A stretch of DNA of 64,000 nucleotides from a virus: IMG/VR virus record IMGVR_UViG_3300032285_003395, positions 33,666 to 97,665 of that record, one strand, 5' to 3'. Positions 1-64,000 of the stretch are shown one piece after another. Made by a program: the position numbers and the translations under genes. Under the pieces are notes generated by a model that saw only the letters and a program-made list of their open reading frames with translations, was not told where the DNA came from and ran no database searches. Position 1 is the first letter of the stretch. Every line of letters begins with the position of its first letter.

Positions 1-3000
1 TTTTATAGTTTAAATTTTGTTGAAGCTAATGATGAAAAAGTATTTAACCAGTCAACTGATAAAATGTTAGATACTATTTTATTAAATCTTAAAAATCAAA
101 GACAAAAATTTATTGAAAATAAACAAACTAATTTAGTTGAAACTATTAATACTTTAATAGATATAATTACAGACCAAGATAGTACAATTAGTAATGAAGA
201 TAGAATTTCTAACTATATAAATATGTCTTTAATTGAAATACAAAAAGTTAATAAAGCTTTTAATGATTTTAAAAACAGCCAAGTTATACAAGACTTAGAA
301 AGTAAAGATTTTAAAAATTTAAGTAGAGCAGAGCAAGAAGCACAAACACAACAAGATAGACAAAATCATTTAAATTATATAGCAGCTGCTATTACTACTG
401 TACAAAACTTAAAATCATTTGTTGATTTAATTGAGTGGAATTTTAAAGGTTTCAATAAATCATTTAGCTCTTTGTCTAAATATAATGAAATTATTAAAAA
501 TTTACCTGATACTTATGAAAATAATGTATTTAAACAACTATTAGAAATAACTAAAGACTCCTCAGAAATAAGTAAAATGAAAGGAGTTTATGTTGAAATT
601 AGTAAAGAATTATTAGATGTTTGTTTTAAAAGTTTAAATACTACCGAACAAAAAAACTTTTTAGAAATAACTCAAACAAATTTAACACCAAATGTTAAAG
701 TTCAAGAAGATATAAATAATGATATTTCTGTGTTATCTACTACAAAAGATATATTAACAGGTAAATTTAGTATAACAAGTGTAGGGTCAACTGTAAAAGA
801 AAATATAATGCCTACTAACTTTCAAAGTGACATTTTTTTAAAAGCAGTTGATAATGCTAATGCAGCTTTAAGACAATATGCTTTAATGGCATCTGCAAAA
901 GAAAGTTTTGAATATTCTTTATTACAAGAAAAATTAAATCAATTAGGAGTTTTTGATGAAACTTGGATTTCTTCTAAAGATGATAAAGGTCAATTAAGTC
1001 ATAAATTATTACAAAAATATAATTTTAAATTATTTAAAAAATCTTTAGTTCAAAAAATTATACAAGAACATTTATCTAAAATTATTGATCTTGATAATGT
1101 ATTAAAAGAAGTAAAAGATAATAACCCTGAAATATTAAAACAAGTAGTTGATAAAACATATAAATCACCTAATGAATTAAAAGATGTAATAAACAAATTA
1201 TTTGATGATGGTGTAATAAGTAAAAAACTATTTTTATTTTTAAATAACTATGTTAATGGTTATGAAACTTTATATACTTTAAAATTAAGTGAAGGTAATA
1301 AAAACTTAACAACTATTAATCAAAATAATTTACAAAAATTTAAAGATAAATATATTACTCAATTAGAGTCTAATTTAAATAATTTAAATTTTAATAAAAA
1401 AGGTTTACCTTACTTTAATCCTAGTTTTAGTTTTAATGATACAACAATTAGTACAGATCAATTATCTGGTATTCTTAGAAATGTTATATATAATAGAAGG
1501 GAGTTTTTAATTAAAAAATATGTTACAGTTCCAAGAATTATTAATGGAGAATTAAATCCTATTTATGATAATCAATTAGCTTATGTAGAAGGATTGTTAA
1601 ATTATTTTAAAAACAATATTTCTTTTTTAGAAGATGAAGAGGGTAATGTTAAATTAAACTATATAAATTATTTGTTATTAGGAGATGACTATATGTTTAA
1701 TTTATCAGATAAATTTTCTGTTCCAAGTATTAATTTTATAGATCAAGATTATGTTAACTTAGAAAAAGATTTACAATCTAGTGATCCTAAGAAAAAACAA
1801 ATTGCTGAATTAAAATTACAAGTAATAGAAAAAATTAGATTAGAAAATATTTCTCACAATGCACCTTCTAATTCATTAGAATATATACCTAAAAATAATA
1901 ACGCAGCTTTTTTAAGCAATTCTAAAGAATATAGACATTTATATAATTTAATATTTAGAGTAGCTTTACCGGGAGTTTTAGCAACTTCAACAACTGTAAA
2001 TCCTTTAGCAGGAGTTATGTTATATTTTCTTTATCAAGGAGGTCTTGATAATTTAATATATAAACCTCTTTATTTTTTTAAACATGATAAAACAGAATCT
2101 AATACTTTTTCTAAAGCATATAAAGCTTTATTAATGAGTTTAAAAGAAGGTTATAATAAAAATCTAAGAGAAAATACTATTATTAAAAATAATGAAAGTT
2201 TACAAAATGAAGTTGTTACAGGTTATAAAAAAATATTTAACAATATTATAGAAAAAATAAAAACTAGTTTAAATAAAGATAGATATAAAAATAATATATT
2301 ATTATTAGGAGAATATAAAATACCTAAATTATTTGGTGCAGATAAAACTAATAAAGTATTTTTATCAACAGATTTTCTTTCTAACCAAAAAACTATTGTA
2401 CAAGCAAGATTTAATTATGAACAAAATATAAGATTTGAATCTTGGATAAGAATGGTTGGTGATTTTAATGAAAGTAGAGAAGGTGTAAATAACTCTAATG
2501 TTATTAATGTAATAAAAGATAGATATTGGTTTAATAAATTTTATAAACCAAGTGCTATGTTAAATGCATATAGATCTTATTTAGGATTTTTATCAGGTAA
2601 ATTATTAAGAGGAAATATTCAAAGTGCTATTAATAACTTAACTGTTGGACAATTTAACGTATTTTTATTTACTAATCCAAAAACTTTACCTAAAACTTTT
2701 ATAGATTTATTAAAACATAATATGAATATGTTAGCTATGGGTACTAACATAGACAATGTAGTAGATAATTTTATTACTACAGTAGGTAATCCTAATAATG
2801 CAGAATCTAGACAAGCATTTTTTGATGCTTTAAAAAATATTTTTTTACTTAGATCTACTAATCAAAATAAATATAATACTAATTTAATAAATCACATTAG
2901 TATGAATTTAAGAAAAAATAGAGGCACTGGTTATATAAATTATGATGAAAGTGAGTCTATTTTAATAAAAGAATTAAATTTAACTAATACTCAAGCATTA

Positions 3001-4776
3001 CAAAATCTTGGTGAAAAACTTATTGAACAAAATATTATATTTCAATTATTAAATAGTAAAATTTTTATTGATGAAGATGGTAAACCTGTTAAAAATTTAA
3101 AAAAATATTTAAAAGTTGAAAATGGTATTATTGTTATTGATAAAACTAAATTACCAAAAAATTTATATTTAAAAACTACAGTTGATTTAGCTTATAAAAA
3201 TTATTATAATATTGATATAAATTCAGGAATAAATATTACTAAAATAACTCCAAAAGAATTAGGGTTATTACCATTAACTAATGTAGAATTACAAAATTAT
3301 TTAAATGTAACAATGTCTAATGACATAAATAATTTAATAGAAAAATCTCAAGGTTCTTATAATATATTTAATAGAAGTTACTGGAGAAATACTTTTGTAG
3401 GATTAACATTTTTACAATTTAAAGACTATGCATTACCTGCATTAACCTCTACTTGGAACTCTAAAAAAATATATAATAATTTTACTAATTATGAATCAGG
3501 AGTTTTAAATTCTATAGGAAAAGCATTTGATAGAGTTGCTGTATCAGGATTAAGAGTAGTAAATAAAAATATTGATTTTAATAAAGATTCAGATCATAAT
3601 TTATTAATTATTAATAATATATCTAAAGCAGAATTTTTAAAAGAATTAGCTGTTATAAAATATTTTTTACCAAAAGCTAATAAAAAAATTAATGAAAATT
3701 TAAAAACTCTTGCTTCTGATAATAAAAAATTTAGAAAAGATACAAAAAGAATAACAAGTATTGATAAATTAGAATCTTTAAGTCTTAGTTGGTATTTAAA
3801 AAATATTAATCTTAAAAGTCAAGATGAAATTAATAAAAAAATAGAATTTGATTTTAATTTAAATAGAAATAATCCAAAATTTAAAGAACAGTTAGATTAT
3901 ATTAAAAATTTAATTAATAAAAAATATAAAAGTAAAAATAATTTAACAAATGCTGATATAGATCAATTAAATAAATATGATGTTGATCAAAATTATTTTG
4001 ATTTAGTCCAAGCTTATTTAAAACTTAAAATAGATTTAAGAGCAGATAAAGATTCTATTAATAAATTAATTAATTTTGTTGGTTTAAGTGTTGGTGTAGT
4101 AGCAATATTAAGTGTATTAAAAGCTTTAGAGTGGCCTAAAAATGAATTAGATGAAGAAGGTAAAAAAATATTAAATTTTAAAGATTGGTTAATAGCTACT
4201 GTAGAATTTAGTACATCTAATTTATTTCTTAGTTATGTTCCTTCAGATGTTAATGATGCTTATGGTATTGATTATAAAAACTTTGCATTACAACTTTATA
4301 AATTAGCACCTGCAATTTCTGAAATAAAAAGAGTTACTGATAAAATAAAAACTAATTATGCAGATGTTAACCCAAATAATATTACTACAGAAAAAGCAAA
4401 AGAATTATTGCGTATTCAACAATTAAATGGGGGTAAACTTCCTTTATTACAACCTAAATTAATTATTAATGAAAAAACAAATAGTTATGAATTAATAAAA
4501 GGGGAAACTTTGGTTGCTAATGCATTAACACAAACTCTTGTTAATAAAGAATTATTAAATAATTTTGAATTTTCAGCACTTGATAAAAATAAATTTAATA
4601 GATTAAAAAATAAAAGTTTTATTTCTTCATTAGCAGAAAAAGCTAATATTAATAGATCTTATAAATTTGGAGATAGACCTACTGATGATACTCAAGAAGA
4701 AAAACAACAAAAAATTGATCTATTTAATGCATATAAAGCAGAACTTGAAAGTGGAAGTAACCCATCAAATAAATAA
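1..4776 (+). CDS. C-terminal part of a giant phage protein (truncated at left edge)
   Basis: The frame is open from base 1 with no stop before the ATG at 64, so the gene starts outside the window and that ATG is probably internal. The visible 1,592 residues are rich in Asn, Lys, Ile and Leu. Two segments are hydrophobic enough to cross a membrane, one near residues 645-680 and one near 1355-1380 (counted from the ATG at 64). I recognise no enzymatic motif. Crassvirales carry several proteins of thousands of residues (virion RNA polymerase and ejected cargo proteins) at the end of the structural block, and this location, convergent with the replication block, matches that. Function is inferred from size and place only. 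Confidence 0.8.
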   Translation, partial: FYSLNFVEANDEKVFNQSTDKMLDTILLNLKNQRQKFIENKQTNLVETINTLIDIITDQDSTISNEDRISNYINMSLIEIQKVNKAFNDFKNSQVIQDLESKDFKNLSRAEQEAQTQQDRQNHLNYIAAAITTVQNLKSFVDLIEWNFKGFNKSFSSLSKYNEIIKNLPDTYENNVFKQLLEITKDSSEISKMKGVYVEISKELLDVCFKSLNTTEQKNFLEITQTNLTPNVKVQEDINNDISVLSTTKDILTGKFSITSVGSTVKENIMPTNFQSDIFLKAVDNANAALRQYALMASAKESFEYSLLQEKLNQLGVFDETWISSKDDKGQLSHKLLQKYNFKLFKKSLVQKIIQEHLSKIIDLDNVLKEVKDNNPEILKQVVDKTYKSPNELKDVINKLFDDGVISKKLFLFLNNYVNGYETLYTLKLSEGNKNLTTINQNNLQKFKDKYITQLESNLNNLNFNKKGLPYFNPSFSFNDTTISTDQLSGILRNVIYNRREFLIKKYVTVPRIINGELNPIYDNQLAYVEGLLNYFKNNISFLEDEEGNVKLNYINYLLLGDDYMFNLSDKFSVPSINFIDQDYVNLEKDLQSSDPKKKQIAELKLQVIEKIRLENISHNAPSNSLEYIPKNNNAAFLSNSKEYRHLYNLIFRVALPGVLATSTTVNPLAGVMLYFLYQGGLDNLIYKPLYFFKHDKTESNTFSKAYKALLMSLKEGYNKNLRENTIIKNNESLQNEVVTGYKKIFNNIIEKIKTSLNKDRYKNNILLLGEYKIPKLFGADKTNKVFLSTDFLSNQKTIVQARFNYEQNIRFESWIRMVGDFNESREGVNNSNVINVIKDRYWFNKFYKPSAMLNAYRSYLGFLSGKLLRGNIQSAINNLTVGQFNVFLFTNPKTLPKTFIDLLKHNMNMLAMGTNIDNVVDNFITTVGNPNNAESRQAFFDALKNIFLLRSTNQNKYNTNLINHISMNLRKNRGTGYINYDESESILIKELNLTNTQALQNLGEKLIEQNIIFQLLNSKIFIDEDGKPVKNLKKYLKVENGIIVIDKTKLPKNLYLKTTVDLAYKNYYNIDINSGINITKITPKELGLLPLTNVELQNYLNVTMSNDINNLIEKSQGSYNIFNRSYWRNTFVGLTFLQFKDYALPALTSTWNSKKIYNNFTNYESGVLNSIGKAFDRVAVSGLRVVNKNIDFNKDSDHNLLIINNISKAEFLKELAVIKYFLPKANKKINENLKTLASDNKKFRKDTKRITSIDKLESLSLSWYLKNINLKSQDEINKKIEFDFNLNRNNPKFKEQLDYIKNLINKKYKSKNNLTNADIDQLNKYDVDQNYFDLVQAYLKLKIDLRADKDSINKLINFVGLSVGVVAILSVLKALEWPKNELDEEGKKILNFKDWLIATVEFSTSNLFLSYVPSDVNDAYGIDYKNFALQLYKLAPAISEIKRVTDKIKTNYADVNPNNITTEKAKELLRIQQLNGGKLPLLQPKLIINEKTNSYELIKGETLVANALTQTLVNKELLNNFEFSALDKNKFNRLKNKSFISSLAEKANINRSYKFGDRPTDDTQEEKQQKIDLFNAYKAELESGSNPSNK

Positions 4777-4779
4777 AAT

Positions 4780-4808
4780 AAAAGCCACTCAATTTAGGGT
4801 GGCTTTTT
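4780..4808. terminator. bidirectional hairpin terminator between convergent genes
   Basis: AAAAGCCAC at 4780-4788 pairs perfectly with GTGGCTTTT at 4799-4807, leaving a 10-base loop. The A run before and the T run after the stem make it work as an intrinsic terminator on both strands. It sits exactly between the stop of the giant plus-strand gene and the stop of the last minus-strand gene. Confidence 0.85.
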
Positions 4809-4813
4809 AATTT

Positions 4814-5137
4814 TTATTTATTACTTTCAATTTCACAACAATAAGCTAATTTAAGATAATTTATTGCATCTTCATAGGAATCAAGAAGAGATTCATTCAT
4901 AATGTCTTTTCCTTCTTTTTTGAGATTCCAAATACGCACAAATTTTAATATAACCATTAATGTAGCATAACCTTCTGGTTTAGAAACGTCTACACCTATC
5001 ATTTTTGTTACATTACTTACTATTTTAAAGTTAGAAAGAACATCTTCTGATGCATAATCATTTGTTTTTAATTTAATAATATCTAATGTTTTAGCATCTA
5101 GTCTTTCTAATAATTTTATTTGTTCTTGTGAGGTCAT
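4814..5137 (-). CDS. DUF1599-like protein (nucleotide modification associated domain 1)
   Basis: A 107-residue helical protein. The stretch around residues 25-80 carries the pattern NDYASEDVLSNF, then a KPEGYA segment, then LKFVRIWNLK and a NESLLDSYEDAINYLKLA helix, which I associate with the DUF1599/Nmad1 family found in many phages next to nucleotide-metabolism genes. The family name reflects genomic association, and the biochemical role is not settled. It is the last gene of the minus block, 12 bases downstream of the 71-residue gene, and shares a neighbourhood with ThyX, ribonucleotide reductase and dUTPase, which fits a role in deoxynucleotide handling. Confidence 0.65.
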   Translation of the reverse strand: MTSQEQIKLLERLDAKTLDIIKLKTNDYASEDVLSNFKIVSNVTKMIGVDVSKPEGYATLMVILKFVRIWNLKKEGKDIMNESLLDSYEDAINYLKLAYCCEIESNK

Positions 5138-5148
5138 ATTTATTTATT

Positions 5149-5364
5149 TTATAATTTTTCTAATTCTTGTCTAACGTTTAAATAATAATCAAAAATTTCA
5201 TTATTTGCATAAAATGCTACTCTTGTAGCCTCAACTACACATATTTTTGCGTGTTTAATGGCAATACTTGTACATAATATTTCATTTCCACAATCAGTAT
5301 CTTCATTCATTAGAATAATTTTAAATTTATCTACTAAATCTTCTGCTTTTTCTTTTGGTGTCAT
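5149..5364 (-). CDS. small helical protein, paralogue of the gene at 34521
   Basis: A 71-residue protein of two predicted helices starting MTPKEKAEDLV. It belongs to a family of small helical proteins common in Bacteroidota phages: MTPK start, a middle A-x-x-C-x-x-V-A segment and an ending like VRQELEKL. The product of 34521-34730 has the same plan (MTPKQIAKKLL ... VRHEINKL), so the genome holds a copy in each transcriptional block. No catalytic motif is visible and the function is unknown. Confidence 0.65.
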   Translation of the reverse strand: MTPKEKAEDLVDKFKIILMNEDTDCGNEILCTSIAIKHAKICVVEATRVAFYANNEIFDYYLNVRQELEKL

Positions 5365-5379
5365 ATTATTTATTTTTTT

Positions 5380-5703
5380 TTATTGATTTTTAATTAATTC
5401 TAATAAAAATACAGATATTTTATAACCTGTAAATGCCCCTAATGCAGAGCTAGTAGGGAATATAACAATTTTTCCTAACTGAGTGACATATTTAGGTCTA
5501 TTAATAATTTTACCTACATACAGATAATAAATTACTTGTGAAAATAAAACAGCAACATCTATCTTTAATGATATTGTAACCATTATCATAGCTCCTAAAA
5601 ACCCATATAAAAAATTATCTGTAATTGCTTGTGCAATTTCTCTAGGAGTAGCAGCTTTCCACTCTTTTACTATTTGTCTATGTTTAACTTGTATTCTTTT
5701 CAT
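5380..5703 (-). CDS. small integral membrane protein
   Basis: 107 residues with a basic, soluble N-terminus (MKRIQVKHRQ) followed by two or three hydrophobic stretches at about residues 33-65 and 82-102. This topology suggests a protein of the host inner membrane. It lies 15 bases from the downstream gene and 8 bases from the upstream one in the same run. I do not recognise a family. Holins and membrane-acting early proteins can look like this, but it is outside the lysis region, so a host-takeover role is as likely. Confidence 0.6.
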   Translation of the reverse strand: MKRIQVKHRQIVKEWKAATPREIAQAITDNFLYGFLGAMIMVTISLKIDVAVLFSQVIYYLYVGKIINRPKYVTQLGKIVIFPTSSALGAFTGYKISVFLLELIKNQ

Positions 5704-5711
5704 ATTATTTT

Positions 5712-5939
5712 TTAATCTTCTATATCAAAATTTCTTTGTCTATATTCATCTCCTTCAGATAAATCAGCAAATGGACAATTTAAACAATTGTTATAACAGC
5801 ATCTCCCTCTTTTTATATGATATTCTCTAGTAAAAATCATTTTTCCATTTTCCCAATAAAAATCTTCTGGAGATAGTTTTGTTTTTTCTTGAAGCAATCT
5901 TTTAGCTTCTAGTTCTAATATAAAATCTTTTTGTATCAT
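5712..5939 (-). CDS. small Cys-rich protein resembling DUF5522
   Basis: 75 residues. The middle reads FYWENGKMIFTREYHIKRG followed by CCYNNCLNCPF, very like the F-t-x-x-Y-h-x-x-R-G-x-C-C-x-x-x-C-x-x-C-P-y signature of small DUF5522-type proteins found in many Bacteroidota. The CC-x3-C-x2-C cluster could bind a metal. It is directly downstream of thyX, but no function can be assigned. Confidence 0.6.
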   Translation of the reverse strand: MIQKDFILELEAKRLLQEKTKLSPEDFYWENGKMIFTREYHIKRGRCCYNNCLNCPFADLSEGDEYRQRNFDIED

Positions 5940-5950
5940 AAATTATTTAT

Positions 5951-6568
5951 TTAATAATTAAAAGCTTTTAAAGTGTATTCAAAAGGATTACCTTCAATGT
6001 TTTTTAATAAAATCATCATTTCCTCTGCAATATCAGAAATTTCTTTTTGTGCTTTGTCTGAATGCCTTAATTTATAAAAATTTGCAAAACAACTCATATT
6101 CATTATACAATCTGTAGTAATTACAGAATTATAAGTTTTAAAATACCTAGCACTTTCTTTAGCTCTTTTTCTACCAAGGATAGGTGTTAAATTATCCAAC
6201 CATGTATGATATAAATGATTAGAATGTAAAGTAAAAGCTTCTAATTGTTTTATTGCATCTTGAGGCCAATCTTCAGGTAAATAATACTTATCTTCTTTTA
6301 ATTCTTTGTATCTAGCACTTTCTCCATTTGTTCCCATGTGTCTATGTTTTAACAAATGTATATGACTTGCAATATCAGCTTCTACTAAAAAATGAACTAT
6401 ACCTCTTTCAAAAGGAGTTTTGTGTCCTTCTGAATAAAGAGTTTCAATCATTTTGGGTATTCTTTTAATCTTATCTTCTGTCAATTCTCTAGACGTAGAT
6501 GTCCAAGCTGCTAAAGCTATTTGTTCATCAGAACCATAATAACCTACTAGTTTTACTCTATTATTCAT
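5951..6568 (-). CDS. thyX: flavin-dependent thymidylate synthase ThyX
   Basis: 205 residues, a normal ThyX length. ThyX makes dTMP from dUMP with FAD, methylene-tetrahydrofolate and NADPH. The signature region at residues 74-87 reads KHRHMGTNGESARY, a variant of RHRxxSxNExSxRY: His75, Arg76, Asn81, Ser84, Arg86 and Tyr87 are kept, while the usual first Arg, Ser and Glu positions are Lys, Gly and Gly. It overlaps the start-side neighbour at 6561 by 8 bases. With the class II reductase and dUTPase on the same strand it forms a precursor-supply set, which fits an AT-rich genome with a high thymidine demand. Confidence 0.93.
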   Translation of the reverse strand: MNNRVKLVGYYGSDEQIALAAWTSTSRELTEDKIKRIPKMIETLYSEGHKTPFERGIVHFLVEADIASHIHLLKHRHMGTNGESARYKELKEDKYYLPEDWPQDAIKQLEAFTLHSNHLYHTWLDNLTPILGRKRAKESARYFKTYNSVITTDCIMNMSCFANFYKLRHSDKAQKEISDIAEEMMILLKNIEGNPFEYTLKAFNY

Positions 6569-6986
6569 AATCTTTAATTTTTAAATTTATTATTGGATGT
6601 ATTTCTGTTATACTATGTGTTTTATCAAAAACATAAGGACCTTGTATTTGAATTATATCATCTTTTTGTGGTATAATAATTTTATTTTTATAAAACCAAC
6701 AAATAGGAAATATAGAAGGTGCTGCACATACAATTTCTCCTACCATACATCCTTCTTCATCTACATAATTATTTTTAACTAATAAAGATGTATCTTTTAT
6801 TTTTAATCTAATATGTACATCTCCATCTAAATCTGATTCTACTTTAATAACTTTACCTGATAAAGTTTTAAAAGAATCTAAAATAACTAATCTACCAGGA
6901 TGGTGTATTCTATTGCAAGGACAATCTTCCGTAGATATAAAACTTAGTAATATAACTATTGTAATTAGTGTTAAAGTTAATTTCAT
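6561..6986 (-). CDS. secreted protein with possible OB-like fold
   Basis: 141 residues with a clear N-terminal signal sequence (MKLTLTLITIVILLSF, residues 1-18), so it is probably exported to the periplasm. The rest is beta-rich: SGKVIKVESDLDGDVHIRLK, then a Cys pair region, then DIIQIQGPYVFDKTHSITEIHPI. The pattern of a metal-like DGD-x-H strand followed by an H-x-x-TEIHP ending recalls small secreted OB-fold proteins, though I cannot name a family. It is the first gene of the thyX run, and a TATTTTTG promoter motif sits 18 bases upstream. An export signal in a nucleotide-metabolism run is unexpected. Confidence 0.6.
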   Translation of the reverse strand: MKLTLTLITIVILLSFISTEDCPCNRIHHPGRLVILDSFKTLSGKVIKVESDLDGDVHIRLKIKDTSLLVKNNYVDEEGCMVGEIVCAAPSIFPICWFYKNKIIIPQKDDIIQIQGPYVFDKTHSITEIHPIINLKIKDYE

Positions 6987-7003
6987 TTTTATTAATTATA
7001 GTG

Positions 7004-7011
7004 CAAAAATA
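7004..7011 (-). promoter_or_regulatory. Bacteroidota-type promoter -7 box (TATTTTTG)
   Basis: On the minus strand the bases read TATTTTTG followed by CAC, an exact match to TAnnTTTG, the -7 element of primary sigma promoters in Bacteroidota. It lies just upstream of the secreted-protein gene and just downstream of a terminator, so it should start a transcript running through thyX to 4814. Confidence 0.6.
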
Positions 7012-7049
7012 GTAAAAAAAATAAATACCCTTAATTTTTTATTAAATAT

Positions 7050-7094
7050 AAAAAAAAATGCCTACATTACTATCTGCGCAAATAATAATGTAGG
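7050..7094 (-). terminator. intrinsic terminator after the reductase transcript
   Basis: On the minus strand, CCTACATTA (7094-7086) pairs with TAATGTAGG (7069-7061), a perfect 9-bp stem, followed by CA and nine T residues (7058-7050). It separates the 7200-9638 gene pair from the next promoter at 7004-7011. The region 7095-7199 between it and the 77-residue gene has a second weak AAAGC/GCTTT stem and no gene. Confidence 0.8.
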
Positions 7095-7199
7095 ACTTAA
7101 TGCCCAGAGATAAAGCTTACAGTTTATTCGGGGGCTTTAATATTGTAAAAAATTATTTAATAATACTTTTTTATTTTAAATTTATATTATTTAATTTGT

Positions 7200-7433
7200 T
7201 TAACTAATAATTTCTATTTTATTTTGAGTTTCAATCCATACTTTTGCTCCACAAGATAAAGGATTATTAGGACTATATTTTATGGTAGCTACTATATTAC
7301 CTTCTTTATCCAAAATATTTACATTATTAGCATAGTTATTTGACTTATAATTTTTACAAGTTATAACAGGTAAATTAGCACCTTTAGCATTTGCTTTTAT
7401 GTTATGTTGATTAACATGAATAATACTTTTCAT
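7200..7433 (-). CDS. conserved small phage protein of unknown function
   Basis: 77 residues, beta-rich, with the recognisable segments IHVNQHNIKAN, LPVITCKNYKSNNYA and PLSCGAKVWIET. I recall this arrangement from small uncharacterised proteins in many phages, where it is also often close to ribonucleotide reductase or other nucleotide genes. No catalytic motif is evident. It is 9 bases downstream of the reductase and is probably co-transcribed, so a link to that enzyme is possible but unproven. Confidence 0.6.
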   Translation of the reverse strand: MKSIIHVNQHNIKANAKGANLPVITCKNYKSNNYANNVNILDKEGNIVATIKYSPNNPLSCGAKVWIETQNKIEIIS

Positions 7434-7442
7434 TTTTTATAT

Positions 7443-9638
7443 TTAAAAATTAATTTCGCATGATCCTCCTGAACAAGCTATACCACTCAACTCATCAGCA
7501 CTAAGATATTTTTCTGTATAATCTATTTTAGAAAAATCTATAGATTTGTTTTTTAACACTCTATTTATTTTAACCCATTTATGATAAAGATGAATATCTT
7601 TTAAACAATCAGAAGCTTTAAATAAATCTCCTTTAAAGTAGTTTTTAGCAAACTTTTTAATTCTACTAACAATATCTTTTTTAACCATAACAGTTATTCT
7701 ATCTCCTGAAAGTATAAAATTTCTATCTGTTACAGCAGAACATACATCCCAAAGGTCATTATTAAAACAATGTAAGGCATCTACAATAAGTCCTGATGCA
7801 AATAAAGCTGCATCTCCATATTTATCCATTAATTCTTTTTGAGTAAATACTTCTGTAAAAGGTGCTTGCTTGTATATTTTATCCCCTGAATTAGGTAGAA
7901 AAGATAACCCACAAAAGTCTTCTTTATTGTCAAATATATAATCAAAAGCTTTATCCCAATCATTTACACTCACGGTATTAGATACATTATGAGTGATTGT
8001 CTCACTATATCCTAATTCTTTATTAGTACCAGGTAAAACCCAATGCTTATAAACTAATTGAACTGCTTTTAGAAATTCTATTTCATCTACTTGAGATTTT
8101 ACAATAGTTTCAGGTGTTTCTTTCATAGGAATAAAACAAGCATAATCACTATTAGTTGGACTCCATACACCTTCTTCTAGTAATTCAGGATAATTTTCAT
8201 TTAAAAACTTAGCCATTGGCGTGTCTTTATTTAGTTGAATAGTTCTAAAATAATTATGAGCATGAGCAGGATGAATACCACTTGCAGTCATAGCTAACAC
8301 AGAAGCATTTCCAGAAGGTTTGACACAGGTAGTTCTAGCAGCTTGATTAATACCAATTAATTCAGCCACTATTTTATTTGTTTCTTTAACTATTTCTGCA
8401 CCTTTTTCTAACACTTCAGGATTTAATAATACAGATGGATTATTCATAATACCTGTAATAGAAACTCCTAATAATGCTTCCCAATTAATAAGTTCTTCTG
8501 TTTCTTTACCTAAAAAAGGCATATTAGTGTAAGATGCTTGGAATGTTCCTAATATAGCAGCTGCCTTACATGCTTCATAAAACTTTTTAGGAGTGGTACA
8601 CTTAGAACCAATAATTTCATTTAGATTACAAAAAGACCAACAAGATTTTCCTGAAAATGGATTGATTGGTTTAAATCCTATTTCAACACATGGATTTACC
8701 ATCATATCAATATCATCCACTAAAACAACTCCAGGTTCACCAAATTGTTTTATAAATTCTTTATAACCATCTAGCTCTTCTTTTGTAATAGATGATTTTA
8801 ATATTTTAGCAGAATTGTTTGCTCTAGCTCTCCAAGGAGTATCCATCCACCAATTACCTGTTTTACAACTAAGCATATTTTGGTCATCTTTATCAAATAA
8901 AGAAATTAAAGCACTTCTTCTCACTCCTCCAGATAAAACTGCATCTGATAAAATACAAACAATATCATGGCAATCTATAGATGAAAGTTTAAACTCTTCT
9001 TTGCTTAATTTAGTGTCTAAAATCTTCTCTATTAAGTCCAAAGATTTTTTTAATCCATCAGGGCCAGGAGCTATAAATTCTCCTGCTATAAGCTCACCTT
9101 TTGCTCTAATTTTTGAATAATCAAATAACACCTTTTCAGTTCCATTAAAATAAGAACTAATTAATATATCTATTGCATTTGCCCAACCTTCAATAGAATC
9201 TTCAATAACATGAACTGCATGAGAATCTAAAATTCTATTTTTTATAGAAGGCAATTTTTCTATAAATCTTTTTTCTACAGAAAACCCAACTCCAGCTCCA
9301 CATAAAAGTACATACATAATTTCTTTAAATACTTCTACTCTGTCTATAAAAGTAACTGAACAATTGTACAATTTAACATTATGGGAATTAATGTGTTTCT
9401 CTCTAAATTGTAAATTTCTTTGAGAGGCCAAAATTTCCATATTTGTATAAGCTTGTTTAGCTATGTCAAAATAAGGAGCTATTTCATTCCAATTACTTCT
9501 TGTTGAAAATTTATTATAATGCATTTGCATTACATCATCAACAGATTCTTCCCAGGTTTCTAACCTGTTTTTATGCTTTAAAAACTTAGCATAAGATTCA
9601 TTAAATTTTAGCTGTGAAGCTATTTCTTTACCATTCAT
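7443..9638 (-). CDS. class II (adenosylcobalamin-dependent) ribonucleotide reductase
   Basis: 731 residues, the size of the monomeric B12-dependent ribonucleoside-triphosphate reductase. It would reduce ribonucleotides to deoxyribonucleotides in the cytoplasm. NPCVEIGF at 315-322 holds the thiyl-radical Cys317 and Glu319; Cys93 (YNCSVTF) and Cys337 (FCNLNEI) fit the active-site redox pair. The C-terminal CSGGSC (722-727) is the swinging-arm dithiol that resets the enzyme. No radical-generating small subunit or activase is nearby, which agrees with a B12 enzyme. Being B12-dependent, it works without making an iron or glycyl radical partner and suits anaerobic or variable oxygen hosts, provided cobalamin is available. 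A TATATTTG promoter lies 34 bases upstream. Confidence 0.93.
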   Translation of the reverse strand: MNGKEIASQLKFNESYAKFLKHKNRLETWEESVDDVMQMHYNKFSTRSNWNEIAPYFDIAKQAYTNMEILASQRNLQFREKHINSHNVKLYNCSVTFIDRVEVFKEIMYVLLCGAGVGFSVEKRFIEKLPSIKNRILDSHAVHVIEDSIEGWANAIDILISSYFNGTEKVLFDYSKIRAKGELIAGEFIAPGPDGLKKSLDLIEKILDTKLSKEEFKLSSIDCHDIVCILSDAVLSGGVRRSALISLFDKDDQNMLSCKTGNWWMDTPWRARANNSAKILKSSITKEELDGYKEFIKQFGEPGVVLVDDIDMMVNPCVEIGFKPINPFSGKSCWSFCNLNEIIGSKCTTPKKFYEACKAAAILGTFQASYTNMPFLGKETEELINWEALLGVSITGIMNNPSVLLNPEVLEKGAEIVKETNKIVAELIGINQAARTTCVKPSGNASVLAMTASGIHPAHAHNYFRTIQLNKDTPMAKFLNENYPELLEEGVWSPTNSDYACFIPMKETPETIVKSQVDEIEFLKAVQLVYKHWVLPGTNKELGYSETITHNVSNTVSVNDWDKAFDYIFDNKEDFCGLSFLPNSGDKIYKQAPFTEVFTQKELMDKYGDAALFASGLIVDALHCFNNDLWDVCSAVTDRNFILSGDRITVMVKKDIVSRIKKFAKNYFKGDLFKASDCLKDIHLYHKWVKINRVLKNKSIDFSKIDYTEKYLSADELSGIACSGGSCEINF

Positions 9639-9671
9639 TTATTATTTTTTTTTTAAAGTGAAAAAGGGTTG

Positions 9672-9679
9672 CAAATATA
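9672..9679 (-). promoter_or_regulatory. promoter -7 box (TATATTTG) for the reductase
   Basis: The minus strand reads TATATTTG then CAACCC, an exact TAnnTTTG match placed about 34 bases before the reductase ATG. It falls just past the stop of the 191-residue gene, so the reductase pair can be transcribed independently. Confidence 0.65.
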
Positions 9680-9689
9680 TGAATAAATT

Positions 9690-10265
9690 TTAATTTTCTT
9701 TATCATTATAATACAATAATATTATACTATTTTTATTAATAATACATTGATAATATTCTTTTTGATTAATCATAAATTGTTTAGTATTAAAAGGTTTAGT
9801 AATTAAATGAATAACATTTAAACCCTCAATATTAGCAACAGTATGATTACCATTAGGATTACAATCATTAATTAATGTTTTTATTCTAAGAAAATTATTA
9901 TGTGAAATATTAGAATTTATTTCTATGTTCCAATATTGTTGTTCTGAAGATAAATTTTTAGTTGATTCTTTTATTAAATCTTTAAATAAATAATTTTTAT
10001 TTTTTAATTTATTTAATATTACTTCAGATATGCTAAACCCTAATTTTTCTAAAGAGTATTGTTGAAGATTAATATAAATTTTAGCATCAAATAAATCAGC
10101 TATTTTTTTCATATCTTCATAAGTATTTAATAACTCTTCTTCATTATGAATTAAATAGTAATTTAAAATATTTAAGGTATCTTGATTTTTAATAATAAAA
10201 ATTTCATATACCCAACCTTGTTTAAATTCTAATAAAGAAGTTATTTTTTGTATATTATCTATCAT
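9690..10265 (-). CDS. uncharacterised phage protein (191 aa)
   Basis: A soluble 191-residue protein without signal or membrane segments. The plan is an alpha/beta N-terminal part with DAKIYINLQQYSLEKLG (about 61-77), a WNIEIN strand near 113 and a GLNVIHLITKPFNTKQF segment near 148-164. I associate that sequence order with a set of uncharacterised proteins in Bacteroidota phages. The strand arrangement recalls archaeo-eukaryotic primase folds, but the acidic D-x-D pair expected there is not visible, so I make no such claim. It is one base from the 71-residue upstream gene, so they are probably co-translated. Confidence 0.55.
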   Translation of the reverse strand: MIDNIQKITSLLEFKQGWVYEIFIIKNQDTLNILNYYLIHNEEELLNTYEDMKKIADLFDAKIYINLQQYSLEKLGFSISEVILNKLKNKNYLFKDLIKESTKNLSSEQQYWNIEINSNISHNNFLRIKTLINDCNPNGNHTVANIEGLNVIHLITKPFNTKQFMINQKEYYQCIINKNSIILLYYNDKEN

Positions 10266-10266
10266 T

Positions 10267-10482
10267 TTAAAAATTATTATGTAAGATATTTTCTAAATCT
10301 TTTTTAATTAAAAATAATTCATCAAAGATAGCTATACTTATAGGATTATTACAAGGTAATAATTTTTTTTCTAAAGATTTGGTATTATTTATATCTATAA
10401 GTGCAGCTTTTATAGCCTGTTCTTTATTTAATCCAATATTAATATATTTATTTATTAATTGTTCTGAATTATATTCTATCAT
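10267..10482 (-). CDS. small helical protein of unknown function
   Basis: 71 residues, predicted helical. The N-terminal half (NKYINIGLNKEQAIKAALID) resembles a UBA-like or short helix-turn-helix segment, the C-terminal half an amphipathic helix. It immediately precedes the 191-residue gene and follows the terminator hairpin at 10500-10550, so it may need its own promoter or rely on read-through. Not recognised. Confidence 0.5.
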   Translation of the reverse strand: MIEYNSEQLINKYINIGLNKEQAIKAALIDINNTKSLEKKLLPCNNPISIAIFDELFLIKKDLENILHNNF

Positions 10483-10499
10483 TTTTAATTATTTTTTAG

Positions 10500-10550
10500 A
10501 AAAAAAAAGTTTGTAAACTTAAAAATATAAATCTTTAAATTTACAAACTT
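10500..10550 (-). terminator. intrinsic terminator (minus strand)
   Basis: AAGTTTGTAAA (10550-10540 on the minus strand) pairs with TTTACAAACTT (10517-10507), an 11-bp perfect stem, and the 3' side runs into seven T residues (10506-10500). It ends the short transcript that carries the 92-residue membrane protein. Confidence 0.8.
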
Positions 10551-10583
10551 AGTTTTTAAAATTATTTATTTTATTATAAAATT

Positions 10584-10862
10584 TTAATTTTTAATAACTG
10601 GTTTTTTTCTAGGTTTATTAGATTTTTTAATTGGTTTTTCCTCAATTGCAGGAACAGTTTTATTTTTAACATTACTGCTAATATCAATAGGATTCTTTTT
10701 CTTTTCTACAATTAAACTATGATATGCTTGGGTTAGTACATCAAGGTTTTTTTGTAATTCAGATTTTTCTTCTTTAAGTTTATTTATTAGTTTCCAAAAT
10801 TGCCAATTAGCTATTGCAGAAATAATAAAATAAAAACAAAAAATAATAATTTTAATTTCCAT
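10584..10862 (-). CDS. small membrane-anchored basic protein
   Basis: 92 residues: one N-terminal membrane helix (about 4-22, IIIFCFYFIISAIANWQFW), a coiled-coil-like segment (24-56), then a Lys/Pro-rich tail (KKKNPID ... NKPRKKPVIKN). With a basic cytoplasmic tail it could tether nucleic acid or other proteins to the membrane, but that is inference. It has its own promoter (10907-10914) and terminator, so it is transcribed as a single gene, which is unusual in this block. Confidence 0.55.
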   Translation of the reverse strand: MEIKIIIFCFYFIISAIANWQFWKLINKLKEEKSELQKNLDVLTQAYHSLIVEKKKNPIDISSNVKNKTVPAIEEKPIKKSNKPRKKPVIKN

Positions 10863-10906
10863 AAGTTTAAATTTTTAATTTTATTTTTTAATTAATTTTT
10901 AAGGTG

Positions 10907-10914
10907 CAAATATA
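10907..10914 (-). promoter_or_regulatory. promoter -7 box (TATATTTG)
   Basis: Minus-strand TATATTTG followed by CACC, an exact TAnnTTTG match, 45 bases before the 92-residue gene and just downstream of the dUTPase stop. Confidence 0.6.
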
Positions 10915-10939
10915 ATAAAAATATTTTAAAATAAATTTT

Positions 10940-11389
10940 TTAATTACCTGTACTTCCATAACCACCCCAACCTCTTATTGAATCAGATAATTCATTTACT
11001 TCTTCCCAGTCTACTTCAGGATAAGGTAAAATAATTAATTGACCAACTCTATCTCCAAGTTCATATAAATTACCAGGAATAGCATCATCTTTTTTAACAA
11101 AATATTGGTAATTAGGTTTATACTTAAACATAATTTCCCCTCTATATCCGCTGTCCAAAATTCCAACGGAGTTTGTCAACATTAAATCTTTTTTACAATT
11201 AGAAGATCTAGGAAATAATAATCCTACAAATCCTTTAGGAATTTCCATAGCTAAGCCTGTTTTATAAACATAGTTACCATTAGTATCTAATTCTATTTCA
11301 GTACAGGTTAGATCCATTCCACCATCTCCAGGATTTGCATAAGAGGGTGTTACTGCATTTTTATTTAATTTTTTTATTCTTACTATCAT
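10940..11389 (-). CDS. dut: dUTP diphosphatase (trimeric dUTPase)
   Basis: 149 residues, typical for the homotrimeric family that hydrolyses dUTP to dUMP and pyrophosphate, keeping uracil out of DNA and feeding ThyX. All five family motifs are visible: PGDGGMDLT (20-28), PRSSN (60-64), GILDSGYRGE (76-85, with the catalytic Asp79 and Tyr82), GDRVGQLI (112-119) and RGWGGYGSTG (139-148), which closes over the active site of a neighbouring subunit. The gene lies one base from the next upstream gene, at the end of the replication run. Confidence 0.96.
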   Translation of the reverse strand: MIVRIKKLNKNAVTPSYANPGDGGMDLTCTEIELDTNGNYVYKTGLAMEIPKGFVGLLFPRSSNCKKDLMLTNSVGILDSGYRGEIMFKYKPNYQYFVKKDDAIPGNLYELGDRVGQLIILPYPEVDWEEVNELSDSIRGWGGYGSTGN

Positions 11390-11390
11390 A

Positions 11391-11702
11391 TTAAATATCT
11401 TTAATTATATAAGTTTCATTTTTAGAACTACATGGTTCTTTAGTAATTAAATAACCTAATCTATTAACAATATGTAAACCTGATACAATATAAAGTTCAT
11501 CTTCTTCATCTATAATAGTCCACACATTTTCTTTAGGTTGGTTTTTTACATAATCAAATTCTTCATCAAAAGTTTCATACATACAACCACCAAAAGAACA
11601 CATATCTTCTGGTTTATAGATAGTATTATTAATTAAAATTTGATTATATTCTGGAGTGTATTTTTCATAAAAATCATCATCCGTTAATTCTATGTTACTC
11701 AT
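11391..11702 (-). CDS. conserved acidic phage protein of unknown function
   Basis: 103 residues, acidic. Segments FGGCMYETFDEEFDYV, NVWTIIDEEDELYIVSG and VNRLGYLIT are recognisable from uncharacterised proteins of Bacteroidota phages that sit in replication runs. No enzyme motif. It is tightly packed between the primase (2 bases) and dUTPase (1 base), so translation is probably coupled. Confidence 0.55.
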   Translation of the reverse strand: MSNIELTDDDFYEKYTPEYNQILINNTIYKPEDMCSFGGCMYETFDEEFDYVKNQPKENVWTIIDEEDELYIVSGLHIVNRLGYLITKEPCSSKNETYIIKDI

Positions 11703-11704
11703 AA

Positions 11705-12700
11705 TTATTTGATTTTTAAAGTTATTTGATCTCTTAATAATCTTTCATTAATTATTTCTAATAACCTATTAGATCCTAAAAATTTAATAACATCTGAAGG
11801 GTCTTTTTCTTGCATAAAAGATGGATTATTAATATATTTTAATCTAGTATCAATTTCTAATGTTAATAATCTAGAGAATTTTTTACCAGCTTCATCATTA
11901 TTTAAGTAAACATAAATTGCTTCAAATTTACTAAATAAATCTTCTATAACAGGTAAGAAAATTTTATAACTATTTTCACTAGGTAAATTAAAAGCATCAT
12001 AACCTAATGCAGTTAAACACATAGTATCTTTTAAAGAAGATGTAATAAAACAAATATTAGTTTTATATTCTAACTTAGAATATCCTTCTAATATAGCTTT
12101 AATAGTTCTCCATTTTTGAAAAGATTTACCTATAGGATTATAAATTTTAAATAACTCATTATTTTCATAATACCCAAAAATAGGATTAAAGTTACTAGCT
12201 GAATAATTAATAATATTATTTTTTAATACATATTGTATAGGTTTAATTTCAAACTTGTTTAATATATCTAAATTAATTTGAAATTGATTCCAATAATTTA
12301 ATTCAATATTATTAAAAGATTTGGTAATTACACTATAATTAGATTTTTCTAATGTATTAGTTACTTTATCCAAAGTTAAAAGAGGAGCTTTTTGGAGCTC
12401 CCCTTGAACTTGAGATAAAAAATTACCTTTAACTTTATTACTATACTTTAAATCTAAATTAATTTTATTTATACTAGATTTTCTATCATTTAAATTATAT
12501 TGTTTATTTACAAACTCAATACAATCTAAATGGGTGGGCATAAAAGCCCAGTCCATAAAGAATAATGTATCATTTCTTTCTGTAAAATAACATTTTGGAG
12601 TTTTATCATTCCTTAAAGGATTTTTAAAACTTTTTTTAAGTTCAACAGGTCCAAAATAATAATTAAATATTTCATATTGTTGATCTAAAGTATATATCAT
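11705..12700 (-). CDS. DnaG-like primase with TOPRIM domain
   Basis: 331 residues. It would make RNA primers for lagging-strand synthesis. The N-terminal 90 residues resemble the DnaG zinc-binding/CHC2 region (NPLRNDKTPKCYF, then FFMDWA) but lack the cysteine set, so zinc is probably not bound. The TOPRIM part covers about 205-300: ITSSLKDTMCLTALGYDAFN aligns with the Glu-containing first TOPRIM motif, although the usual Glu is not obvious, and YVYLNNDEAGKK is the D-x-D-x-A-G motif with one acid replaced by Asn. Those substitutions make activity uncertain. It belongs to the SSB-ATPase-helicase-polymerase run. Confidence 0.75.
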   Translation of the reverse strand: MIYTLDQQYEIFNYYFGPVELKKSFKNPLRNDKTPKCYFTERNDTLFFMDWAFMPTHLDCIEFVNKQYNLNDRKSSINKINLDLKYSNKVKGNFLSQVQGELQKAPLLTLDKVTNTLEKSNYSVITKSFNNIELNYWNQFQINLDILNKFEIKPIQYVLKNNIINYSASNFNPIFGYYENNELFKIYNPIGKSFQKWRTIKAILEGYSKLEYKTNICFITSSLKDTMCLTALGYDAFNLPSENSYKIFLPVIEDLFSKFEAIYVYLNNDEAGKKFSRLLTLEIDTRLKYINNPSFMQEKDPSDVIKFLGSNRLLEIINERLLRDQITLKIK

Positions 12701-12712
12701 AAATTGGTTTTA

Positions 12713-13543
12713 TTAAAATGCAAACGGATTATCTTCAGATAAAGTTTCAGCTTTTTGAGAAATTTCAGCTTTTACTGCTTCAATATTAAATTCTTCCAAA
12801 GTTTCAGAAATAGGTGCAATATTACCTGAGAAAGAACTATATTCTCCCATTAGTGCATCTATAATTTCTTTTGCTCCTTTTTTATTAGGATTATCTTTCA
12901 TAAATGCTTTAGAATATATTTCCATATCATAATAAGTATTGTTATCTACTTGTCTAGATTTAATACCTGCATAAACTTTAATAGTTTTATTTTCCAAAAC
13001 TAATTTTTGCAAATCAGAAAAATCTCCTTTAAACAAATTTTCTACTGGTAGAAATATTTGAGGAGTATCTCCATCTTTCAAAGTAAATTTAGATAATTCA
13101 GTTTCCCAATTCATTAGTTTAACAAAAAAGTCAACAACAATATCTTCTCCTTTAATACATTTTCTTGCATTATCAGTATAATACCAATTTTTATTTTTAT
13201 TTAAAATTGATAAATCTTCTACATAAGTAGCAAAACCTTGACCATTAATCATTTTAGTTTTACCAGAACGTGATACATCATATCTACCTTCTAACCAAAA
13301 TGTAATTTTAGTTTTAACATCTACTTTTGGAAGTATACCCCAAATATCAATTCTTAAAGATTTTACATCTTTACCATCAATATTTTTTGTAGTCAAATAT
13401 TGAGGCTCTGTATTAATTTGTCTATTTAAAAATGTTCCCAAATCTTTACTATTTGGGTTAATCATTAATGGTTGAAAAGATCCTACACCATAATATTTTT
13501 TAAATGTAGTTGTATTACTTGCTGTTTTTACGTTATTATTCAT
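12713..13543 (-). CDS. single-stranded DNA-binding protein candidate
   Basis: 276 residues, mostly beta-rich as an OB fold would be. The C-terminus is acidic and ends in EDNPFAF, very like the D-D-I-P-F tip by which bacterial SSB recruits replication partners. It lies between primase and the Sak4-like ATPase in the replication run, where crAss-like phages place their SSB. The length is larger than typical SSB, so extra strands or an insertion are present. The tail and context, rather than a domain match, support the call. Confidence 0.7.
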   Translation of the reverse strand: MNNNVKTASNTTTFKKYYGVGSFQPLMINPNSKDLGTFLNRQINTEPQYLTTKNIDGKDVKSLRIDIWGILPKVDVKTKITFWLEGRYDVSRSGKTKMINGQGFATYVEDLSILNKNKNWYYTDNARKCIKGEDIVVDFFVKLMNWETELSKFTLKDGDTPQIFLPVENLFKGDFSDLQKLVLENKTIKVYAGIKSRQVDNNTYYDMEIYSKAFMKDNPNKKGAKEIIDALMGEYSSFSGNIAPISETLEEFNIEAVKAEISQKAETLSEDNPFAF

Positions 13544-13587
13544 ATTTATATTAAATTTAAAGTTGTTAATTTGTTAAAAATTGTTAA

Positions 13588-14325
13588 TTAGATAAATACC
13601 TGATCCCAAAAAGTTACTAACTCTTCATCTTGATCAAGTTCTGAAATTTTAAATTCTTTATTTCTTAAATGTTTACTTCTTGAGCCACCTATTACATCAT
13701 CTGTATGTGCAAAAGAAAGAATATTTGTATTTTTATTTTCAGGATCTCTATACATATAACCTATAGCATCCACTCTTAAAGCTAGTAAATCTTTTAATTT
13801 ACCTTCCAAATTTAATTCTTTAATAGTTTGACCAGTTGCACTAACAGATTTATCTGCAACGTGACCTACAACAATTAAAGTTTTACAGAATTTAGTAAAA
13901 AATTCCATAATTTTAAATAGAGCTTCTCTTTTGTAAACTTGACCCTTACCATAAGCCAGTTTATCTACATCAAAATCTAGAGATTCATTTTTATTTTCTT
14001 CTCTATTATAAGATCTAACTGCCAATTGATTCAAAACTTTCTCTTTTAAAGAAGTTACAGTATCAATAATAATATAATTATATTGAGGTTTTTGTTCTGA
14101 AAATGCTTGAATGATTGTATCAAACTCTGTAATATTTGTCATATTAACTTTTGTACACTCATAAAAATCAGCACCACCTTCCATATCTAATATTAAAGAA
14201 TTTGGTAGTTTAGAAAGAGCATGGGTTTTACCAGTTTTCTTTTGACTGAAAATTACCATAGTTCTTGGATTTACTACACTTGGTTTTTGAGGTGTAGTAG
14301 GTAATAAAAAATTTGCTTTACTCAT
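13588..14325 (-). CDS. RecA-fold ATPase, Sak4-like recombination protein
   Basis: 245 residues. The Walker A is SQKKTGKT (27-34), preceded by a strand (TMVIF), and the Walker B is YIIIDTVTS (about 83-91). A later VVGHVADK segment fits the polar strand of RecA folds. Single-domain RecA-like ATPases of this size in phage replication runs are usually Sak4-type annealing/recombination mediators that act with SSB; the gene next door is the SSB candidate. It overlaps the helicase start by 8 bases. Confidence 0.75.
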   Translation of the reverse strand: MSKANFLLPTTPQKPSVVNPRTMVIFSQKKTGKTHALSKLPNSLILDMEGGADFYECTKVNMTNITEFDTIIQAFSEQKPQYNYIIIDTVTSLKEKVLNQLAVRSYNREENKNESLDFDVDKLAYGKGQVYKREALFKIMEFFTKFCKTLIVVGHVADKSVSATGQTIKELNLEGKLKDLLALRVDAIGYMYRDPENKNTNILSFAHTDDVIGGSRSKHLRNKEFKISELDQDEELVTFWDQVFI

Positions 14326-15436
14326 TTAAAATTGAATTTTTTTTATTAATAAATTGAGAAATAGCTAAACTATCACTAGGTTTAGGCAAAGATTCAAATG
14401 AAAATCCTTTTGGATTAAAAAAAATAGGTTCTGCAACTCCAGTTCTGCCAAATCTATTTTTACACATGTGAATTGATCTAAAACAATCTTCTAACCCATT
14501 AGATTTATCAGATTCTAAAATTTGATAACCATAATAATTATTTAGCTTATGTTTGTAAGGAGAAAATAATCCTAAAATAACTTGATAAGATCTAGCTACT
14601 TTAATATTGTCTCCTAACTTTTGTGGCTCTGGCTCTAATCTACCTGCTTTAAAATGGTTTAAGTCACCAGCTGCCATTTGTTGTTGTTGAACACAACATA
14701 CATGCCAATTCCAATGTTTAGACATTTGTTTTCTGGCATAAGAATTTACCATTCTGTCAATACTTCCAGACAAATCCAAAGCAATTCCTAAATCATTTTT
14801 CTCTGGTTCTAAGATATTAACATTATCTATAACCACAGCAACAATTTCATTAGGATTATTAGGTTCATAATGACTATAAACTTCCATTGGACCATCTTTT
14901 GTATCAATAGTTTTATGTATGTGTTTGCCTCTAGAATAAGATAAATTCCTACATTGTTTATAAATACCTGTAGGATTTGATGTATGATCATCAAATATTA
15001 TAAATTTTTTTACTAAATTAAAATAATTTTGTATTATATCAGACTCAATTAATTTAATTGTAGTATCATCTAGTTGATTTACCCTAGATAATAATTCATC
15101 TTGGGTTTTATTGACATTGTAATATTTAGCTAAAGCATACTGAATAATACTAATGTCAAATTCTTCCACTGATTCTTCAAGACCAAACCAATAACATACA
15201 TAATCTAAATCAGATTGGTTGTTTAAAGATAACATATAGTCTGCAACACTAAATACATATAAATACTTAGCTAAAGAAGTTTTACCAACAGAAGTTTCTG
15301 CAGTAACACAAACCAAAGCTCCTGGAAAAATACCACTAAAGTATTTTTTCATACCATTAAATGGATTAGGTATACAATTAATATATCCATCTATTAGTTG
15401 TTGTTTGTTTTGTTTAATTACATTTAATACTTCCAT
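14318..15436 (-). CDS. DnaB-like replicative helicase
   Basis: 372 residues. AETSVGKT (46-53) is the Walker A, EIVAVVIDNVNIL (about 197-209) the Walker B, and VCCVQQQQMAAGDL the H4-type polar motif that senses DNA, as in the RecA core of DnaB helicases. The N-terminal DnaB domain is missing or very short, as often in phage versions. It would unwind DNA at the fork with the nearby primase and polymerase. It overlaps neighbouring genes by one base upstream and eight downstream, indicating tight coupling. Confidence 0.85.
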   Translation of the reverse strand: MEVLNVIKQNKQQLIDGYINCIPNPFNGMKKYFSGIFPGALVCVTAETSVGKTSLAKYLYVFSVADYMLSLNNQSDLDYVCYWFGLEESVEEFDISIIQYALAKYYNVNKTQDELLSRVNQLDDTTIKLIESDIIQNYFNLVKKFIIFDDHTSNPTGIYKQCRNLSYSRGKHIHKTIDTKDGPMEVYSHYEPNNPNEIVAVVIDNVNILEPEKNDLGIALDLSGSIDRMVNSYARKQMSKHWNWHVCCVQQQQMAAGDLNHFKAGRLEPEPQKLGDNIKVARSYQVILGLFSPYKHKLNNYYGYQILESDKSNGLEDCFRSIHMCKNRFGRTGVAEPIFFNPKGFSFESLPKPSDSLAISQFINKKNSILNE

Positions 15437-15936
15437 TAGAATACTAATTTATCGTTTTTAATAAAAACTCCTTTACGCATTTCTAAAATATTATCTAACA
15501 ATAAACTTCCACCATTTTTTTCTATAAAATATTGGGCATCTAGGGAGAAGACTAAATTACCATTATTTCTACAGTTTTCATGATAAAAATCTACTGCTTT
15601 TAAAATTTCCTCAGAAGATGTTTTATATTTATTAATAAATACTTCTAGTTTTTTCTTAATTAAAGATTTTGGACTAAAAGATATTTTACTAATACCTAAA
15701 ATATTTTGAGTAAATTTTTCATAATAATTTTCTACAAAATCATCTGTAACATTAGTTACATATTTTGTACCATTAAGTACAGAGCTACCTAAATTTGTTA
15801 ATTCAAAGTTAGATAACTCTGTGTTAGACTCATTCCCATCTATAAATCTAATTAACCCATTTCTTAATAATGGATTAGGAAATTTACATTTAGGATAATT
15901 GATTAATAATTTTCCTATTTCCTCAACTGTAATCAT
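15436..15936 (-). CDS. uncharacterised protein before the helicase gene
   Basis: 166 residues, soluble, mixed helix and strand, no recognisable motif. It ends on the base where the helicase gene begins. By position it could be a helicase loader or regulator, since phage loaders often precede the helicase gene, but the sequence gives no independent support. Confidence 0.55.
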   Translation of the reverse strand: MITVEEIGKLLINYPKCKFPNPLLRNGLIRFIDGNESNTELSNFELTNLGSSVLNGTKYVTNVTDDFVENYYEKFTQNILGISKISFSPKSLIKKKLEVFINKYKTSSEEILKAVDFYHENCRNNGNLVFSLDAQYFIEKNGGSLLLDNILEMRKGVFIKNDKLVF

Positions 15937-15987
15937 TTAATATTTAATCAATTTTTATTTAATAATTATAATTTTTAAATTATAAAA

Positions 15988-16329
15988 TTAAAAGAAACCA
16001 TTATTTTCTTCTTCTTCATTAGTAGGAAATATACCTGGAAAAAAATATTCTTCTTCCTCTTTTGTATCTATAGACATCTGATAAGATAGTTCTTCTAAAA
16101 TTTTATTTAATGAAATATTTGAAGAATCCAAAACTACTAATCTATTAGATTCACTATGAAAATTGTCAGTATCTTTTTTTAAGAATTTTGTTATTTCATT
16201 TTTAATACTAGATAATGGCATATAATCATCATTAAAAAATATTGTAAAATTTGATACTAATTCTTCATCTTTATAATTTAAATTATTATTTGACATAAAT
16301 AATAAAATCTCATTAATTGTTTTTGCCAT
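15988..16329 (-). CDS. small protein with acidic, Phe-ended tail
   Basis: 113 residues. The first 80 are mixed; the last 25 are strongly acidic and end NEEEENNGFF, the kind of acidic aromatic tip seen in SSB-type proteins. It overlaps the next upstream gene by 17 bases. No family recognised; a DNA-metabolism partner is suggested only by the tail and location. Confidence 0.5.
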   Translation of the reverse strand: MAKTINEILLFMSNNNLNYKDEELVSNFTIFFNDDYMPLSSIKNEITKFLKKDTDNFHSESNRLVVLDSSNISLNKILEELSYQMSIDTKEEEEYFFPGIFPTNEEEENNGFF

Positions 16330-16552
16330 GATAATTATTTAATTCATTAAAAATTTGTTGGTATTGCTGTTGTTCTAAATAATCATTGTACAAAGATACA
16401 AAAATTTCATGATTATTTAGTATTAAATTTACATTTTCATTATTATTTTTTTTATCTATAATTATTAATTCAGTTAATATTTTAGAATTATTAATTTCAA
16501 TCTCAGATAATTTATTGATAACCTGAGAATTGTTCTGGATTATTTTTAACAT
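16313..16552 (-). CDS. small Asn-rich coiled-coil-like protein
   Basis: 79 residues, rich in Asn, Ile, Leu and Glu, with heptad-like spacing suggesting a coiled coil. It overlaps both neighbours (17 bases downstream, 41 bases upstream), which supports it being expressed in the same run. Function unknown. Confidence 0.45.
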   Translation of the reverse strand: MLKIIQNNSQVINKLSEIEINNSKILTELIIIDKKNNNENVNLILNNHEIFVSLYNDYLEQQQYQQIFNELNNYHGKNN

Positions 16553-16898
16553 AATATTTATAAATTTCTAAAAAGAATTTCCAATCCATAGAAGCAATAT
16601 CTACTCTACCCATCTTATGTCTTAAAATATAAGGATGTTTATGAATTGGATCATTTTTGGGATAATGTTGTTCTAAAAGTTGTTTACTTTCATCTCTTAA
16701 TACATCCCACTTGGGTCTATTATTTATATAACCCATTTTACATTGTATATTAAGTGGCAAAAAAGCCAAATCAATTTTACAACTATCTAATAAATGAGAA
16801 GCATTTCTTGAAGTTTTAGTTTTAGGAAATACATCTCTAAGGTCTTTTACAGTTAATTGCTCTAATAGGTGACCTTTTCTTCTATATTTATTACTCAT
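16512..16898 (-). CDS. putative PD-(D/E)XK nuclease, Holliday-junction-resolvase-like
   Basis: 128 residues. The N-terminus has RRKGHLLEQLTVKDLRDVFP, then SRNAS, then KIDLAFLPLNIQCKMGY at about residues 42-58. The spacing Asp44 to the QxK triad (Gln53, Lys55) matches restriction-like resolvases in which the E-x-K becomes Q-x-K. Small nucleases of this type resolve branched DNA after replication and recombination, which fits its place next to the polymerase. Alternative: another restriction-like endonuclease. Confidence 0.6.
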   Translation of the reverse strand: MSNKYRRKGHLLEQLTVKDLRDVFPKTKTSRNASHLLDSCKIDLAFLPLNIQCKMGYINNRPKWDVLRDESKQLLEQHYPKNDPIHKHPYILRHKMGRVDIASMDWKFFLEIYKYYVKNNPEQFSGYQ

Positions 16899-16948
16899 TA
16901 TTTAATCATATTTTATATGTTTTAATTAAGAAATATTTTTTACATAAT

Positions 16949-18979
16949 TTATTTTGCTTCATACCAAGAGTTTCCTATATTGGCATCTGCATTCATTTTT
17001 AAAATAGGATTTTTTAAGAAAAAATTACCTCCTTTTCTCATACTATCTTGTACAACATGTTTATAAGTTTCTACTAAAGAATCTTCTACTTCTAACAATA
17101 TTTCATCATGAATTACATTAGCAATTCTAGCTTTCCAATAGTGATTATGTTCTTCTATATAATTAAAAATTAATATAGTAGCAAATTTAGTTTGATGTGC
17201 TGATGTACCTTGAGTAGGAGCATTTAAACAAAGTCTAAAATATTGAGATTTTAAACTAAAATATTCACTTATTTCATGTTTATTATTTAAAAATAAATTA
17301 TATGCTGTAGTATTTTGAATAACATATTCTTCATTTTTTAATTTAGCTTCTTTATTATTTTTATACTCTTGTTTACCTTCTCTATAAATGGTCCAAAAGT
17401 CATTATCAAGTTTAGAAATATAATTATGTAATTTAGTAAATCTATCAAATTTAGGTAATCTTAATTTAAAACCAAGAGCATATTCAATATATCCTAATTC
17501 AATAGATTCTTTTAATTTTTTATTACCATATTCATAAACTCCAGAATGTAATTCTTTAAATAAATTTTCTAATCTCATACCTTCTTCAAGTGGTATACCT
17601 TCATTCATAGCTACAGTATAACCTGTACCACCATAAGTAAAAGCAAACCTAGGTGCTTTGGCAGAGTTTCTTTTATTTTTGTGTTCTTTTTTAATTATAT
17701 CATCAGGTAAATCTTTAATTTCTGGATATAATAATTTAGCAAAAGCACAATGAAGATCTAATCCATCTGTAATAGATTTAATTAATGCTATATCTCCTGT
17801 TAAATCTGCACCAACAACATTTTCTTGACCTTCATAATCACAACAAATCATTTTAAATCCTGGATTAGCAGTAAAACAATCTCTTGTTTCTGAATTAGCT
17901 GGAAAATTTAAAAAGTTTATTTCACCTTTTCTTGATGCAATTCTAGCAGTATCTAATATAGGTTTAAATCTAGTATATATTCTATTATTTTGAATTTTAG
18001 AATAAATACTATCTCCAAAAGTAGTTACATTATGTTCTGTTTCTTTAAAGTTTAACCAAAGTTTTACAAATGGATGTTTACTTTTAGAAATAACAGATTT
18101 TTCTAAACTTTCTTTAATAACATTTTTTTCATTAATTTCAACATTAATACCAAAGTCTTTAAACACTGGTATCATTTGTTGAGGAGAAGATAATAAACAA
18201 GTAATTTTATTTTCAGTAGAAAACAAATTTAATTGCAAATTTCTATATTTAGGTAAATAATTAAAAATATAATCTGTAACTAATTGTTCACATTCTTTAT
18301 ATTTTTTATAATCATTATCCATTTTATTTTTCCATTTTTCTACAGATATAGGTAACCCACATAGTTCCATATAAGTTAATGCTCTTATATGTTGACAATG
18401 TAAATTATAACTTTCTATAGCTTTGTATTCTTCTAATTTTTTTACATAAACTGAATGTAATTCAAGTAATTTATCTACATCATTAAAACAATATTCAATA
18501 ACAGATGATTTACTTAATTTAACATTATAAATGTTAGCTTGTTCTGTTTTATCATAATTAATATTTAATTCTCTTAACATACATTCTTTAAATGAATGTC
18601 TTATAAAAGAATTTCCATTATAATAAATCATAGAAGCTAACATAGTATCTTTTACTTTTTTTAAAAAGTAATTTTTAACAAAAAAGAAAGATAAATCAAA
18701 TGCAGCATTATGAAATACTAAAGTTTTATCTTTTATAAAAGGAATTACTTCTGATAAATAAATAGATTTATTTTCTTTATAAATTTGTAAATCTATAAGA
18801 TAATTATTAAATCCAGTACCTATTTGAATAGAAAATATTTCATCTATTTTTGGATCTAAACCTGTAGTTTCTGTATCCATAGCTATTATATCAGGTAAAA
18901 CCATATCTTCTAATGAACAATAATTATAATTACCAATTTTTGTAAAAAAATCTTTATTTTTGGTTATAATATAATTCAT
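16949..18979 (-). CDS. family A DNA polymerase with 3'-5' exonuclease
   Basis: 676 residues. The N-terminal proofreading domain shows IAMDTETTGLD (about 33-43, ExoI) and HNAAFDLSFF (ExoII region). The polymerase domain has motif A CCDYEGQE (about 378-386), the O-helix motif B around KAPRFAFTYGG (about 438-450) and motif C HDEILLEVED (about 620-630) with the second catalytic Asp. It is the replicative polymerase of the phage, acting with the helicase, primase and SSB encoded downstream. No 5'-3' exonuclease domain is present; the PD-(D/E)XK exonuclease two genes upstream may take a related role. Confidence 0.95.
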   Translation of the reverse strand: MNYIITKNKDFFTKIGNYNYCSLEDMVLPDIIAMDTETTGLDPKIDEIFSIQIGTGFNNYLIDLQIYKENKSIYLSEVIPFIKDKTLVFHNAAFDLSFFFVKNYFLKKVKDTMLASMIYYNGNSFIRHSFKECMLRELNINYDKTEQANIYNVKLSKSSVIEYCFNDVDKLLELHSVYVKKLEEYKAIESYNLHCQHIRALTYMELCGLPISVEKWKNKMDNDYKKYKECEQLVTDYIFNYLPKYRNLQLNLFSTENKITCLLSSPQQMIPVFKDFGINVEINEKNVIKESLEKSVISKSKHPFVKLWLNFKETEHNVTTFGDSIYSKIQNNRIYTRFKPILDTARIASRKGEINFLNFPANSETRDCFTANPGFKMICCDYEGQENVVGADLTGDIALIKSITDGLDLHCAFAKLLYPEIKDLPDDIIKKEHKNKRNSAKAPRFAFTYGGTGYTVAMNEGIPLEEGMRLENLFKELHSGVYEYGNKKLKESIELGYIEYALGFKLRLPKFDRFTKLHNYISKLDNDFWTIYREGKQEYKNNKEAKLKNEEYVIQNTTAYNLFLNNKHEISEYFSLKSQYFRLCLNAPTQGTSAHQTKFATILIFNYIEEHNHYWKARIANVIHDEILLEVEDSLVETYKHVVQDSMRKGGNFFLKNPILKMNADANIGNSWYEAK

Positions 18980-19635
18980 TATGTATATTTTTTTAATAGT
19001 TGAAAATCTTTAAAAGTAATAGGATTAAAATTTTCAGGATCATAAGTTTCTTTATCTATAGATAATTTTAAAAATGGATGAGGAATATTTTTAATATGTA
19101 ATTCAGATTGAATTATTTTATATAAACCTTCTTTTTTAATTAAATTATTTATAAAATTACTTACTATATCAGAAGAATGTAAAGGTTTCATACTTTTATA
19201 CAATCCTTTTAATAATAAATTTACATGAATATTAAATATTTCATTATCTGGTTTTATTGCAAATACATGATGTAAATCATTTTCATAATAATCTAATGTT
19301 TGTGGTATTTCTTCTAATACTTCTAATATAGTTACATTGTTCTTATTAAAATTAACATTAGGTAAATACTTAACATCTTTTTTAAATACTAAATAAATAA
19401 CATCACTTGCATAATTATATTCAACTTCTTTATTAAATAAATAAGAATTAATTAAATTTTCATTATGCAAGTATGTTAAAGTGGATAAATTGTTAGAAAT
19501 ATTTTTAAAAATATTTATATGATTTAACAAAAACAAAGAAGTTTGAGTTATCTTTAAATCTTCTAATTCTTTAAAAAAATATGTCTGATGTGGATTCTTC
19601 AAGGTCATTCCAATCATTTTTAATGTATTTTTCAA
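18979..19635 (-). CDS. uncharacterised protein between exonuclease and polymerase
   Basis: 218 residues from the first ATG, but ATGs at 19617 and 19608 are equally possible. All of these overlap the end of the exonuclease gene, so part of its coding region is read in two frames. The protein is rich in Asn, Leu and Ile, with no motif that I recognise. Its last base is the first base of the polymerase gene, suggesting coupled translation with it. Confidence 0.5.
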   Translation of the reverse strand: MKNTLKMIGMTLKNPHQTYFFKELEDLKITQTSLFLLNHINIFKNISNNLSTLTYLHNENLINSYLFNKEVEYNYASDVIYLVFKKDVKYLPNVNFNKNNVTILEVLEEIPQTLDYYENDLHHVFAIKPDNEIFNIHVNLLLKGLYKSMKPLHSSDIVSNFINNLIKKEGLYKIIQSELHIKNIPHPFLKLSIDKETYDPENFNPITFKDFQLLKKYT

Positions 19636-20446
19636 TTAAATCTAATGCATCGTCTATTAATACTTTACCTTGAATTTCATCTTTATATGATAGAGGATAT
19701 ATTAGTGGTTCATCTATTTTTACAGAGTTACAAACTACCCAATGAAATGGGCGTAAAGTATAATCACCATAACCATTCTTTTCCATAAAATCTTCTATTC
19801 CCATTAAATATAACTTACCTTGTAAATGATAATAATATTTTTTAACTGACTCAGGAAATTGTGGAGGATAACTGCTAGATTTTAAATCTGTTACAATTAT
19901 TTCTTTATTTGCTTTATCAATTTTTAAATAATCTAATTTAACTAAAAAATTAAAATCTCTATATTTAAATTCCCATTTAAATTGTGCTTCACCTTCAGAA
20001 AATAAAAAATTAACTTTTTCATCTTTCTTTAAGTAAGTACCTATTTCTTTTCCTAAATCAAAATTATCTTTTAATATTTTATTTTTAGGATCTTTAAAAT
20101 AGCTAATATAATCTGGATAACTTAATACAGTATTTAATATTTTTTCATAATTCTTAGATTTTACATTTAATGAAGTAGCAGCTTCTTCAACTGATTCTAA
20201 ATTAAATTCTTTTTGATTGTTAATAATAAATTCTATAATAAATTTTATTTGTGGTTTAGGAAGCTCAATATCTAATATTTCTTCCGTAAACTCTTCATTA
20301 AATACTACTTTATCAATTACAGTTCCTTTTTCCAAAAAAGAAGATTTTTTATAAACTGGGTTTAAAAAAGAATCTTTACCTTCTTTTAATAATCTACTCA
20401 AGGAACTGTAACTTAATCTTAGTGTTTCTTTATTAGGTGTTTGCAT
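19571..20446 (-). CDS. RecB/Cas4-like PD-(D/E)XK exonuclease
   Basis: 291 residues from the ATG at 20446; the frame also extends to an upstream TTG, which would lie inside a promoter box and is less likely. The PD-(D/E)XK signature is clear: KGTVIDKVVF (about 40-49), VKLDYLKID (Asp near 170), IIVTDLKSSS (Asp and Lys near 183-185) and the YHLQGKLYLMG helix with the Q-x-x-x-Y motif of RecB-family nucleases. It would digest DNA ends during recombination or host DNA breakdown. It begins inside the last codons of the amidoligase gene. Confidence 0.8.
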   Translation of the reverse strand: MQTPNKETLRLSYSSLSRLLKEGKDSFLNPVYKKSSFLEKGTVIDKVVFNEEFTEEILDIELPKPQIKFIIEFIINNQKEFNLESVEEAATSLNVKSKNYEKILNTVLSYPDYISYFKDPKNKILKDNFDLGKEIGTYLKKDEKVNFLFSEGEAQFKWEFKYRDFNFLVKLDYLKIDKANKEIIVTDLKSSSYPPQFPESVKKYYYHLQGKLYLMGIEDFMEKNGYGDYTLRPFHWVVCNSVKIDEPLIYPLSYKDEIQGKVLIDDALDLIEKYIKNDWNDLEESTSDIFF

Positions 20447-21887
20447 AATGATTATTTGTATAAGATGCAAAAGTACTCAATTTATCTGTAAAAAACAAAT
20501 TTTTTCTATTATTATAATAATAAATTAATTCTTTTTTAACTTCATCTTTAAAATAATAATTAATTACATCCATAACAGTAAATACATGTCCTTCTAAGCA
20601 TTCTTTTATGTGATCTTGCACAAACTCAAAGATAGCAATAGAAAGTAAAATTTGATTAATAACTCTGTTAGAGTTAAAAGTATTTTCATGAATTCTAAAT
20701 TCTATAGTATTTCTACTAGAAAATAATAAATTCATAAAATTAAATACATAATACCTGTTTACTCTATCCCATTTATTTTTTAAAGGATGTTTCTTATTCT
20801 TTTTGTTAAAGTTTTTACAAGAAGCAATTCCATCTGTTAAAAATAAAAATATATTTTTGTTATTATAATTAACAAGATATTCAAATTCTTTTTTATCTAT
20901 CTTATTAAATGATATATTTTTACATAAAGGAGGTAAAGGTTTAGTATAATGTTTTCTTTTATTTAATACATTTTCTTTTTTATAATAAGGAAAATAACTA
21001 AAATAATCATGTTGAAAATAATATAAAAAATTATACAATGCATTGATAAAAACTTTATCATTTCTAATATTACCAATATGAACATGCAAACTACAGTTTA
21101 TATCAGTATTAACATTATTAGCATTTAAATTCATAAATTTTTTAATACTCTCAATACCTTTTAATCCTGACATAGGTACAGAAACATACTCTGCATTATC
21201 AATAGAACCATCTCTACAAATAGAAAATCCATATTTTTTTAAACTATGACGATATACAGAACCTTCAGAAGTTTCTAACTCTATACCAAAAGTATAATTT
21301 TTTAAATATTTTTTATATTTATAAGTAGTTTTTTCTATTTCAATATTAGATTTATTATATAAAAGAACAGATTCTTGATAATCTGAATTATCTTCTATAT
21401 TATAAGCTCTATGAGTTGCAATAGAAGATGAAGTTTCTTCTTTTATTTGTTCAATAAAACTTTCTTGATCTGTAATATTTCCAATATAATAAAATTTAGA
21501 ATTAGCTTTATTAAAAATAAAATCTGAATCATATAAAATTTCTTTAACATCTTTTATATAAACTATAGCTGTATCATATTGAAAAATTTTACCCTTATTA
21601 ATAAAAACAAGATCTTTGGTACATTTAAAATAAATTTGTTCCATCTTAGTAGGATCTTTAAGAAAGAATCCTAGTGTAAATGTTTTATTATTTTTATCAT
21701 AAGAAATTACACCAAAATCAAAACTATTATCTCTAATTAATTTACTAAAATGATAATGTTTATTTAAATCTTCTATAAAATATACATCAGGATGATTTAT
21801 ATGATAATAATTTTTTCTATAAATAATACATTCTTTTCTAGGTACTTCGTTACCAAGAATGTCAATAACTTTTTTATAAGTTTTCAT
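20433..21887 (-). CDS. amidoligase (Amidoligase_2-like, COOH-NH2 ligase)
   Basis: 484 residues. The C-terminal two thirds carry the family signatures: GIELETSEGS (about 198-207), DGSIDNAEYVSVPMSG (about 226-241), CSLHVHIG (about 268-275) and TIEFRIHENTFN (about 398-409). These Glu, His and Arg positions form the ATP- and metal-binding site in the glutamine-synthetase-like fold, which activates a carboxylate and joins it to an amine. The first 190 residues are an extra, unrecognised domain. It sits with a glutamine amidotransferase, a gamma-glutamyl cyclotransferase-like protein, an ATP-grasp ligase and a second amidoligase, so it is probably one enzyme of a peptide-bond-forming pathway. The substrate is not evident. 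Confidence 0.85.
   Translation of the reverse strand: MKTYKKVIDILGNEVPRKECIIYRKNYYHINHPDVYFIEDLNKHYHFSKLIRDNSFDFGVISYDKNNKTFTLGFFLKDPTKMEQIYFKCTKDLVFINKGKIFQYDTAIVYIKDVKEILYDSDFIFNKANSKFYYIGNITDQESFIEQIKEETSSSIATHRAYNIEDNSDYQESVLLYNKSNIEIEKTTYKYKKYLKNYTFGIELETSEGSVYRHSLKKYGFSICRDGSIDNAEYVSVPMSGLKGIESIKKFMNLNANNVNTDINCSLHVHIGNIRNDKVFINALYNFLYYFQHDYFSYFPYYKKENVLNKRKHYTKPLPPLCKNISFNKIDKKEFEYLVNYNNKNIFLFLTDGIASCKNFNKKNKKHPLKNKWDRVNRYYVFNFMNLLFSSRNTIEFRIHENTFNSNRVINQILLSIAIFEFVQDHIKECLEGHVFTVMDVINYYFKDEVKKELIYYYNNRKNLFFTDKLSTFASYTNNHYANT
20468..20475 (-). promoter_or_regulatory. promoter -7 box (TACTTTTG) inside the amidoligase 3' end
   Basis: Minus strand TACTTTTG then CATC, an exact TAnnTTTG match 22 bases before the exonuclease ATG. 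It would start the replication transcript (exonuclease to dUTPase) separately from the amidoligase cassette. Confidence 0.55.
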
Positions 21888-21897
21888 AATTTTATTT

Positions 21898-23598
21898 TTA
21901 ATAACCTCTTAAATATTCTTGTTCATTAAAATTATAACTTGAAAATTCGTCTTCATCTTCATCTTCAACAGGTTCATTGTGAGCAATATAAAATTCTAAT
22001 ACATGATTATTAATAGCTTCACAAAAAGAACCATATTCTTTAACCATATCATTCCAATAAACATTAAATAATACAGTAGAAAATTCTGTAAATTTAGAGT
22101 TAGCAACAACAGATGAAGTATCTATCATTAGATCAAACATTTCTAGTTTATATAAAGGATTTTGTTCTATAAAGTTTAATATAGTTTGTTTAGAAAGATT
22201 AGGTTGTAAAATAAATTTTAATAAATGATAACTAAAGAAATATTGTTCACAATAAAATTTTTCTATTACTTCTTTTTCATCTAAGAAATCTGTATCAATT
22301 TCTAAACTAGATTTACTAGGAATAGATAATAACATATTATTTCTATTACTATCTATTTCTTCTATTTTTACAATATTAAAACTTTCAAAAAACAAATGTT
22401 TGTTAATAAATATTTTAGGTAATGGAAAATAAACATTACTTTTTTTATTAATAGGTTTATACCAAGTGCTATTATATTTTATAGGAACCATACTAATACT
22501 TTCCAAATCATGGTTTGGAACTTCATAACTTAAAATATTATTAATATTAAATTCAAGATTTTTACTTAAAATTTTTGCTCTTATTAATTCTAAATTTACC
22601 CAAATACCTTTATTAAAAACATAAATATATTCTTCATCTAATATACTATCTAATGGTTTATTTATTAAATTAAATATAGTATTATCTTTATTAGATCTAT
22701 ATACACCATGTAATAATTTATTTTTAGATTTAGTTTTAAATAAACCTTTTTCAAATAAAATTTTAAATTTATCAGATTGATGTTCATCAAAACTATTTGT
22801 AGTATTAGAAAATAAATTATAATTACTATGTGTATAAAAAGAAGATTTACTAACAAAAACTTCATCTTGAAAACATTCAGTTCTATCTATTTCAACAGTA
22901 CTTATAACTTTATTATTTTTAAATTCAAAAATACAATTAGTATTAATATCAAATATATTTTTATTTTCTTCTGAAGTACAAATAAAATTTAAACCTTTTT
23001 TAACAGAAGATAAATATAAACCTTCATTAAGATAAACACCAAATAAAGGTCTTTCTTCAGTTAAAATGTTATTATTAGTTTTAGATTCACCTTTAAATAC
23101 TTTAAGAGTTTGACCTCCATTATCAGTCCATACTAAAGTTGCTTTACCTCTATATTCTTTTAAAACATCATAACCATATTTATAAATAATATTAGCTAAT
23201 AAAAAAGAATCTACTTTATCATTTGTATCAATATCTATAGGATATTTTTTAACTAAATCTTCTATATTATAAATAGTACCATTATGACAAAATACAAAGT
23301 TATCATCAATAATAAAAGGATGCAAATTTTCATCTGTTTTACTTCCTTTAGTAGCATATCTAGTATGGCTAATTACACAAGTAGCTTTAGTTGTTTTTTT
23401 AGTAAAGTGAAGGTTTGTATACAATTCTGAAAAATTAGCTTTAGTAGCATCTTTATAAGAATAATTACTTGGGGCAGGGTTAGCCCAAATGCCAACCCCA
23501 TGTCCTCCTCTAGAATCATTTGCAATACTTGCTAACTTTAACTTTAATATATTTGGATTTTTATAGTTATTGCCTATAAATGCAGTTATTCCACACAT
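21898..23598 (-). CDS. class II glutamine amidotransferase domain protein
   Basis: 566 residues. It begins MCGITAFIG, so Cys2 becomes the N-terminal nucleophile after Met removal. Further class II amidotransferase signatures follow: GGHGVGIW (about 31-38), SHTRYATKGS (about 78-87) and FCHNGTIYN (about 103-111). The N-terminal 230 residues would release ammonia from glutamine. The C-terminal 330 residues do not show the PP-loop of asparagine synthetase (no SGGxDS) and are unrecognised; the tail is acidic (EPVEDEDEDEF). Ten bases separate it from the amidoligase, suggesting it delivers ammonia or acts on amide substrates in that pathway. Confidence 0.85.
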   Translation of the reverse strand: MCGITAFIGNNYKNPNILKLKLASIANDSRGGHGVGIWANPAPSNYSYKDATKANFSELYTNLHFTKKTTKATCVISHTRYATKGSKTDENLHPFIIDDNFVFCHNGTIYNIEDLVKKYPIDIDTNDKVDSFLLANIIYKYGYDVLKEYRGKATLVWTDNGGQTLKVFKGESKTNNNILTEERPLFGVYLNEGLYLSSVKKGLNFICTSEENKNIFDINTNCIFEFKNNKVISTVEIDRTECFQDEVFVSKSSFYTHSNYNLFSNTTNSFDEHQSDKFKILFEKGLFKTKSKNKLLHGVYRSNKDNTIFNLINKPLDSILDEEYIYVFNKGIWVNLELIRAKILSKNLEFNINNILSYEVPNHDLESISMVPIKYNSTWYKPINKKSNVYFPLPKIFINKHLFFESFNIVKIEEIDSNRNNMLLSIPSKSSLEIDTDFLDEKEVIEKFYCEQYFFSYHLLKFILQPNLSKQTILNFIEQNPLYKLEMFDLMIDTSSVVANSKFTEFSTVLFNVYWNDMVKEYGSFCEAINNHVLEFYIAHNEPVEDEDEDEFSSYNFNEQEYLRGY

Positions 23599-23609
23599 AT
23601 ATTTTTTAT

Positions 23610-23999
23610 TTAGTTGTTAGTAATAGGTCTATAATCATTATAATCACCAGATGTAATAATTGTAGAACCTGAGTTTTCCATAAAATAAAGCCAAGCTTTT
23701 ATTACTTGACCCTTTAATTCAACATTAATTTCTTCTCTACAATACCATTCAGGATGTCCTTCTAGTCTATCTACTGATGGCAAATGTAAGTCTCTGTTAA
23801 TTTCCCAAACATCTACAACAATTTGTGTATCTGGAGTTTTATTAACAAAAGGAATACCACTAGCTCTCATTTGATATTTATCTACAGTTTTACCTGTACC
23901 TAACCATTTAGTCTGACCAGGAATATCTACAAGTCTAGAATTACCATAACCTTTACGTAAAGTGCCATAGCTTGCAATTAAAATATTATTTTTTATCAT
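23610..23999 (-). CDS. gamma-glutamylcyclotransferase / AIG2-like protein
   Basis: 129 residues from the ATG at 23999; a GTG two codons earlier is possible. The fold signature is present: IASYGTLRKG near the N-terminus (the Y-G-S/T-L substrate loop) and DRLEGHPEWY, where the Glu is the catalytic general base of the family. These enzymes release or transfer gamma-glutamyl groups as 5-oxoproline. In an amidoligase cassette it could trim or edit gamma-linked glutamate products. Confidence 0.85.
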   Translation of the reverse strand: MIKNNILIASYGTLRKGYGNSRLVDIPGQTKWLGTGKTVDKYQMRASGIPFVNKTPDTQIVVDVWEINRDLHLPSVDRLEGHPEWYCREEINVELKGQVIKAWLYFMENSGSTIITSGDYNDYRPITNN

Positions 24000-24114
24000 C
24001 TTCACTTAATGTTTTTAAATCTTTAATAATTTCTTTTATTTCATGTATTTCAAAAGAACCTAGCCTATCAGACCATAATAATAATTCTGTTAATCTTTTA
24101 ATTATCTCTATCAT
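23986..24114 (-). CDS. possible 42-residue helical protein
   Basis: A 42-codon open frame from ATG at 24114 to TAA at 23988-23986, reading MIEIIKRLTELLLW and ending TLSEDDKK, an amphipathic helix with an acidic tail. It fills the otherwise empty 98 bases between the ATP-grasp stop and the cyclotransferase start, overlapping each by 14-17 bases, the same packing as other genes here. It is short, so it may be chance. Confidence 0.4.
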   Translation of the reverse strand: MIEIIKRLTELLLWSDRLGSFEIHEIKEIIKDLKTLSEDDKK

Positions 24115-25048
24115 TTTGATTAATTATATTAATGTCTGAATCTAATTGAAAGTTTTTCCAAGCTAATGATTTAGAATTTTTAAATTTTTTAAAATCCCAA
24201 TGTTCTAACTTACTTGTTTTAGTATGTCTATGAATATAATCAAATAGTTTAGCATATCTTTGAACAGTATAATCATTAGATATTAAAGTTGGACTAGAAT
24301 TAATTTCTAATACATAATATTTATCTTCAAATCTAATAATATCTACTGCACCAAAATCAGCTCCAACTGCTTCCATTGCTTTTAAAGCTGTTATACACAT
24401 ATCATAATTATATTCAGACCAAGGAATATAAATAAATGGATCTCCATTTAAAGATCTATTCCAAGCTTTTTGACTAGGATTACTAGGCTTTGGTTTTTCT
24501 AATACAGAAATTACTTTACCTAAACCACAATGTACTCTAAACTCTGCATCTTTTTCTAAATAAGGTGCAAAATAAAAATTAGTCATTTCATTTAAATCTA
24601 AAAAATGATTTAATTCATTACTATTATTTAGTACAATAAAATTTCTACCTTTTGCGTGTTGCAAAGGTCTACAAATTATAGGATATTCTAAATTAGAATC
24701 TTCAGAAATTTTTTCATAGGTATAATAGGGAGTTAATATATTATTATTTTTTAATATTTGTCTAGTTAATCCTTTGTTATTAATTTTTTCTAGAGCTTTA
24801 ATATTATTATAAACAATACTATTATTATTAACTGGTAAAGGTATTCTATTACCCCATCTAATAATTACATTTTCATTAAAAGGAGCATTAATAGATTTTT
24901 TAATAAAATAATCAGAAACATTATAATTAAATGATCTAAACCATTCTTTATTTTTAATTTTTCTTCTGATTCTTAATTCACAATTAAATTTCATGTGTTG
25001 ATAGACAGCTTTCATTGAAGGTCTACCATCTTTACCTACTAGTATCAT
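24098..25048 (-). CDS. ATP-grasp ligase, RimK-like
   Basis: 316 residues. The central ATP-grasp fold shows PIICRPLQHAKGRNFIVL (about 128-145, lysine and glycine-rich loop), a YFAPYLEKDAEFRVHC strand pair (about 165-180) and the metal-binding end VGADFGAVDIIRFEDKYYVLEINSSPTL, with Asp, Glu and Asn ligands (about 240-268, shown here in part). RimK-type enzymes ligate amino acids, often glutamate, to a carboxyl group of a peptide or protein. The first residue of this gene overlaps the stop of the 108-residue gene (ATGA). With two amidoligases nearby it would supply a second kind of peptide-bond chemistry in the same cassette. Confidence 0.85.
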   Translation of the reverse strand: MILVGKDGRPSMKAVYQHMKFNCELRIRRKIKNKEWFRSFNYNVSDYFIKKSINAPFNENVIIRWGNRIPLPVNNNSIVYNNIKALEKINNKGLTRQILKNNNILTPYYTYEKISEDSNLEYPIICRPLQHAKGRNFIVLNNSNELNHFLDLNEMTNFYFAPYLEKDAEFRVHCGLGKVISVLEKPKPSNPSQKAWNRSLNGDPFIYIPWSEYNYDMCITALKAMEAVGADFGAVDIIRFEDKYYVLEINSSPTLISNDYTVQRYAKLFDYIHRHTKTSKLEHWDFKKFKNSKSLAWKNFQLDSDINIINQNDRDN

Positions 25049-25371
25049 ATTTTTTTAGGATTTTTTAAGTTATGTAATTTTAAAACATACATATCTAATG
25101 TTTGTTTTTTGCCATCTATGTTAGAAACTTCTCTTCTATTAAATTCTAGTGTTTTTCTAAAACCTAGTTTTTTAAGATTTCTTCTTAAAGTAATTTCTTC
25201 TTTTTTGACTATACATTGAATAGTAGTTTCACCTCTTCCATAACCATGCCAATTAATTTGATCTAGTTGATTATATTTTTTTAAAAGTTTTTTATACATT
25301 ATATCAACGTTATCATAATTTTTAGCTTGTAAAAATAATAATGCACAACAAGGTGTTCTCTTTATGGTCAT
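25045..25371 (-). CDS. unknown protein in the amidoligase cassette
   Basis: 108 residues, basic, starting MTIKRTPCCALLFLQA. A central WHGYGRGETTIQCIV strand region is followed by a LRRNLKKLGFRKTLEF helix and strand. It has four-base ATGA-type overlaps on both sides, with the ATP-grasp gene downstream and the second amidoligase upstream, so it is surely part of the same translation unit. It has no recognised domain. It could be a carrier, a modified substrate or a binding partner of the ligases; the sequence does not decide. Confidence 0.55.
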   Translation of the reverse strand: MTIKRTPCCALLFLQAKNYDNVDIMYKKLLKKYNQLDQINWHGYGRGETTIQCIVKKEEITLRRNLKKLGFRKTLEFNRREVSNIDGKKQTLDMYVLKLHNLKNPKKI

Positions 25372-26114
25372 AATAAATTATATTTTTTAATTAATAATTC
25401 TGCTTTACTTTTATCATTATTTTTTATAATATTTTTAATATTATATTTTTCATGATCTTTAAAGTTAGATTCTAATAAATTTAAAGCTAGTTCTGAATTA
25501 TTCCAAACAAAATCTAAATATCTTTCTTGTTGAAACCAAGAACTTAATACTCTATATTCTACCCATTTATTATTATCTCTATAAGAACCTGCATTACCAT
25601 ATAATTTTTTACGATCATTATCAGGCTCTAGTAATAAACTTGGAATAGCTAAAGTAAAATCTAGTAATTTAACTAAATCTTTTTGAAGATTATGTTTTAC
25701 ATCTATATGAAGATGAAATCCTGCAGACCTACCTTTAAACTTCATAGGATTAACTTTTACTACATTATATTTACCTGTATAAGCATTTAAATCTGGTTCA
25801 CAACCAAATGTAATACTTTCTACAGTATATAATTCTTCTTCATCTACTTCATAAAAAGGAAATGGAGATAATTGTAAATCACTTTCTAATAAAGATTTTA
25901 AATAATCTTGACTTTCCAAGATTTGTTTTTTAAATACTTTTTTATTGTCTGTAATTGGAGTATTATATTCCATCATAATACAGTCTAAAGAAGTTAAAAA
26001 TCCTCCTTCTTTCCATTGGTAAGGAAAAGTTTTAGTACCTTCTACAATACCACAAGCATTAATTGCTTTGTTATTTCTTGTAACAAAAATTTCTATATCT
26101 GTTCCTAAAATCAT
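25368..26114 (-). CDS. second amidoligase, phiEco32-type COOH-NH2 ligase
   Basis: 248 residues. It starts with GTDIEIFVTR (4-13), matching the G-x-D-x-E-x-F opening of the phage COOH-NH2 ligase family first noted in phiEco32-like phages. CEPDLNAYTG (about 104-113), GFHLHID (about 133-139) and WVEYRVLSSW (about 184-193) complete the metal and ATP site. It is a different subfamily from the 484-residue amidoligase. Two amidoligases plus an ATP-grasp enzyme in one cassette point to stepwise synthesis of a short peptide or a multi-residue tag. Confidence 0.85.
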   Translation of the reverse strand: MILGTDIEIFVTRNNKAINACGIVEGTKTFPYQWKEGGFLTSLDCIMMEYNTPITDNKKVFKKQILESQDYLKSLLESDLQLSPFPFYEVDEEELYTVESITFGCEPDLNAYTGKYNVVKVNPMKFKGRSAGFHLHIDVKHNLQKDLVKLLDFTLAIPSLLLEPDNDRKKLYGNAGSYRDNNKWVEYRVLSSWFQQERYLDFVWNNSELALNLLESNFKDHEKYNIKNIIKNNDKSKAELLIKKYNLL

Positions 26115-26830
26115 AATTCATTTTCTTTTTTTAATTTAACATAACATTCATAACCTTCTTTAAATAATCCACTTTTAAATAAAGTAAATATTTTTTCTTT
26201 TATTTCTAAATTTTCAACATAAACATTATAATCTTCATGAGGATAAAAATAATCATTAAAAACAAATCTATTGTCAGTAATTAATGGTCTTATGAATTTA
26301 ATAATTATTTTAGGATCTCCTACAGTAAATTTATCATCATATACTGAACTTTTAAATCCATTATGTATACCATAATATGCAACATGAGGAAATGTAAAAG
26401 GTGCTAAATATAAAATTTCTTCTATACTATCTGTATATTTTTGTAATTCCATAATAGCTATTGGAAATATATAATAGTATTTAATTATTAATAATCTAAC
26501 TAATACCATAGCTCTATATACACTAGAAGAAGATGAAGGTTCTTTTAATTTATCAATTTTAATAACAAAAGTTATTTCATTTTTTATTATCTTATATTCA
26601 ATAATAGTATTGGTAGCTTTTTGTACAAAATTTATATAATTAGTTAAAAACTCATTATTTTTAATATAAATTAAGTTAGCATTATATAAAGATGTTGTAA
26701 AAACAAAATAATTTTTACTTTTTGAAGACATTAAACAAGTTCCTTTAATAAATTTAGAAAATAAAGAATAAGAATATTCACTTTTTATATGTCTATTATA
26801 AGATTTTCTTAAATCTGTAACATTTACCAT
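26111..26830 (-). CDS. unknown protein at the head of the amidoligase cassette
   Basis: 239 residues, four-base overlap with the second amidoligase. It has a run of five serines (SSSSS, about residue 101), then a hydrophobic stretch (VLVRLLIIKYYYIFPIAIM, about 109-127), and later FTFPHVAYYGIHNGFK. The hydrophobic stretch could be a membrane helix or the core strand and helix of a globular fold. No family recognised. Close packing makes it a likely pathway member. Confidence 0.55.
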   Translation of the reverse strand: MVNVTDLRKSYNRHIKSEYSYSLFSKFIKGTCLMSSKSKNYFVFTTSLYNANLIYIKNNEFLTNYINFVQKATNTIIEYKIIKNEITFVIKIDKLKEPSSSSSVYRAMVLVRLLIIKYYYIFPIAIMELQKYTDSIEEILYLAPFTFPHVAYYGIHNGFKSSVYDDKFTVGDPKIIIKFIRPLITDNRFVFNDYFYPHEDYNVYVENLEIKEKIFTLFKSGLFKEGYECYVKLKKENEL

Positions 26831-26840
26831 ATTAATTTAT

Positions 26841-27212
26841 TTATTTATTTAAAAATATAAAAGCTTTACCATACTTAGTTTGTAACTGATGTATATCACT
26901 TTTTGAATGAACATAAAAACAATTCATACCATAATAAGATATTAAAAAAGACATTATAGATTTATCTATAATATATAAATTTAACTTTAAATTAAACTTA
27001 GCTTCTTTATTAATTTCTTTTTTAACTATTATATTGTTACTAAATAATTCTTGATATACATTATAGTGTTCAAAATTTTCATCAATTTCTATAGTATCAA
27101 TAAATTTAGAAGTAGAAAATAAAAAGTTTAATGGTGTTTTATTTAAATTGTCATATATTGCTACCAAAAATTTACTTTTAGGTATTTTTAAAATTTTGAC
27201 TTGTTTTTTCAT
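26841..27212 (-). CDS. unknown small protein
   Basis: 123 residues, mixed alpha/beta, basic N-terminus (MKKQVKILKIPKSKFLVAIY), no signal sequence, no recognised motif. It is two bases downstream of the SF2 helicase gene and ten bases before the 239-residue gene, linking the helicase and the amidoligase cassette in one transcript. Confidence 0.5.
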   Translation of the reverse strand: MKKQVKILKIPKSKFLVAIYDNLNKTPLNFLFSTSKFIDTIEIDENFEHYNVYQELFSNNIIVKKEINKEAKFNLKLNLYIIDKSIMSFLISYYGMNCFYVHSKSDIHQLQTKYGKAFIFLNK

Positions 27213-27214
27213 AA

Positions 27215-28255
27215 TTATAAATTTATAATCTTTATTTGTTTAAAATTCTCCATGCCATTTAATACCCATTTTTCTTCTATTGTATCTTTTGCTACAATAA
27301 AATAAATTTTTGATAAATCATTTATAGTTAATCTTAAAAATCTACCTATTAATTGATGTTTTGAAGATGTTGAACTATCAATACCTAAAACAAATCCACA
27401 TTTTAAATTTGGAATACTAACAGATTCTTTTAAAATACCAACATTAACTAACTTACCATCAATTGAATTATAAAAATTATCATAGATTAAATCTTTTTTA
27501 TCTTTAGTTAAAGAAGAGTTAAATACAGGTAAATCAAATAATTTACTTTGTTCAATAGAACCTGCATAAATTAATATTTTATGATCTTTTAAATTTTTAT
27601 TTATTAGATTATTAGTTATATCAACTTTACTAGATAAATTATTTAAAAATATTTTTAATCTATTTAATTCTGGGCAATAATGTTTTACCATTGGAGCATT
27701 AAAATATCTTTTATAATAATAATCATATAATGCTTTTTCATCATCTGGTAAATTATATTTTAAAATATACATTTCAAAATTATTTAACATTTTTTCTTCA
27801 ATAGCATCTTGCATTAAATATTTATAAGAGATGGGTAAAATACTGTAAATAGGATGATTAGAAAGAGGTGTTCCTGTTAAACCAATAATTTCTATTTTTG
27901 GATTAATTTTTATTAGTTTTAATAACTCAGTATACACTCTGTCTGTCTCCTTATGAGCTTCATCATAAATAACTAAATCATAATGTTTAATATAATTATG
28001 TAATGATTTATTACAAATCATATCAATATTATTATCACTACAATTCCATTTATTTAATTCTGACCTGAAGTTTCTTGAATAAACTTCTCTAGCACCTGTA
28101 AATAAAATTTTAGCTGAGGGATTTAACTCCCTCAAACTAAAAATTCTATCTATTGCTATTTTGGTTTTGCCCATACCTACTGATAATCCAATAATAGATT
28201 TACAGTTATGCTCAATATGAGCTTTAATTGCTTCAGATTGTATTTTACTTTTCAT
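27215..28255 (-). CDS. SF2 helicase (DEAH-type)
   Basis: 346 residues, compact for the superfamily. Motif I is SVGMGKT (25-31), motif II YDEAH (about 96-100), motif III LTGTP (about 124-128), and HQLIGRFLRLT near 308-318 is motif VI with its arginine finger. The N-terminal QSEA segment may act as a Q-type adenine contact. SF2 helicases are part of the conserved crAss-like replication set and would remodel DNA during recombination or restart. It overlaps the Cys-rich gene upstream by 11 bases. Confidence 0.88.
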   Translation of the reverse strand: MKSKIQSEAIKAHIEHNCKSIIGLSVGMGKTKIAIDRIFSLRELNPSAKILFTGAREVYSRNFRSELNKWNCSDNNIDMICNKSLHNYIKHYDLVIYDEAHKETDRVYTELLKLIKINPKIEIIGLTGTPLSNHPIYSILPISYKYLMQDAIEEKMLNNFEMYILKYNLPDDEKALYDYYYKRYFNAPMVKHYCPELNRLKIFLNNLSSKVDITNNLINKNLKDHKILIYAGSIEQSKLFDLPVFNSSLTKDKKDLIYDNFYNSIDGKLVNVGILKESVSIPNLKCGFVLGIDSSTSSKHQLIGRFLRLTINDLSKIYFIVAKDTIEEKWVLNGMENFKQIKIINL

Positions 28256-28487
28256 TAGAAATAAAATAATTACAATCTTGTTCTGGAGTACTTGTTAAAT
28301 TTCCACAAAAAGGTACATATAATGTATCTTGAAGTGGTGCATCTTTTTCTAGTAAATAAGCTATTAGTCTTTTACACTTACTAGCTGCAGGACATTCTAC
28401 ACAAGTACATCTTGAAATAGTATTAAATAGTATTGAAGAGATTACTTCTCCTTCACCTCCCTCAGGACATTTGTCAATTGTTTTCAT
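28245..28487 (-). CDS. small Cys-rich protein, possible metal binder
   Basis: 80 residues with eight-odd cysteines, including a tight RCTCVECPAASKC cluster (about 27-39) and later FCGN and QDCNYF. The C-x-C-x2-C-x4-C spacing suggests a zinc or iron-sulfur site. It overlaps the helicase start and the end of the 101-residue gene, so the three are probably translated together. No named family. Confidence 0.5.
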   Translation of the reverse strand: MKTIDKCPEGGEGEVISSILFNTISRCTCVECPAASKCKRLIAYLLEKDAPLQDTLYVPFCGNLTSTPEQDCNYFISNEK

Positions 28488-28779
28488 TTTCTATAACTTT
28501 TAAAATTAATGATCTGTGAACAAATTTTAATTGATTAAATAATACACTTAAAGGCATCTCTTCAAACTCTAAATTAAGTTCTAATAGTTTAACTAAAGAA
28601 TAAGCTTGACTTAATTTTTTTGTTAAAATAAATGTATCAAATAATTTAGGTGGAGTTTGATTTGATAAAATTAAAATATGAGCATTATTGTTTTCATATT
28701 TTAATAATTCAGCATCAGATTTAATCTCTATAATATTTAATTTATTTGCATTAAAGTATAGTTCTACTAAAAAATACAT
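28474..28779 (-). CDS. unknown small protein
   Basis: 101 residues, Leu- and Asn-rich, alternating strands and helices (MYFLVELYFNANKLNIIEIK opening), no recognised motif, no membrane segment. It overlaps the Cys-rich gene by 14 bases and is two bases from the 72-residue gene upstream. Confidence 0.5.
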   Translation of the reverse strand: MYFLVELYFNANKLNIIEIKSDAELLKYENNNAHILILSNQTPPKLFDTFILTKKLSQAYSLVKLLELNLEFEEMPLSVLFNQLKFVHRSLILKVIENENN

Positions 28780-28781
28780 AA

Positions 28782-29000
28782 TTATAGTTTTAAACCTAGA
28801 TTAACTATTCCATAAACTGCTAAAAATTTTATATCATTATTAGAAATATTTCTAAAATGTTTTTTAGGTGCAGGTGTTGGTATTTCTGTAATTTGTAATT
28901 CACATCTAGCTTTTACATAGTTAATTTTACGAGTATCAGCATAACTTAGTATTTCTTTTGGGGTAATGTCTTTGTTTAATTTTTTTGAAAAGTAATTCAT
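28782..29000 (-). CDS. unknown small basic protein
   Basis: 72 residues, basic, with a DITPKEILSYADTRKINYVKA segment that could be a short helix-turn-helix. A Pro-rich linker (EIPTPAPKKH) separates it from a hydrophobic C-terminus. Not recognised. Confidence 0.45.
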   Translation of the reverse strand: MNYFSKKLNKDITPKEILSYADTRKINYVKARCELQITEIPTPAPKKHFRNISNNDIKFLAVYGIVNLGLKL

Positions 29001-29038
29001 GTTAATTAATTTTAATTGTTAGTAATAATTTTTAATAA

Positions 29039-29308
29039 TTAGTTTTCTGATAAACAAACAAAATGTTTTTTATGGATTGTGTTAAACAATAAAATACATT
29101 TGTCTTTAGGTTTTACCATAGATGTTAAAGCATCATATAATACTTTTGCATAAATTTTAGATTCTTTACTAGAGGAAAATAAATAGTTAATTTTACCACC
29201 AGGATTTTGTATAACTCCTGTACTAAATACTATCCATTCTTCACCAGTCAAAGTTTCTTTTTCTGTTAAGGTAAACAAATCTTTACCTATTTCTTCAATA
29301 ACATACAT
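29039..29308 (-). CDS. unknown protein of about 89 residues
   Basis: The frame is open to an ATG at 29413, but that start would overlap the whole C-terminus of the transglycosylase. The ATG at 29308 (MYVIEEIGKDLFTL) falls just past its stop and gives a compact alpha/beta protein, so I prefer it. The product includes a TGEEWIVFSTGV segment and has no recognised domain. Confidence 0.5.
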   Translation of the reverse strand: MYVIEEIGKDLFTLTEKETLTGEEWIVFSTGVIQNPGGKINYLFSSSKESKIYAKVLYDALTSMVKPKDKCILLFNTIHKKHFVCLSEN

Positions 29309-29330
29309 AGTTAAATGGTTTAAGTTAAAA

Positions 29331-29966
29331 TTATTTATAATAAGGTAATGTGTAATTAATAACTCCTCCACAATATTCTTCATGGACTTTTTTCCAGTCA
29401 TGGTATTTATCAAATAAATAATCTAAATAAATACACATTACTTTGACTTGTTTATCTTCGTGGTTTCTACCAGAAGTATTTAGTCCACCTCTTTTACACA
29501 TATTATTCCAGGTTAAATCTATAAATTGAAACATACCTTTTGCAGAAGAGTTATTATTTTGTACTGTAGTTTTAAAGTTTGATTCTTTAAATGCAATATA
29601 CCATACTAAGTTAGCAGGAACATGATGTAATTCAATTACATGTTTATATTTAAAATATAAATAATGTAATCTTTTTTCTTGATCTTGAGTTAGTGTGATA
29701 GGTAAAGATTTTCTAAAGTCTGAGTATTCAGTAGCACTATTTTGAGATTTAGTTTCTAAATAAAAAACATTAGTTTTTAACGTAGAGATTTCTTTTAGTT
29801 GTGAGTCAATGATATTATCTTGTTGTTGAGCATCTAATTTGTAATGGGTTATTAATATAATAATTAATATAATAGATCCTATAGTAGCTCTAAAAAATAA
29901 ATTATATTTTTCTTGCTTTACTATATCTAATTCCCATTCTAATTTTTCATGATTAAAAGTATACAT
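29331..29966 (-). CDS. membrane-anchored lytic transglycosylase (SLT domain)
   Basis: 211 residues. A membrane helix spans about 25-41 (FRATIGSIILIIILITH) after a short cytoplasmic N-terminus, then a coiled-coil-like stalk to about 100, then an SLT lysozyme-like domain: WYIAFKESNF with the catalytic Glu128, SSAKGMFQF and a TWNNMC helix. It would cleave the glycan strand of peptidoglycan in the periplasm. It lies in the minus replication/early block rather than with virion or lysis genes, so a role in early wall remodelling, or in entry if packaged, should be considered. Confidence 0.8.
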   Translation of the reverse strand: MYTFNHEKLEWELDIVKQEKYNLFFRATIGSIILIIILITHYKLDAQQQDNIIDSQLKEISTLKTNVFYLETKSQNSATEYSDFRKSLPITLTQDQEKRLHYLYFKYKHVIELHHVPANLVWYIAFKESNFKTTVQNNNSSAKGMFQFIDLTWNNMCKRGGLNTSGRNHEDKQVKVMCIYLDYLFDKYHDWKKVHEEYCGGVINYTLPYYK

Positions 29967-29970
29967 AACT

Positions 29971-30414
29971 TTATTTTTTATTTTTTACAATTTCAATTAA
30001 TTTTTTAAGACATTCAAATTCTGCTTCTTCATAGGATTTATAAACTTGATACCCTATAGGTGGTAATTCATCATTCAACACTATAAAATTTTCTTGATTA
30101 ATTTTATTACCATTAATCCCTCTAAAATGAACATAATATCCATTATAAAATTCTGAACTTCTACTTATCCAATCAATACTGTAGGATATATTATACTTCT
30201 TTCTAAACCATCTAAATGCTTGTTGGTAGAGTGGAGAAATAACAAAATTTTTATTAGTTACAATAGTTCCAATTTCATTTCTCCCTTCAATAGTAAAAAT
30301 CAATTTATTATTTTCAAATCTATCGTAAAATGCAAAACAAGGTTCATCAAATCCAATTAACTTCATATCAAGAGCTATTTGATATGGTACAAAATTATTT
30401 TCTATACTACTCAT
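29971..30414 (-). CDS. conserved Bacteroidota-phage protein of unknown function
   Basis: 147 residues. NFVPYQIALDMKLIGFDEPCF, SPLYQQAFRWFRKKY and a C-terminal SYEEAEFECLKKLIEI helix form a pattern I recognise from a frequent uncharacterised family in phages and mobile elements of Bacteroidota. The Trp/Phe-rich middle suggests a compact fold, with no catalytic residues evident. It is the last gene before the tRNA-like region. Confidence 0.65.
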   Translation of the reverse strand: MSSIENNFVPYQIALDMKLIGFDEPCFAFYDRFENNKLIFTIEGRNEIGTIVTNKNFVISPLYQQAFRWFRKKYNISYSIDWISRSSEFYNGYYVHFRGINGNKINQENFIVLNDELPPIGYQVYKSYEEAEFECLKKLIEIVKNKK

Positions 30415-30620
30415 ATTTATTTATTTTTATTAATTAATAATTAATTTAAACTGTCTATAGCTTACTCATAGTTTCTCAAGCTATTTTTAGCTATAGTTAC
30501 AGTAATAGAACTCCAATTAAGCTATTAAGATTATTACAAAGGGTTGAGATTCCCATACTTATGCAATAACTCAATTACTTCTTAATGCACTAGTGCAATT
30601 ACTATTATGTGTCTAGCTCG
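30415..30620. other. gene-free stretch with inverted repeats
   Basis: No reading frame of note on either strand. CTATAGCT at 30455-30462 pairs with AGCTATAG at 30489-30496. A TTGAG/CTCAA stem flanks 30544-30574, and the 12-base palindrome TGCACTAGTGCA follows near 30586. It lies directly 3' of the first tRNA-like gene on the minus strand and may belong to the same processed RNA. Confidence 0.4.
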
Positions 30621-30745
30621 TAGTCAGGACAGGATTCGAACCTGTATTATTCTAGCTATCAATATTATATAAGGGTACTTGCTTTTTCCCAAGAGATACC
30701 AGACCTCTGTCTCTTATATAGCGTCTACCATTCCGCCGCCTGACT
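30621..30745 (-). tRNA. tRNA-like gene 1, abnormal 75-base middle
   Basis: On the minus strand the ends form a perfect tRNA frame: acceptor AGTCAGG/CCTGACT, a Leu-type D arm (GCGGAATGGTAGACGC) and a T arm ACAGG-TTCGAAT-CCTGT, with A as discriminator; CCA is not encoded. The middle, where an anticodon arm (17 bases) and variable arm should be, is 75 bases long. TATATAAG right after the D arm pairs with CTTATATA 39 bases later, closing an oversized loop, and no 5-bp stem with a 7-base loop and U33 can be drawn. It may carry an insertion in the anticodon loop, be degenerate, or be a tRNA mimic. The anticodon is not assigned. Confidence 0.6.
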
Positions 30746-30748
30746 ATT

Positions 30749-30838
30749 TTATTTTAATAGACAACAAAGTAAAACTAATAAAGGAATTAATAATATTCCC
30801 AAAACTATCAAATGCTGTTGTTTTTCTTCTTTATTCAT
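30749..30838 (-). CDS. possible 29-residue single-span membrane peptide
   Basis: ATG at 30838, TAA at 30751-30749. The peptide reads MNKEEKQQHL and then a continuous hydrophobic helix (IVLGILLIPLLVLLCCLL) with a final Lys. A charged N-terminus followed by a perfect membrane span is unlikely by chance in a 90-base frame, and an A/T-rich leader typical of this phage precedes it. It occupies the gap between the two tRNA-like genes. Confidence 0.45.
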   Translation of the reverse strand: MNKEEKQQHLIVLGILLIPLLVLLCCLLK

Positions 30839-30854
30839 AATTATTTAATTTTTG

Positions 30855-30947
30855 TAGTCAGGACAGGATTCGAACCTGTATGATAACACGACCTATTGAT
30901 TATCGGTTGTTATCTACGTATAGCGTCTACCATTCCGCCACCTGACT
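30855..30947 (-). tRNA. tRNA-like gene 2, abnormal 43-base middle
   Basis: 93 bases on the minus strand with the same acceptor, D arm and T arm as the copy at 30621-30745, differing by one base in the first 25. The 43-base middle is unrelated to that copy. Its only strong helix is GATAACA pairing with TGTTATC (7 bp) around a 19-base loop, offset 8 bases from the D arm and 2 from the T arm, so no canonical anticodon arm can be drawn by eye. The length fits a class II tRNA (Leu or Ser), and the D arm looks like tRNA-Leu. Confidence 0.6.
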
Positions 30948-31058
30948 ATATTGCTTGTCTTTCCAAGCTGTCACCAAGTTTATTAAAGCAGGATATTAAC
31001 TGAGGAAAACAATGGTTAAAACCAAGCCATCAGCATAGAATTATTTATTTATTTTCTT

Positions 31059-31430
31059 CTATACCATATTTTTTTTAACTAATTTAAAATTTCTTATTTT
31101 TTCTACAAGTTCTTTCATAGTATATTCAGGAATATTAAACCCTCTTTCTGTACCATTTGAATTTTTGTAAGTTAACTCATTGCCTTTTTCATCATAAGTA
31201 TATTCTTTCCAATTACCGCTTGAATCTTTATAGGTTAGTATATTGCCTTTTTTATCATAAGTATATTCTTCCCAATAACCATATGAGTTTTTACAGGTTA
31301 ATACATAACCATTCTCATCATAAGTACACTCATACCATACACCCCTTAAACCTTTGGAATAACTATAAACCATTTTACCTTGTTCGTTAAAAAGTTTTAA
31401 GTTTTCGTTTTTTCCTAATGCATTTTTCAT
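31059..31430 (-). CDS. protein with three 21-residue YD-type repeats
   Basis: 123 residues. Residues 32-94 are three tandem copies of a 21-residue unit of the form W-x-E-Y-T-Y-D-x-x-G-N-x-L-T-Y-K-x-S-x-G-x, similar to the YD repeats of Rhs and wall-associated proteins and to repeat proteins found in Bacteroidota phages. Such units make beta-hairpin stacks and often bind sugars or other proteins. There is no signal sequence. Near-identical units are prone to copy-number change by recombination. It follows the tRNA-like genes, transcribed in the same direction. Confidence 0.65.
   Translation of the reverse strand: MKNALGKNENLKLFNEQGKMVYSYSKGLRGVWYECTYDENGYVLTCKNSYGYWEEYTYDKKGNILTYKDSSGNWKEYTYDEKGNELTYKNSNGTERGFNIPEYTMKELVEKIRNFKLVKKNMV
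31149..31337 (-). repeat. three 63-bp coding repeats
   Basis: Three consecutive 63-base units encode the YD-type repeats. The two right-hand halves of each unit, encoding EYTYDxKGNxLTYK, are the best conserved at DNA level (a tattctttcc/cataagtata core recurs on the plus strand). Confidence 0.6.
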
Positions 31431-31459
31431 AATTTGTTTGTTTTTAATGTTGTTAAATC

Positions 31460-31663
31460 TTAATTATTTTTTAATTTATTCCATACTCCATTTTCTTTTA
31501 ATTCATTTGCTAAATCAATAATACCTTGATTAACAGTAGACTCTGTAAATGTAGCTTGAATAAGTAAACCTTTCATTATGTCTAAATATTCATTAATATC
31601 TAAATCATCATGCTCTGTTTCTACTGTATAAGTTGTTTTGTAACTTGTTAATTGAAGTCTCAT
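31460..31663 (-). CDS. small conserved phage protein
   Basis: 67 residues reading MRLQLTSYKTTYTVETEHDDLDINEYLDIMKGLLIQATF in two halves (shown here only in outline): a beta hairpin then helices. Small proteins with the pattern TYxVExxxDDxxIxEYLxxxKGLLIQATF are frequent in Bacteroidota phages. Function unknown. A TTCTTTG-type sequence 20 bases upstream may be a weak promoter. Confidence 0.55.
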   Translation of the reverse strand: MRLQLTSYKTTYTVETEHDDLDINEYLDIMKGLLIQATFTESTVNQGIIDLANELKENGVWNKLKNN

Positions 31664-31694
31664 ATTTATTTGTTTTAACTATGCAAAGAATATA

Positions 31695-31958
31695 TTATTT
31701 TAAAATAATTGTTGATTGATTATAAGTAGATTTACCATAAGGCTGCTTTGTTACAATCACTTCAGGAGTTTGTGTATTAGTATCTAATGGAATAAAAATC
31801 CAAACATCTCTATCATATTCATTTGGCGCTATTTTTATAAACTTATACTTTTTACCATTAATTTTATAAATAAATTGAGGATTACTTGTTGTTTCATCTT
31901 CATCACAACAAGAAGTTAATAATGTAATTAATGCTAATGCTAATAATAATTTTTTCAT
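31695..31958 (-). CDS. small lipoprotein
   Basis: 87 residues with a textbook lipoprotein signal: MKKLLLALALITLLTSC, cleavage before Cys17, followed by CDEDETTS. Acidic residues after the lipid-bearing Cys recall the export signal that sends Bacteroidota lipoproteins to the cell surface. The mature part is about 70 residues and beta-rich (YKINGKKYKFIKI). Phage-encoded lipoproteins in early blocks can block superinfection or receptor access, but that is inference. It overlaps the next upstream gene by four bases. Confidence 0.75.
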   Translation of the reverse strand: MKKLLLALALITLLTSCCDEDETTSNPQFIYKINGKKYKFIKIAPNEYDRDVWIFIPLDTNTQTPEVIVTKQPYGKSTYNQSTIILK

Positions 31959-32227
31959 ATATTATTTGTTTTTAAATTTTGATTTTTATGAATTGGTTTA
32001 TTCAATTGTTCCATAATAAATTCAGGACTTTCTCCAGTTAGTCTAATTAATTCTATTATTTGATAGACTTGCATTTCATTATACATTTTCTTGTCTTGTT
32101 CTTGTTGCCATTTAGCACCTGCTATAAAAGCATTAAGTATTTTAGTATTGTTTCCTCCTCCCATTGTACCTGGATTTTCACTCCTGAATTTTTCAGCAGC
32201 TTCTTCAAGTGTTTCTTGTTGTTTCAT
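31955..32227 (-). CDS. small conserved helical protein
   Basis: 90 residues. LEEAAEKFRSENPG, a glycine-rich turn, FIAGAKWQQEQDKKMYNEM and a C-terminal helix form a pattern common in uncharacterised phage proteins of Bacteroidota hosts. No catalytic motif. It lies between the 41-residue gene (4 bases) and the lipoprotein (4-base overlap). Confidence 0.55.
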   Translation of the reverse strand: MKQQETLEEAAEKFRSENPGTMGGGNNTKILNAFIAGAKWQQEQDKKMYNEMQVYQIIELIRLTGESPEFIMEQLNKPIHKNQNLKTNNI

Positions 32228-32230
32228 AAA

Positions 32231-32356
32231 TTAAAAATTTATTTTTGATGAAATAGTTAAAGTTATAGGTTTATGTAAATAAACATATTTAACTTCTTGA
32301 AGGAATTTTAAGTAATCTTTTATTCCTTGATCTGTATTGTAAGCATGATTATTCAT
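32231..32356 (-). CDS. possible 41-residue protein
   Basis: ATG at 32356 and TAA at 32233-32231 give MNNHAYNTDQGIKDYLKFL followed by a strand-rich end. It neatly fills the space between genes ending at 32369 and starting at 32227, with 3-12 base gaps like its neighbours, which is the main support. No homology claimed. Confidence 0.45.
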   Translation of the reverse strand: MNNHAYNTDQGIKDYLKFLQEVKYVYLHKPITLTISSKINF

Positions 32357-32368
32357 AATTGATTTAAT

Positions 32369-32503
32369 TTAGTTTTCTAAAAATGAAGCTAATAACATAC
32401 CAAAATATAAAAATATAAATAATAGTATGATAAATAGCCAAGATAAAATAAAGTCTTTTTTATTGCTTTTGTAATGTCTTATTAGTTCAAATATCACTAA
32501 CAT
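32369..32503 (-). CDS. small single-span membrane protein
   Basis: 44 residues from the ATG at 32503 (MLVIFELIRHYKSNKKDF), then a membrane helix (ILSWLFIILLFIFLYFGMLLA). The frame stays open to 32560, but that start lies inside a terminator hairpin, so I chose the internal ATG. Function unknown. Confidence 0.5.
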   Translation of the reverse strand: MLVIFELIRHYKSNKKDFILSWLFIILLFIFLYFGMLLASFLEN

Positions 32504-32522
32504 AATTTTAATTTTAATAGTT

Positions 32523-32556
32523 AAAAAAAACCCATTTATAGTTAAGCCAAAATGGG
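32523..32556 (-). terminator. intrinsic terminator (minus strand)
   Basis: Minus-strand CCCATTT (32556-32550) pairs with AAATGGG (32537-32531) around a 12-base loop, followed by eight T residues (32530-32523). It ends the transcript of the 64-residue membrane protein. Confidence 0.75.
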
Positions 32557-32574
32557 GCAAAAAGCTTTTAATTT

Positions 32575-32769
32575 TTATTTACCATAGATAATGTAATCTT
32601 TAATTTGTATTGATTCTTTACTGCCATAATATGGATTACATTTAGACATACATTCTTTATATCTACTCTCTATATTTTGTGTTAAAATAAATTTAATAAA
32701 GAGTGTGTAAAGAAATGCAAGTAACATTGAAATTAAGAAAACTTTGTTAATTTGTAAAAATTTAATCAT
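32575..32769 (-). CDS. small membrane-anchored Cys-containing protein
   Basis: 64 residues: a membrane helix at about 9-28 (KVFLISMLLAFLYTLFIKFI) then a short tail with two cysteines (ECMSKCNPYYG), which would lie in the periplasm if the basic N-terminus stays inside. Flanked by its own terminator and by the noncoding tract upstream. Not recognised. Confidence 0.5.
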   Translation of the reverse strand: MIKFLQINKVFLISMLLAFLYTLFIKFILTQNIESRYKECMSKCNPYYGSKESIQIKDYIIYGK

Positions 32770-32905
32770 AGTAAATAGTTTAAGGTTAAAAAAAAGTATG
32801 GTTTTTCCTCACCAAAAAGCTTTTATTGTATGAAGTCCAATAAATAAGTCCTGTTTAATTTGTGTTTTACACCTAAAACTATAATTATTTATAGAAACTG
32901 GTGTC

Positions 32906-32937
32906 CTTAACATCTTGGAAAGAGTTAAGTTTTTTTT
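32906..32937 (+). terminator. plus-strand terminator-like hairpin inside the minus block
   Basis: CTTAAC (32906-32911), a bulged A, then TCTT pair with AAGA and GTTAAG (32920-32929), leaving a 3-base loop and followed by eight T residues (32930-32937). Orientation is plus, although all nearby genes are minus, so it would stop antisense or a plus-strand small RNA. Confidence 0.5.
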
Positions 32938-32985
32938 ATTTTGCTATATTATGTAACTTTTGGGTAAAATTAAAAATAGTTAAAT

Positions 32986-33025
32986 GGTAAATGAGGTGCT
33001 CTCCAGCCTTCTTACCCCACTTACC
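32986..33025 (-). ncRNA. 12-bp hairpin with G-U pairs, minus-strand RNA
   Basis: On the minus strand GGTAAGTGGGGT (33025-33014) pairs with ACCTCATTTACC (32997-32986) over 12 positions with two G-U wobbles and a 16-base purine-rich loop. On the plus strand the same positions would be A-C mismatches, which favours a minus-strand RNA. Confidence 0.45.
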
Positions 33026-33041
33026 ACCCACTATTACTAAC

Positions 33042-33064
33042 AAAAAAAGGGTATTATAGATACC
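33042..33064 (-). terminator. intrinsic terminator (minus strand)
   Basis: Minus-strand GGTAT (33064-33060) pairs with ATACC (33054-33050), then C and seven T residues (33048-33042). It would close an RNA containing the two nested inverted repeats just upstream. Confidence 0.55.
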
Positions 33065-33080
33065 AAACTTGGGATAATGC

Positions 33081-33181
33081 TTATGGTTTTGAATAAATCA
33101 AAAGTTAATGACCATAATAAAGTTTATCCTATTAAATTAGTTTAAGGTTTTGAATTAGATTCAAAAGTTAATGACCTTAAA
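33081..33181. repeat. two nested inverted repeats with compensatory changes
   Basis: Copy 1 (33081-33117): outer stem TTATGGT/ACCATAA and inner TTTTGA/TCAAAA. Copy 2 (33141-33181): outer TTTAAGGT/ACCTTAAA and inner TTTTGAAT/ATTCAAAA. Both keep an unpaired GTTAATG between the inner and outer 3' strands. The T-A pair of one outer stem is A-T in the other, so pairing is preserved while sequence changes. They may be RNA elements or paired operator sites. Confidence 0.6.
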
Positions 33182-33381
33182 TTTATTTAATTTTTTGTTA
33201 GTTTAAAAAAATAAATTATTAATTTATTAATTTAGAAAATAAATAATTTATTTTTGAATTAAAACAATAAATTAAAAATTAGGAAAATTTTGACACTTCC
33301 AATGTTAAGATAATGTTAAATTTTTTATAATTTTTTAAATAAAAATAACTAAATAATTGAATATTTACAATTATTAATTTT

Positions 33382-33418
33382 AAAAAGTAATATAAGGGGG
33401 CAAAGCCCCCATATTACT
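33382..33418 (-). terminator. strong GC-rich terminator after the 134-residue gene
   Basis: On the minus strand AGTAATAT and GGGGGC pair with GCCCCC and ATATTACT around a TTT loop, with two unpaired bases between the two stems, then a T run. It starts on the stop codon. It is the strongest hairpin in the window and isolates the 134-residue gene transcriptionally. Confidence 0.85.
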
Positions 33419-33821
33419 ATTGCCACACAGCATTTGCTCTTTCAGCAGCTTCTTGTTTTTCAACATCAAAATCTTTAAGTAGACCTTTCACTGTGAAATA
33501 TCTAGGTCCATTTTTTGTGTTATCATCTGCTCTTTTAGAAACTACAACTTCACAATTATCCAGAGTCGTCAAAGGCTTTACTGTAAAGGGTGTGCCATCT
33601 TTTTTGAGAGCAGAGCCAAGTTTTCTCCAAGATATTTGAATACCTGCATGAGAATACTCTCCAACAAATTCTAGATCAAATCGTTGAACCTCAGAGTTAT
33701 CTTGTTTAGAGCGAGTAATTTCACTTGAAATAATTTTACAAGTGTTTGCACCAATAGGAATAGTATCTAATACTATGTAAGTGCTAGTGTCTGTTGGGTT
33801 TACCGTGGAATTGGTTTGCAT
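33417..33821 (-). CDS. isolated 134-residue protein, first gene of the minus block
   Basis: 134 residues, soluble, beta-rich (CKIISSEITRSKQDNSEVQR, then RFDLEFVGEYSHAGIQISW), which could be an OB-like fold, with a charged C-terminal helix. No family recognised. Codon use is less AT-biased than its neighbours. It ends in TAG followed at once by in-frame TAA, the only TAG stop I noted. It stands alone between two noncoding tracts with a strong terminator, so it is probably an abundant early product, perhaps DNA- or host-factor-binding. Confidence 0.7.
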   Translation of the reverse strand: MQTNSTVNPTDTSTYIVLDTIPIGANTCKIISSEITRSKQDNSEVQRFDLEFVGEYSHAGIQISWRKLGSALKKDGTPFTVKPLTTLDNCEVVVSKRADDNTKNGPRYFTVKGLLKDFDVEKQEAAERANAVWQ

Positions 33822-34030
33822 AATTTAAAATTTTTAATGTTAGTAAATGACGGGAGTATTTCAAAATCCCGAAGTTAGGCTGGGCTTGGTTGGGGAGGGT
33901 ACTCCAACTCTTAGTGTCAAAAAAATTTTTTAGGGTAGGGGGTAAAAAAATTTTAAAAAAAAATTTTCAGGTTTTACAAGGCTTCCAAAAATTTTTTAAA
34001 ATAATTTTGTTCTAATTAAAAATTTTTACT
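33822..34030. other. leader of the 134-residue gene
   Basis: About 210 bases upstream of the minus-strand gene. It contains a 5-bp hairpin CGGGA/TCCCG (near 33851-33873), an unusually G-rich patch (33876-33900) and long A and T runs. I found no exact TAnnTTTG box on the minus strand, so the promoter of the gene remains unidentified. Confidence 0.4.
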
Positions 34031-34038
34031 TAGCTTTG
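34006..34038 (+). promoter_or_regulatory. well-formed promoter, TTTG-N21-TAGCTTTG
   Basis: TTTG at 34006-34009 and TAGCTTTG at 34031-34038, 21 bases apart, match both the -33 and -7 elements of Bacteroidota primary-sigma promoters. This is the most complete promoter in the window. It points into 400 bases with no gene, then a terminator. Confidence 0.7.
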
Positions 34039-34044
34039 CAAAAG

Positions 34045-34464
34045 TTTTTTCACTGAGACAAATTCTAATGCCCTGAGATTTGAACTGAAAAGTTGGTTGG
34101 TAAGGATTTCATTAGATAGTTTTAAATAAGGTAGGACCTCCCAGGATAACAAGATCACCTGAAGGGTAAGGAGAGGAAAGTTAAAAGTTTAAATAGAGTA
34201 ATTCTACTTTTAATGTATACAGGATAGTAAGTAACCTAAGTAGCAATATATGGTTATTTATAAACCAACTACTCAATAGAAACAAAGAAACTAATCTTAT
34301 TAAAACTAAAGTTAGCCTGTTCATTCGGGGTAACCTTTCTATGTTTAAGAGTAACTATCTAACTTATTAGTTAGAAGGTTATAACTATATCTGCTAATTT
34401 TTTATTATATTTTTTTTTAAGTACCAGTATATTCTGTAAAAAGAATTGCTGGTATTTTTTTTTT
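34045..34464 (+). ncRNA. probable 0.4 kb structured noncoding RNA
   Basis: Bounded by the promoter at 34006-34038 and the terminator at 34422-34464, with no reading frame. It is clearly richer in G and C than flanking DNA and can form many helices: CCCAGG with CCT-GAA-GGG (34140-34166); TTAAAAGT/ACTTTTAA (34181-34213); AGTAG/CTACT around TGGTT/AACCA (34239-34273); GTTAGCCTG/CGGGGTAAC with one mismatch (34311-34334); CTAACT/AGTTAG (34359-34374). TAACCTT (34331-34337) can also pair with AAGGTTA (34375-34381), excluding the previous helix. The boundaries are predicted, and no known RNA family is recognised. Confidence 0.6.
34422..34464 (+). terminator. intrinsic terminator of the putative ncRNA
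   Basis: TACCAG (34422-34427) pairs with CTGGTA (34449-34454), with an inner ATTCT/AGAAT helix, followed by ten T residues (34455-34464). A new promoter box follows at 34489. Confidence 0.8.
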
Positions 34465-34488
34465 ATTACTAATTGAAAAAAAATATTA

Positions 34489-34496
34489 TATATTTG
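34489..34496 (+). promoter_or_regulatory. promoter -7 box (TATATTTG)
   Basis: TATATTTG then CAAA, an exact TAnnTTTG match 25 bases before the ATG at 34521. No good -33 TTTG is seen at the usual distance. Confidence 0.55.
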
Positions 34497-34520
34497 CAAA
34501 ATATTTTTAAACTAATTATA

Positions 34521-34730
34521 ATGACACCTAAACAAATAGCTAAAAAATTATTAGAAGATTATGTAACATTGTTGACTGGTAATTTACACAATGAAAAAGA
34601 TATGATACTCTATGCTGCTAATTGTAGTATTGTAGCAGTTAATTATTTAATTACTACTACCAAAGCAAAACTTTGGTATGATGTTAGACATGAGATTAAT
34701 AAATTAATTAATAAAGAAATTAAAGAGTAA
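34521..34730 (+). CDS. small helical protein, paralogue of the gene at 5149
   Basis: 69 residues from the ATG at 34521. An in-frame codon at 34473 would place the start upstream of the promoter box, so it is rejected. MTPKQIAKKLLEDY, a central AANCSIVAVNYLI helix and a VRHEINKLINKEI ending match the plan of the minus-strand gene at 5149-5364. Small helical family of unknown function, frequent in Bacteroidota phages. First gene of the plus block, three bases before the next gene. Confidence 0.6.
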   Translation: MTPKQIAKKLLEDYVTLLTGNLHNEKDMILYAANCSIVAVNYLITTTKAKLWYDVRHEINKLINKEIKE

Positions 34731-34733
34731 GTT

Positions 34734-35051
34734 ATGTGTAGACTATTATGTATAGATGATACTAACAGACCTAAAGAAATACCTAAAGATAAATGGGTAG
34801 TTAAAGATGCAGAGTATACTGCTATTTGGATTACTATACATCCTACTCAAGGGAATATACAAGGAGTTTTACTTGAGGAACTTACTTTAGATGAATCTTG
34901 TTTACCCTATGAAACATTTAAATTAAATAGGTTTGCTATTCATAAAGATGACTTAGAAAAGTTTTTAGAGTTAGCTCAAGATTGTAGTGAATTTAATAAA
35001 GAAGAAATAGAAGAGATGTTAAAAAAAGATTTAGTTGTATTAGATAATTAA
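34734..35051 (+). CDS. conserved small phage protein of unknown function
   Basis: 105 residues, acidic C-terminus. The pattern ICDD-type opening (MCRLLCIDDTNRPKEIPKD), KWVVKDAEYT, then LDESCLPYETFKLNRF is familiar from many uncharacterised proteins in Bacteroidota and their phages. No catalytic motif is evident. Confidence 0.6.
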   Translation: MCRLLCIDDTNRPKEIPKDKWVVKDAEYTAIWITIHPTQGNIQGVLLEELTLDESCLPYETFKLNRFAIHKDDLEKFLELAQDCSEFNKEEIEEMLKKDLVVLDN

Positions 35052-35082
35052 AAATAAATATACATTTAATAAAAAAATATAT

Positions 35083-35090
35083 TACCTTTG
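35083..35090 (+). promoter_or_regulatory. promoter -7 box (TACCTTTG)
   Basis: TACCTTTG followed by CCAAAA, an exact TAnnTTTG match, 25 bases before the ATG at 35116, the same spacing as the box before 34521. Confidence 0.55.
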
Positions 35091-35115
35091 CCAAAATATT
35101 TTAAATAAAAAATTC

Positions 35116-35526
35116 ATGAACATACTAAAACAACAATTTAAAAATAATAAAAAGGATGGCTTTATCCAAAGGGTAAGGATTCTTTTAGCAACCAAAGGGT
35201 TGTTACTATCAGATAAAACTTATGAGGTTTTATATTGGTTATTGTATTATATATTAGAGCAAGATCAAAAGTTAGATGGTAAAACTTTTAAAAATATGAA
35301 CCAAATGCATGTAGCTATTGCAAAAGAAATAGGAGTTTATTCTTCTTATGTAGGAGCTTATATTAATGATAGGTTAATTAAGAATAATATTATTACAAAA
35401 CAAATGAGTATTTCAAGTGATAAGTTTTCTAAAGCTAAGATAGAGAAATATGAAATACCTAATTGGTTAATTACATTATATAACAGTCAAGATTTTAAAC
35501 TAGAAATAACATTAAATTATGAATAA
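35116..35526 (+). CDS. putative winged-helix DNA-binding protein
   Basis: 136 residues, basic. Residues 25-100 read like a winged helix: LSDKTYEVLYWLLYYIL, then HVAIAKEIGVYSSYVGAYI (a helix-turn-helix with the recognition helix at SSYVGAYINDRL) and a turn into NNIITKQMSI as the wing. By position, at the head of the plus block behind its own promoter, it is a candidate late regulator. The call rests on pattern, not on a family match. Confidence 0.5.
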   Translation: MNILKQQFKNNKKDGFIQRVRILLATKGLLLSDKTYEVLYWLLYYILEQDQKLDGKTFKNMNQMHVAIAKEIGVYSSYVGAYINDRLIKNNIITKQMSISSDKFSKAKIEKYEIPNWLITLYNSQDFKLEITLNYE

Positions 35527-35710
35527 GAGTATTATAGATTTAATTAAACAATATAATTCTAAGTATAGAAAATTTTTAATTATGAATAATGTAACTTATC
35601 AAACTTTAAAAAGAGAGATGGGTTTAGAAGACTATGAGGACTTAACTAACTATAAAAATCTAACTATATGTATTAGTTTAGATGATAGTATAAATGTAAT
35701 ATTAGTATAA
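35519..35710 (+). CDS. small unknown protein
   Basis: 63 residues. MNKSIIDLIKQYNSKYRKFL then LKREMGLEDYEDLTNYKN. It overlaps the previous gene by 8 bases and the next small gene by one base, so it is likely translated in a coupled chain. Not recognised. Confidence 0.45.
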   Translation: MNKSIIDLIKQYNSKYRKFLIMNNVTYQTLKREMGLEDYEDLTNYKNLTICISLDDSINVILV

Positions 35711-35883
35711 TGATTAAGATAGTAAGTTTTATTAATGTATTAATTTTTATTTATGTATCTATCTTAATACATTTTTTGTATAAGAGTAAGGATAATTTAA
35801 AATTATTTATAAATAAAACTTATAAAATTATAATTTTTATTTTAATTTACATAATTTTTATTTATATATTTTATTTAATATAA
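35710..35883 (+). CDS. possible 57-residue two-span membrane protein
   Basis: ATG at 35710 inside the TAATG of the preceding stop, TAA at 35881-35883. It has two hydrophobic segments: one after MIKIVS (FINVLIFIYVSILIHFL) and one near the C-terminus (IIIFILIYIIFIYIFYLI), joined by a basic loop (YKSKDNLKLF). Fills a 177-base gap that would otherwise be empty. Confidence 0.5.
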   Translation: MIKIVSFINVLIFIYVSILIHFLYKSKDNLKLFINKTYKIIIFILIYIIFIYIFYLI

Positions 35884-35887
35884 TTAA

Positions 35888-36166
35888 ATGGAACATATTT
35901 ATAATACTGTAGCAGAAAGATTAGGTATTGATCCTAAAGAAGTAGAGTTAATTTATAAAGATTATACATCTATTATAAGAAAAGAAATGTTATTAACTCC
36001 AGAAAGAGAAATTTATATGGAGAAATTTGGTAAGTTTGTACCAAGTATTTTTAAACTAAAAAATAAACTAAGAGCTGCGTTTAAAAAAAGAAATAAAGAA
36101 AGAGTAAAGATTATTATAAACACATTAAAACAATTAAATTATAAACCCAAAAAACACACACAATGA
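35888..36166 (+). CDS. small basic protein, possible IHF/HU-like DNA binder
   Basis: 92 residues, very basic C-terminus (KLKNKLRAAFKKRNKERVK). VAERLGIDPKEVELIYKDY followed by a strand-rich IYMEKFGKFVPS segment resembles the N-terminal half of IHF/HU family proteins, which crAss-like phages often encode before the packaging genes. The DNA-binding arms are not obvious, so this is tentative. Overlaps the next gene as CAATGA, using a TGA stop. Confidence 0.5.
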   Translation: MEHIYNTVAERLGIDPKEVELIYKDYTSIIRKEMLLTPEREIYMEKFGKFVPSIFKLKNKLRAAFKKRNKERVKIIINTLKQLNYKPKKHTQ

Positions 36167-36588
36167 CTATTAAAGAATTTAAAGAAAAAAGTATTCCAGA
36201 ATTTGATTTTGAAATACAAAAAGAAAAACACTTATTAGTTCAATGTTTTTTTCACAAAAGTGAATTAGCATCTCAACTAGTAGGTATAGACAAACAAGCT
36301 ACAGAGATTAAAAATGCTTTTAAAGTATTAAAGGTAGGACCTAATTCTACTTTTAGTGTAGGAGATATTATTTCTGTACCAGATAACTTTGTAGACAGAC
36401 CAATTGTTAGTTACAAACATCCAGAAGGAAATGATCCTAATAAAGAAGCAAGACCTGTGTTTGGTTCTTACCTACAAGGTATGATGCCATTTGCTTTCTA
36501 TTGTCATAAACTAGAAGAGCCAGAGAAACCTTTGGAATTAACTTTCTTTATTCCAGAAGATATTGTTACAGTAAAACATAATTTTTAA
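36163..36588 (+). CDS. unknown beta-rich protein
   Basis: 141 residues. The middle has FKVLKVGPNSTFSVGDIISV, a segment resembling the V-x-x-V-G-x-G turn of GroES-like small barrels, then YKHPEGNDPNK and a beta-rich end. The similarity to co-chaperonins is slight and may be fortuitous. Four-base overlap with the upstream gene. Confidence 0.45.
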   Translation: MTIKEFKEKSIPEFDFEIQKEKHLLVQCFFHKSELASQLVGIDKQATEIKNAFKVLKVGPNSTFSVGDIISVPDNFVDRPIVSYKHPEGNDPNKEARPVFGSYLQGMMPFAFYCHKLEEPEKPLELTFFIPEDIVTVKHNF

Positions 36589-36607
36589 TTTAATAAATAT
36601 AAACAAA

Positions 36608-36925
36608 ATGAAATTTTTAATGAACCAAGATAAAAATGTAGAAAAACATTCTTACTCAATGTCTAAAAGCTCAGAGAGTGAGATCTTTACACTTACTAAA
36701 AAGAATGATAAAGAAGATATTACCAAGACAGTAGAAAAGATTTCTAATGGTTGGTTGCTTTCTGTAGAGATTTATAATACAGAAAAAGGTACTTGGAAGT
36801 GTATTAAAAAATACTTTGAGAACAATCCTTTGATGGAAACTAAGGAGCAAGAAGAGAAAGAAAAAGATTCTAAAACAGGAATGTCAGAGTTTGATGAGAA
36901 CTGGGATATTCTAGAACTAAAATAA
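36608..36925 (+). CDS. unknown acidic protein
   Basis: 105 residues. The first 75 form a beta-rich segment (EIFTLTKKNDKED, then GWLLSVEIYNTEKGTWKCIK), the last 30 are highly charged (EEKEKDSKTGMSEFDENWDI). No recognised motif. It lies between two small unknown genes of the plus block. Confidence 0.5.
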   Translation: MKFLMNQDKNVEKHSYSMSKSSESEIFTLTKKNDKEDITKTVEKISNGWLLSVEIYNTEKGTWKCIKKYFENNPLMETKEQEEKEKDSKTGMSEFDENWDILELK

Positions 36926-36929
36926 AACT

Positions 36930-37235
36930 ATGTTTGCAAATCCTAATGCTAAAAATCCTGCAAAGATAACTTTAAAAAATGTAAAGAACTACCTCTCTGC
37001 TCAAGTTAGAGAGGCTGGTTTTTTACCTGAATGGGAGAAGGAACAAGTAATGTGGAGAGTTGAAGCTGCTAAACCTTGTACTTTAAATGGAAGTTGTTTT
37101 GAATGTGGATGTGAAACTCCTGATTTATATTATGGAACAGATGGTTGTAAAAGAAAAGAAAACCCTTGCTTTCCTAGTATGATGAATAAAGAAACTTGGG
37201 AACAATTTAAAATTGATAACAATATAAAATTATAA
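36930..37235 (+). CDS. small Cys-rich conserved phage protein
   Basis: 101 residues. A helix (TLKNVKNYLSAQVREAGFL) is followed by a cysteine-rich core CTLNGSCFECGCETPDLYYG, then GCKRKENPC. Cys spacing suggests a structural metal site. The family appears in plus blocks of Bacteroidota phages before the terminase, function unknown. Confidence 0.55.
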   Translation: MFANPNAKNPAKITLKNVKNYLSAQVREAGFLPEWEKEQVMWRVEAAKPCTLNGSCFECGCETPDLYYGTDGCKRKENPCFPSMMNKETWEQFKIDNNIKL

Positions 37236-37237
37236 TA

Positions 37238-37543
37238 ATGGACACACAAGCAAAACTAATATTTTCTCCAAGCAGTTATACTTTGACTGGAGGAAGAGAC
37301 ACAACACAATCAGGTGTATTTAAAGTAACTAATGATAGTACTATAGATTTTGTTTGTAGAAGTATTACAGCTAGTTGTGGTTGTACTACTCCTACAGGAA
37401 TTGCTACAGGTACTATTATTAACCCAGGAGAAAGTGTAGATCTAGAATTTTTTATTAATTTAAAATCTCCTGGTACAAAATATGTTTATATATTTGGTAA
37501 TGCAGAAACTATTACATTGCCAATTTCTTTACAACTAACTTAA
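37238..37543 (+). CDS. DUF1573 (Ig-like) domain protein
   Basis: 101 residues, a single beta-sandwich. SITASCGCTTPTG (about 46-58) followed by INPGESVDLEFFIN is the DUF1573 signature, a domain common in Bacteroidota secreted and surface proteins. No signal sequence, so it is probably a virion component or an assembly factor. Domain decorations of this type often sit on capsids. Confidence 0.75.
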   Translation: MDTQAKLIFSPSSYTLTGGRDTTQSGVFKVTNDSTIDFVCRSITASCGCTTPTGIATGTIINPGESVDLEFFINLKSPGTKYVYIFGNAETITLPISLQLT

Positions 37544-37549
37544 TGTCTT

Positions 37550-38074
37550 ATGGCTAAATCAAATGAAGAGGTTTTCAATGCCCCAAATCTTAATTATATA
37601 TTTGAAGGAAACTTTGAATTGGAAGAAATAAATAATGCTATTTCTTTTTTTAATAATAATGAATCACCTGTTAACTTTTTTATAGATACTCCTGGTGGAT
37701 ATGTAAGTTATGTTTATATACTGTCACTAGTTATTGAAGAGTATAAAGATGTTATTCTTTATCCTATTCAAGAGTGTTCTAGTTCAGGGTTTTTATTATT
37801 ATTAAATACAACAGTACCTATAAAACTAATTGATAGAACAATTAGATGTTCAGTTCATTTTCCTAGAATAGATACTACATTTGATTTAAATAAAAATCAT
37901 ATATATCCAAAAGAAGATTTTAAAATTAAAACTAAAAATAATATCTTTATTGAACAACTAAAGAATATAAACATTAGTTCTAAATTAAAAAGTAAACTAC
38001 TAAGAGGAGAAGATGTAATACTTTATTATGAAGATTTATTAGAAATTTTTAAAGATAGAATAATACATGAGTAA
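37550..38074 (+). CDS. ClpP/crotonase-fold serine protease-like protein
   Basis: 174 residues. VNFFIDTPGGYVSYVYILSL (41-60) matches the N-S-P-G-G-x-V segment of ClpP-type proteases, ECSSSGFLLLL (75-85) carries the candidate nucleophile Ser in the S-x-A-S-type turn, and HFPR at about 103 supplies a His at the expected distance. In many phages a ClpP-like enzyme near the terminase or capsid genes is the prohead maturation protease. Alternatively it could process host or phage proteins earlier. Confidence 0.7.
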   Translation: MAKSNEEVFNAPNLNYIFEGNFELEEINNAISFFNNNESPVNFFIDTPGGYVSYVYILSLVIEEYKDVILYPIQECSSSGFLLLLNTTVPIKLIDRTIRCSVHFPRIDTTFDLNKNHIYPKEDFKIKTKNNIFIEQLKNINISSKLKSKLLRGEDVILYYEDLLEIFKDRIIHE

Positions 38075-38468
38075 TAATAATTTAGAAATTAGAAAAAACA
38101 AAAAGTTTAAAGAAGTTTTTTCAAATAAAGAATTCTTTACTGGTGAGACTGTACTATTTATATGTTGTGAAGAGTCTAAGATACCTACCCAATACACAAT
38201 ACAATTAGATATAAATTACCATGTATTAGATCCTATTGTAAAATATATTAAACATTCTTTTGATCCTAATGTTAAAGTAGTGGGGCACTCCTTAGTAGCT
38301 ACTAGAAAAATAAAAGTTGGTGATGAAATAAAAAGAAATTTTTATGATACAGAAGAAGTTATTGTAAAAGAATTTATTGATAGAGAGACAGGAGAAAAAG
38401 TTAATACAAAAAATTTATATAATTATAAATACGGAGAAGATGGATTATTGTTTGATACAGAATACTAA
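38067..38468 (+). CDS. SET-domain-like protein
   Basis: 133 residues. KHSFDPNVKVVGHSLVATRK followed by IKVGDEIKRNFYD (about 80-115) is close to the C-terminal SET signature N-H-S-x-x-P-N ... A-x-x-x-I-x-x-G-E-E-I-x-x-x-Y. SET enzymes transfer methyl groups from S-adenosylmethionine to protein lysines. The usual leading Asn is Lys here and the N-terminal SET part is short, so catalysis is uncertain. It overlaps both neighbours by 8 and 29 bases. Small SET-like proteins are known in some Bacteroidota phages and may methylate virion or host proteins. Confidence 0.6.
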   Translation: MSNNNLEIRKNKKFKEVFSNKEFFTGETVLFICCEESKIPTQYTIQLDINYHVLDPIVKYIKHSFDPNVKVVGHSLVATRKIKVGDEIKRNFYDTEEVIVKEFIDRETGEKVNTKNLYNYKYGEDGLLFDTEY

Positions 38469-38976
38469 TTATGAAGAAAACAAAGATAAGTTTTGGGAAG
38501 TAAATCCAGAGTTTAAATTTGTAGAACCTTATGCTAGTTTTTATAAATCAATTAAAGATAAAAAACTTACATCTAAATATATGTGGGCTATTTTTTTATT
38601 GTGTGATATTAATAGTCCTAAGTTAAGATTAAGAGATGATGAAAGAAGAGAAGAAATTAAAGTTTATTTTATTAAAGAAGATGACTTTGATTTTTCAAGA
38701 TTAGATGAATTAATATCAGCTTATTCTAAAACTGCTATGACAAAGATACAAAGAGAATTAAAGTCTTGGCAAGATAAGATTGAGGAAAGAAATAAATTTA
38801 TTGAAAGCCAAAAGTATAATGAAAGAACCTTTGAAATGTTAGATAAAATGATGAAGGAGTCTAAACCTATCTGGGAAGCTTTTGGTAAAATATATAAAGA
38901 GTATCAAGCAGAGAATATAGAGACAAGAGCTAGAGGTGGTAGACAAGAATCTTTTGCAGAAAAATTATTAAATTAA
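38440..38976 (+). CDS. conserved pre-terminase protein
   Basis: 178 residues from the ATG at 38440; an in-frame ATG at 38377 would overlap the SET-like gene more deeply. FWEVNPEFKFVEPYASFYKS, MWAIFLLCDINSPKL, then a long coiled coil (IQRELKSWQDKIEERNKFIE) and GGRQESFAEKLLN at the end. I recognise this arrangement from proteins encoded ahead of the terminase in crAss-like and other Bacteroidota phages; a packaging or head-assembly role is inferred from that place. Confidence 0.6.
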   Translation: MDYCLIQNTNYEENKDKFWEVNPEFKFVEPYASFYKSIKDKKLTSKYMWAIFLLCDINSPKLRLRDDERREEIKVYFIKEDDFDFSRLDELISAYSKTAMTKIQRELKSWQDKIEERNKFIESQKYNERTFEMLDKMMKESKPIWEAFGKIYKEYQAENIETRARGGRQESFAEKLLN

Positions 38977-38999
38977 ACTTACACACAAAATAATAAATT

Positions 39000-39209
39000 A
39001 TGTATCCAGTAAATAAACCTAACAAATATAATACACCAAAACAAAGAGAAAGATTTGCACTAAAAGAAGGACAATACTTTTGGCTGTCTAGTGTAATGAA
39101 AACTTATAATAAAGAACAACAAGAAACTTATCAAAGAAACTTAGAGGAACAACAATTAAAAGAAACTCCTCAATTACTTGCAGAACAAACCAATGATAAT
39201 ACTAATTGA
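39000..39209 (+). CDS. small unknown protein before TerL
   Basis: 69 residues, Gln/Asn-rich and hydrophilic, MYPVNKPNKYNTPKQRERF at the N-terminus. It is probably largely unstructured or coiled coil. Overlaps the next gene by 17 bases. A small-terminase role cannot be judged from sequence. Confidence 0.45.
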   Translation: MYPVNKPNKYNTPKQRERFALKEGQYFWLSSVMKTYNKEQQETYQRNLEEQQLKETPQLLAEQTNDNTN

Positions 39210-39411
39210 TACAGAAGATAAAATAATTGAAGTAGATCATACCTCAGAAAAAGTATTAACATTTAATACACTTGCAGAAGTATTAATGGTTTTTAATTCA
39301 TATAAACATATTTCTTTAAAAGATTATAAGAAGAATGTTGCTAAAGAAATTAGTAACTTAAAATATGATTTACATGATGTTAAACCTAAAGAACCTAATA
39401 TGAAAAAATAA
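39193..39411 (+). CDS. small unknown protein overlapping TerL start
   Basis: 72 residues from the ATG at 39193 (MIILIDTEDKIIEVDHTSEK); an upstream TTG in frame is less likely. It has an alpha/beta start and a basic C-terminal half. Its last base is the first base of the terminase gene, implying coupled translation. A small-terminase candidate by place, unsupported by motif. Confidence 0.45.
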   Translation: MIILIDTEDKIIEVDHTSEKVLTFNTLAEVLMVFNSYKHISLKDYKKNVAKEISNLKYDLHDVKPKEPNMKK

Positions 39412-41717
39412 TGCAAATAAATACAGATTTATTATTTCCTGTAATAGAAGATAATTCAGATTTTATTAAAGTACATCCAACACTACACCCAAGTAGTACA
39501 GCTTATGAATTATACTGGAAAGAAGAATTAAATAGATTAGTTTATGGCTATTGGGGTACAGAAAATACTAGTCAAGGAATAAGATATAGATATATTCCTC
39601 CACAACTTTATTACTTTATTAACTATCATACTATGATGGTTACAGTAAAAAAACAAAGGATTAAGAGTAGACCTTATTTATGGGATATAAATTATACCAT
39701 TATGAACCTTTGGTTTATTGCTAGAGGTTTTAGTGGTTTTAAAGATGATGATAATTATACTTGTAATTATACTGTATATTTAAAAGAACAAAGATTAAAG
39801 TATCCTAACAATCCAGATATACCTTTACATTTATTAGAAACACTAACTGATAATTGTTACAAAGAAGATGGTACATTAAAAGAATATATTGATCCATTAG
39901 AATACTTAAACTCTACACATAAAGAAAAATTAGGTATTCCTCTGTATGATAATTATTCTTATAACCTATTTTTATTTGGTTCAAGAGGGGGTGGTAAGTC
40001 TTTTATGGCATCAGCTATACTAGAGCATGAGTATTTAACTGATGGTGCTAAAACTTTAGAAGACTTTTTAGGTAAGAAAAATAAAGTAGAAATATTTTGT
40101 GGAGCACCTATTGCATCTAAATCTTCTGACTTACTAAATAAATTAAAAGACTCTTTTGATAATTTACCTGGAGAATATTCAGATGGTAGAGAGATGTTTC
40201 CTCCTCCATTCTCAAGACAAAGTTCTGGTACATTAAAAGTTGGTAACTCAAAAAATCCATATAGATTTCATTATGAAAAAAAGATTGGTAATACTGTTAA
40301 GCTAGTAGGTACTGGTACTTTATTAAAACATGAAACCTTTAAAGATAATAAACAAGCTGCAGTTGGAGGAAGGTATACTGTTATAGTAATAGAAGAGGTT
40401 GGTTTGGAAGAAAGCTTATTAACTATTCATGGAGCCAATAGATCTACACAAGACTTGGGTACAGGTAAATTCGGATCTTCATTATACATTGGTACATCAG
40501 GAGATGTAGACAAAGTTATTGAAACAGAGATTATATTTAGAGATCCTGAAGCTTATGACTTTTTAAGTTTTAATGATATTTATGAAGGTAGAAATAGGAT
40601 AGGATTTTTTCTTCCAGCTTATTATACTAATGAAATGTTTAAAGATAAGAATGGTAATACAGATGTAGCCAAGTCTTTAGAGTATGAAATGTATGAAAGA
40701 GAGAAAGCTAAGAAGGCAAATAATACAGTAGCTTATGATGAGTTAATAATGTCTAGACCTATTAAACCATCTGAAATGTTTTTATCCAGAACAGGAAATA
40801 AATTCCCTATTGCTATGCTTAGAGAAGTACAAGCAGATAATGATAGATTTCAATATAAAAAACATTTAAGAACTATTGGTAATTTAATTCCAGATAAAGA
40901 TTTAATTTATGGAGTTAGGTTTAAAGCTAATACAGATTTAAGACCAATAGATAGATTTCCTCATGATCAAAAAGGAGATTTAAAAGGTGCTTGGGAATTT
41001 TATGAACATCCACCTGCAGGTATTATACCATCTAATCTTTATAGAATAGTATATGACCCTATTAAAGATGAAGGTGGTGGTACATCATTAGCAGCTATTT
41101 ATGTATATAAATCTAATAATACTGTTGATGCTAATGGTAATGAAATAATAGCTTGGTGGGTAGGTAGATATGATATGCCAGATGAAATACATTTTCAATG
41201 TGTATTAGCTGCTAAATATTTTAATGCTCAAGTAATGTTTGAGAATAACATTATTGACTTTAAAAACTATTGTATGCGTACTGGTAACTATCATATATTA
41301 GCACCAACTCCAAAACAAATTATAGAAAAAGCTATTAAAGATCCTACATTAAAATATGATGTTGGAGTACCTATGACAGCTCCTCTTAAAGATTATTCAT
41401 TGAGATTGGCTCAACAATGGTTATTAGAAGATAAGAAAAAATATACAGAAGAATTAATTGATGGTACTAAGAGAGAAGTTATTATTAGAAACTTAAATAC
41501 TGTTAAAGATGATCTTCTTTTAGAGGAGTTAATACAATATAATAATAAAGGTAACTTTGACCGTGTGTCTGCATTTTTATTATTAATGCTTTGGATTGAG
41601 CAAGATAAAGAATTAGTAGTTATAGAGTCTGAAGAAATTGTTAAGAAAACAAGTACAGACTTTTATAAAGAATTGCATAATAATAGGTTAAAAAATAAAG
41701 TTTTAATAAATTATTAA
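39411..41717 (+). CDS. terminase large subunit
   Basis: 768 residues. The packaging ATPase shows Walker A GSRGGGKS (190-197), Walker B TVIVIEE (323-329) with the catalytic Glu pair, and a conserved coupling segment after it (GTSGDVDK). The C-terminal RNase-H-like nuclease begins with YRIVYDPIKDEGG (about 544-556) and ends near the aspartate region around FDRVSAFLLL. It cuts concatemeric DNA and pumps it into the prohead through the portal encoded next. Size and order fit crAss-like terminases. Confidence 0.95.
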   Translation: MQINTDLLFPVIEDNSDFIKVHPTLHPSSTAYELYWKEELNRLVYGYWGTENTSQGIRYRYIPPQLYYFINYHTMMVTVKKQRIKSRPYLWDINYTIMNLWFIARGFSGFKDDDNYTCNYTVYLKEQRLKYPNNPDIPLHLLETLTDNCYKEDGTLKEYIDPLEYLNSTHKEKLGIPLYDNYSYNLFLFGSRGGGKSFMASAILEHEYLTDGAKTLEDFLGKKNKVEIFCGAPIASKSSDLLNKLKDSFDNLPGEYSDGREMFPPPFSRQSSGTLKVGNSKNPYRFHYEKKIGNTVKLVGTGTLLKHETFKDNKQAAVGGRYTVIVIEEVGLEESLLTIHGANRSTQDLGTGKFGSSLYIGTSGDVDKVIETEIIFRDPEAYDFLSFNDIYEGRNRIGFFLPAYYTNEMFKDKNGNTDVAKSLEYEMYEREKAKKANNTVAYDELIMSRPIKPSEMFLSRTGNKFPIAMLREVQADNDRFQYKKHLRTIGNLIPDKDLIYGVRFKANTDLRPIDRFPHDQKGDLKGAWEFYEHPPAGIIPSNLYRIVYDPIKDEGGGTSLAAIYVYKSNNTVDANGNEIIAWWVGRYDMPDEIHFQCVLAAKYFNAQVMFENNIIDFKNYCMRTGNYHILAPTPKQIIEKAIKDPTLKYDVGVPMTAPLKDYSLRLAQQWLLEDKKKYTEELIDGTKREVIIRNLNTVKDDLLLEELIQYNNKGNFDRVSAFLLLMLWIEQDKELVVIESEEIVKKTSTDFYKELHNNRLKNKVLINY

Positions 41718-41725
41718 TTTTTTTT

Positions 41726-41733
41726 TATATTTG
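41726..41733 (+). promoter_or_regulatory. promoter -7 box (TATATTTG) before portal
   Basis: TATATTTG followed by CAAT, exact TAnnTTTG match, between the terminase stop and the portal ATG at 41753, about 19 bases upstream of it. Confidence 0.55.
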
Positions 41734-41752
41734 CAATTTAAATTCATTTTGA

Positions 41753-44245
41753 ATGGTAGTAAGTGAAAATATAATTAGTAGTGTACTGTTGTCTCAACAA
41801 GGTACAGACAGGTATTCTTATAAGAAAAAGATAGAAGATAACTATGCTTGGGCTAGAGCCAAGATGGATTATTTTGCTAATCAATACAACTATTATAATG
41901 AAAGAAAAGAAAAGTTTAAAATAAATTATGAATTGTTTAATGGTAGAATGGACTTTGACAGTTACTTAGATACTGGTAAAGTTATATCTACTGAATTAGG
42001 AATTGATATTCCTGAAATGGAATTTAATAAGAGTGATTATATTCACTTCCCTATATTACAAACAGTACTACAAGATTTAGAAGGAGAAGAAATTAAAAGA
42101 CCTTTTAACTTAAGAGTAGTAACAACTAGTTCTAATAGTGAATCTGTTAGACAAAAAACCAGAAGAGATTTATTAGTTGAAAATACTGTTAAGATAGTTA
42201 GAGAAAAACTACTTAAAAAAATTCAACAAGAGAATGATAAAAAGTTAGAGGAAGCCAAAGCTAATATGGACCCTAACACAACTCCAGACTATGTTCAAAA
42301 GTTAGAAGAAATTCAACAAAGTTTAAATGATCAGATTGAGGAAACAATGCATAGAATGACTCCTCCTGAAGTAGAAACTTATATGGCAACTAACTTTAGA
42401 CTTCCAGAAGAAAAGTTAACAGATGAAATCTTACAGTATCATATAAGAACTGATAGATTAAAGTTTGTATTTGATAAAGGTTGGAAAGATGTTATTATTA
42501 CTGGTGAAGAAGTTTATTGGACTGGTGAATGGAATGGTAAACCTATTATTAAAGTATGTAATCCTTTATACTTTAATTATTCTAAATCAAAAGATTTAGA
42601 TTACTTAGATGAATCAGATTGGTGTACTTATGATGAGTATCTTTCTATATATGAAATATACCAACACTTTGGTAACTTAATTACAGAAGAAGAAAGAGAA
42701 GTGTTAGATAAATATGAATCTACATTAAACTCTCCAGGTGATTCTAAAGTATGGGAAGTTATTCCTAATGCTATTATGAATCCTACCAATGTAGAAACTA
42801 CACCATCTTGGTTAGATCCTTGGCAAGATGATTACAATGATAATTACAAAACAAGAAGAATAAGAGTAACTCACGTTGTTTGGAAAACTCTTAAGAAGAT
42901 TAAATATATTTATAGATTAAATGAGAATGGTACTTTAGAAAAAAATATAGTTGATGAAACTTATGTTTTTGACAAATCTAAAGATATTAAACAAGAAACT
43001 CTTTGGATACCAGAATACTGGCAAGGATATAAAATATTTACACATCCAAAGATTTATTTAAAGATAGAACCTATTCCTAATCAATATAGAGATATTGATA
43101 ATCCTTTTCAAATTAGAGGACCATATACAGGAACTGTTTACTCTGCTAGAAACTCTGCACCTATTTCAATAACAGACTTGGGAAAACCATGGCAATTTTT
43201 ATATAATGTAATTGTCAACCAGATTATTGAAATTATGAAAACTGATATAGGTAATATCTTATTAGGATTACAAGAACAAATTCCTAAGGATTTAACACCT
43301 ACTCAATGGATGACTTATATTAAGAAATTTAAAGTAGCTTTGATTAGTGCTTCAAGAGATGGAGACTTAAGAAGTATGGGTATAGATCCACAATATTGGA
43401 AAACTATTAATCTATCTCATACACAAGATATTGCACAAAAATTAAACCTATTAGATTATATTGAAAGAAAAATGACTCAATCAATGAGTTATAACCCTGC
43501 TAGATTAGGTATGCAATCTCCTTATGAAAGTGTGGGTAACAATCAACAAAATTTAATACAGTCTTCTAATCAAACAGAAAAGTGGTTTTATATGCACAAT
43601 TATGTAAAAGAAAGAACTACTGAAAACTTTATTGAAATATGTAAAGTTATTTATAAAGAAAATCCTTTAAGAGCTTCTTATATACTTTCAGATCTTAGTG
43701 TAGCCACATTAAATACAGATCTTGCAAACTTTGCTAACTATAATTACAAAGTATATATTACCAATACATTAAAAGATACAGAAGTTATTTCTCAATTAAA
43801 GAGTTTAATACAACCTATTATTCAAAATAGTGGAGGTGATTTAAGAGTAGTTAGTGAAATTTTAACTTCTGAGAATGCTACAGAGATTAAAAATATTATT
43901 AACAAGATACAAGAAGAAAAAGAATTGAAGCAAGATCAAATGCAAAAAGAACAACAGCAACAACAAATGCAAATGCAACAAATGCAAATACAAATGCAAC
44001 AACAAAAGATGGCATTTGAAAAACAAATTGCTGATGATAAAAATGCAACTACTTTAAAGGCTGCTGATATAAGTGCATCTAGATTTGCTGCTATGAATGA
44101 TGTTAATCAAAACAAAGAAAATGATTTGATTGAGTTAGAAAAATTAAAGGAAGAGAATAGTTTAAAAAACAATATAGAAGCTGAGAAATTAAAACAAATT
44201 GAGTTACAAAATAAAAAATTAGAAAAAGAAATAAAAGTTATTTAA
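41753..44245 (+). CDS. portal protein
   Basis: 830 residues, consistent with crAss-like portals, directly after TerL. The central part contains the typical sequence of strands and long helices, including WTGEWNGKPIIKVCNPLYF, ISITDLGKPWQFLYNVIVNQ and the stem helix around LDYIERKMTQSMSYNPARLG. The last 150 residues are a Gln/Met-rich coiled coil (repeated QQQMQMQQ type stretches) and a charged helix, perhaps the barrel or a scaffold contact. It forms the dodecameric ring for DNA entry. Identification rests on place, length and fold pattern. Confidence 0.88.
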   Translation: MVVSENIISSVLLSQQGTDRYSYKKKIEDNYAWARAKMDYFANQYNYYNERKEKFKINYELFNGRMDFDSYLDTGKVISTELGIDIPEMEFNKSDYIHFPILQTVLQDLEGEEIKRPFNLRVVTTSSNSESVRQKTRRDLLVENTVKIVREKLLKKIQQENDKKLEEAKANMDPNTTPDYVQKLEEIQQSLNDQIEETMHRMTPPEVETYMATNFRLPEEKLTDEILQYHIRTDRLKFVFDKGWKDVIITGEEVYWTGEWNGKPIIKVCNPLYFNYSKSKDLDYLDESDWCTYDEYLSIYEIYQHFGNLITEEEREVLDKYESTLNSPGDSKVWEVIPNAIMNPTNVETTPSWLDPWQDDYNDNYKTRRIRVTHVVWKTLKKIKYIYRLNENGTLEKNIVDETYVFDKSKDIKQETLWIPEYWQGYKIFTHPKIYLKIEPIPNQYRDIDNPFQIRGPYTGTVYSARNSAPISITDLGKPWQFLYNVIVNQIIEIMKTDIGNILLGLQEQIPKDLTPTQWMTYIKKFKVALISASRDGDLRSMGIDPQYWKTINLSHTQDIAQKLNLLDYIERKMTQSMSYNPARLGMQSPYESVGNNQQNLIQSSNQTEKWFYMHNYVKERTTENFIEICKVIYKENPLRASYILSDLSVATLNTDLANFANYNYKVYITNTLKDTEVISQLKSLIQPIIQNSGGDLRVVSEILTSENATEIKNIINKIQEEKELKQDQMQKEQQQQQMQMQQMQIQMQQQKMAFEKQIADDKNATTLKAADISASRFAAMNDVNQNKENDLIELEKLKEENSLKNNIEAEKLKQIELQNKKLEKEIKVI

Positions 44246-44352
44246 TTCTAAAATATAATTTTTTAAATTTGTAAAGCCTTATAAACAAAGAGTTTATTTT
44301 AAAATTTTTAATTTATTAAAAAAATAAATTAAAAAATAAAATAATTTTTTTT

Positions 44353-44360
44353 GAATTTTG
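44353..44360 (+). promoter_or_regulatory. promoter-like box (GAATTTTG) before the scaffold gene
   Basis: GAATTTTG followed by CAGT, one mismatch to TAnnTTTG, 43 bases before the ATG at 44404 in a 158-base gap. The rest of that gap is an AT-rich tract with a TTTATTAAAAAAATAAA inverted repeat and no gene. Confidence 0.4.
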
Positions 44361-44403
44361 CAGTACAAAACAATTAATTTTTACCCACATAAAACAATAT
44401 AAT

Positions 44404-45528
44404 ATGCAAGAAAACAGTTTGGATTTTGAGATCCTAGAATTTAATGATAATATTATCAATGATGATAATCTTACAGACAAAATAGATTCAATTAATGAGT
44501 TTGAATCAGACTCTGAAGAAGAAGAAACTGAAAATGATTTAATTAATCCTGAGTTAGTTGATGAAGAAAATTTAGATGAGTTAGATCTTTCAGATGAAGA
44601 AAAGTCTACCATTCTAAATAAAAAGAATAAAGATAAAAAAATAGAAGAAGAATTTAATTCTGATTCTGATGATGAAGATGATGAAGAAGTAAATCCTTTA
44701 AAAGTATTTGCTTCAGAGCTAGCAGAAAAAAGACTATTAAATTTACCAGAGGATTGGGATGGTGATGAAGATGCTTTGTTTGAGGCTTATGAAAATACAG
44801 TTGAAGACAGAGCTTTACAAATGGTGAAACAAGCTTACAAAGTTGATGATCCAAAAGTAGATGGCGTTCTTAAATTTTTAAAAAATGGTGGAGATATAAA
44901 TGAATATATTTCTACTTACGAACAAACAAACTGGGTTGATGTAAACATTGAAGATGAAGATAATGCAACTGCATTAGTAAAAAATTATCTTTTAAATGTA
45001 AAAGGTTTGGATGAAGAGGAGTCTGAAGAATTGGTAGAAGGTTATAAAGAAAAAGGAAAACTATTTAACCAAGCTAGTAAAATTCAATCAGAACTACAAA
45101 GCTTTAGAGAAACACAACAACAAAAGTTAATTGAATCTCAAGAAGAATATATGAAACTTCAAAGAGAACAATATGTAAAAACAGTTTCTAAGATTAGAGA
45201 AGTTATTAAATCTGGAAAAAGTAATAATGTAGTTATTGCTAAAAATGAAAAAAGTAACTTTGAAGATTTTATCTTTTCTCCATTAGATATTAAAAATGAT
45301 AAAGGAGATGTTGTAGGAAACTCAACAGGATTTAAAAAAGTATTAAATGAATATTTATCAGATCCTGAAAAGATGGTAGCATTAGCTTATAAACTATATG
45401 AAGGACTATCTGATAAATCTGATAAAATAGAAGTTGAAAGTAGGGTTAAAAGTAGACTAGCTGAAACTTTAAAAAAGAAGTCTGGTAAACAAAAACCTGA
45501 GACAATTAAATTAGAATTCATAAATTAA
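44404..45528 (+). CDS. acidic scaffold-like protein
   Basis: 374 residues. The N-terminal 110 are extremely acidic (many D/E, for example DSDDEDDEEVNPL), the middle has a globular part (RLLNLPEDWDGDEDALFEAY) and the C-terminal third contains a long charged coiled coil. Acidic, elongated proteins between portal and capsid genes are typical capsid scaffolds, removed during head maturation, possibly by the ClpP-like protease upstream. No direct family match claimed. Confidence 0.7.
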   Translation: MQENSLDFEILEFNDNIINDDNLTDKIDSINEFESDSEEEETENDLINPELVDEENLDELDLSDEEKSTILNKKNKDKKIEEEFNSDSDDEDDEEVNPLKVFASELAEKRLLNLPEDWDGDEDALFEAYENTVEDRALQMVKQAYKVDDPKVDGVLKFLKNGGDINEYISTYEQTNWVDVNIEDEDNATALVKNYLLNVKGLDEEESEELVEGYKEKGKLFNQASKIQSELQSFRETQQQKLIESQEEYMKLQREQYVKTVSKIREVIKSGKSNNVVIAKNEKSNFEDFIFSPLDIKNDKGDVVGNSTGFKKVLNEYLSDPEKMVALAYKLYEGLSDKSDKIEVESRVKSRLAETLKKKSGKQKPETIKLEFIN

Positions 45529-45559
45529 AATATTCAAAAAAAAATAAAATTAAACTAAC

Positions 45560-47137
45560 ATGAAATTATCACAAAGTAAATTCGGTATTATAAAAGCACC
45601 TATGCTTACGGGAGATCGTAACTGGGGTATGAATTATACCAATCTAAATAACCTTTACCAAGCAGGTCTTATTAAGACTGATGTAGAGGCTTTGGGTGGT
45701 ATGGGTCAATTGGCTTCTATGAAAACATTGTTTGATGGAACATCTCCATTATTGGAACTTGCACAAGGTGCTGATGTTATCACTGTAGAGGGTAACAAAG
45801 TAGAGTGGGAGTTCATGGTATCTGGTTACAGACCAGCTCTATTGATTGAAGACGTTGAGCCTTCTAACACTACAAAAGGTATTGCTCAAAGACCTTTTAA
45901 AATTAAAATTGATTTGGGTACTTATGTTGAAGGAGATACTTTGGTATTTACAGATAGTAAAAAATTCAACATGCGTGTAATGTCTGCAGGTCAAAAAGAT
46001 GGATCAGCTACAGTTTATACTGTTAAGTTGATGACTGATGATCCGACATTATTTGTACCAACTGATCTATTTGTTATTGGATCAAGAATTATGAAAATGG
46101 CTTCTACTTATTCTGAGGCATCTGTTAAAGGTGGTTCAATGAGTGTTGATTCAATCGGAAAAATTAAATTCCGTTCTGGTCTTTCTAGATTTAGAAAACA
46201 ATATCAAATGACAGGAGATGCTGCTCAAAGAAAATTGAATGGTAATTTGACTGAGGCTGACTTGTTGATCCTTGCAGGAAGAAAACAAGGTGAGTCTGTT
46301 GATTCATTCCAAAAAAGAATTGTTGCTGCTATGAATACTAAAAACAAAGGTAATATGTATATTACTTCAGTAGCAGAGGTTAAATTCAACAAAGAGTTTG
46401 AAATGGAAAAAGAACTTCACTTGATGTATCAAAGAAGTACTTCTACAGTTGTTGATGATTCTACAGGATACTATGTAAACCAAGGACCAGGTCTTCAAGA
46501 AATTCTAGAAGATGGATACAGAGAATACTATAACACTTTCTCTATTGGTTTGATCAAAGATTTCTTGACAGATATTTTCTTTGGTAGAGTTGCTTATGAC
46601 CAACGTAATGTTGTAATGTGGACTGGTGAGATTGGATTGAGAAAATTTGACGAAGCTATCAACCAAATTACACAAGGATACTTCAAAGATATGAAAGACT
46701 ATTTCATCAAAACTGATGGAACTTCATTGGTACCAGGTGGACCAAAAGGATTGTCTTACACTGAAACTCCTTGGACACAATATACATTGAAATTTGGAGG
46801 TTCATTGACAGTTATGCACATGAAAGCTTATGATGACGTTACATTTAACACTATACTTGATGAAAATGGTTACCCAGCTGAATCTTCAAGATTTACATTT
46901 GTAAACTATGGTTTGGGAGATGGTTTTGGTAAAAACATTTCTTACTTGAAATCTACAAGAAATGCAGCTTATGGTTACACAGGTGGTTTGTCAAACCCTT
47001 ATGGAAATAACCAAGGTGCAATGATGTCTCACGCAGGTGACTTCTGGACAGTTCATAGAATGGAAGATGCAGGTATCATGGTTAAAGATGTTACTAAATG
47101 TGGTGAGCTTATTCCAGCTGTATTGAGAGGAAAATAA
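45560..47137 (+). CDS. major capsid protein
   Basis: 525 residues, immediately after portal and scaffold-like genes and followed by a strong terminator. The start MKLSQSKFGIIKAPMLTGDR and the region FLTDIFFGRVAYDQRNVVMW resemble crAss-like HK97-fold capsid proteins. Codon choice is distinct: Leu is largely TTG and Gly GGT, with AAC/ATC more frequent than in neighbours, as expected for the most abundant virion protein. Confidence 0.9.
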   Translation: MKLSQSKFGIIKAPMLTGDRNWGMNYTNLNNLYQAGLIKTDVEALGGMGQLASMKTLFDGTSPLLELAQGADVITVEGNKVEWEFMVSGYRPALLIEDVEPSNTTKGIAQRPFKIKIDLGTYVEGDTLVFTDSKKFNMRVMSAGQKDGSATVYTVKLMTDDPTLFVPTDLFVIGSRIMKMASTYSEASVKGGSMSVDSIGKIKFRSGLSRFRKQYQMTGDAAQRKLNGNLTEADLLILAGRKQGESVDSFQKRIVAAMNTKNKGNMYITSVAEVKFNKEFEMEKELHLMYQRSTSTVVDDSTGYYVNQGPGLQEILEDGYREYYNTFSIGLIKDFLTDIFFGRVAYDQRNVVMWTGEIGLRKFDEAINQITQGYFKDMKDYFIKTDGTSLVPGGPKGLSYTETPWTQYTLKFGGSLTVMHMKAYDDVTFNTILDENGYPAESSRFTFVNYGLGDGFGKNISYLKSTRNAAYGYTGGLSNPYGNNQGAMMSHAGDFWTVHRMEDAGIMVKDVTKCGELIPAVLRGK

Positions 47138-47152
47138 TTAACTTAGGCTTTA

Positions 47153-47185
47153 GGGTATGAGCCACCTAATCATACCCTTTTTTTT
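47153..47185 (+). terminator. intrinsic terminator after the capsid gene
   Basis: GGGTATG (47153-47159) pairs with CATACCC (47171-47177), 11-base loop, followed by eight T residues (47178-47185). It would limit read-through from the highly expressed capsid gene. Confidence 0.85.
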
Positions 47186-47189
47186 CTAC

Positions 47190-47309
47190 AACAAGTAGAA
47201 GGATAGCAGGAGGGAGGTAAGGATCTCTAGGTACAAAAAAACCAAATTAACCAGTTCGAGTCTGAGTCATTGCTACTATTTTTAAACACACAAACAAAAA
47301 TAATACAAT
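47190..47309 (+). other. GC-richer leader with T-arm-like motif
   Basis: About 120 bases between the capsid terminator and the next gene. It has a purine-rich GGATAGCAGGAGGGAGG stretch, then CCAGTTCGAGTCTGAG, whose GTTCGAGTC is a classic tRNA T-loop. AGTAG at 47194-47198 can pair with CTACT at 47273-47277, but no D or anticodon arm can be drawn. Probably a 5' leader or tRNA remnant. Confidence 0.35.
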
Positions 47310-48227
47310 ATGTCAAACACACAAACAAGACCACAAAAAGTAAAAATTTACCCCAATATTTTAAAGAATAAACATTGGCAAGTAAATATAGATCCATCTT
47401 ATAGACAAATAGGTGAGACTTACGCATTCTTAGCTAATAGTAATACTATAAGACCTAATTTTGATAAAGTTACTTATCAATATGTATTAGGACCAATTAA
47501 TGCAAGATATACTCCAGAAGAGATAAATACATTGGTTAAAAAACTTGGATTTAATGATGAAGTTACAGGTGCAAAAATCCAAAGTTCAGATCCAACAAAT
47601 AGATTGGATCCCTTCTTTACAAATAGAAGTTGTAAAGCTAAATTAGGTAGAGATGTTGCATTGCTAGATTTAAGAAATCCTTTGGATGAACTTACCTATG
47701 CAATAATGAGTGCAGATCCTATGACAATTATTGGAGAAAATAATTTGTCTAAACATCCAACAGCAGAGTGGATTATTGCAGATGAAGAAGCAGATGCAGT
47801 AATAAGAGAAAGTAAAAGAGAAAGAAGTAGTAAACTTCACACTAGATTTGAAGCTCTTACTAAATCTCAAAAAAGAAACATGGCTACTGCCCTTGGAATT
47901 AAATTAACAGGAGAAGAAAAAGATGTTATTGTAGAAGATTTATTATATTCTAAAATTACAGAAAATAGTTCTAAAGATACATTATCATCAATACAAGATT
48001 TATTCTTAGAGCTTTCTGATCCTAAAAATAAAGCAAAACTTGAATTAACTGTTACAGTAGAAAAGTTATTTCAATATGCTGTATTAAGAAAAGAAAACAC
48101 AAAAGTATTATTTAATGGAGAGCAACTTTCAACAGATACAATAAATATTGTAGACTTTTTATCAAAGCCTGAAAACTCTGCATTATTATTAACTTTGGAA
48201 GAAGCTTTAAAAGCTAAGATGAAATAA
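47310..48227 (+). CDS. head-associated structural protein
   Basis: 305 residues, after the capsid gene. A basic N-terminal arm (MSNTQTRPQKVKIYPNILK), a mixed middle, and a helical C-terminal half with KSQKRNMATALGIKLTGEEK, which resembles a short SAP-like helix-turn-helix. Place suggests a capsid vertex, neck or head-completion protein. It overlaps the next gene's start by one base. Confidence 0.55.
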   Translation: MSNTQTRPQKVKIYPNILKNKHWQVNIDPSYRQIGETYAFLANSNTIRPNFDKVTYQYVLGPINARYTPEEINTLVKKLGFNDEVTGAKIQSSDPTNRLDPFFTNRSCKAKLGRDVALLDLRNPLDELTYAIMSADPMTIIGENNLSKHPTAEWIIADEEADAVIRESKRERSSKLHTRFEALTKSQKRNMATALGIKLTGEEKDVIVEDLLYSKITENSSKDTLSSIQDLFLELSDPKNKAKLELTVTVEKLFQYAVLRKENTKVLFNGEQLSTDTINIVDFLSKPENSALLLTLEEALKAKMK

Positions 48228-48934
48228 TGTATTCAATAAAAGAAGCTCATTACAAATTTAAACAACACGCTAATAAAGTAGATGGACTTAGAAATGCAAA
48301 CTTTCTAATCCCTCAAATAGATGAATATCTTTGGGAAGCTTATATTATTTATGTTGAAAATATATGTGAGCAACTAGAGTTAAATCAAAAGAGAAGAGAT
48401 GATATTAGGCAACTTGAAGTTAAAGACCTTGAGTTGCCAGTCACTCAAGTAACTAATAATTATTATACAGTAGATTTACCTGATAATTATTATAGACATT
48501 TAGAATCATATTCTCTGTGTTCTAAACCTCCATGCACAAATAAAAAACAAATAAAACATTATATTGTCAGAAAAGATGATATATATAAAACAGATCCAAT
48601 GTTTGATCCATCATTTACTTTTGAAAGAGTAAACATGGATATATCAGGAAATAAATTATATCTATACTATACTGATTTTATAATAGAAAAAATATATCTT
48701 TCCTATGTTAGGAAACCATTAAGACCTGGTAACCCAGATGATTTTATTAATGGTGGAGGAAAATATAATCTTCCAGATGGTACACCAGCGGTACAAAGAG
48801 ATATAGAAATTGACTCTACATTTCAAGCAAATAAAATTATAGACATTGCAGTATTAGTTGCAATGAGAGATGTAGGAAATACAATTGATTTTGAATCTCA
48901 ACTAAATAAAATTTTACAAATTTCAAAAATATAA
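48227..48934 (+). CDS. neck / head-tail connector protein candidate
   Basis: 235 residues. FLIPQIDEYLWEAYIIYVEN begins a helical bundle, followed by a beta-rich middle (VTNNYYTVDLPDNYYRHLES) and IYLSYVRKPLRP, ending in a helix with DIAVLVAMRDVGN. This helix-beta-helix plan occurs in neck proteins of Bacteroidota podoviruses right after the capsid genes. Function inferred. Confidence 0.6.
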   Translation: MYSIKEAHYKFKQHANKVDGLRNANFLIPQIDEYLWEAYIIYVENICEQLELNQKRRDDIRQLEVKDLELPVTQVTNNYYTVDLPDNYYRHLESYSLCSKPPCTNKKQIKHYIVRKDDIYKTDPMFDPSFTFERVNMDISGNKLYLYYTDFIIEKIYLSYVRKPLRPGNPDDFINGGGKYNLPDGTPAVQRDIEIDSTFQANKIIDIAVLVAMRDVGNTIDFESQLNKILQISKI

Positions 48935-48962
48935 TCTTTAAACAACTTTAAAATATTAAATT

Positions 48963-50117
48963 ATGTCAACTAGAATTCAAAAAACTATTTTCCTTCCAAC
49001 CAAAGGGAATTTAGGAATTGTTGCTAATGGTACAGCTTTGTACGATTCAACAAACAAATGGTACAATTTGGCTCCAGGTCAAATTGGTTTTTATGATGCT
49101 GCAACTAACACAGCAGTAAGTAATACAACTATTGCAGCTGCAAAAACTGTATTTATTGCTATTGGTGTTGGAACAGTTACAGGACAACCTACAAAATCTT
49201 CTAAAGTAAGAATGAGCAATGGAGAAAATATTTCTTCTTGTCTTATTGACTATGCTAATGCAGAAACTCCACAAACTGGTCAATCAAACACTGCATCATT
49301 TTACTTTTCTTGTGTAGAGTGTTCTACAAACTATTCAATTGGTGTTCGTCTAAAAGATCCTACATTGAACTTTTTCTACCCAGAAAATAGATACCATGTA
49401 GAATTGGTTTCAGTTCAATCTGAGACTTGTCCTTCTTGTGATGGAGATTGCAACTACACTCCAGATCCAAATAACTTGAGAGACAAATTCATTGCTGAAA
49501 TTAATGCTAACACTTTGTTGAACAAATATGTAAATAGTGTATCAACTATTACAGGTGGAGCACTTACAGTAAATGGTATTACTTATGCTGCTGGTTTCCA
49601 AATTACATTTAAAACTAACACTCAAGATTGTGGATGTTTCCCTAAAGCAGAAAGTATCATGCAAAGATATACTATTGGATCAATCCAAACTATTCTAAAC
49701 TCAGGATGGGCTCCAAATAGTACTTATACTGCAGTTGATATGTCAGCTATGCAAATGCCAAAAGGTATTGGTGCTGACCTTCAGTGGGAAGAATATATGG
49801 AAATGCCAGGTGGTACAGGTTTTGATGGACTTAACAATGAAGTAGAAACTACAGGAGCTCCTTACTATGCTCAATTGGAAGTTTCTAGAACTAAAAACTT
49901 GTTGGTTGATTGTGCTACTAACTATTGCCAATATTCAATTGGACATCATTCAGTTTCTCCAGATGAGAATGCTAATGGTAAAAATTGGGCTCCTAAATTT
50001 ATTACAACAGTTTTAATTCCAAGTACAGATACTGTTACTAAAGCTGCTGTTGAACTTGCATTGAATGCATTTGTAACAGCTGGTCCATGTGGCAAATCTA
50101 TTACATTGGCTTGTTAA
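48963..50117 (+). CDS. abundant structural protein, Cys-containing
   Basis: 384 residues, beta-rich, MSTRIQKTIFLPTKGNLGIV at the start. Cysteine clusters CPSCDGDCN (about 160-168) and DCGCF (about 221-225). Its codon use matches the major capsid gene (Leu TTG, more C-ending codons) and a terminator follows, so it is probably made in large amounts: an auxiliary capsid, tail tube or shaft protein. I cannot choose between these. Confidence 0.6.
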   Translation: MSTRIQKTIFLPTKGNLGIVANGTALYDSTNKWYNLAPGQIGFYDAATNTAVSNTTIAAAKTVFIAIGVGTVTGQPTKSSKVRMSNGENISSCLIDYANAETPQTGQSNTASFYFSCVECSTNYSIGVRLKDPTLNFFYPENRYHVELVSVQSETCPSCDGDCNYTPDPNNLRDKFIAEINANTLLNKYVNSVSTITGGALTVNGITYAAGFQITFKTNTQDCGCFPKAESIMQRYTIGSIQTILNSGWAPNSTYTAVDMSAMQMPKGIGADLQWEEYMEMPGGTGFDGLNNEVETTGAPYYAQLEVSRTKNLLVDCATNYCQYSIGHHSVSPDENANGKNWAPKFITTVLIPSTDTVTKAAVELALNAFVTAGPCGKSITLAC

Positions 50118-50166
50118 TAATAAAATATATTAATTAATTTTAATATATCTATTGTTTTGTGTGGGT

Positions 50167-50201
50167 AGGTGGTAGAGTTTTCTTTACCACCTATTTTTTT
50201 T
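50167..50201 (+). terminator. intrinsic terminator
   Basis: AGGTGGTA (50167-50174) pairs with TACCACCT (50185-50192), 10-base loop, then A and eight T residues (50194-50201). It follows the abundant structural gene; 50202-50276 is AT-rich with no gene. Confidence 0.85.
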
Positions 50202-50276
50202 AATTTAAAATTAATAATTTATTATTAATAAATTTAAAATTATTTTTTAGTTTTACATTATATTTATATAATTTAC

Positions 50277-50723
50277 ATGAAAAATGTTTTAATTCTTTCA
50301 GAGGCTATATATAATAAAAAATATATTCAAGTCAATCAAGGTTCATTTTTAAATCTATCTGTTATTATGTCAGATGTATTTAAATGTTTTGGTTTGTCTT
50401 GTTGTGTAGATAAATCTGATTATTATATCAGAAAGTCTTACGTTAAAAAAAGTATGAAGAAACCAGGACCTAACTGGACTTCTTTAAATAAGATTATGTT
50501 AGATATTTATAATTGTGTAAAAGGAACAACCTACTGTCCTACACATTCATCTGACGAATGGTGGATTACAACTGATATAATCAGACCTAAAAAAACCATT
50601 GAAACAATAAGCTTTACAGCAATTTTATTACAAGTTATGGACTGTTGTCAGTTAGTTAAAAATCTAATTACTAACAATAGTATTTGCATTGTAACTAATC
50701 AAGGTACATCAATAGCAGTTTAA
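50277..50723 (+). CDS. virion protein sharing a domain with 53268-54278
   Basis: 148 residues forming just one domain. Compared with the first 135 residues of the 336-residue protein, matching blocks are SEAIYNKK, VNQGSFLNLS, SDYYIRKSY, KKPGPNW, GTTYC, EWWITTDIIRPKKTIETI and CCQLV. Cysteines are frequent. The shared domain is probably an attachment module by which fibres join the particle. Here it has no receptor-binding extension. Confidence 0.65.
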   Translation: MKNVLILSEAIYNKKYIQVNQGSFLNLSVIMSDVFKCFGLSCCVDKSDYYIRKSYVKKSMKKPGPNWTSLNKIMLDIYNCVKGTTYCPTHSSDEWWITTDIIRPKKTIETISFTAILLQVMDCCQLVKNLITNNSICIVTNQGTSIAV

Positions 50724-50736
50724 AAAGAAAAAAAAT

Positions 50737-52899
50737 ATGCCAGTAACAATAGACAATCTTCCTAGCTCAGGCTCCTTAACAGGTAGTGAATTTGTACCAT
50801 TAGTACAAAATGGGCAAACTTATAAAACAACAGTTGATAGCATCCGTAGTTCTGGAGGGTCTATTACTGATGTAACTTTTGAAGAACTCTATGATAAAGT
50901 TGTAAATTCACAATTAACTCCTTTAGCTTGGTATAGATTGTTAGACTATCAATCTGCTAATTTTTTAAATGGATTTCAAACTGCAAATAATAATCCTACT
51001 CCTATAAATCCAAATTTTAATCCACATGAAATTCATTATGGAGATACAGAAGTTTTACTACTAAACGCTCTTACTTCTTCTGAATTATCTCCTATTGGAT
51101 TTTCTGAAACTCATATAAATGATATTGTTAAATATAATCCTTTAGTAAAAGATATATCTTTAAGTTTAGAAATTTACAATAATAATACCCTTCCAAATGG
51201 ACAAACAGTAGAGGGATTTGATTTACAGTGGGATGGTACAAATGTTTACTTTAATTTACCTTCTGGTTATCCTATTTTATTTGGTCAACCTCTTTATCTT
51301 TATTTTAATGGAGATGGTTATGATGTAGATGTTTCTTATGCTTCTGTTAAACCAGGAGATAATACAGATGATGGTAATACTTTTTTAATTAATATATTAC
51401 CTGATGGATATAAAGTAATTTTGCCTACTTTTACAGAACAAGATTATTTAAATTATAATGTCAATTCTTTATATATTCACTCATATTATTCACTAGGATA
51501 TGCAACAGGACAAATTATTAGGAGACAAGATTTAAATAAAAATATTGATTGTCCTCTTGATTTTAGAGGATTTAAATACAGAAGATTTGAATGTGAAATT
51601 TTAGGACTTATTACTAGTTTTAATAATACAACTTCAGTTCCTAGTGCTTCTGATGGAACTTACACATTAACTAATCTTAGTGCAAATGGAACTTCAGGGT
51701 ATAATGCAGGATTTATAGTTACTATTAAAAGTGGAACTGTAAATTCAATTATACTAAAAAATCCAGGGAGATTATTTGTGAGTGGAGATACAATTACTAT
51801 TGATGGTACTCAGATAGGAGGAACTTCAGGAACAGATAATATTCAAATAACTGTTGTAAATGTTAATTCTAATGTAAATTATTGGGGAATAGGAGATGTA
51901 TTTAATGGTGCAACTACAACAGGTAATTACCAAGACTATCCTATTTTTAATATAAATAACACCTACAATGTAGTATTTAAATATAGTGGTAATTTTAGTA
52001 ATTGGACTTTTGATAATTTTGTTTTTTTAGGGGTTTGTTCTTTTAATACAATTGGATATACTTTTTTTAATAATACAATTATAGACCCATCTAATAATAA
52101 TATTGAAAATAATTTTTATGGTAATAGTATAAGTGGTTTTCAAGATAATAATATAGGTTCATATTTTCAAAATAACATAATAGCAAGTAGTTTTTATAAC
52201 AATAATATTAACGGAGGATTTTCGTATAATATAATAGGTTATGGTTTTAATTTTAATACTATAGGATATAATTTATATTATAATATAATAGGTAATTATT
52301 TTTACAATAATACAATAAGAGGTAATTTTCGATATAATAATATAACTAATAATTTTCAAAACAATAATATAGGTAATGATTTTTACAATAATAATGTAAA
52401 TGATTCTTTTCAAAGAAATAATATAGGTGTTAATTTTTCTAGCAATTCTATAGGTAATAATTTTCAAGATAATAATATAGGTAGTAATTCTTATAACAAT
52501 ATTATTGGTGATTATTTTCAATATAATAAAATAGGTAATTCATTTATTAATAATACAATAGGTCGTAATCTTAGTTCAAATATAATTGGTAATTATTTTA
52601 TTCAAAATACAATAGGAGATGATTTTGTAACTAATCAAATAATGGATGGTTTTAATCTTAATACAATAGGAAATCAATTTATATCAAATATAATTAATCA
52701 AGTTTTTCAACATAATATAATAGGTTTTCATTTTACTAATAATTTTATAACTTGTATAATTTCTGAAGTTGATTTTTCAGGAGCTTCAGTAGTTTATAGT
52801 AATATGAGTTGTAATTTATTTTTAAGAGGGGATGGTCAAACTCAACTTAGTTATGTTAATGGAGAAAATACAGTTGTATATACCCTTATAAATGAATAA
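50737..52899 (+). CDS. fibre/spike protein with 9-residue solenoid repeats
   Basis: 720 residues. The N-terminus (MPVTIDNLPSSGSLTGSEFV, then VPLVQNGQTYKTTVDSI) is of the kind that starts phage fibre proteins that bind the particle. A middle part to about residue 430 is beta-rich. Residues about 472-669 are 22 tandem nonapeptides of the form x-I-G-x-x-F-x-x-N, expected to coil as a beta-solenoid with Asn ladders, and a short C-terminal cap follows. Likely a host-binding or adsorption structure. Confidence 0.75.
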   Translation: MPVTIDNLPSSGSLTGSEFVPLVQNGQTYKTTVDSIRSSGGSITDVTFEELYDKVVNSQLTPLAWYRLLDYQSANFLNGFQTANNNPTPINPNFNPHEIHYGDTEVLLLNALTSSELSPIGFSETHINDIVKYNPLVKDISLSLEIYNNNTLPNGQTVEGFDLQWDGTNVYFNLPSGYPILFGQPLYLYFNGDGYDVDVSYASVKPGDNTDDGNTFLINILPDGYKVILPTFTEQDYLNYNVNSLYIHSYYSLGYATGQIIRRQDLNKNIDCPLDFRGFKYRRFECEILGLITSFNNTTSVPSASDGTYTLTNLSANGTSGYNAGFIVTIKSGTVNSIILKNPGRLFVSGDTITIDGTQIGGTSGTDNIQITVVNVNSNVNYWGIGDVFNGATTTGNYQDYPIFNINNTYNVVFKYSGNFSNWTFDNFVFLGVCSFNTIGYTFFNNTIIDPSNNNIENNFYGNSISGFQDNNIGSYFQNNIIASSFYNNNINGGFSYNIIGYGFNFNTIGYNLYYNIIGNYFYNNTIRGNFRYNNITNNFQNNNIGNDFYNNNVNDSFQRNNIGVNFSSNSIGNNFQDNNIGSNSYNNIIGDYFQYNKIGNSFINNTIGRNLSSNIIGNYFIQNTIGDDFVTNQIMDGFNLNTIGNQFISNIINQVFQHNIIGFHFTNNFITCIISEVDFSGASVVYSNMSCNLFLRGDGQTQLSYVNGENTVVYTLINE
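52150..52743 (+). repeat. 22 tandem 27-bp coding repeats
   Basis: Twenty-two in-phase 27-base units encode x-I-G-x-x-F-x-x-N nonapeptides. Less regular units extend a little upstream to about 52047. The strong DNA-level similarity (recurring ataataggt and aataat blocks) makes copy-number change likely. Confidence 0.75.
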
Positions 52900-52911
52900 T
52901 AAAATAAATAT

Positions 52912-53256
52912 ATGAAAGAATTAATAGAAAAATCAATAAGTATTAATGGAGTTGCAAATAAAAATATAAAAACTGTATTTGATTTAAATAAATTAACTCC
53001 CTTAACAAAAGAATCTACTCCTGAACAAACAGTAGAATTTCAAAAGCAAGAAATTGAAAATACTAAAATTAATAATGATATAAACTTTATGTCATTAGTT
53101 AAAATAAAAGGTAGAACTTTAACAATAGATTTTGACTATAATGATGGAGAAGTAAAAAAGACAGATAAAATATTACTTACTATTCCAAATGTAGACTCAC
53201 AAGATACTATTAAAGAATTTATCTTAAATGAAATAAACTCAAAAATAAATAAATAA
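52912..53256 (+). CDS. small unknown protein between fibre genes
   Basis: 114 residues, charged. N-terminal part disordered (ELIEKSISINGVANKN), C-terminal part beta-alpha (LVKIKGRTLTIDFDYND, then TIKEFILNEINSKINK). Place between two fibre-type genes suggests an accessory or chaperone. Not recognised. Confidence 0.5.
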   Translation: MKELIEKSISINGVANKNIKTVFDLNKLTPLTKESTPEQTVEFQKQEIENTKINNDINFMSLVKIKGRTLTIDFDYNDGEVKKTDKILLTIPNVDSQDTIKEFILNEINSKINK

Positions 53257-53267
53257 ATTATAAAAAC

Positions 53268-54278
53268 ATGAAAAATATAAACATTATTTCAGAGGCAATT
53301 TATAAGGGCCAACATAAGCTTGTCAATCAAGGTGCTTTTGTTAACTTTTCAGACCTTATAGATGATATATTTGCTTGTGATGGTCTTACATGTGCTTGTA
53401 ACACAAGTCATTTGAATAAGTCTGATATTTTTATTAGAAAAGCTTATTTAAGACAATCAAGAAAAAAACCAGGAGCTAACTGGATGTCATTAGAGCAAAT
53501 GGTTAAAGAGGTGTATAATTGTTGTGCAGGAACTACACTATGTGCAGATAAATCTCATGCTCAATGGTGGATAACTTCTGATGTTATTAGACCAAAGAAA
53601 ACAATTGAAACTATTAACTTTACAACATTAATTGTAAAAACTTTAACTTGTTGTCAACTATTAAATTGTTGTGCTCCTAATGTTTCTCCAAGTTTTTACT
53701 ATGTAAATGGTAATTGGAGTGGTGCAGGGGTAACAAATCAAACTACATTTGAGAATTTCCTTACTAGTAAAGGATATTCAAGTATTAATGTTACTAACTT
53801 TTCATTAGTGGGTACAGTATTAAGTTGTAACTTAACAGCTGATTTTGCTGGTACACAGGTTAATTATTATACCCTACCAATTACTGAAGTAAGAGGATTG
53901 GGTCAAATAAATGCTACAGGTTTTAATTATAACTTATTATTTACAAATCCTGGTAATACTTCAATTAAATCAAATGTTTCTACATTTAATATAACAGCTG
54001 CTGGACAATTGAATAATGCAACTATAATTTATTTGCATAACAATATAGTGTCTACATTTAGAATGTTAAATTACAATCCTACTAACACAGCATCTGAAAT
54101 ATATTTGACTAACAATGCTATGACAGCTGCATCTTATAGTGATATGTTGCTTTCAGTAAATACATGGCCAACTATAACAAACTCATCAGATGTAAGATTT
54201 ACAGGAAATCCAATATCAGTTTTAGGAACAGCATTAGAAACCACTCTTGTTAACAAAGGATACGCAGTATACCATTAA
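53268..54278 (+). CDS. adhesin-like virion protein with LRR-like C-terminus
   Basis: 336 residues. Residues 1-135 match the 148-residue protein at 50277 and form the probable attachment domain. Residues about 143-200 begin a new domain with FYYVNGNWSGAG and an F-x-N-F-L-x-x-K-G-Y pattern. Residues 250-320 contain IIYLHNNIVSTF and EIYLTNNAMTAASY, close to leucine-rich-repeat units (L-x-x-N-x-L). This suggests an exposed binding domain replaced onto a conserved base. Confidence 0.65.
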   Translation: MKNINIISEAIYKGQHKLVNQGAFVNFSDLIDDIFACDGLTCACNTSHLNKSDIFIRKAYLRQSRKKPGANWMSLEQMVKEVYNCCAGTTLCADKSHAQWWITSDVIRPKKTIETINFTTLIVKTLTCCQLLNCCAPNVSPSFYYVNGNWSGAGVTNQTTFENFLTSKGYSSINVTNFSLVGTVLSCNLTADFAGTQVNYYTLPITEVRGLGQINATGFNYNLLFTNPGNTSIKSNVSTFNITAAGQLNNATIIYLHNNIVSTFRMLNYNPTNTASEIYLTNNAMTAASYSDMLLSVNTWPTITNSSDVRFTGNPISVLGTALETTLVNKGYAVYH

Positions 54279-54290
54279 AAATAAATAATT

Positions 54291-54506
54291 ATGCAAGGAT
54301 TTTATAAATTAAATGAAGAAAATAAAACTTTTGATTATACTGAAAATGGAATAACAAGTAGTCAATTTGTTTTAAAAAAAGAAAATAAAGATAACTATAC
54401 ATTTCCTATTCATGGATGGGAATGGTTAGAGGAAGCTCCAAAAGGTTATGTAAATAAAATAGAACTATTAGCTCCTAAAGAGGAAAAAGAAGAAGAAAAA
54501 GTTTAA
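54291..54506 (+). CDS. small acidic accessory protein
   Basis: 71 residues. MQGFYKLNEENKTFDYTENG, then HGWEWLEEAPKGYV and an acidic Lys/Glu tail. Small proteins with a W-x-W/Y and P-x-G-Y pattern are common beside Bacteroidota fibre genes. No function assigned. Confidence 0.5.
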   Translation: MQGFYKLNEENKTFDYTENGITSSQFVLKKENKDNYTFPIHGWEWLEEAPKGYVNKIELLAPKEEKEEEKV

Positions 54507-54530
54507 TTTAAAAAACTTAAAATTTTTTTT

Positions 54531-54538
54531 GATATTTG
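54531..54538 (+). promoter_or_regulatory. promoter-like box (GATATTTG) before phoH
   Basis: GATATTTG followed by CATT, one mismatch to TAnnTTTG, 15 bases before the ATG at 54554, after a run of eight T residues. Confidence 0.45.
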
Positions 54539-54553
54539 CATTTAAATAATTAT

Positions 54554-56323
54554 ATGTCAGACTTTGCAAATGAAAGAGAAAAGAATATTAAATTTTCAAT
54601 TTCTCTAAATGATGAACAAAAACAAGCAAAATCTGTTATATTAGAAAATAGTATATCTTATATAGCAGGTAAACCAGGTTCAGGTAAAACGCTTCTATGT
54701 GCTCAAATAGCATTAGATTTATATTTTAAGAAAAAAGTTAAACATATAATTATAACTAGACCAGCAGTTGAGGCAGGAGAGAAGTTAGGGTTTTTACCAG
54801 GAGGTCTAGATGAAAAGTTAGACCCTTATATGCAAGCAATATATAAAAATTTTTATGCTTTGTATAATAAGGCTAAGGTTGATAAAATGATACAAGATGG
54901 TGTAATTCAAATACACCCTTTTGCATATATGAGAGGTAGTACATTTTGTGATGCAGTTATTATAGTAGATGAATGTTTAACAGGAGATAGTATAATAAAT
55001 GTAGAATTTAATAATAATTCTACATCAAGATTATTTAATAGTTCTACATTATCTTCAATAATAAAAAAATTTAAAAATAATAAAGAAATTAAAGTTTTAT
55101 CTTATAATTCTTTAACTAATAAAATTGAACGAAAAAAAGTAATAGACATCTTTGAAATGGGTGAAAAACAAATTTTTGATATTTATACAGGGTTAAAAAA
55201 GAAGCCGATTAGTGCTTCTAAAAATCACCCTTTTGCAATATTAAAAAATGGAGAAATTGTTTATACAAAAGTTAAAGATTTAAAAAAAGGAGACACTGTA
55301 TTAAGAGCAGTTAACAAAAACTCTAATAATAGTAGAATTTTAAAGAAAGAAAATTATGATGTTTTATTAGGATTATTATTAGGAGATGGTTGTTTATTAA
55401 AAAATAAACAAGATAAGTTAGCTTTTAGATTATCTAAAACTCATGGTTTATCTCAAGAAAATTATAATAGTTATTGTGCTGATATTTTTAATGGAAATCT
55501 ATGTAAAGGATTAATTTCTGGATATACAGGTAAACCTTTATGTGGTATGCAAACTAAAAGTTTGTATTTAGACCAAGATTTTGTTAACTCTATAAAAAAC
55601 TTTAAAAATAAAAAAGAAATTACAAAAAATATTATTAATTATTTTACAGAAAGAACATTGGCTTTTTGGTATATGGATGATGGTTCTTTAGACGCATCTA
55701 ATAGAGTTAGATTACATACAGAATCTTTTTCAAAAGAAGAAAATGAAATATTAATAAATATTTTAAAAGAAAAATTTAATATAACTGCTGAACTTAAATA
55801 TACTAGTAAAAATAAAGGATATTATTATTTAACAATAAATAAAGAAAATAGTAAATTATTTTTTAATTTAGTAAAAAATTATATACAAGAAGATTTGTTA
55901 TATAAATTACCTAAAGAATATAGTCAAGAAAAATTTATTAAAGTTGAACCTTTATTTTTTGATGACTTATCTACAAGTGAAATTACAGAAATTAAAACAG
56001 ATAGATTTGAACCTGTTTATAATATTACTGTTGAAGATAATAATAACTTTTTTGTAGATGGTATTTTAACCCATAATTGCCAAAATACCTCAGAGAGTCA
56101 AGTTAGAATGGTGTTGGAAAGACTTGGTAAAGATAGTAAGATGATGTTATGTGGTGATGTGAATCAAATAGATTTAGCAAAAACTGTAACATCTGGAATA
56201 AAGTTTTTAGAATTTTTAAAAGAATCTAATCTAAAAAACTTTACAAAAATAGTGTTAAAATCTAATCATAGAGACCCAATTGTAGAGGATATAATAAACC
56301 TTTACGAGATATATAAAAAATAA
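54554..56323 (+). CDS. PhoH-like ATPase interrupted by an intein
   Basis: 589 residues from ATG 54554; a TTG at 54536 in frame lies in the promoter box. The host protein is a PhoH-type P-loop ATPase: Walker A GKPGSGKT (39-46), the TRPAVEAGEKLGFLPGG segment and Walker B VIIVDE (135-140). After Glu140 a 368-residue intein starts at Cys141 and ends in HN at 507-508; the extein resumes with CQNTSESQVRM, the conserved segment after the DE pair. Without it the PhoH is 221 residues, a normal length. PhoH ATPases are frequent in phages and may act on RNA or in phosphate stress. Confidence 0.92.
   Translation: MSDFANEREKNIKFSISLNDEQKQAKSVILENSISYIAGKPGSGKTLLCAQIALDLYFKKKVKHIIITRPAVEAGEKLGFLPGGLDEKLDPYMQAIYKNFYALYNKAKVDKMIQDGVIQIHPFAYMRGSTFCDAVIIVDECLTGDSIINVEFNNNSTSRLFNSSTLSSIIKKFKNNKEIKVLSYNSLTNKIERKKVIDIFEMGEKQIFDIYTGLKKKPISASKNHPFAILKNGEIVYTKVKDLKKGDTVLRAVNKNSNNSRILKKENYDVLLGLLLGDGCLLKNKQDKLAFRLSKTHGLSQENYNSYCADIFNGNLCKGLISGYTGKPLCGMQTKSLYLDQDFVNSIKNFKNKKEITKNIINYFTERTLAFWYMDDGSLDASNRVRLHTESFSKEENEILINILKEKFNITAELKYTSKNKGYYYLTINKENSKLFFNLVKNYIQEDLLYKLPKEYSQEKFIKVEPLFFDDLSTSEITEIKTDRFEPVYNITVEDNNNFFVDGILTHNCQNTSESQVRMVLERLGKDSKMMLCGDVNQIDLAKTVTSGIKFLEFLKESNLKNFTKIVLKSNHRDPIVEDIINLYEIYKK
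54974..56077 (+). mobile_element. intein with LAGLIDADG homing endonuclease
   Basis: 368 residues, CLTGDSIINV to DGILTHN. The splicing blocks are present: Cys1, block B ASKNHPF (81-87) with the conserved His, block F around NITVEDNNNFFVDGILTHN, the penultimate His and final Asn, and Cys as the first residue after the intein. Two LAGLIDADG motifs, LLGLLLGDG (131-139) and LAFWYMDDG (229-237), mark a homing endonuclease. The element sits inside the Walker B/sensor segment, so ATPase activity depends on splicing. Confidence 0.92.
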
Positions 56324-56328
56324 AAATT

Positions 56329-56922
56329 ATGCAATTATTATTAGAGTTTAGTCAAAATAGCTGTAAAAATATTTATCTTAATAATTTATCAGAATATGAT
56401 TTATCATTAGGAGCCATTAAATCTACTTATATTAATGTATTAACTCCAGGACAAACCATTCCTGTTAAAATACTTATTCCTACTCAAGGTCAAATAGTTT
56501 TGAATGCTAAAAATATGGGTATTCAAAAAAATCTTAGTGTATACTTACAAGATTTGACAGAAGGATATTATCAATTTGATTTTACCGTTGAGCAACAAAT
56601 AGCTCCAAATAGTGAAATAACAATTAACACAGAAACATTTTGTTATTTTAATACTTGTCACTTAGATTGTACTATTGATCAAAAAACTTTAGATTTATTA
56701 GAAAGTAAATGTTGTAGTTATAATGATTGTACTGGAACTTTAAGTAAAGAAACACAAGACATTGAAACTTTAAAATTATATAGAGAAGGTTTAAAATCTG
56801 CTACTAGTCTATGTAAAAAAGAAACTGCTACAGAAATTTACAAATGTCTTCAATATAAACTAGATTTATTAAATATTGATTGTGGTTGTAAACAATCAGA
56901 TCTTGGTTGTGGTTGTAAATAA
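56329..56922 (+). CDS. Cys-rich virion protein
   Basis: 197 residues. The N-terminal 115 are beta-rich (TPGQTIPVKILIPTQGQIVL), the rest a helix with cysteine clusters: CHLDC, CCSYNDC, SLCKK and a final DCGCKQSDLGCGCK. The end could bind metal or form a disulfide knot. Placed among fibre genes, it is probably a tail or fibre accessory. Confidence 0.5.
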   Translation: MQLLLEFSQNSCKNIYLNNLSEYDLSLGAIKSTYINVLTPGQTIPVKILIPTQGQIVLNAKNMGIQKNLSVYLQDLTEGYYQFDFTVEQQIAPNSEITINTETFCYFNTCHLDCTIDQKTLDLLESKCCSYNDCTGTLSKETQDIETLKLYREGLKSATSLCKKETATEIYKCLQYKLDLLNIDCGCKQSDLGCGCK

Positions 56923-56930
56923 ATAATAAA

Positions 56931-57749
56931 ATGACACTAAGTAGTTATAGAAATTTATTAAATACATTAGATGATCAAATTGCACAATTAGTGCAATCTT
57001 TTTGTAGATCAGAAACTTATGGTTATAAAACCTGTAAAAATAAATTAAAAAAACTTATTCATATTAAAGAACTTTTAAAAGATAACTTTAATATTTATGA
57101 GTTAAATAAATTATTTTATTCATGTACAGAGGTTAATGGAGTCCAAACAATAAAACAATTTAATAAATTAGTAGGTAATAAAGCAGAACTTATAGTTAAA
57201 ACTATAACAAAAACTACTAATACAACTAATAAATTTAGGTTTGTATTACCCACAATGCCTAATGTAAATGGTTTTTATTTATTTGGATTGTGGATTAACT
57301 GTAAATTAGAAACTTTAGATGATGTAAATAAGGTTTTAGCAATCTTAGAAGGCTTAAATTATTTAGGATTTTATAATTTTCAATATGACAGTTTACCAGG
57401 TTCAGATAAAAGCCATGCTACTGTAGAATTTACTAATATATCTGGTAACTTTCTTGCATATATTTTTCCAAACAATACAATCTGTCCAGCAGCAACTGTA
57501 CAAATTAATGATTTATTGGGTAATTTAATAGGATATGCCCTTCCTGGTAATACAAATGGTTCAAATATTGAAATTAAAGATTTGTCTGGTAATCTTATTG
57601 GTTGGGGTTATGACCATCCTGCTATATATTCTAACACTTCTTATGTATATACAGAAACATTTAGTTATGAATATGTCAACTTTGATGTAGCAAAAAGTAT
57701 ACAATGTGTAAATTCAAAAAAGATTTTAAAATTAGCAGAAAGTATATAA
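56931..57749 (+). CDS. unknown virion-region protein
   Basis: 272 residues. A helical N-terminal third with KTCKNKLKKLIHIKELLKDN, then a beta-rich part with two related stretches, NDLLGNLIGYALPG and KDLSGNLIGWGYDH, suggesting an internal repeat. Probably a fibre base or tail component. No family recognised. Confidence 0.5.
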   Translation: MTLSSYRNLLNTLDDQIAQLVQSFCRSETYGYKTCKNKLKKLIHIKELLKDNFNIYELNKLFYSCTEVNGVQTIKQFNKLVGNKAELIVKTITKTTNTTNKFRFVLPTMPNVNGFYLFGLWINCKLETLDDVNKVLAILEGLNYLGFYNFQYDSLPGSDKSHATVEFTNISGNFLAYIFPNNTICPAATVQINDLLGNLIGYALPGNTNGSNIEIKDLSGNLIGWGYDHPAIYSNTSYVYTETFSYEYVNFDVAKSIQCVNSKKILKLAESI

Positions 57750-57784
57750 ATTTATATTAAAATATAAAAAATAAAAATAATAAA

Positions 57785-59446
57785 ATGAGTACATGTAATA
57801 ATAATATAAATGGTCAATGTAGTTGTCCTCAATGTAATCCTTGTCAAGATTGTAACAATATTGTTCCACAACAAACTTGTGTAACAACTTGCACTTGTAC
57901 AACAGGTCAATTTTCAGAAGATTGTCCTTGTGGAATTATAGGAACTAATTGTGCTGTTTATACAGGAGATACTTTACAAGATTGCAGTGGTAATGATTAT
58001 TTATTTAGAGGAGTTGCTTTAAATACTTTTCTTTCTAATTTTTGGAATACTGTAAAATGTGCAGTAAATCCTAATACAGATACTACACACTATACAGGAG
58101 CAAATATATTAGACTGTGGTAGTAGTGTTTTAGTTCCTACAGGAGCCACTTTAACAACTACTATAAATAATATTTGGAATAACATTAAATGTTGGTATAG
58201 AGACTTAGATGCTAAAATTAATAATAAACAACCTCTATGGGTTGGAGGGTATCCAATATTAGTAGGTCCTTCTCAGACAGCTCCATTTAATGATTTAACT
58301 TCAGCTATCCAAGCTTTAAGTTATTATCATTTTAATAATACAGATTCTTTAACAATAGAATTAGAAGATGCTACACATAATGTAACAACATCAAATTGGC
58401 ATACTCCTGTATCATTAGATAGATATTTACATATTAAAAGTCATTTAGGAAATGCTGCTAACGTAATTATTAATCAAACTACAAATGGACAATATACAGC
58501 AGGTGTAGGTGCTGGTAAAGTATTTTTTGAAAGTGTTACAATAAAAAACAGTGGTACTGGAGGATGTATAGGTGCATGGGATGGTGGATTTATTTATGGT
58601 ACTAATGTAACTTTATTAAATACAACTAATGCTACAACAGGACCTCTTTTAGCTTCAATAGGCCAAGTTTATTTAGTAAATAGTCAAATTACAAACAACT
58701 CCACTAATCCAGTGACAATAGTGGTTGCAACAAATCAAGCAAATGTTACATTGGCAAATACTCCAATTACTAATAGCGGTAGTCAAAATTCAACTGCATT
58801 TTTATCACAAGTTCAATCAAAAATTACTTTACCTTTTAATAAACCAGGATATAATATTGTTTCTAATGTTAATATAGTATTTAATGCTTATTTAGATTCA
58901 TCTATTACTTGTTATCCTTATCATTCTGTTACATTTGATAATATTGGGTATTCTTTAATAGATTGTATTAGTAATTCAAATGTAATATTAAGAACAGAAA
59001 CAAGTGTAGGCGGTGTTCTACCAGTTACAGTTAATGGAAGAAGTTTAACAGGAGGAGGGTCAGGTTCATCTATAGTAAATGTATATAATAACTCAAATAT
59101 TGTTACTACCCTAATAACAGCTAATACATTTAATAGAGCAGCTTATATAGTGGCTAATTCTAAGGCTAATTCTACATTTACTATAACAAATGTTAATAAT
59201 GGAATTATATTAGATAGAAATTGTTCTATGATGGTCAATGGAAGTGTAGTTACAAATGGAAACAATGGTTTAATTATAGCAAACAATTCAGATGTTGTTA
59301 CAGATGATTTACAAATTACAGGACAAGCAGGTGGATTAAATAAAGTATTTATGATTAATGCTAGTAGATTAAGTAGAAATAATGCAGTTTCTAATATTGG
59401 ATTAGATGTAGCATATAGTGGTATTGGAAATATAGTAACAGGATAA
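57785..59446 (+). CDS. beta-helix tail spike/fibre protein
   Basis: 553 residues. A Cys-rich N-terminus (CSCPQCNPCQDC, then TCTCTTG and CPCG) is followed by about 120 residues with two TGATL-type units, then a right-handed beta-helix-like domain from about residue 150: regular short strands rich in Asn/Thr (VFFESVTIKNSGTGG, TNVTLLNTTNAT, NVTLANTPITNSG). Such domains bind or cut polysaccharide. No catalytic acids are obvious, so binding rather than cleavage is more likely. Confidence 0.65.
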   Translation: MSTCNNNINGQCSCPQCNPCQDCNNIVPQQTCVTTCTCTTGQFSEDCPCGIIGTNCAVYTGDTLQDCSGNDYLFRGVALNTFLSNFWNTVKCAVNPNTDTTHYTGANILDCGSSVLVPTGATLTTTINNIWNNIKCWYRDLDAKINNKQPLWVGGYPILVGPSQTAPFNDLTSAIQALSYYHFNNTDSLTIELEDATHNVTTSNWHTPVSLDRYLHIKSHLGNAANVIINQTTNGQYTAGVGAGKVFFESVTIKNSGTGGCIGAWDGGFIYGTNVTLLNTTNATTGPLLASIGQVYLVNSQITNNSTNPVTIVVATNQANVTLANTPITNSGSQNSTAFLSQVQSKITLPFNKPGYNIVSNVNIVFNAYLDSSITCYPYHSVTFDNIGYSLIDCISNSNVILRTETSVGGVLPVTVNGRSLTGGGSGSSIVNVYNNSNIVTTLITANTFNRAAYIVANSKANSTFTITNVNNGIILDRNCSMMVNGSVVTNGNNGLIIANNSDVVTDDLQITGQAGGLNKVFMINASRLSRNNAVSNIGLDVAYSGIGNIVTG

Positions 59447-59466
59447 TAAATTAAAAATTAAAAGAT

Positions 59467-59958
59467 ATGACATTTAAATATTATAAAGGAAGTTTAAAAA
59501 CAATCAATTGGGTAACTCCTGTTACACCATTGTATATAGGTGTTATTGAATCAGTTTCTGCAGATGGTGGAGATGGTGTTAAAGTTACTGATTTATATCC
59601 AGTGAATAAAAACACATATTTAAAAACAGTGGATTATGTAATGAAAGCAAATGTTATTTGGAATAACGGAGGAGCTCGCACTGCATTTTATAGATATTCT
59701 TTAATTGTATTAGAAAATCCAGCAGAGTCTGATATTTTTAATATAAATACTATTCCTGCTATTACTACACCATCATCTACTTATACAGATGCTAATGGAA
59801 ATGTAATTACAACTCCAGGAATGACAATTCCATCAACAACTACAAAATCTCCTAAGAGCTATGATGTATTGTCAGGACTTCCTGCTTATGCAGAAGATTT
59901 GATAGTGCCAAGTTATTATGATGGAAATGCTTCAGTAGGAGCACCACTATTTGCTTAA
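59467..59958 (+). CDS. small virion-region protein
   Basis: 163 residues, beta-rich with little helix. The opening contains TINWVTPVTPLYIGVIESV, and a Thr/Pro-rich linker (ITTPSSTYTDANGN, IPSTTTKSPKSY) precedes the C-terminus. Likely a structural or fibre-tip component. Not recognised. Confidence 0.5.
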   Translation: MTFKYYKGSLKTINWVTPVTPLYIGVIESVSADGGDGVKVTDLYPVNKNTYLKTVDYVMKANVIWNNGGARTAFYRYSLIVLENPAESDIFNINTIPAITTPSSTYTDANGNVITTPGMTIPSTTTKSPKSYDVLSGLPAYAEDLIVPSYYDGNASVGAPLFA

Positions 59959-59978
59959 AAAATTAAAAATTTATAAAA

Positions 59979-60611
59979 ATGACAAAAGAAGCATTAATAA
60001 AACTCTTTGGATATAAAGCAGGATTAAAACTTTATAAATTGCTTTATAGTACTTGTGCAGATTTTTGCTGTATAGTAAAAAACTGTTTAGGAATTGGTTC
60101 ATCAGGAAGTTCAACATTATTTTTAAATCAAAAAGGAAATTGGGCACCTTTAAATCTATATTCTGCAACATTTTTTGATACAACTACTCAAAATAATGGT
60201 GGAGCTACAGTTGCCAACCAAGTTTTAATTAATACAACTCAAACAGCAAATGGATTTACATTAGGTCCTGATAATAGAATAAATATTTTAAATACTGGTA
60301 CATATTTTTTAAGTGCTAATATGCAATTAGCATTTACAGGAGGAGCATCAAATTATAATGTAACTGTATGGTATACAATAAATGATGTAATTGTACCAAA
60401 CTCTGCATTCACTTTTACTACAACAGGGGCACAAAATGACCAAACATTAGCCACTATAACAGATACAGTAGCTTTAACTGCAAACCAATATATTAAATTT
60501 TATTGGTGGTCTCAGGCTACGGGTATGAAAATACTCTCAACTGCAGCAGGTACAAATCCAACAAGACCTTTATCTCCTTCAGTAAATATTTCTATCTTTA
60601 ATGTAGATTAA
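59979..60611 (+). CDS. fibre protein with C1q/TNF-like head domain
   Basis: 210 residues. A short N-terminal segment with CADFCCIVKNC, a joint around SSGSSTLFLNQKGNWAPL, and from about residue 65 a jelly-roll domain: NRINILNTGTYFLSANMQL, VTVWYTINDVIVPNS and a final SPSVNISIFNVD. This matches the C1q-like heads seen at ends of phage fibres, where they bind receptors as trimers. Confidence 0.7.
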   Translation: MTKEALIKLFGYKAGLKLYKLLYSTCADFCCIVKNCLGIGSSGSSTLFLNQKGNWAPLNLYSATFFDTTTQNNGGATVANQVLINTTQTANGFTLGPDNRINILNTGTYFLSANMQLAFTGGASNYNVTVWYTINDVIVPNSAFTFTTTGAQNDQTLATITDTVALTANQYIKFYWWSQATGMKILSTAAGTNPTRPLSPSVNISIFNVD

Positions 60612-60635
60612 AATAAATATATTTAAAAAACAATA

Positions 60636-60953
60636 ATGGAAGATATTTTAATAGCTTTCTTTGGACATGGAAATTTATTAGAAATAATCTCAGGATTTTT
60701 TTGGGCAGTGATGTGTGCTTTATTTGTAAATCTTCCTGACTTAAATAAAATGTCTTTCAAAGATTATATTAAAATATTATTAAGTATTATTATTACATTA
60801 AGACTAGACCCTATAGTGTGTTTATGGATTAATATGGACCTAAATTTAGGTAATACAGCAGCAGTATCTTCAGTTACAGGAGCTATTGCTGGATTAGTAG
60901 GAGTTAAATTTATAGATAAAATTACAAAATTTTTAAAAGACAAATTGAAATAA
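60636..60953 (+). CDS. putative holin-like membrane protein
   Basis: 105 residues with three hydrophobic stretches (about 12-32, 43-62, 75-92), the last Gly/Ala-rich (AAVSSVTGAIAGLVG). The C-terminus is basic (KITKFLKDKLK), as in holins. It opens a run of small membrane and endolysin genes, which supports a role in permeabilising the inner membrane. Confidence 0.6.
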   Translation: MEDILIAFFGHGNLLEIISGFFWAVMCALFVNLPDLNKMSFKDYIKILLSIIITLRLDPIVCLWINMDLNLGNTAAVSSVTGAIAGLVGVKFIDKITKFLKDKLK

Positions 60954-60954
60954 T

Positions 60955-61182
60955 ATGAAAAAAAATACCACAGAAGAAAGAGAAACTATAATTCCTGTAA
61001 AATACATTTTAGGTATTATTGCTTTTTTATTGGTACTTGTGTCTAAGACATTATCTGATTATAGAGAAACTGCTAAAGTTTGTGAAGCTAAATACAGTGA
61101 TTTATTAAAAGAAATTATTTTAAATAATCAACTTAAAGAAAAAAATAAAGAACTAATAAATATAACTACTGAAAAAAAATAA
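60955..61182 (+). CDS. small membrane protein, spanin-like plan
   Basis: 75 residues: a hydrophilic start, one membrane helix (about 17-34, YILGIIAFLLVLVSKTL) and a charged coiled-coil tail. This is the plan of inner-membrane spanin subunits. It begins one base after the holin-like gene. No lipoprotein partner is adjacent. Confidence 0.5.
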   Translation: MKKNTTEERETIIPVKYILGIIAFLLVLVSKTLSDYRETAKVCEAKYSDLLKEIILNNQLKEKNKELINITTEKK

Positions 61183-61208
61183 TTATTTAACTAAAAAAAC
61201 TAAATAAA

Positions 61209-61553
61209 ATGTTTCATTTAAAACCATTAATGATTGGAACCTTTGGATTAGGAGTAGCATTATTAACTATTCTACCAGTAAAACAAAGTAAAGCTCCTAT
61301 ATGTTATGATTGTAGTATAGAATTAATTAAAAAGAAAAATGATAGCTTAATTAAAGAAAATAATATTCTATATTTAAAAGTAAAAGATACATTGGAAATG
61401 GGTAAAAAAGCTATTGCAGAGTTAGAAATATTAAAAGAAAGAGTAAATTATTTTAAACCAGATATTTATATTACAGTAGATACTATAGTAGTAACAAAAG
61501 AAATTCATGATTCTTTTTACTTTACAAAAGAATATACAACTAATAATTATTAA
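61209..61553 (+). CDS. small membrane-anchored coiled-coil protein
   Basis: 114 residues: a membrane helix or signal anchor (about 7-23, LMIGTFGLGVALLTILP), two close cysteines (ICYDC), then a long coiled coil and a beta-rich end. It also fits the inner-membrane spanin plan; two genes of this type in a row could be a spanin pair or duplication. Confidence 0.5.
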   Translation: MFHLKPLMIGTFGLGVALLTILPVKQSKAPICYDCSIELIKKKNDSLIKENNILYLKVKDTLEMGKKAIAELEILKERVNYFKPDIYITVDTIVVTKEIHDSFYFTKEYTTNNY

Positions 61554-61557
61554 TATT

Positions 61558-61818
61558 ATGAAATTTTTTAAAGATTTATTTTCAGATAACAATTCATTAA
61601 ATGAAAAATCATTTATTGGATTTTTATCTTTTTTAGTATTATGTATATTTGCTATGGTAGATATTATCTCAGGATTTATGGGTCATACTCTTACAATACA
61701 TGAATTTATTTTTAATGGTTTTGAAATTATTGTATTAGGTGCATTTGGTATAGCTGCAACTGAAAAAATTACAAATATTATAAAAAATAATATAGATAAA
61801 GATAATGAGTCTAAGTAA
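61558..61818 (+). CDS. small holin-like membrane protein
   Basis: 86 residues from the ATG at 61558; the in-frame ATG at 61507 overlaps the previous gene and is less likely. Two membrane helices (about 18-36 and 46-66) between a basic N-terminus (MKFFKDLFSD) and a basic tail (EKITNIIKNN). This type is common before endolysins in Bacteroidota phages. It overlaps the endolysin gene by 14 bases. Confidence 0.6.
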   Translation: MKFFKDLFSDNNSLNEKSFIGFLSFLVLCIFAMVDIISGFMGHTLTIHEFIFNGFEIIVLGAFGIAATEKITNIIKNNIDKDNESK

Positions 61819-62416
61819 ATTACAAGAAAAATTAGGTCTTGAACCTAATGGTTTATTTGGACCACATACTATGCAAGTAGCTATGGAGTATTATAAAATG
61901 ACTCCTGAAAGAGCTGCACATTTTTTTGGACAAACTTGTCATGAAACAGGTAATTTTGCAAGATTTGAAGAAAATTTAAATTACTCTACAGAAGGATTGT
62001 TAAAAACATTTAAAAAATATTTTACAATAGAGACAGCACCTATGTATGCTAGAAATCCTCAAAGAATAGCTAATAAAGTTTATGCTAATCGTATGGGTAA
62101 TGGTAATGAAGCTAGTGGTGATGGTTATAAATTTAAAGGAAGAGGTGCTCTTCAATTAACAGGAAAAGCAAACTATAAAGCATTTTCTGATTATTTAAAA
62201 AATCCAGAGATTGTGGAAAATCCAGATTTAGTTGCAGAAGAATTTTCTTTTGAATCAGCTATATTTTTCTTTGATAAAAATAAACTTTGGAATATTTGTG
62301 ATAAAGGAATAAATAAAGAATCTATACTAGCTCTTACTAAAAAAATAAATGGTGGAGTCAATGGTTTAGATGATAGAGAAGAAAAAACATTTAAATACTA
62401 TACATACGTTAAATAA
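61805..62416 (+). CDS. endolysin, GH19 (chitinase-like lysozyme) family
   Basis: 203 residues. After a short peptidoglycan-binding-like start (LSKLQEKLGLEPNGLFGPHT), the GH19 domain shows HFFGQTCHETGNFARFEEN, with catalytic Glu47, and YKFKGRGALQLTGKANY (about 108-124); the second catalytic Glu is probably the one near residue 102. It hydrolyses glycan bonds of peptidoglycan at lysis. No signal sequence, so it needs one of the holin-like proteins encoded around it. Its stop overlaps the next gene by one base. Confidence 0.9.
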   Translation: MSLSKLQEKLGLEPNGLFGPHTMQVAMEYYKMTPERAAHFFGQTCHETGNFARFEENLNYSTEGLLKTFKKYFTIETAPMYARNPQRIANKVYANRMGNGNEASGDGYKFKGRGALQLTGKANYKAFSDYLKNPEIVENPDLVAEEFSFESAIFFFDKNKLWNICDKGINKESILALTKKINGGVNGLDDREEKTFKYYTYVK

Positions 62417-62877
62417 TGAAATATTTATTTTTTAGTCTTATTGTTATATTAGGATTTTATATTTGGTTTACTAATAATACTATTAATCAAAAAGAAACTA
62501 TTATAAAACATTTAGAGGATAGTTTATCTTCTAAGATAGATACTTTAATTATTAATAGAGATATAGTTCAAAATCATTATATTACATCAAAACAATATGT
62601 TTATAAATTAGATAAAAAATATATTCCAGGTAAAGATTCTATATGTGATAGTTTAGTAGTTGCATTAAAAAATTCTTTAAAAACTTGTGATACTGTAATT
62701 AATATTTCAGATACTCTTATTAAAACTTTATTAGTAAGAGATACTGTTAGAATTAATCATATACATTATTTAGATAAAAAAAGTAAATTTTCTTTAATAG
62801 TAGGTCCTACTTTATCTTTAACTCCACAAGGTATACAACCTGGAATAGGTATTTCTTTTGGAATAAAATTAAAATAA
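62416..62877 (+). CDS. possible single-molecule spanin
   Basis: 153 residues. An N-terminal membrane helix (MKYLFFSLIVILGFYIWF), a long periplasmic coiled-coil/beta stalk, and a C-terminal strand-rich end FSLIVGPTLSLTPQGIQ then GIGISFGIKLK, which looks like outer-membrane-inserting beta strands. One protein that spans from inner to outer membrane would fuse the membranes in the last step of lysis. Its place directly after the endolysin supports the call; the family is not recognised. Confidence 0.55.
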   Translation: MKYLFFSLIVILGFYIWFTNNTINQKETIIKHLEDSLSSKIDTLIINRDIVQNHYITSKQYVYKLDKKYIPGKDSICDSLVVALKNSLKTCDTVINISDTLIKTLLVRDTVRINHIHYLDKKSKFSLIVGPTLSLTPQGIQPGIGISFGIKLK

Positions 62878-62881
62878 TTTT

Positions 62882-63964
62882 ATGACTATACAATATCTAA
62901 GTACTCTTCCTTCTTATGGATATGCAGGCACTATTTATTATGTAAAAGATGTAGGTAAAACCTATGCTTGGGATGCTGTAAATTCAAGATTTTATAATTT
63001 ATCAACACCTTCTTTTGAAGATGTAGTAGGTATTAATTTTAATACATTACATGACGGTGATGTATTAACTTATAATAGTATTACAGGTCATTGGGAAAAT
63101 AGACCCCCAAGTTCAGGAGGTGTAACTTCTTTTAACACAAGAACAGGGGCTGTAACATTATTAAGTTCAGATGTTACTTCTGCTTTAACTTTTACTCCTG
63201 AAAATATAGCAAATAAACAAACTGATTTAACTGCAAGTAGTACAAAATATCCTACAGTAAATGCTGTTAATACAGGACTTTCCACAAAAGAACCAGTAAT
63301 TACAGCAGGAACTACATCTCAATATTGGAGAGGAGATAAATCATTTCAAACACTAGATAAAACAGCAGTTGGGTTAAATAATGTTGACAACACAAGTGAC
63401 GCTAATAAACCTGTCTCTACCGCTCAATCAACAGCAATAGGATTAAAAGAAGACACATCAAATAAGTCTACATCTACAACTGATAGTGCTAGTAGTGTAA
63501 AATTTCCTGTATGGAGTGCAATTGTTTCTTACTTTAGTTCAACACAAATAAAAAGTATATTAGGAATAACAACTTTAAGTGGAAGTAATACAGGAGATGA
63601 AACAAATTCAACTATTATTACTAAAATAGGTTATACCCCTGCAAATAAAGCAGGAGAAACTTTTACAGGTAATATTTCTGCTCCACAAATATCATCAAGT
63701 TCATTAGCTAATAATGGAACTAAAGTATTAGTAGGAGATGATACAGGAAAAATTACTAACTCTACACAAACATTAATAAATACATATATAGATGGAGCTA
63801 GTACTAATGCCACTATATTAAGTACAAGTTCAAATTGGGATGCTAATGGTTTATTTATAGGAACTGGTATAAATGGAACATATCAAGGTCAATGTTTTTA
63901 TACAACAGGATATTTCTTTACTTGTGTTTCTGATGATGTATGGATTAGATTAAAAAGACAATAA
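62882..63964 (+). CDS. tail fibre protein
   Basis: 360 residues. GVTSFNTRTGAVTLLSSDVT, then VGLNNVDNTSDANKPVS and a KAGETFTGNISAPQ motif are short repeats characteristic of phage tail fibre shafts, while the start (LSTLPSYGYAGTIYYV) is a small N-terminal domain. The C-terminus (about 310-360) looks like a globular tip. A further fibre-type gene starts at the same base as its stop. Confidence 0.8.
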   Translation: MTIQYLSTLPSYGYAGTIYYVKDVGKTYAWDAVNSRFYNLSTPSFEDVVGINFNTLHDGDVLTYNSITGHWENRPPSSGGVTSFNTRTGAVTLLSSDVTSALTFTPENIANKQTDLTASSTKYPTVNAVNTGLSTKEPVITAGTTSQYWRGDKSFQTLDKTAVGLNNVDNTSDANKPVSTAQSTAIGLKEDTSNKSTSTTDSASSVKFPVWSAIVSYFSSTQIKSILGITTLSGSNTGDETNSTIITKIGYTPANKAGETFTGNISAPQISSSSLANNGTKVLVGDDTGKITNSTQTLINTYIDGASTNATILSTSSNWDANGLFIGTGINGTYQGQCFYTTGYFFTCVSDDVWIRLKRQ

Positions 63965-64000
63965 TGGTGCCTAGTACAACTGCTAATATTTTAAGATATA
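63964..64000 (+). CDS. start of next gene, cut by right edge
   Basis: ATG at 63964 in the TAATG overlap with the fibre stop, frame open to the edge, reading MVPSTTANILRY. The TAATG linkage and Thr/Ala/Asn start are like other structural genes here. Too short to identify. Confidence 0.5.
   Translation, partial: MVPSTTANILRY

Follow-up and report, generated by a model that had tools for sequence, protein, structure and literature searches.

Among the large noncoding RNAs described in phages, GOLLD rises during lysis, and ROOL, which is ~660 nt long, is often located near tRNA islands (PMC12286853). In phage ICP1 the most abundant transcript is an ~800-nt noncoding RNA encoded beside the lysis cluster (PMC7567579). 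At the level of tertiary motifs, the GAAA tetraloop/11-nt receptor class includes examples from group I introns, group II introns and RNase P (PMC3494683).

The RNA described here (~420 nt) is shorter than either ROOL or GOLLD (659 and over 800 nt respectively). It resembles GOLLD in being phage-encoded, noncoding and elaborately folded with covarying structure, and the accumulation of GOLLD at lysis finds a parallel in those copies that lie beside lysis genes (group B below); however, it has neither a sequence nor a covariance match to GOLLD, is half its length, and is not part of a tRNA island. Like ROOL, it is a large RNA of phages or prophages with a complex structure and no assigned function, but it is shorter, gives no match to the ROOL covariance model, and is not beside a tRNA island. 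The group B copies resemble the ICP1 noncoding RNA in being situated between lysis genes and the next gene block, although ICP1 belongs to another phage group and its RNA is twice as long; the likeness is one of place. With the P4-P6 domain of group I introns and the specificity domain of RNase P it has in common a GAAA tetraloop and an 11-nt receptor (PMC3494683), but it has no catalytic core or Rfam match and forms an independent transcription unit.

Organization of the locus

The window is the whole 64-kb stretch of DNA that was analyzed, corresponding to bases 33666-97665 of a 97.7-kb virus record, and coordinates below refer to the window and its + strand unless otherwise indicated. The terminase, portal and capsid proteins of this phage match PHROGs families, and because the sole isolate matching over at least 80% of the terminase length is Cellulophaga phage phi14:2 (Crassvirales, Steigviridae; 34% terminase identity), the source phage is crAss-like. 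An ORF-less interval separates leftwards-transcribed replication genes from rightwards-transcribed structural genes. The part of it predicted to be transcribed, from the putative start to the end of the terminator (34043-34464), is ~422 nt, and is assigned as a noncoding RNA from conservation and covariation. The region from 34006 to 34464 contains no annotatable ORF, as the earlier note had proposed (the longest start-to-stop frames encode 42-47 aa and are on the minus strand), and no reading frame common to the RNA homologues was found, leading us to reject a conserved small ORF. The interval is also richer in G+C than its surroundings, as had been claimed (30.5%, vs 28.0% in the upstream kb, 23.8% in the downstream kb and 25.0% in the window), but the excess is modest, placing it at the 87th percentile of 350-nt windows.

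The intergenic segment to the left of the RNA promoter (33822-34005) is likewise conserved (73% in L012 and L033) and carries an ACGGGA...TCCCG inverted repeat and a G-rich run; it is possibly a leader of the leftwards gene or a replication signal. ARAGORN finds no tRNA in the window, and the only tRNA-like match is 3 kb from the RNA on the other strand (30855-30947, -). This segment scores 41.2 bits with the Rfam tRNA model and has acceptor and T arms that look intact, yet it is rejected by ARAGORN and its anticodon and variable region are odd; it is perhaps degenerate or intron-bearing. Elsewhere in the window, a PhoH-like protein (54536-56323, +) has an internal LAGLIDADG homing-endonuclease domain, which is probably an intein. 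In L030, L031, L033, L039, L040 and L041 the terminase match is ~1 kb longer in DNA than in the window (in L041 it is a single ORF of 1119 aa vs 768), and this extra length probably also represents an intein.

Relatives and sequence conservation

Relatives were gathered using the terminase and capsid proteins, the whole records behind these loci were searched, and the homologue set was enlarged with a pattern scan of IMG/VR (AGGACCTCCNAGGATN{0,1}AACAA). The final set is of 21 IMG/VR contigs, yielding 12 distinct RNAs after trimming to the conserved region, with one sequence containing an ambiguous base omitted. Group A consists of the window, L012/L008 and L033, in which the RNA is in a common position; group B contains the nine more distant distinct sequences. 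The RNA is single-copy in all four of the longest records (98-140 kb).

The window RNA is 90% and 87% identical to those of L012 and L033 over ~350 nt. For the same pairs the left-hand gene is 61-62% identical, the two right-hand genes 69-72%, and the terminase 84-85%; the major capsid gene is 88% identical (L012 only). Given these values and the lack of a shared frame, the RNA is among the most conserved DNA at the locus and is non-coding. The group B RNAs are ~71-78% identical to that of the window.

Three further pattern matches, in the GC-rich phage L084 and the bacterial contigs L118 and L119, have no more in common with the RNA than the 18-21 nt of the search pattern and were dismissed as chance. 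Neither a profile HMM nor a covariance model detects a homologue in phage phi14:2, and there is no match in 33 shorter records of relatives, most of which reach neither of the two positions in which the RNA occurs, nor in G004 and G008, in which the post-lysis position is off the contig as judged by coordinates. The phi14:2 genome (L121) has a 1.7-kb segment (2904-4602) without remaining annotated genes, several ORFs having been withdrawn from the record, and this may contain another noncoding element. In L113 (3405-3774) the 5' and 3' halves of the RNA correspond to different group B types, as would result from either a recombination event inside the RNA or a chimeric contig.

The suggestion that the RNA corresponds to no known family agrees with searches of Rfam 15, in which the window RNA and two relatives match no family at either gathering or permissive thresholds. 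Weak permissive matches in L112 and L108 are in the downstream terminator region, outside of the RNA. Covariance models of GOLLD, ROOL and OLE give nothing at E values up to 5 in the same three sequences, and no homologue was found among INPHARED phages or PLSDB plasmids; Flavobacterium phage matches in the INPHARED search were set aside, as they cover only the promoter and the start of the next gene. ARAGORN and Rfam give no tRNA or tmRNA match to the RNA, and there is no Rfam match to group I or group II introns; the RNA is intergenic with its own promoter and terminator.

Transcription signals

A promoter with both elements, as noted earlier, is present immediately upstream of the RNA (34006-34038), with TTTG at 34006-34009, a 21-bp spacer and the -7 box TAGCTTTG at 34031-34038, giving a predicted start at ~34043. 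The box conforms to the Bacteroidota definition TAnnTTTG (PMC9723704) and is found 21-23 nt upstream of a conserved core, ACTGAGAC, in all 12 distinct homologues and in both genomic contexts. The -33 element is clear in the window and in most group B members, and weak in L082 and L085. The sequence TAnnTTTGC occurs seven times on the coding strand of the 4,484 intergenic bases of the window and not at all on the opposite strand there, with 20 occurrences in all of the genic DNA; the promoter motif is thus more than chance.

The RNA ends at an intrinsic terminator (34422-34464), with a TACCAG...CTGGTA stem-loop at 34422-34454 followed by a T-tract of exactly ten residues (34455-34464), in agreement with the earlier description. 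Its stem is rebuilt by compensatory changes in L012 (TACCAGTTTTTTCT/AGAAAAGGCTGGTA) and L033 (TACCTGCAGA/TCTGTGGGTA). A separate -7 box, TATATTTG, is located beyond the RNA at 34489-34496 and serves the genes from 34521 onwards, which therefore need no read-through. As the RNA has the same -7 box in both contexts while its location changes, it constitutes a transcription unit of its own, not something specific to the switch point. In group B there is a strong terminator ~170 nt beyond the RNA, making the 3' end of the RNA tentative in these phages. The region downstream of the group B RNAs (L112 6083-6253 and equivalents) has a second TAnnTTTGC promoter, a strong GC-rich hairpin with a conserved loop (GATTCCCTTTG), and a T-tract; these may belong to a small RNA distinct from this one, or else mark where a longer transcript really ends.

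Structure of the RNA

A secondary structure of 68 pairs was built by hand and scored on alignment A5, which was used for the pair counts because the sub-domain alignment A6 misplaces the group A receptor. A5 mis-registers H1 between the groups by one base, which lowers the counts and does not raise them. Standard pairs occupy 86.3% of cells, compared with 35-51% for structures slid along the alignment, a lead that is partly built in because the structure was drawn on the same sequences. Twenty-four of the 68 pairs change on both sides (18.0 ± 2.4 in shuffles, with 4 of 500 reaching this number), and the covariation score is 0.287, reached in none of 500 shuffles (0.160 ± 0.011) and at most 0.107 in slid structures; because the 12 distinct sequences fall into only a few lineages, the number of independent events behind this covariation is small. 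Further pair types number 40 and do not exceed the shuffled value (44.5), and the evidence therefore rests on paired changes and not on diversity of pair types.

RNAalifold, applied to a sub-alignment and not given the drawn structure, recovers the receptor stem together with H4, H8, H9 and the inner part of H5. In an exhaustive helix search, the top five include the stem above the GNRA loop as well as H2, H5 and H8. Thirteen helices have at least two pairs with paired changes, compared to a mean of 4.9 and a maximum of 11 in column-shuffled alignments. The comparison indicates that selection acts on the RNA structure, with most helices supported by compensatory changes. The earlier note counted at least five good helices, and relatives uphold most of ~13; the thermodynamic signal alone is weak, with unremarkable single-sequence folding z-scores of -2.05 (whole 430 nt), -0.65 (central domain) and -0.55 that are insufficient as proof.

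The predicted fold begins with a 5' hairpin (34065-34115) in which H1 (34065-34070/34110-34115) encloses H2 (34083-34086/34091-34094) and its GAAA loop (34087-34090). H2 is AACT-GAAA-AGTT in the window and AGGG-GAAA-CCCT in group B, with three pairs changing on both sides. H3 is a long-range closing helix (34116-34388) pairing ATAGTT (34116-34121) with AACTAT (34383-34388); all six pairs form in all 12 sequences, with variation through G-U only and no two-sided change. It encloses a multibranch domain (34130-34273) closed by H8 (34130-34134/34269-34273; variants GGTAG/CTACT, GATAG/CTATC and GTAAG/CTTAC) and containing H4 (34142-34145/34158-34161), H5 (34181-34188/34206-34213) and H9 (34222-34223/34265-34266; GG/CC vs CG/CG). 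The 3' helices (34316-34380) are H11 (34316-34319/34326-34329) and H12, with an outer AACCTT/AAGGTT helix (34332-34337/34375-34380) and an inner CTAACT-TATT-AGTTAG hairpin (34359-34374). H11 and H12 are good within group A and L108; in the rest of group B they align poorly or have changed, such that the 3' third is less certain there. A CTGAG near 34053 can pair with a TTCGG near 34325 in nearly all members, in competition with H11, and this may reflect either a wrong helix or a conformational switch.

The multibranch domain also contains the receptor stem (34228-34260), composed of TAAGTAA/TTATTTA, the receptor strands CCTAAG (34235-34240) and TATGG (34249-34253), and a GCAA cap (34243-34246). 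We take CCTAAG...TATGG to be the canonical 11-nt receptor for GAAA tetraloops. It occurs once in the 64-kb window (0.36 expected on both strands), and that occurrence falls in a conserved stem of the RNA. The receptor is kept in both groups and in all homologues, with one compensated variant (TCTAAG/TATGA), and the cap above it is a GNRA loop in every member (GCAA, GAAA, GAGA or GTGA). The H2 loop is GAAA without exception, and thus CCUAAG and UAUGG in opposite strands of an internal loop, and a GAAA tetraloop elsewhere, are both conserved. This combination suggests a compact tertiary fold through predicted tetraloop-receptor docking, within or between molecules.

Taken with the conservation and the promoter, covariation among relatives (a check that had been proposed) and the tertiary-motif sequence bear out the earlier proposal of a structured noncoding RNA, and comparative evidence strongly supports a real structured RNA belonging to a new, previously undescribed family.

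Two genomic locations

In the nine group B sequences the RNA is not at the divergence point, but starts ~46 bp after lysis genes, these being M15 peptidase and GH19 endolysins and a small protein of unassigned family. It is followed by a metallophosphatase/exonuclease-like gene and tail genes, and in G006, for which the contig was measured, the terminase is ~29 kb upstream of it. In the window, no copy of the RNA follows the homologous lysis genes (61558-62877), and there is none at the divergence point of the group B phage L022. The RNA is oriented like the terminase in every record examined. Since nine of the 12 copies are post-lysis and the group B divergence point has no copy, position is not part of the function. 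The earlier argument that a location at the transcription switch suggests a regulator or decoy is consequently not supported, and, with the position varying between the groups, the interpretation as a whole receives only partial support.

Discussion

The RNA could be a cis-acting leader or processive-antitermination element, similar to HK022 put or to EAR, controlling read-through into downstream genes, as both positions place it ahead of a long block of genes in the same orientation, with a terminator-like structure after the RNA. We consider this unlikely because the neighboring genes change and there is a separate downstream promoter: in the window this is between the terminator and the first gene, and in group B further TAnnTTTG boxes follow the RNA, while the downstream genes differ between the positions and the RNA is not kept with one operon in the manner of put or EAR. 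The put and EAR elements are, moreover, much smaller than this RNA with its ~350 conserved nt and tetraloop receptor. A virion or packaging component kept near late genes, similar to the phi29 pRNA, would fit both the occurrence of group B copies among late genes and the constant orientation relative to terminase, but the RNA is not adjacent to terminase, is about twice the size of the 174-nt pRNA, and has no other sign of a packaging role; we regard this as very improbable.

A trans-acting regulator, sponge or decoy, acting at the early/late switch by pairing with mRNA or by binding a defence factor or a protein of the host, could use the conserved ACCTCC and GGAGAGG stretches to bind partners, and the group A position is a divergence point. 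As this position is not conserved between the groups, such a role is possible only in trans, and most of the invariant motifs lie in helices or in elements of the tertiary motif; the analysis gave no positive sign of such a role, and we give it little weight. One version, an anti-Shine-Dalgarno mimic acting through ACCTCC, was rejected: within the RNA these bases, which are invariant, have a possible pairing partner in GGAGAGG, and the idea is further weakened because Bacteroidota mRNAs are without Shine-Dalgarno sequences (PMC6847099). The GAAA/11-nt receptor is typical of group I and group II introns and RNase P, all three of which are listed as containing it (PMC3494683), and this raises the question of whether the RNA derives from, or is a remnant of, a self-splicing intron or another ribozyme. 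However, there is no Rfam intron or RNase P match, permissive thresholds included, and the RNA is equipped with a promoter and terminator of its own and does not split any gene, leaving this a shade less probable even than a packaging role. The least credible explanation is that the interval is no functional RNA but conserved DNA, such as a replication origin, or spacer: it lies at a GC-skew switch in the window, but its helices change in compensation, it has its own promoter, and the group B divergence point has no copy.

We therefore favor, as probable though well short of secure, an autonomous, trans-acting family of structured noncoding RNAs in uncultured Crassvirales-type phages of Bacteroidota that works like GOLLD and ROOL, a mechanism whose best reading is by analogy with these RNAs. 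The transcript is predicted from comparative evidence. It would be made by the host RNA polymerase, separately, from a host sigma-A-type promoter; docking of the GAAA tetraloop into the 11-nt receptor would then give a compact, stable fold, and the RNA would accumulate in lytic infection and work in trans, late, as a stable structural RNA or scaffold. It has features by which the ornate large RNAs are loosely grouped, being phage-encoded, free of ORFs and extensively folded with covarying secondary structure. A more specific and rather doubtful proposal is that it is a sequence-unrelated phage ornate RNA family that uses tetraloop-receptor folding to form RNA-only oligomers or cages in late infection; if true, this would be the first ornate RNA of the RNA-only oligomer type reported for the Crassvirales, so far as the searched literature shows.

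Large structured phage RNAs with no known job, such as GOLLD, ROOL and the ICP1 noncoding RNA, present an open problem. The RNA described here is compact (~350 conserved nt), with 12 distinct sequences, a secondary structure and a predicted tertiary contact, and its occurrence in two genomic contexts sets its function apart from that of neighboring genes. A late or lysis neighborhood is common to the group B copies and the ICP1 RNA. To these large RNAs it adds a family of separate sequence, from phages (the crAss-like group) that are of major ecological importance.
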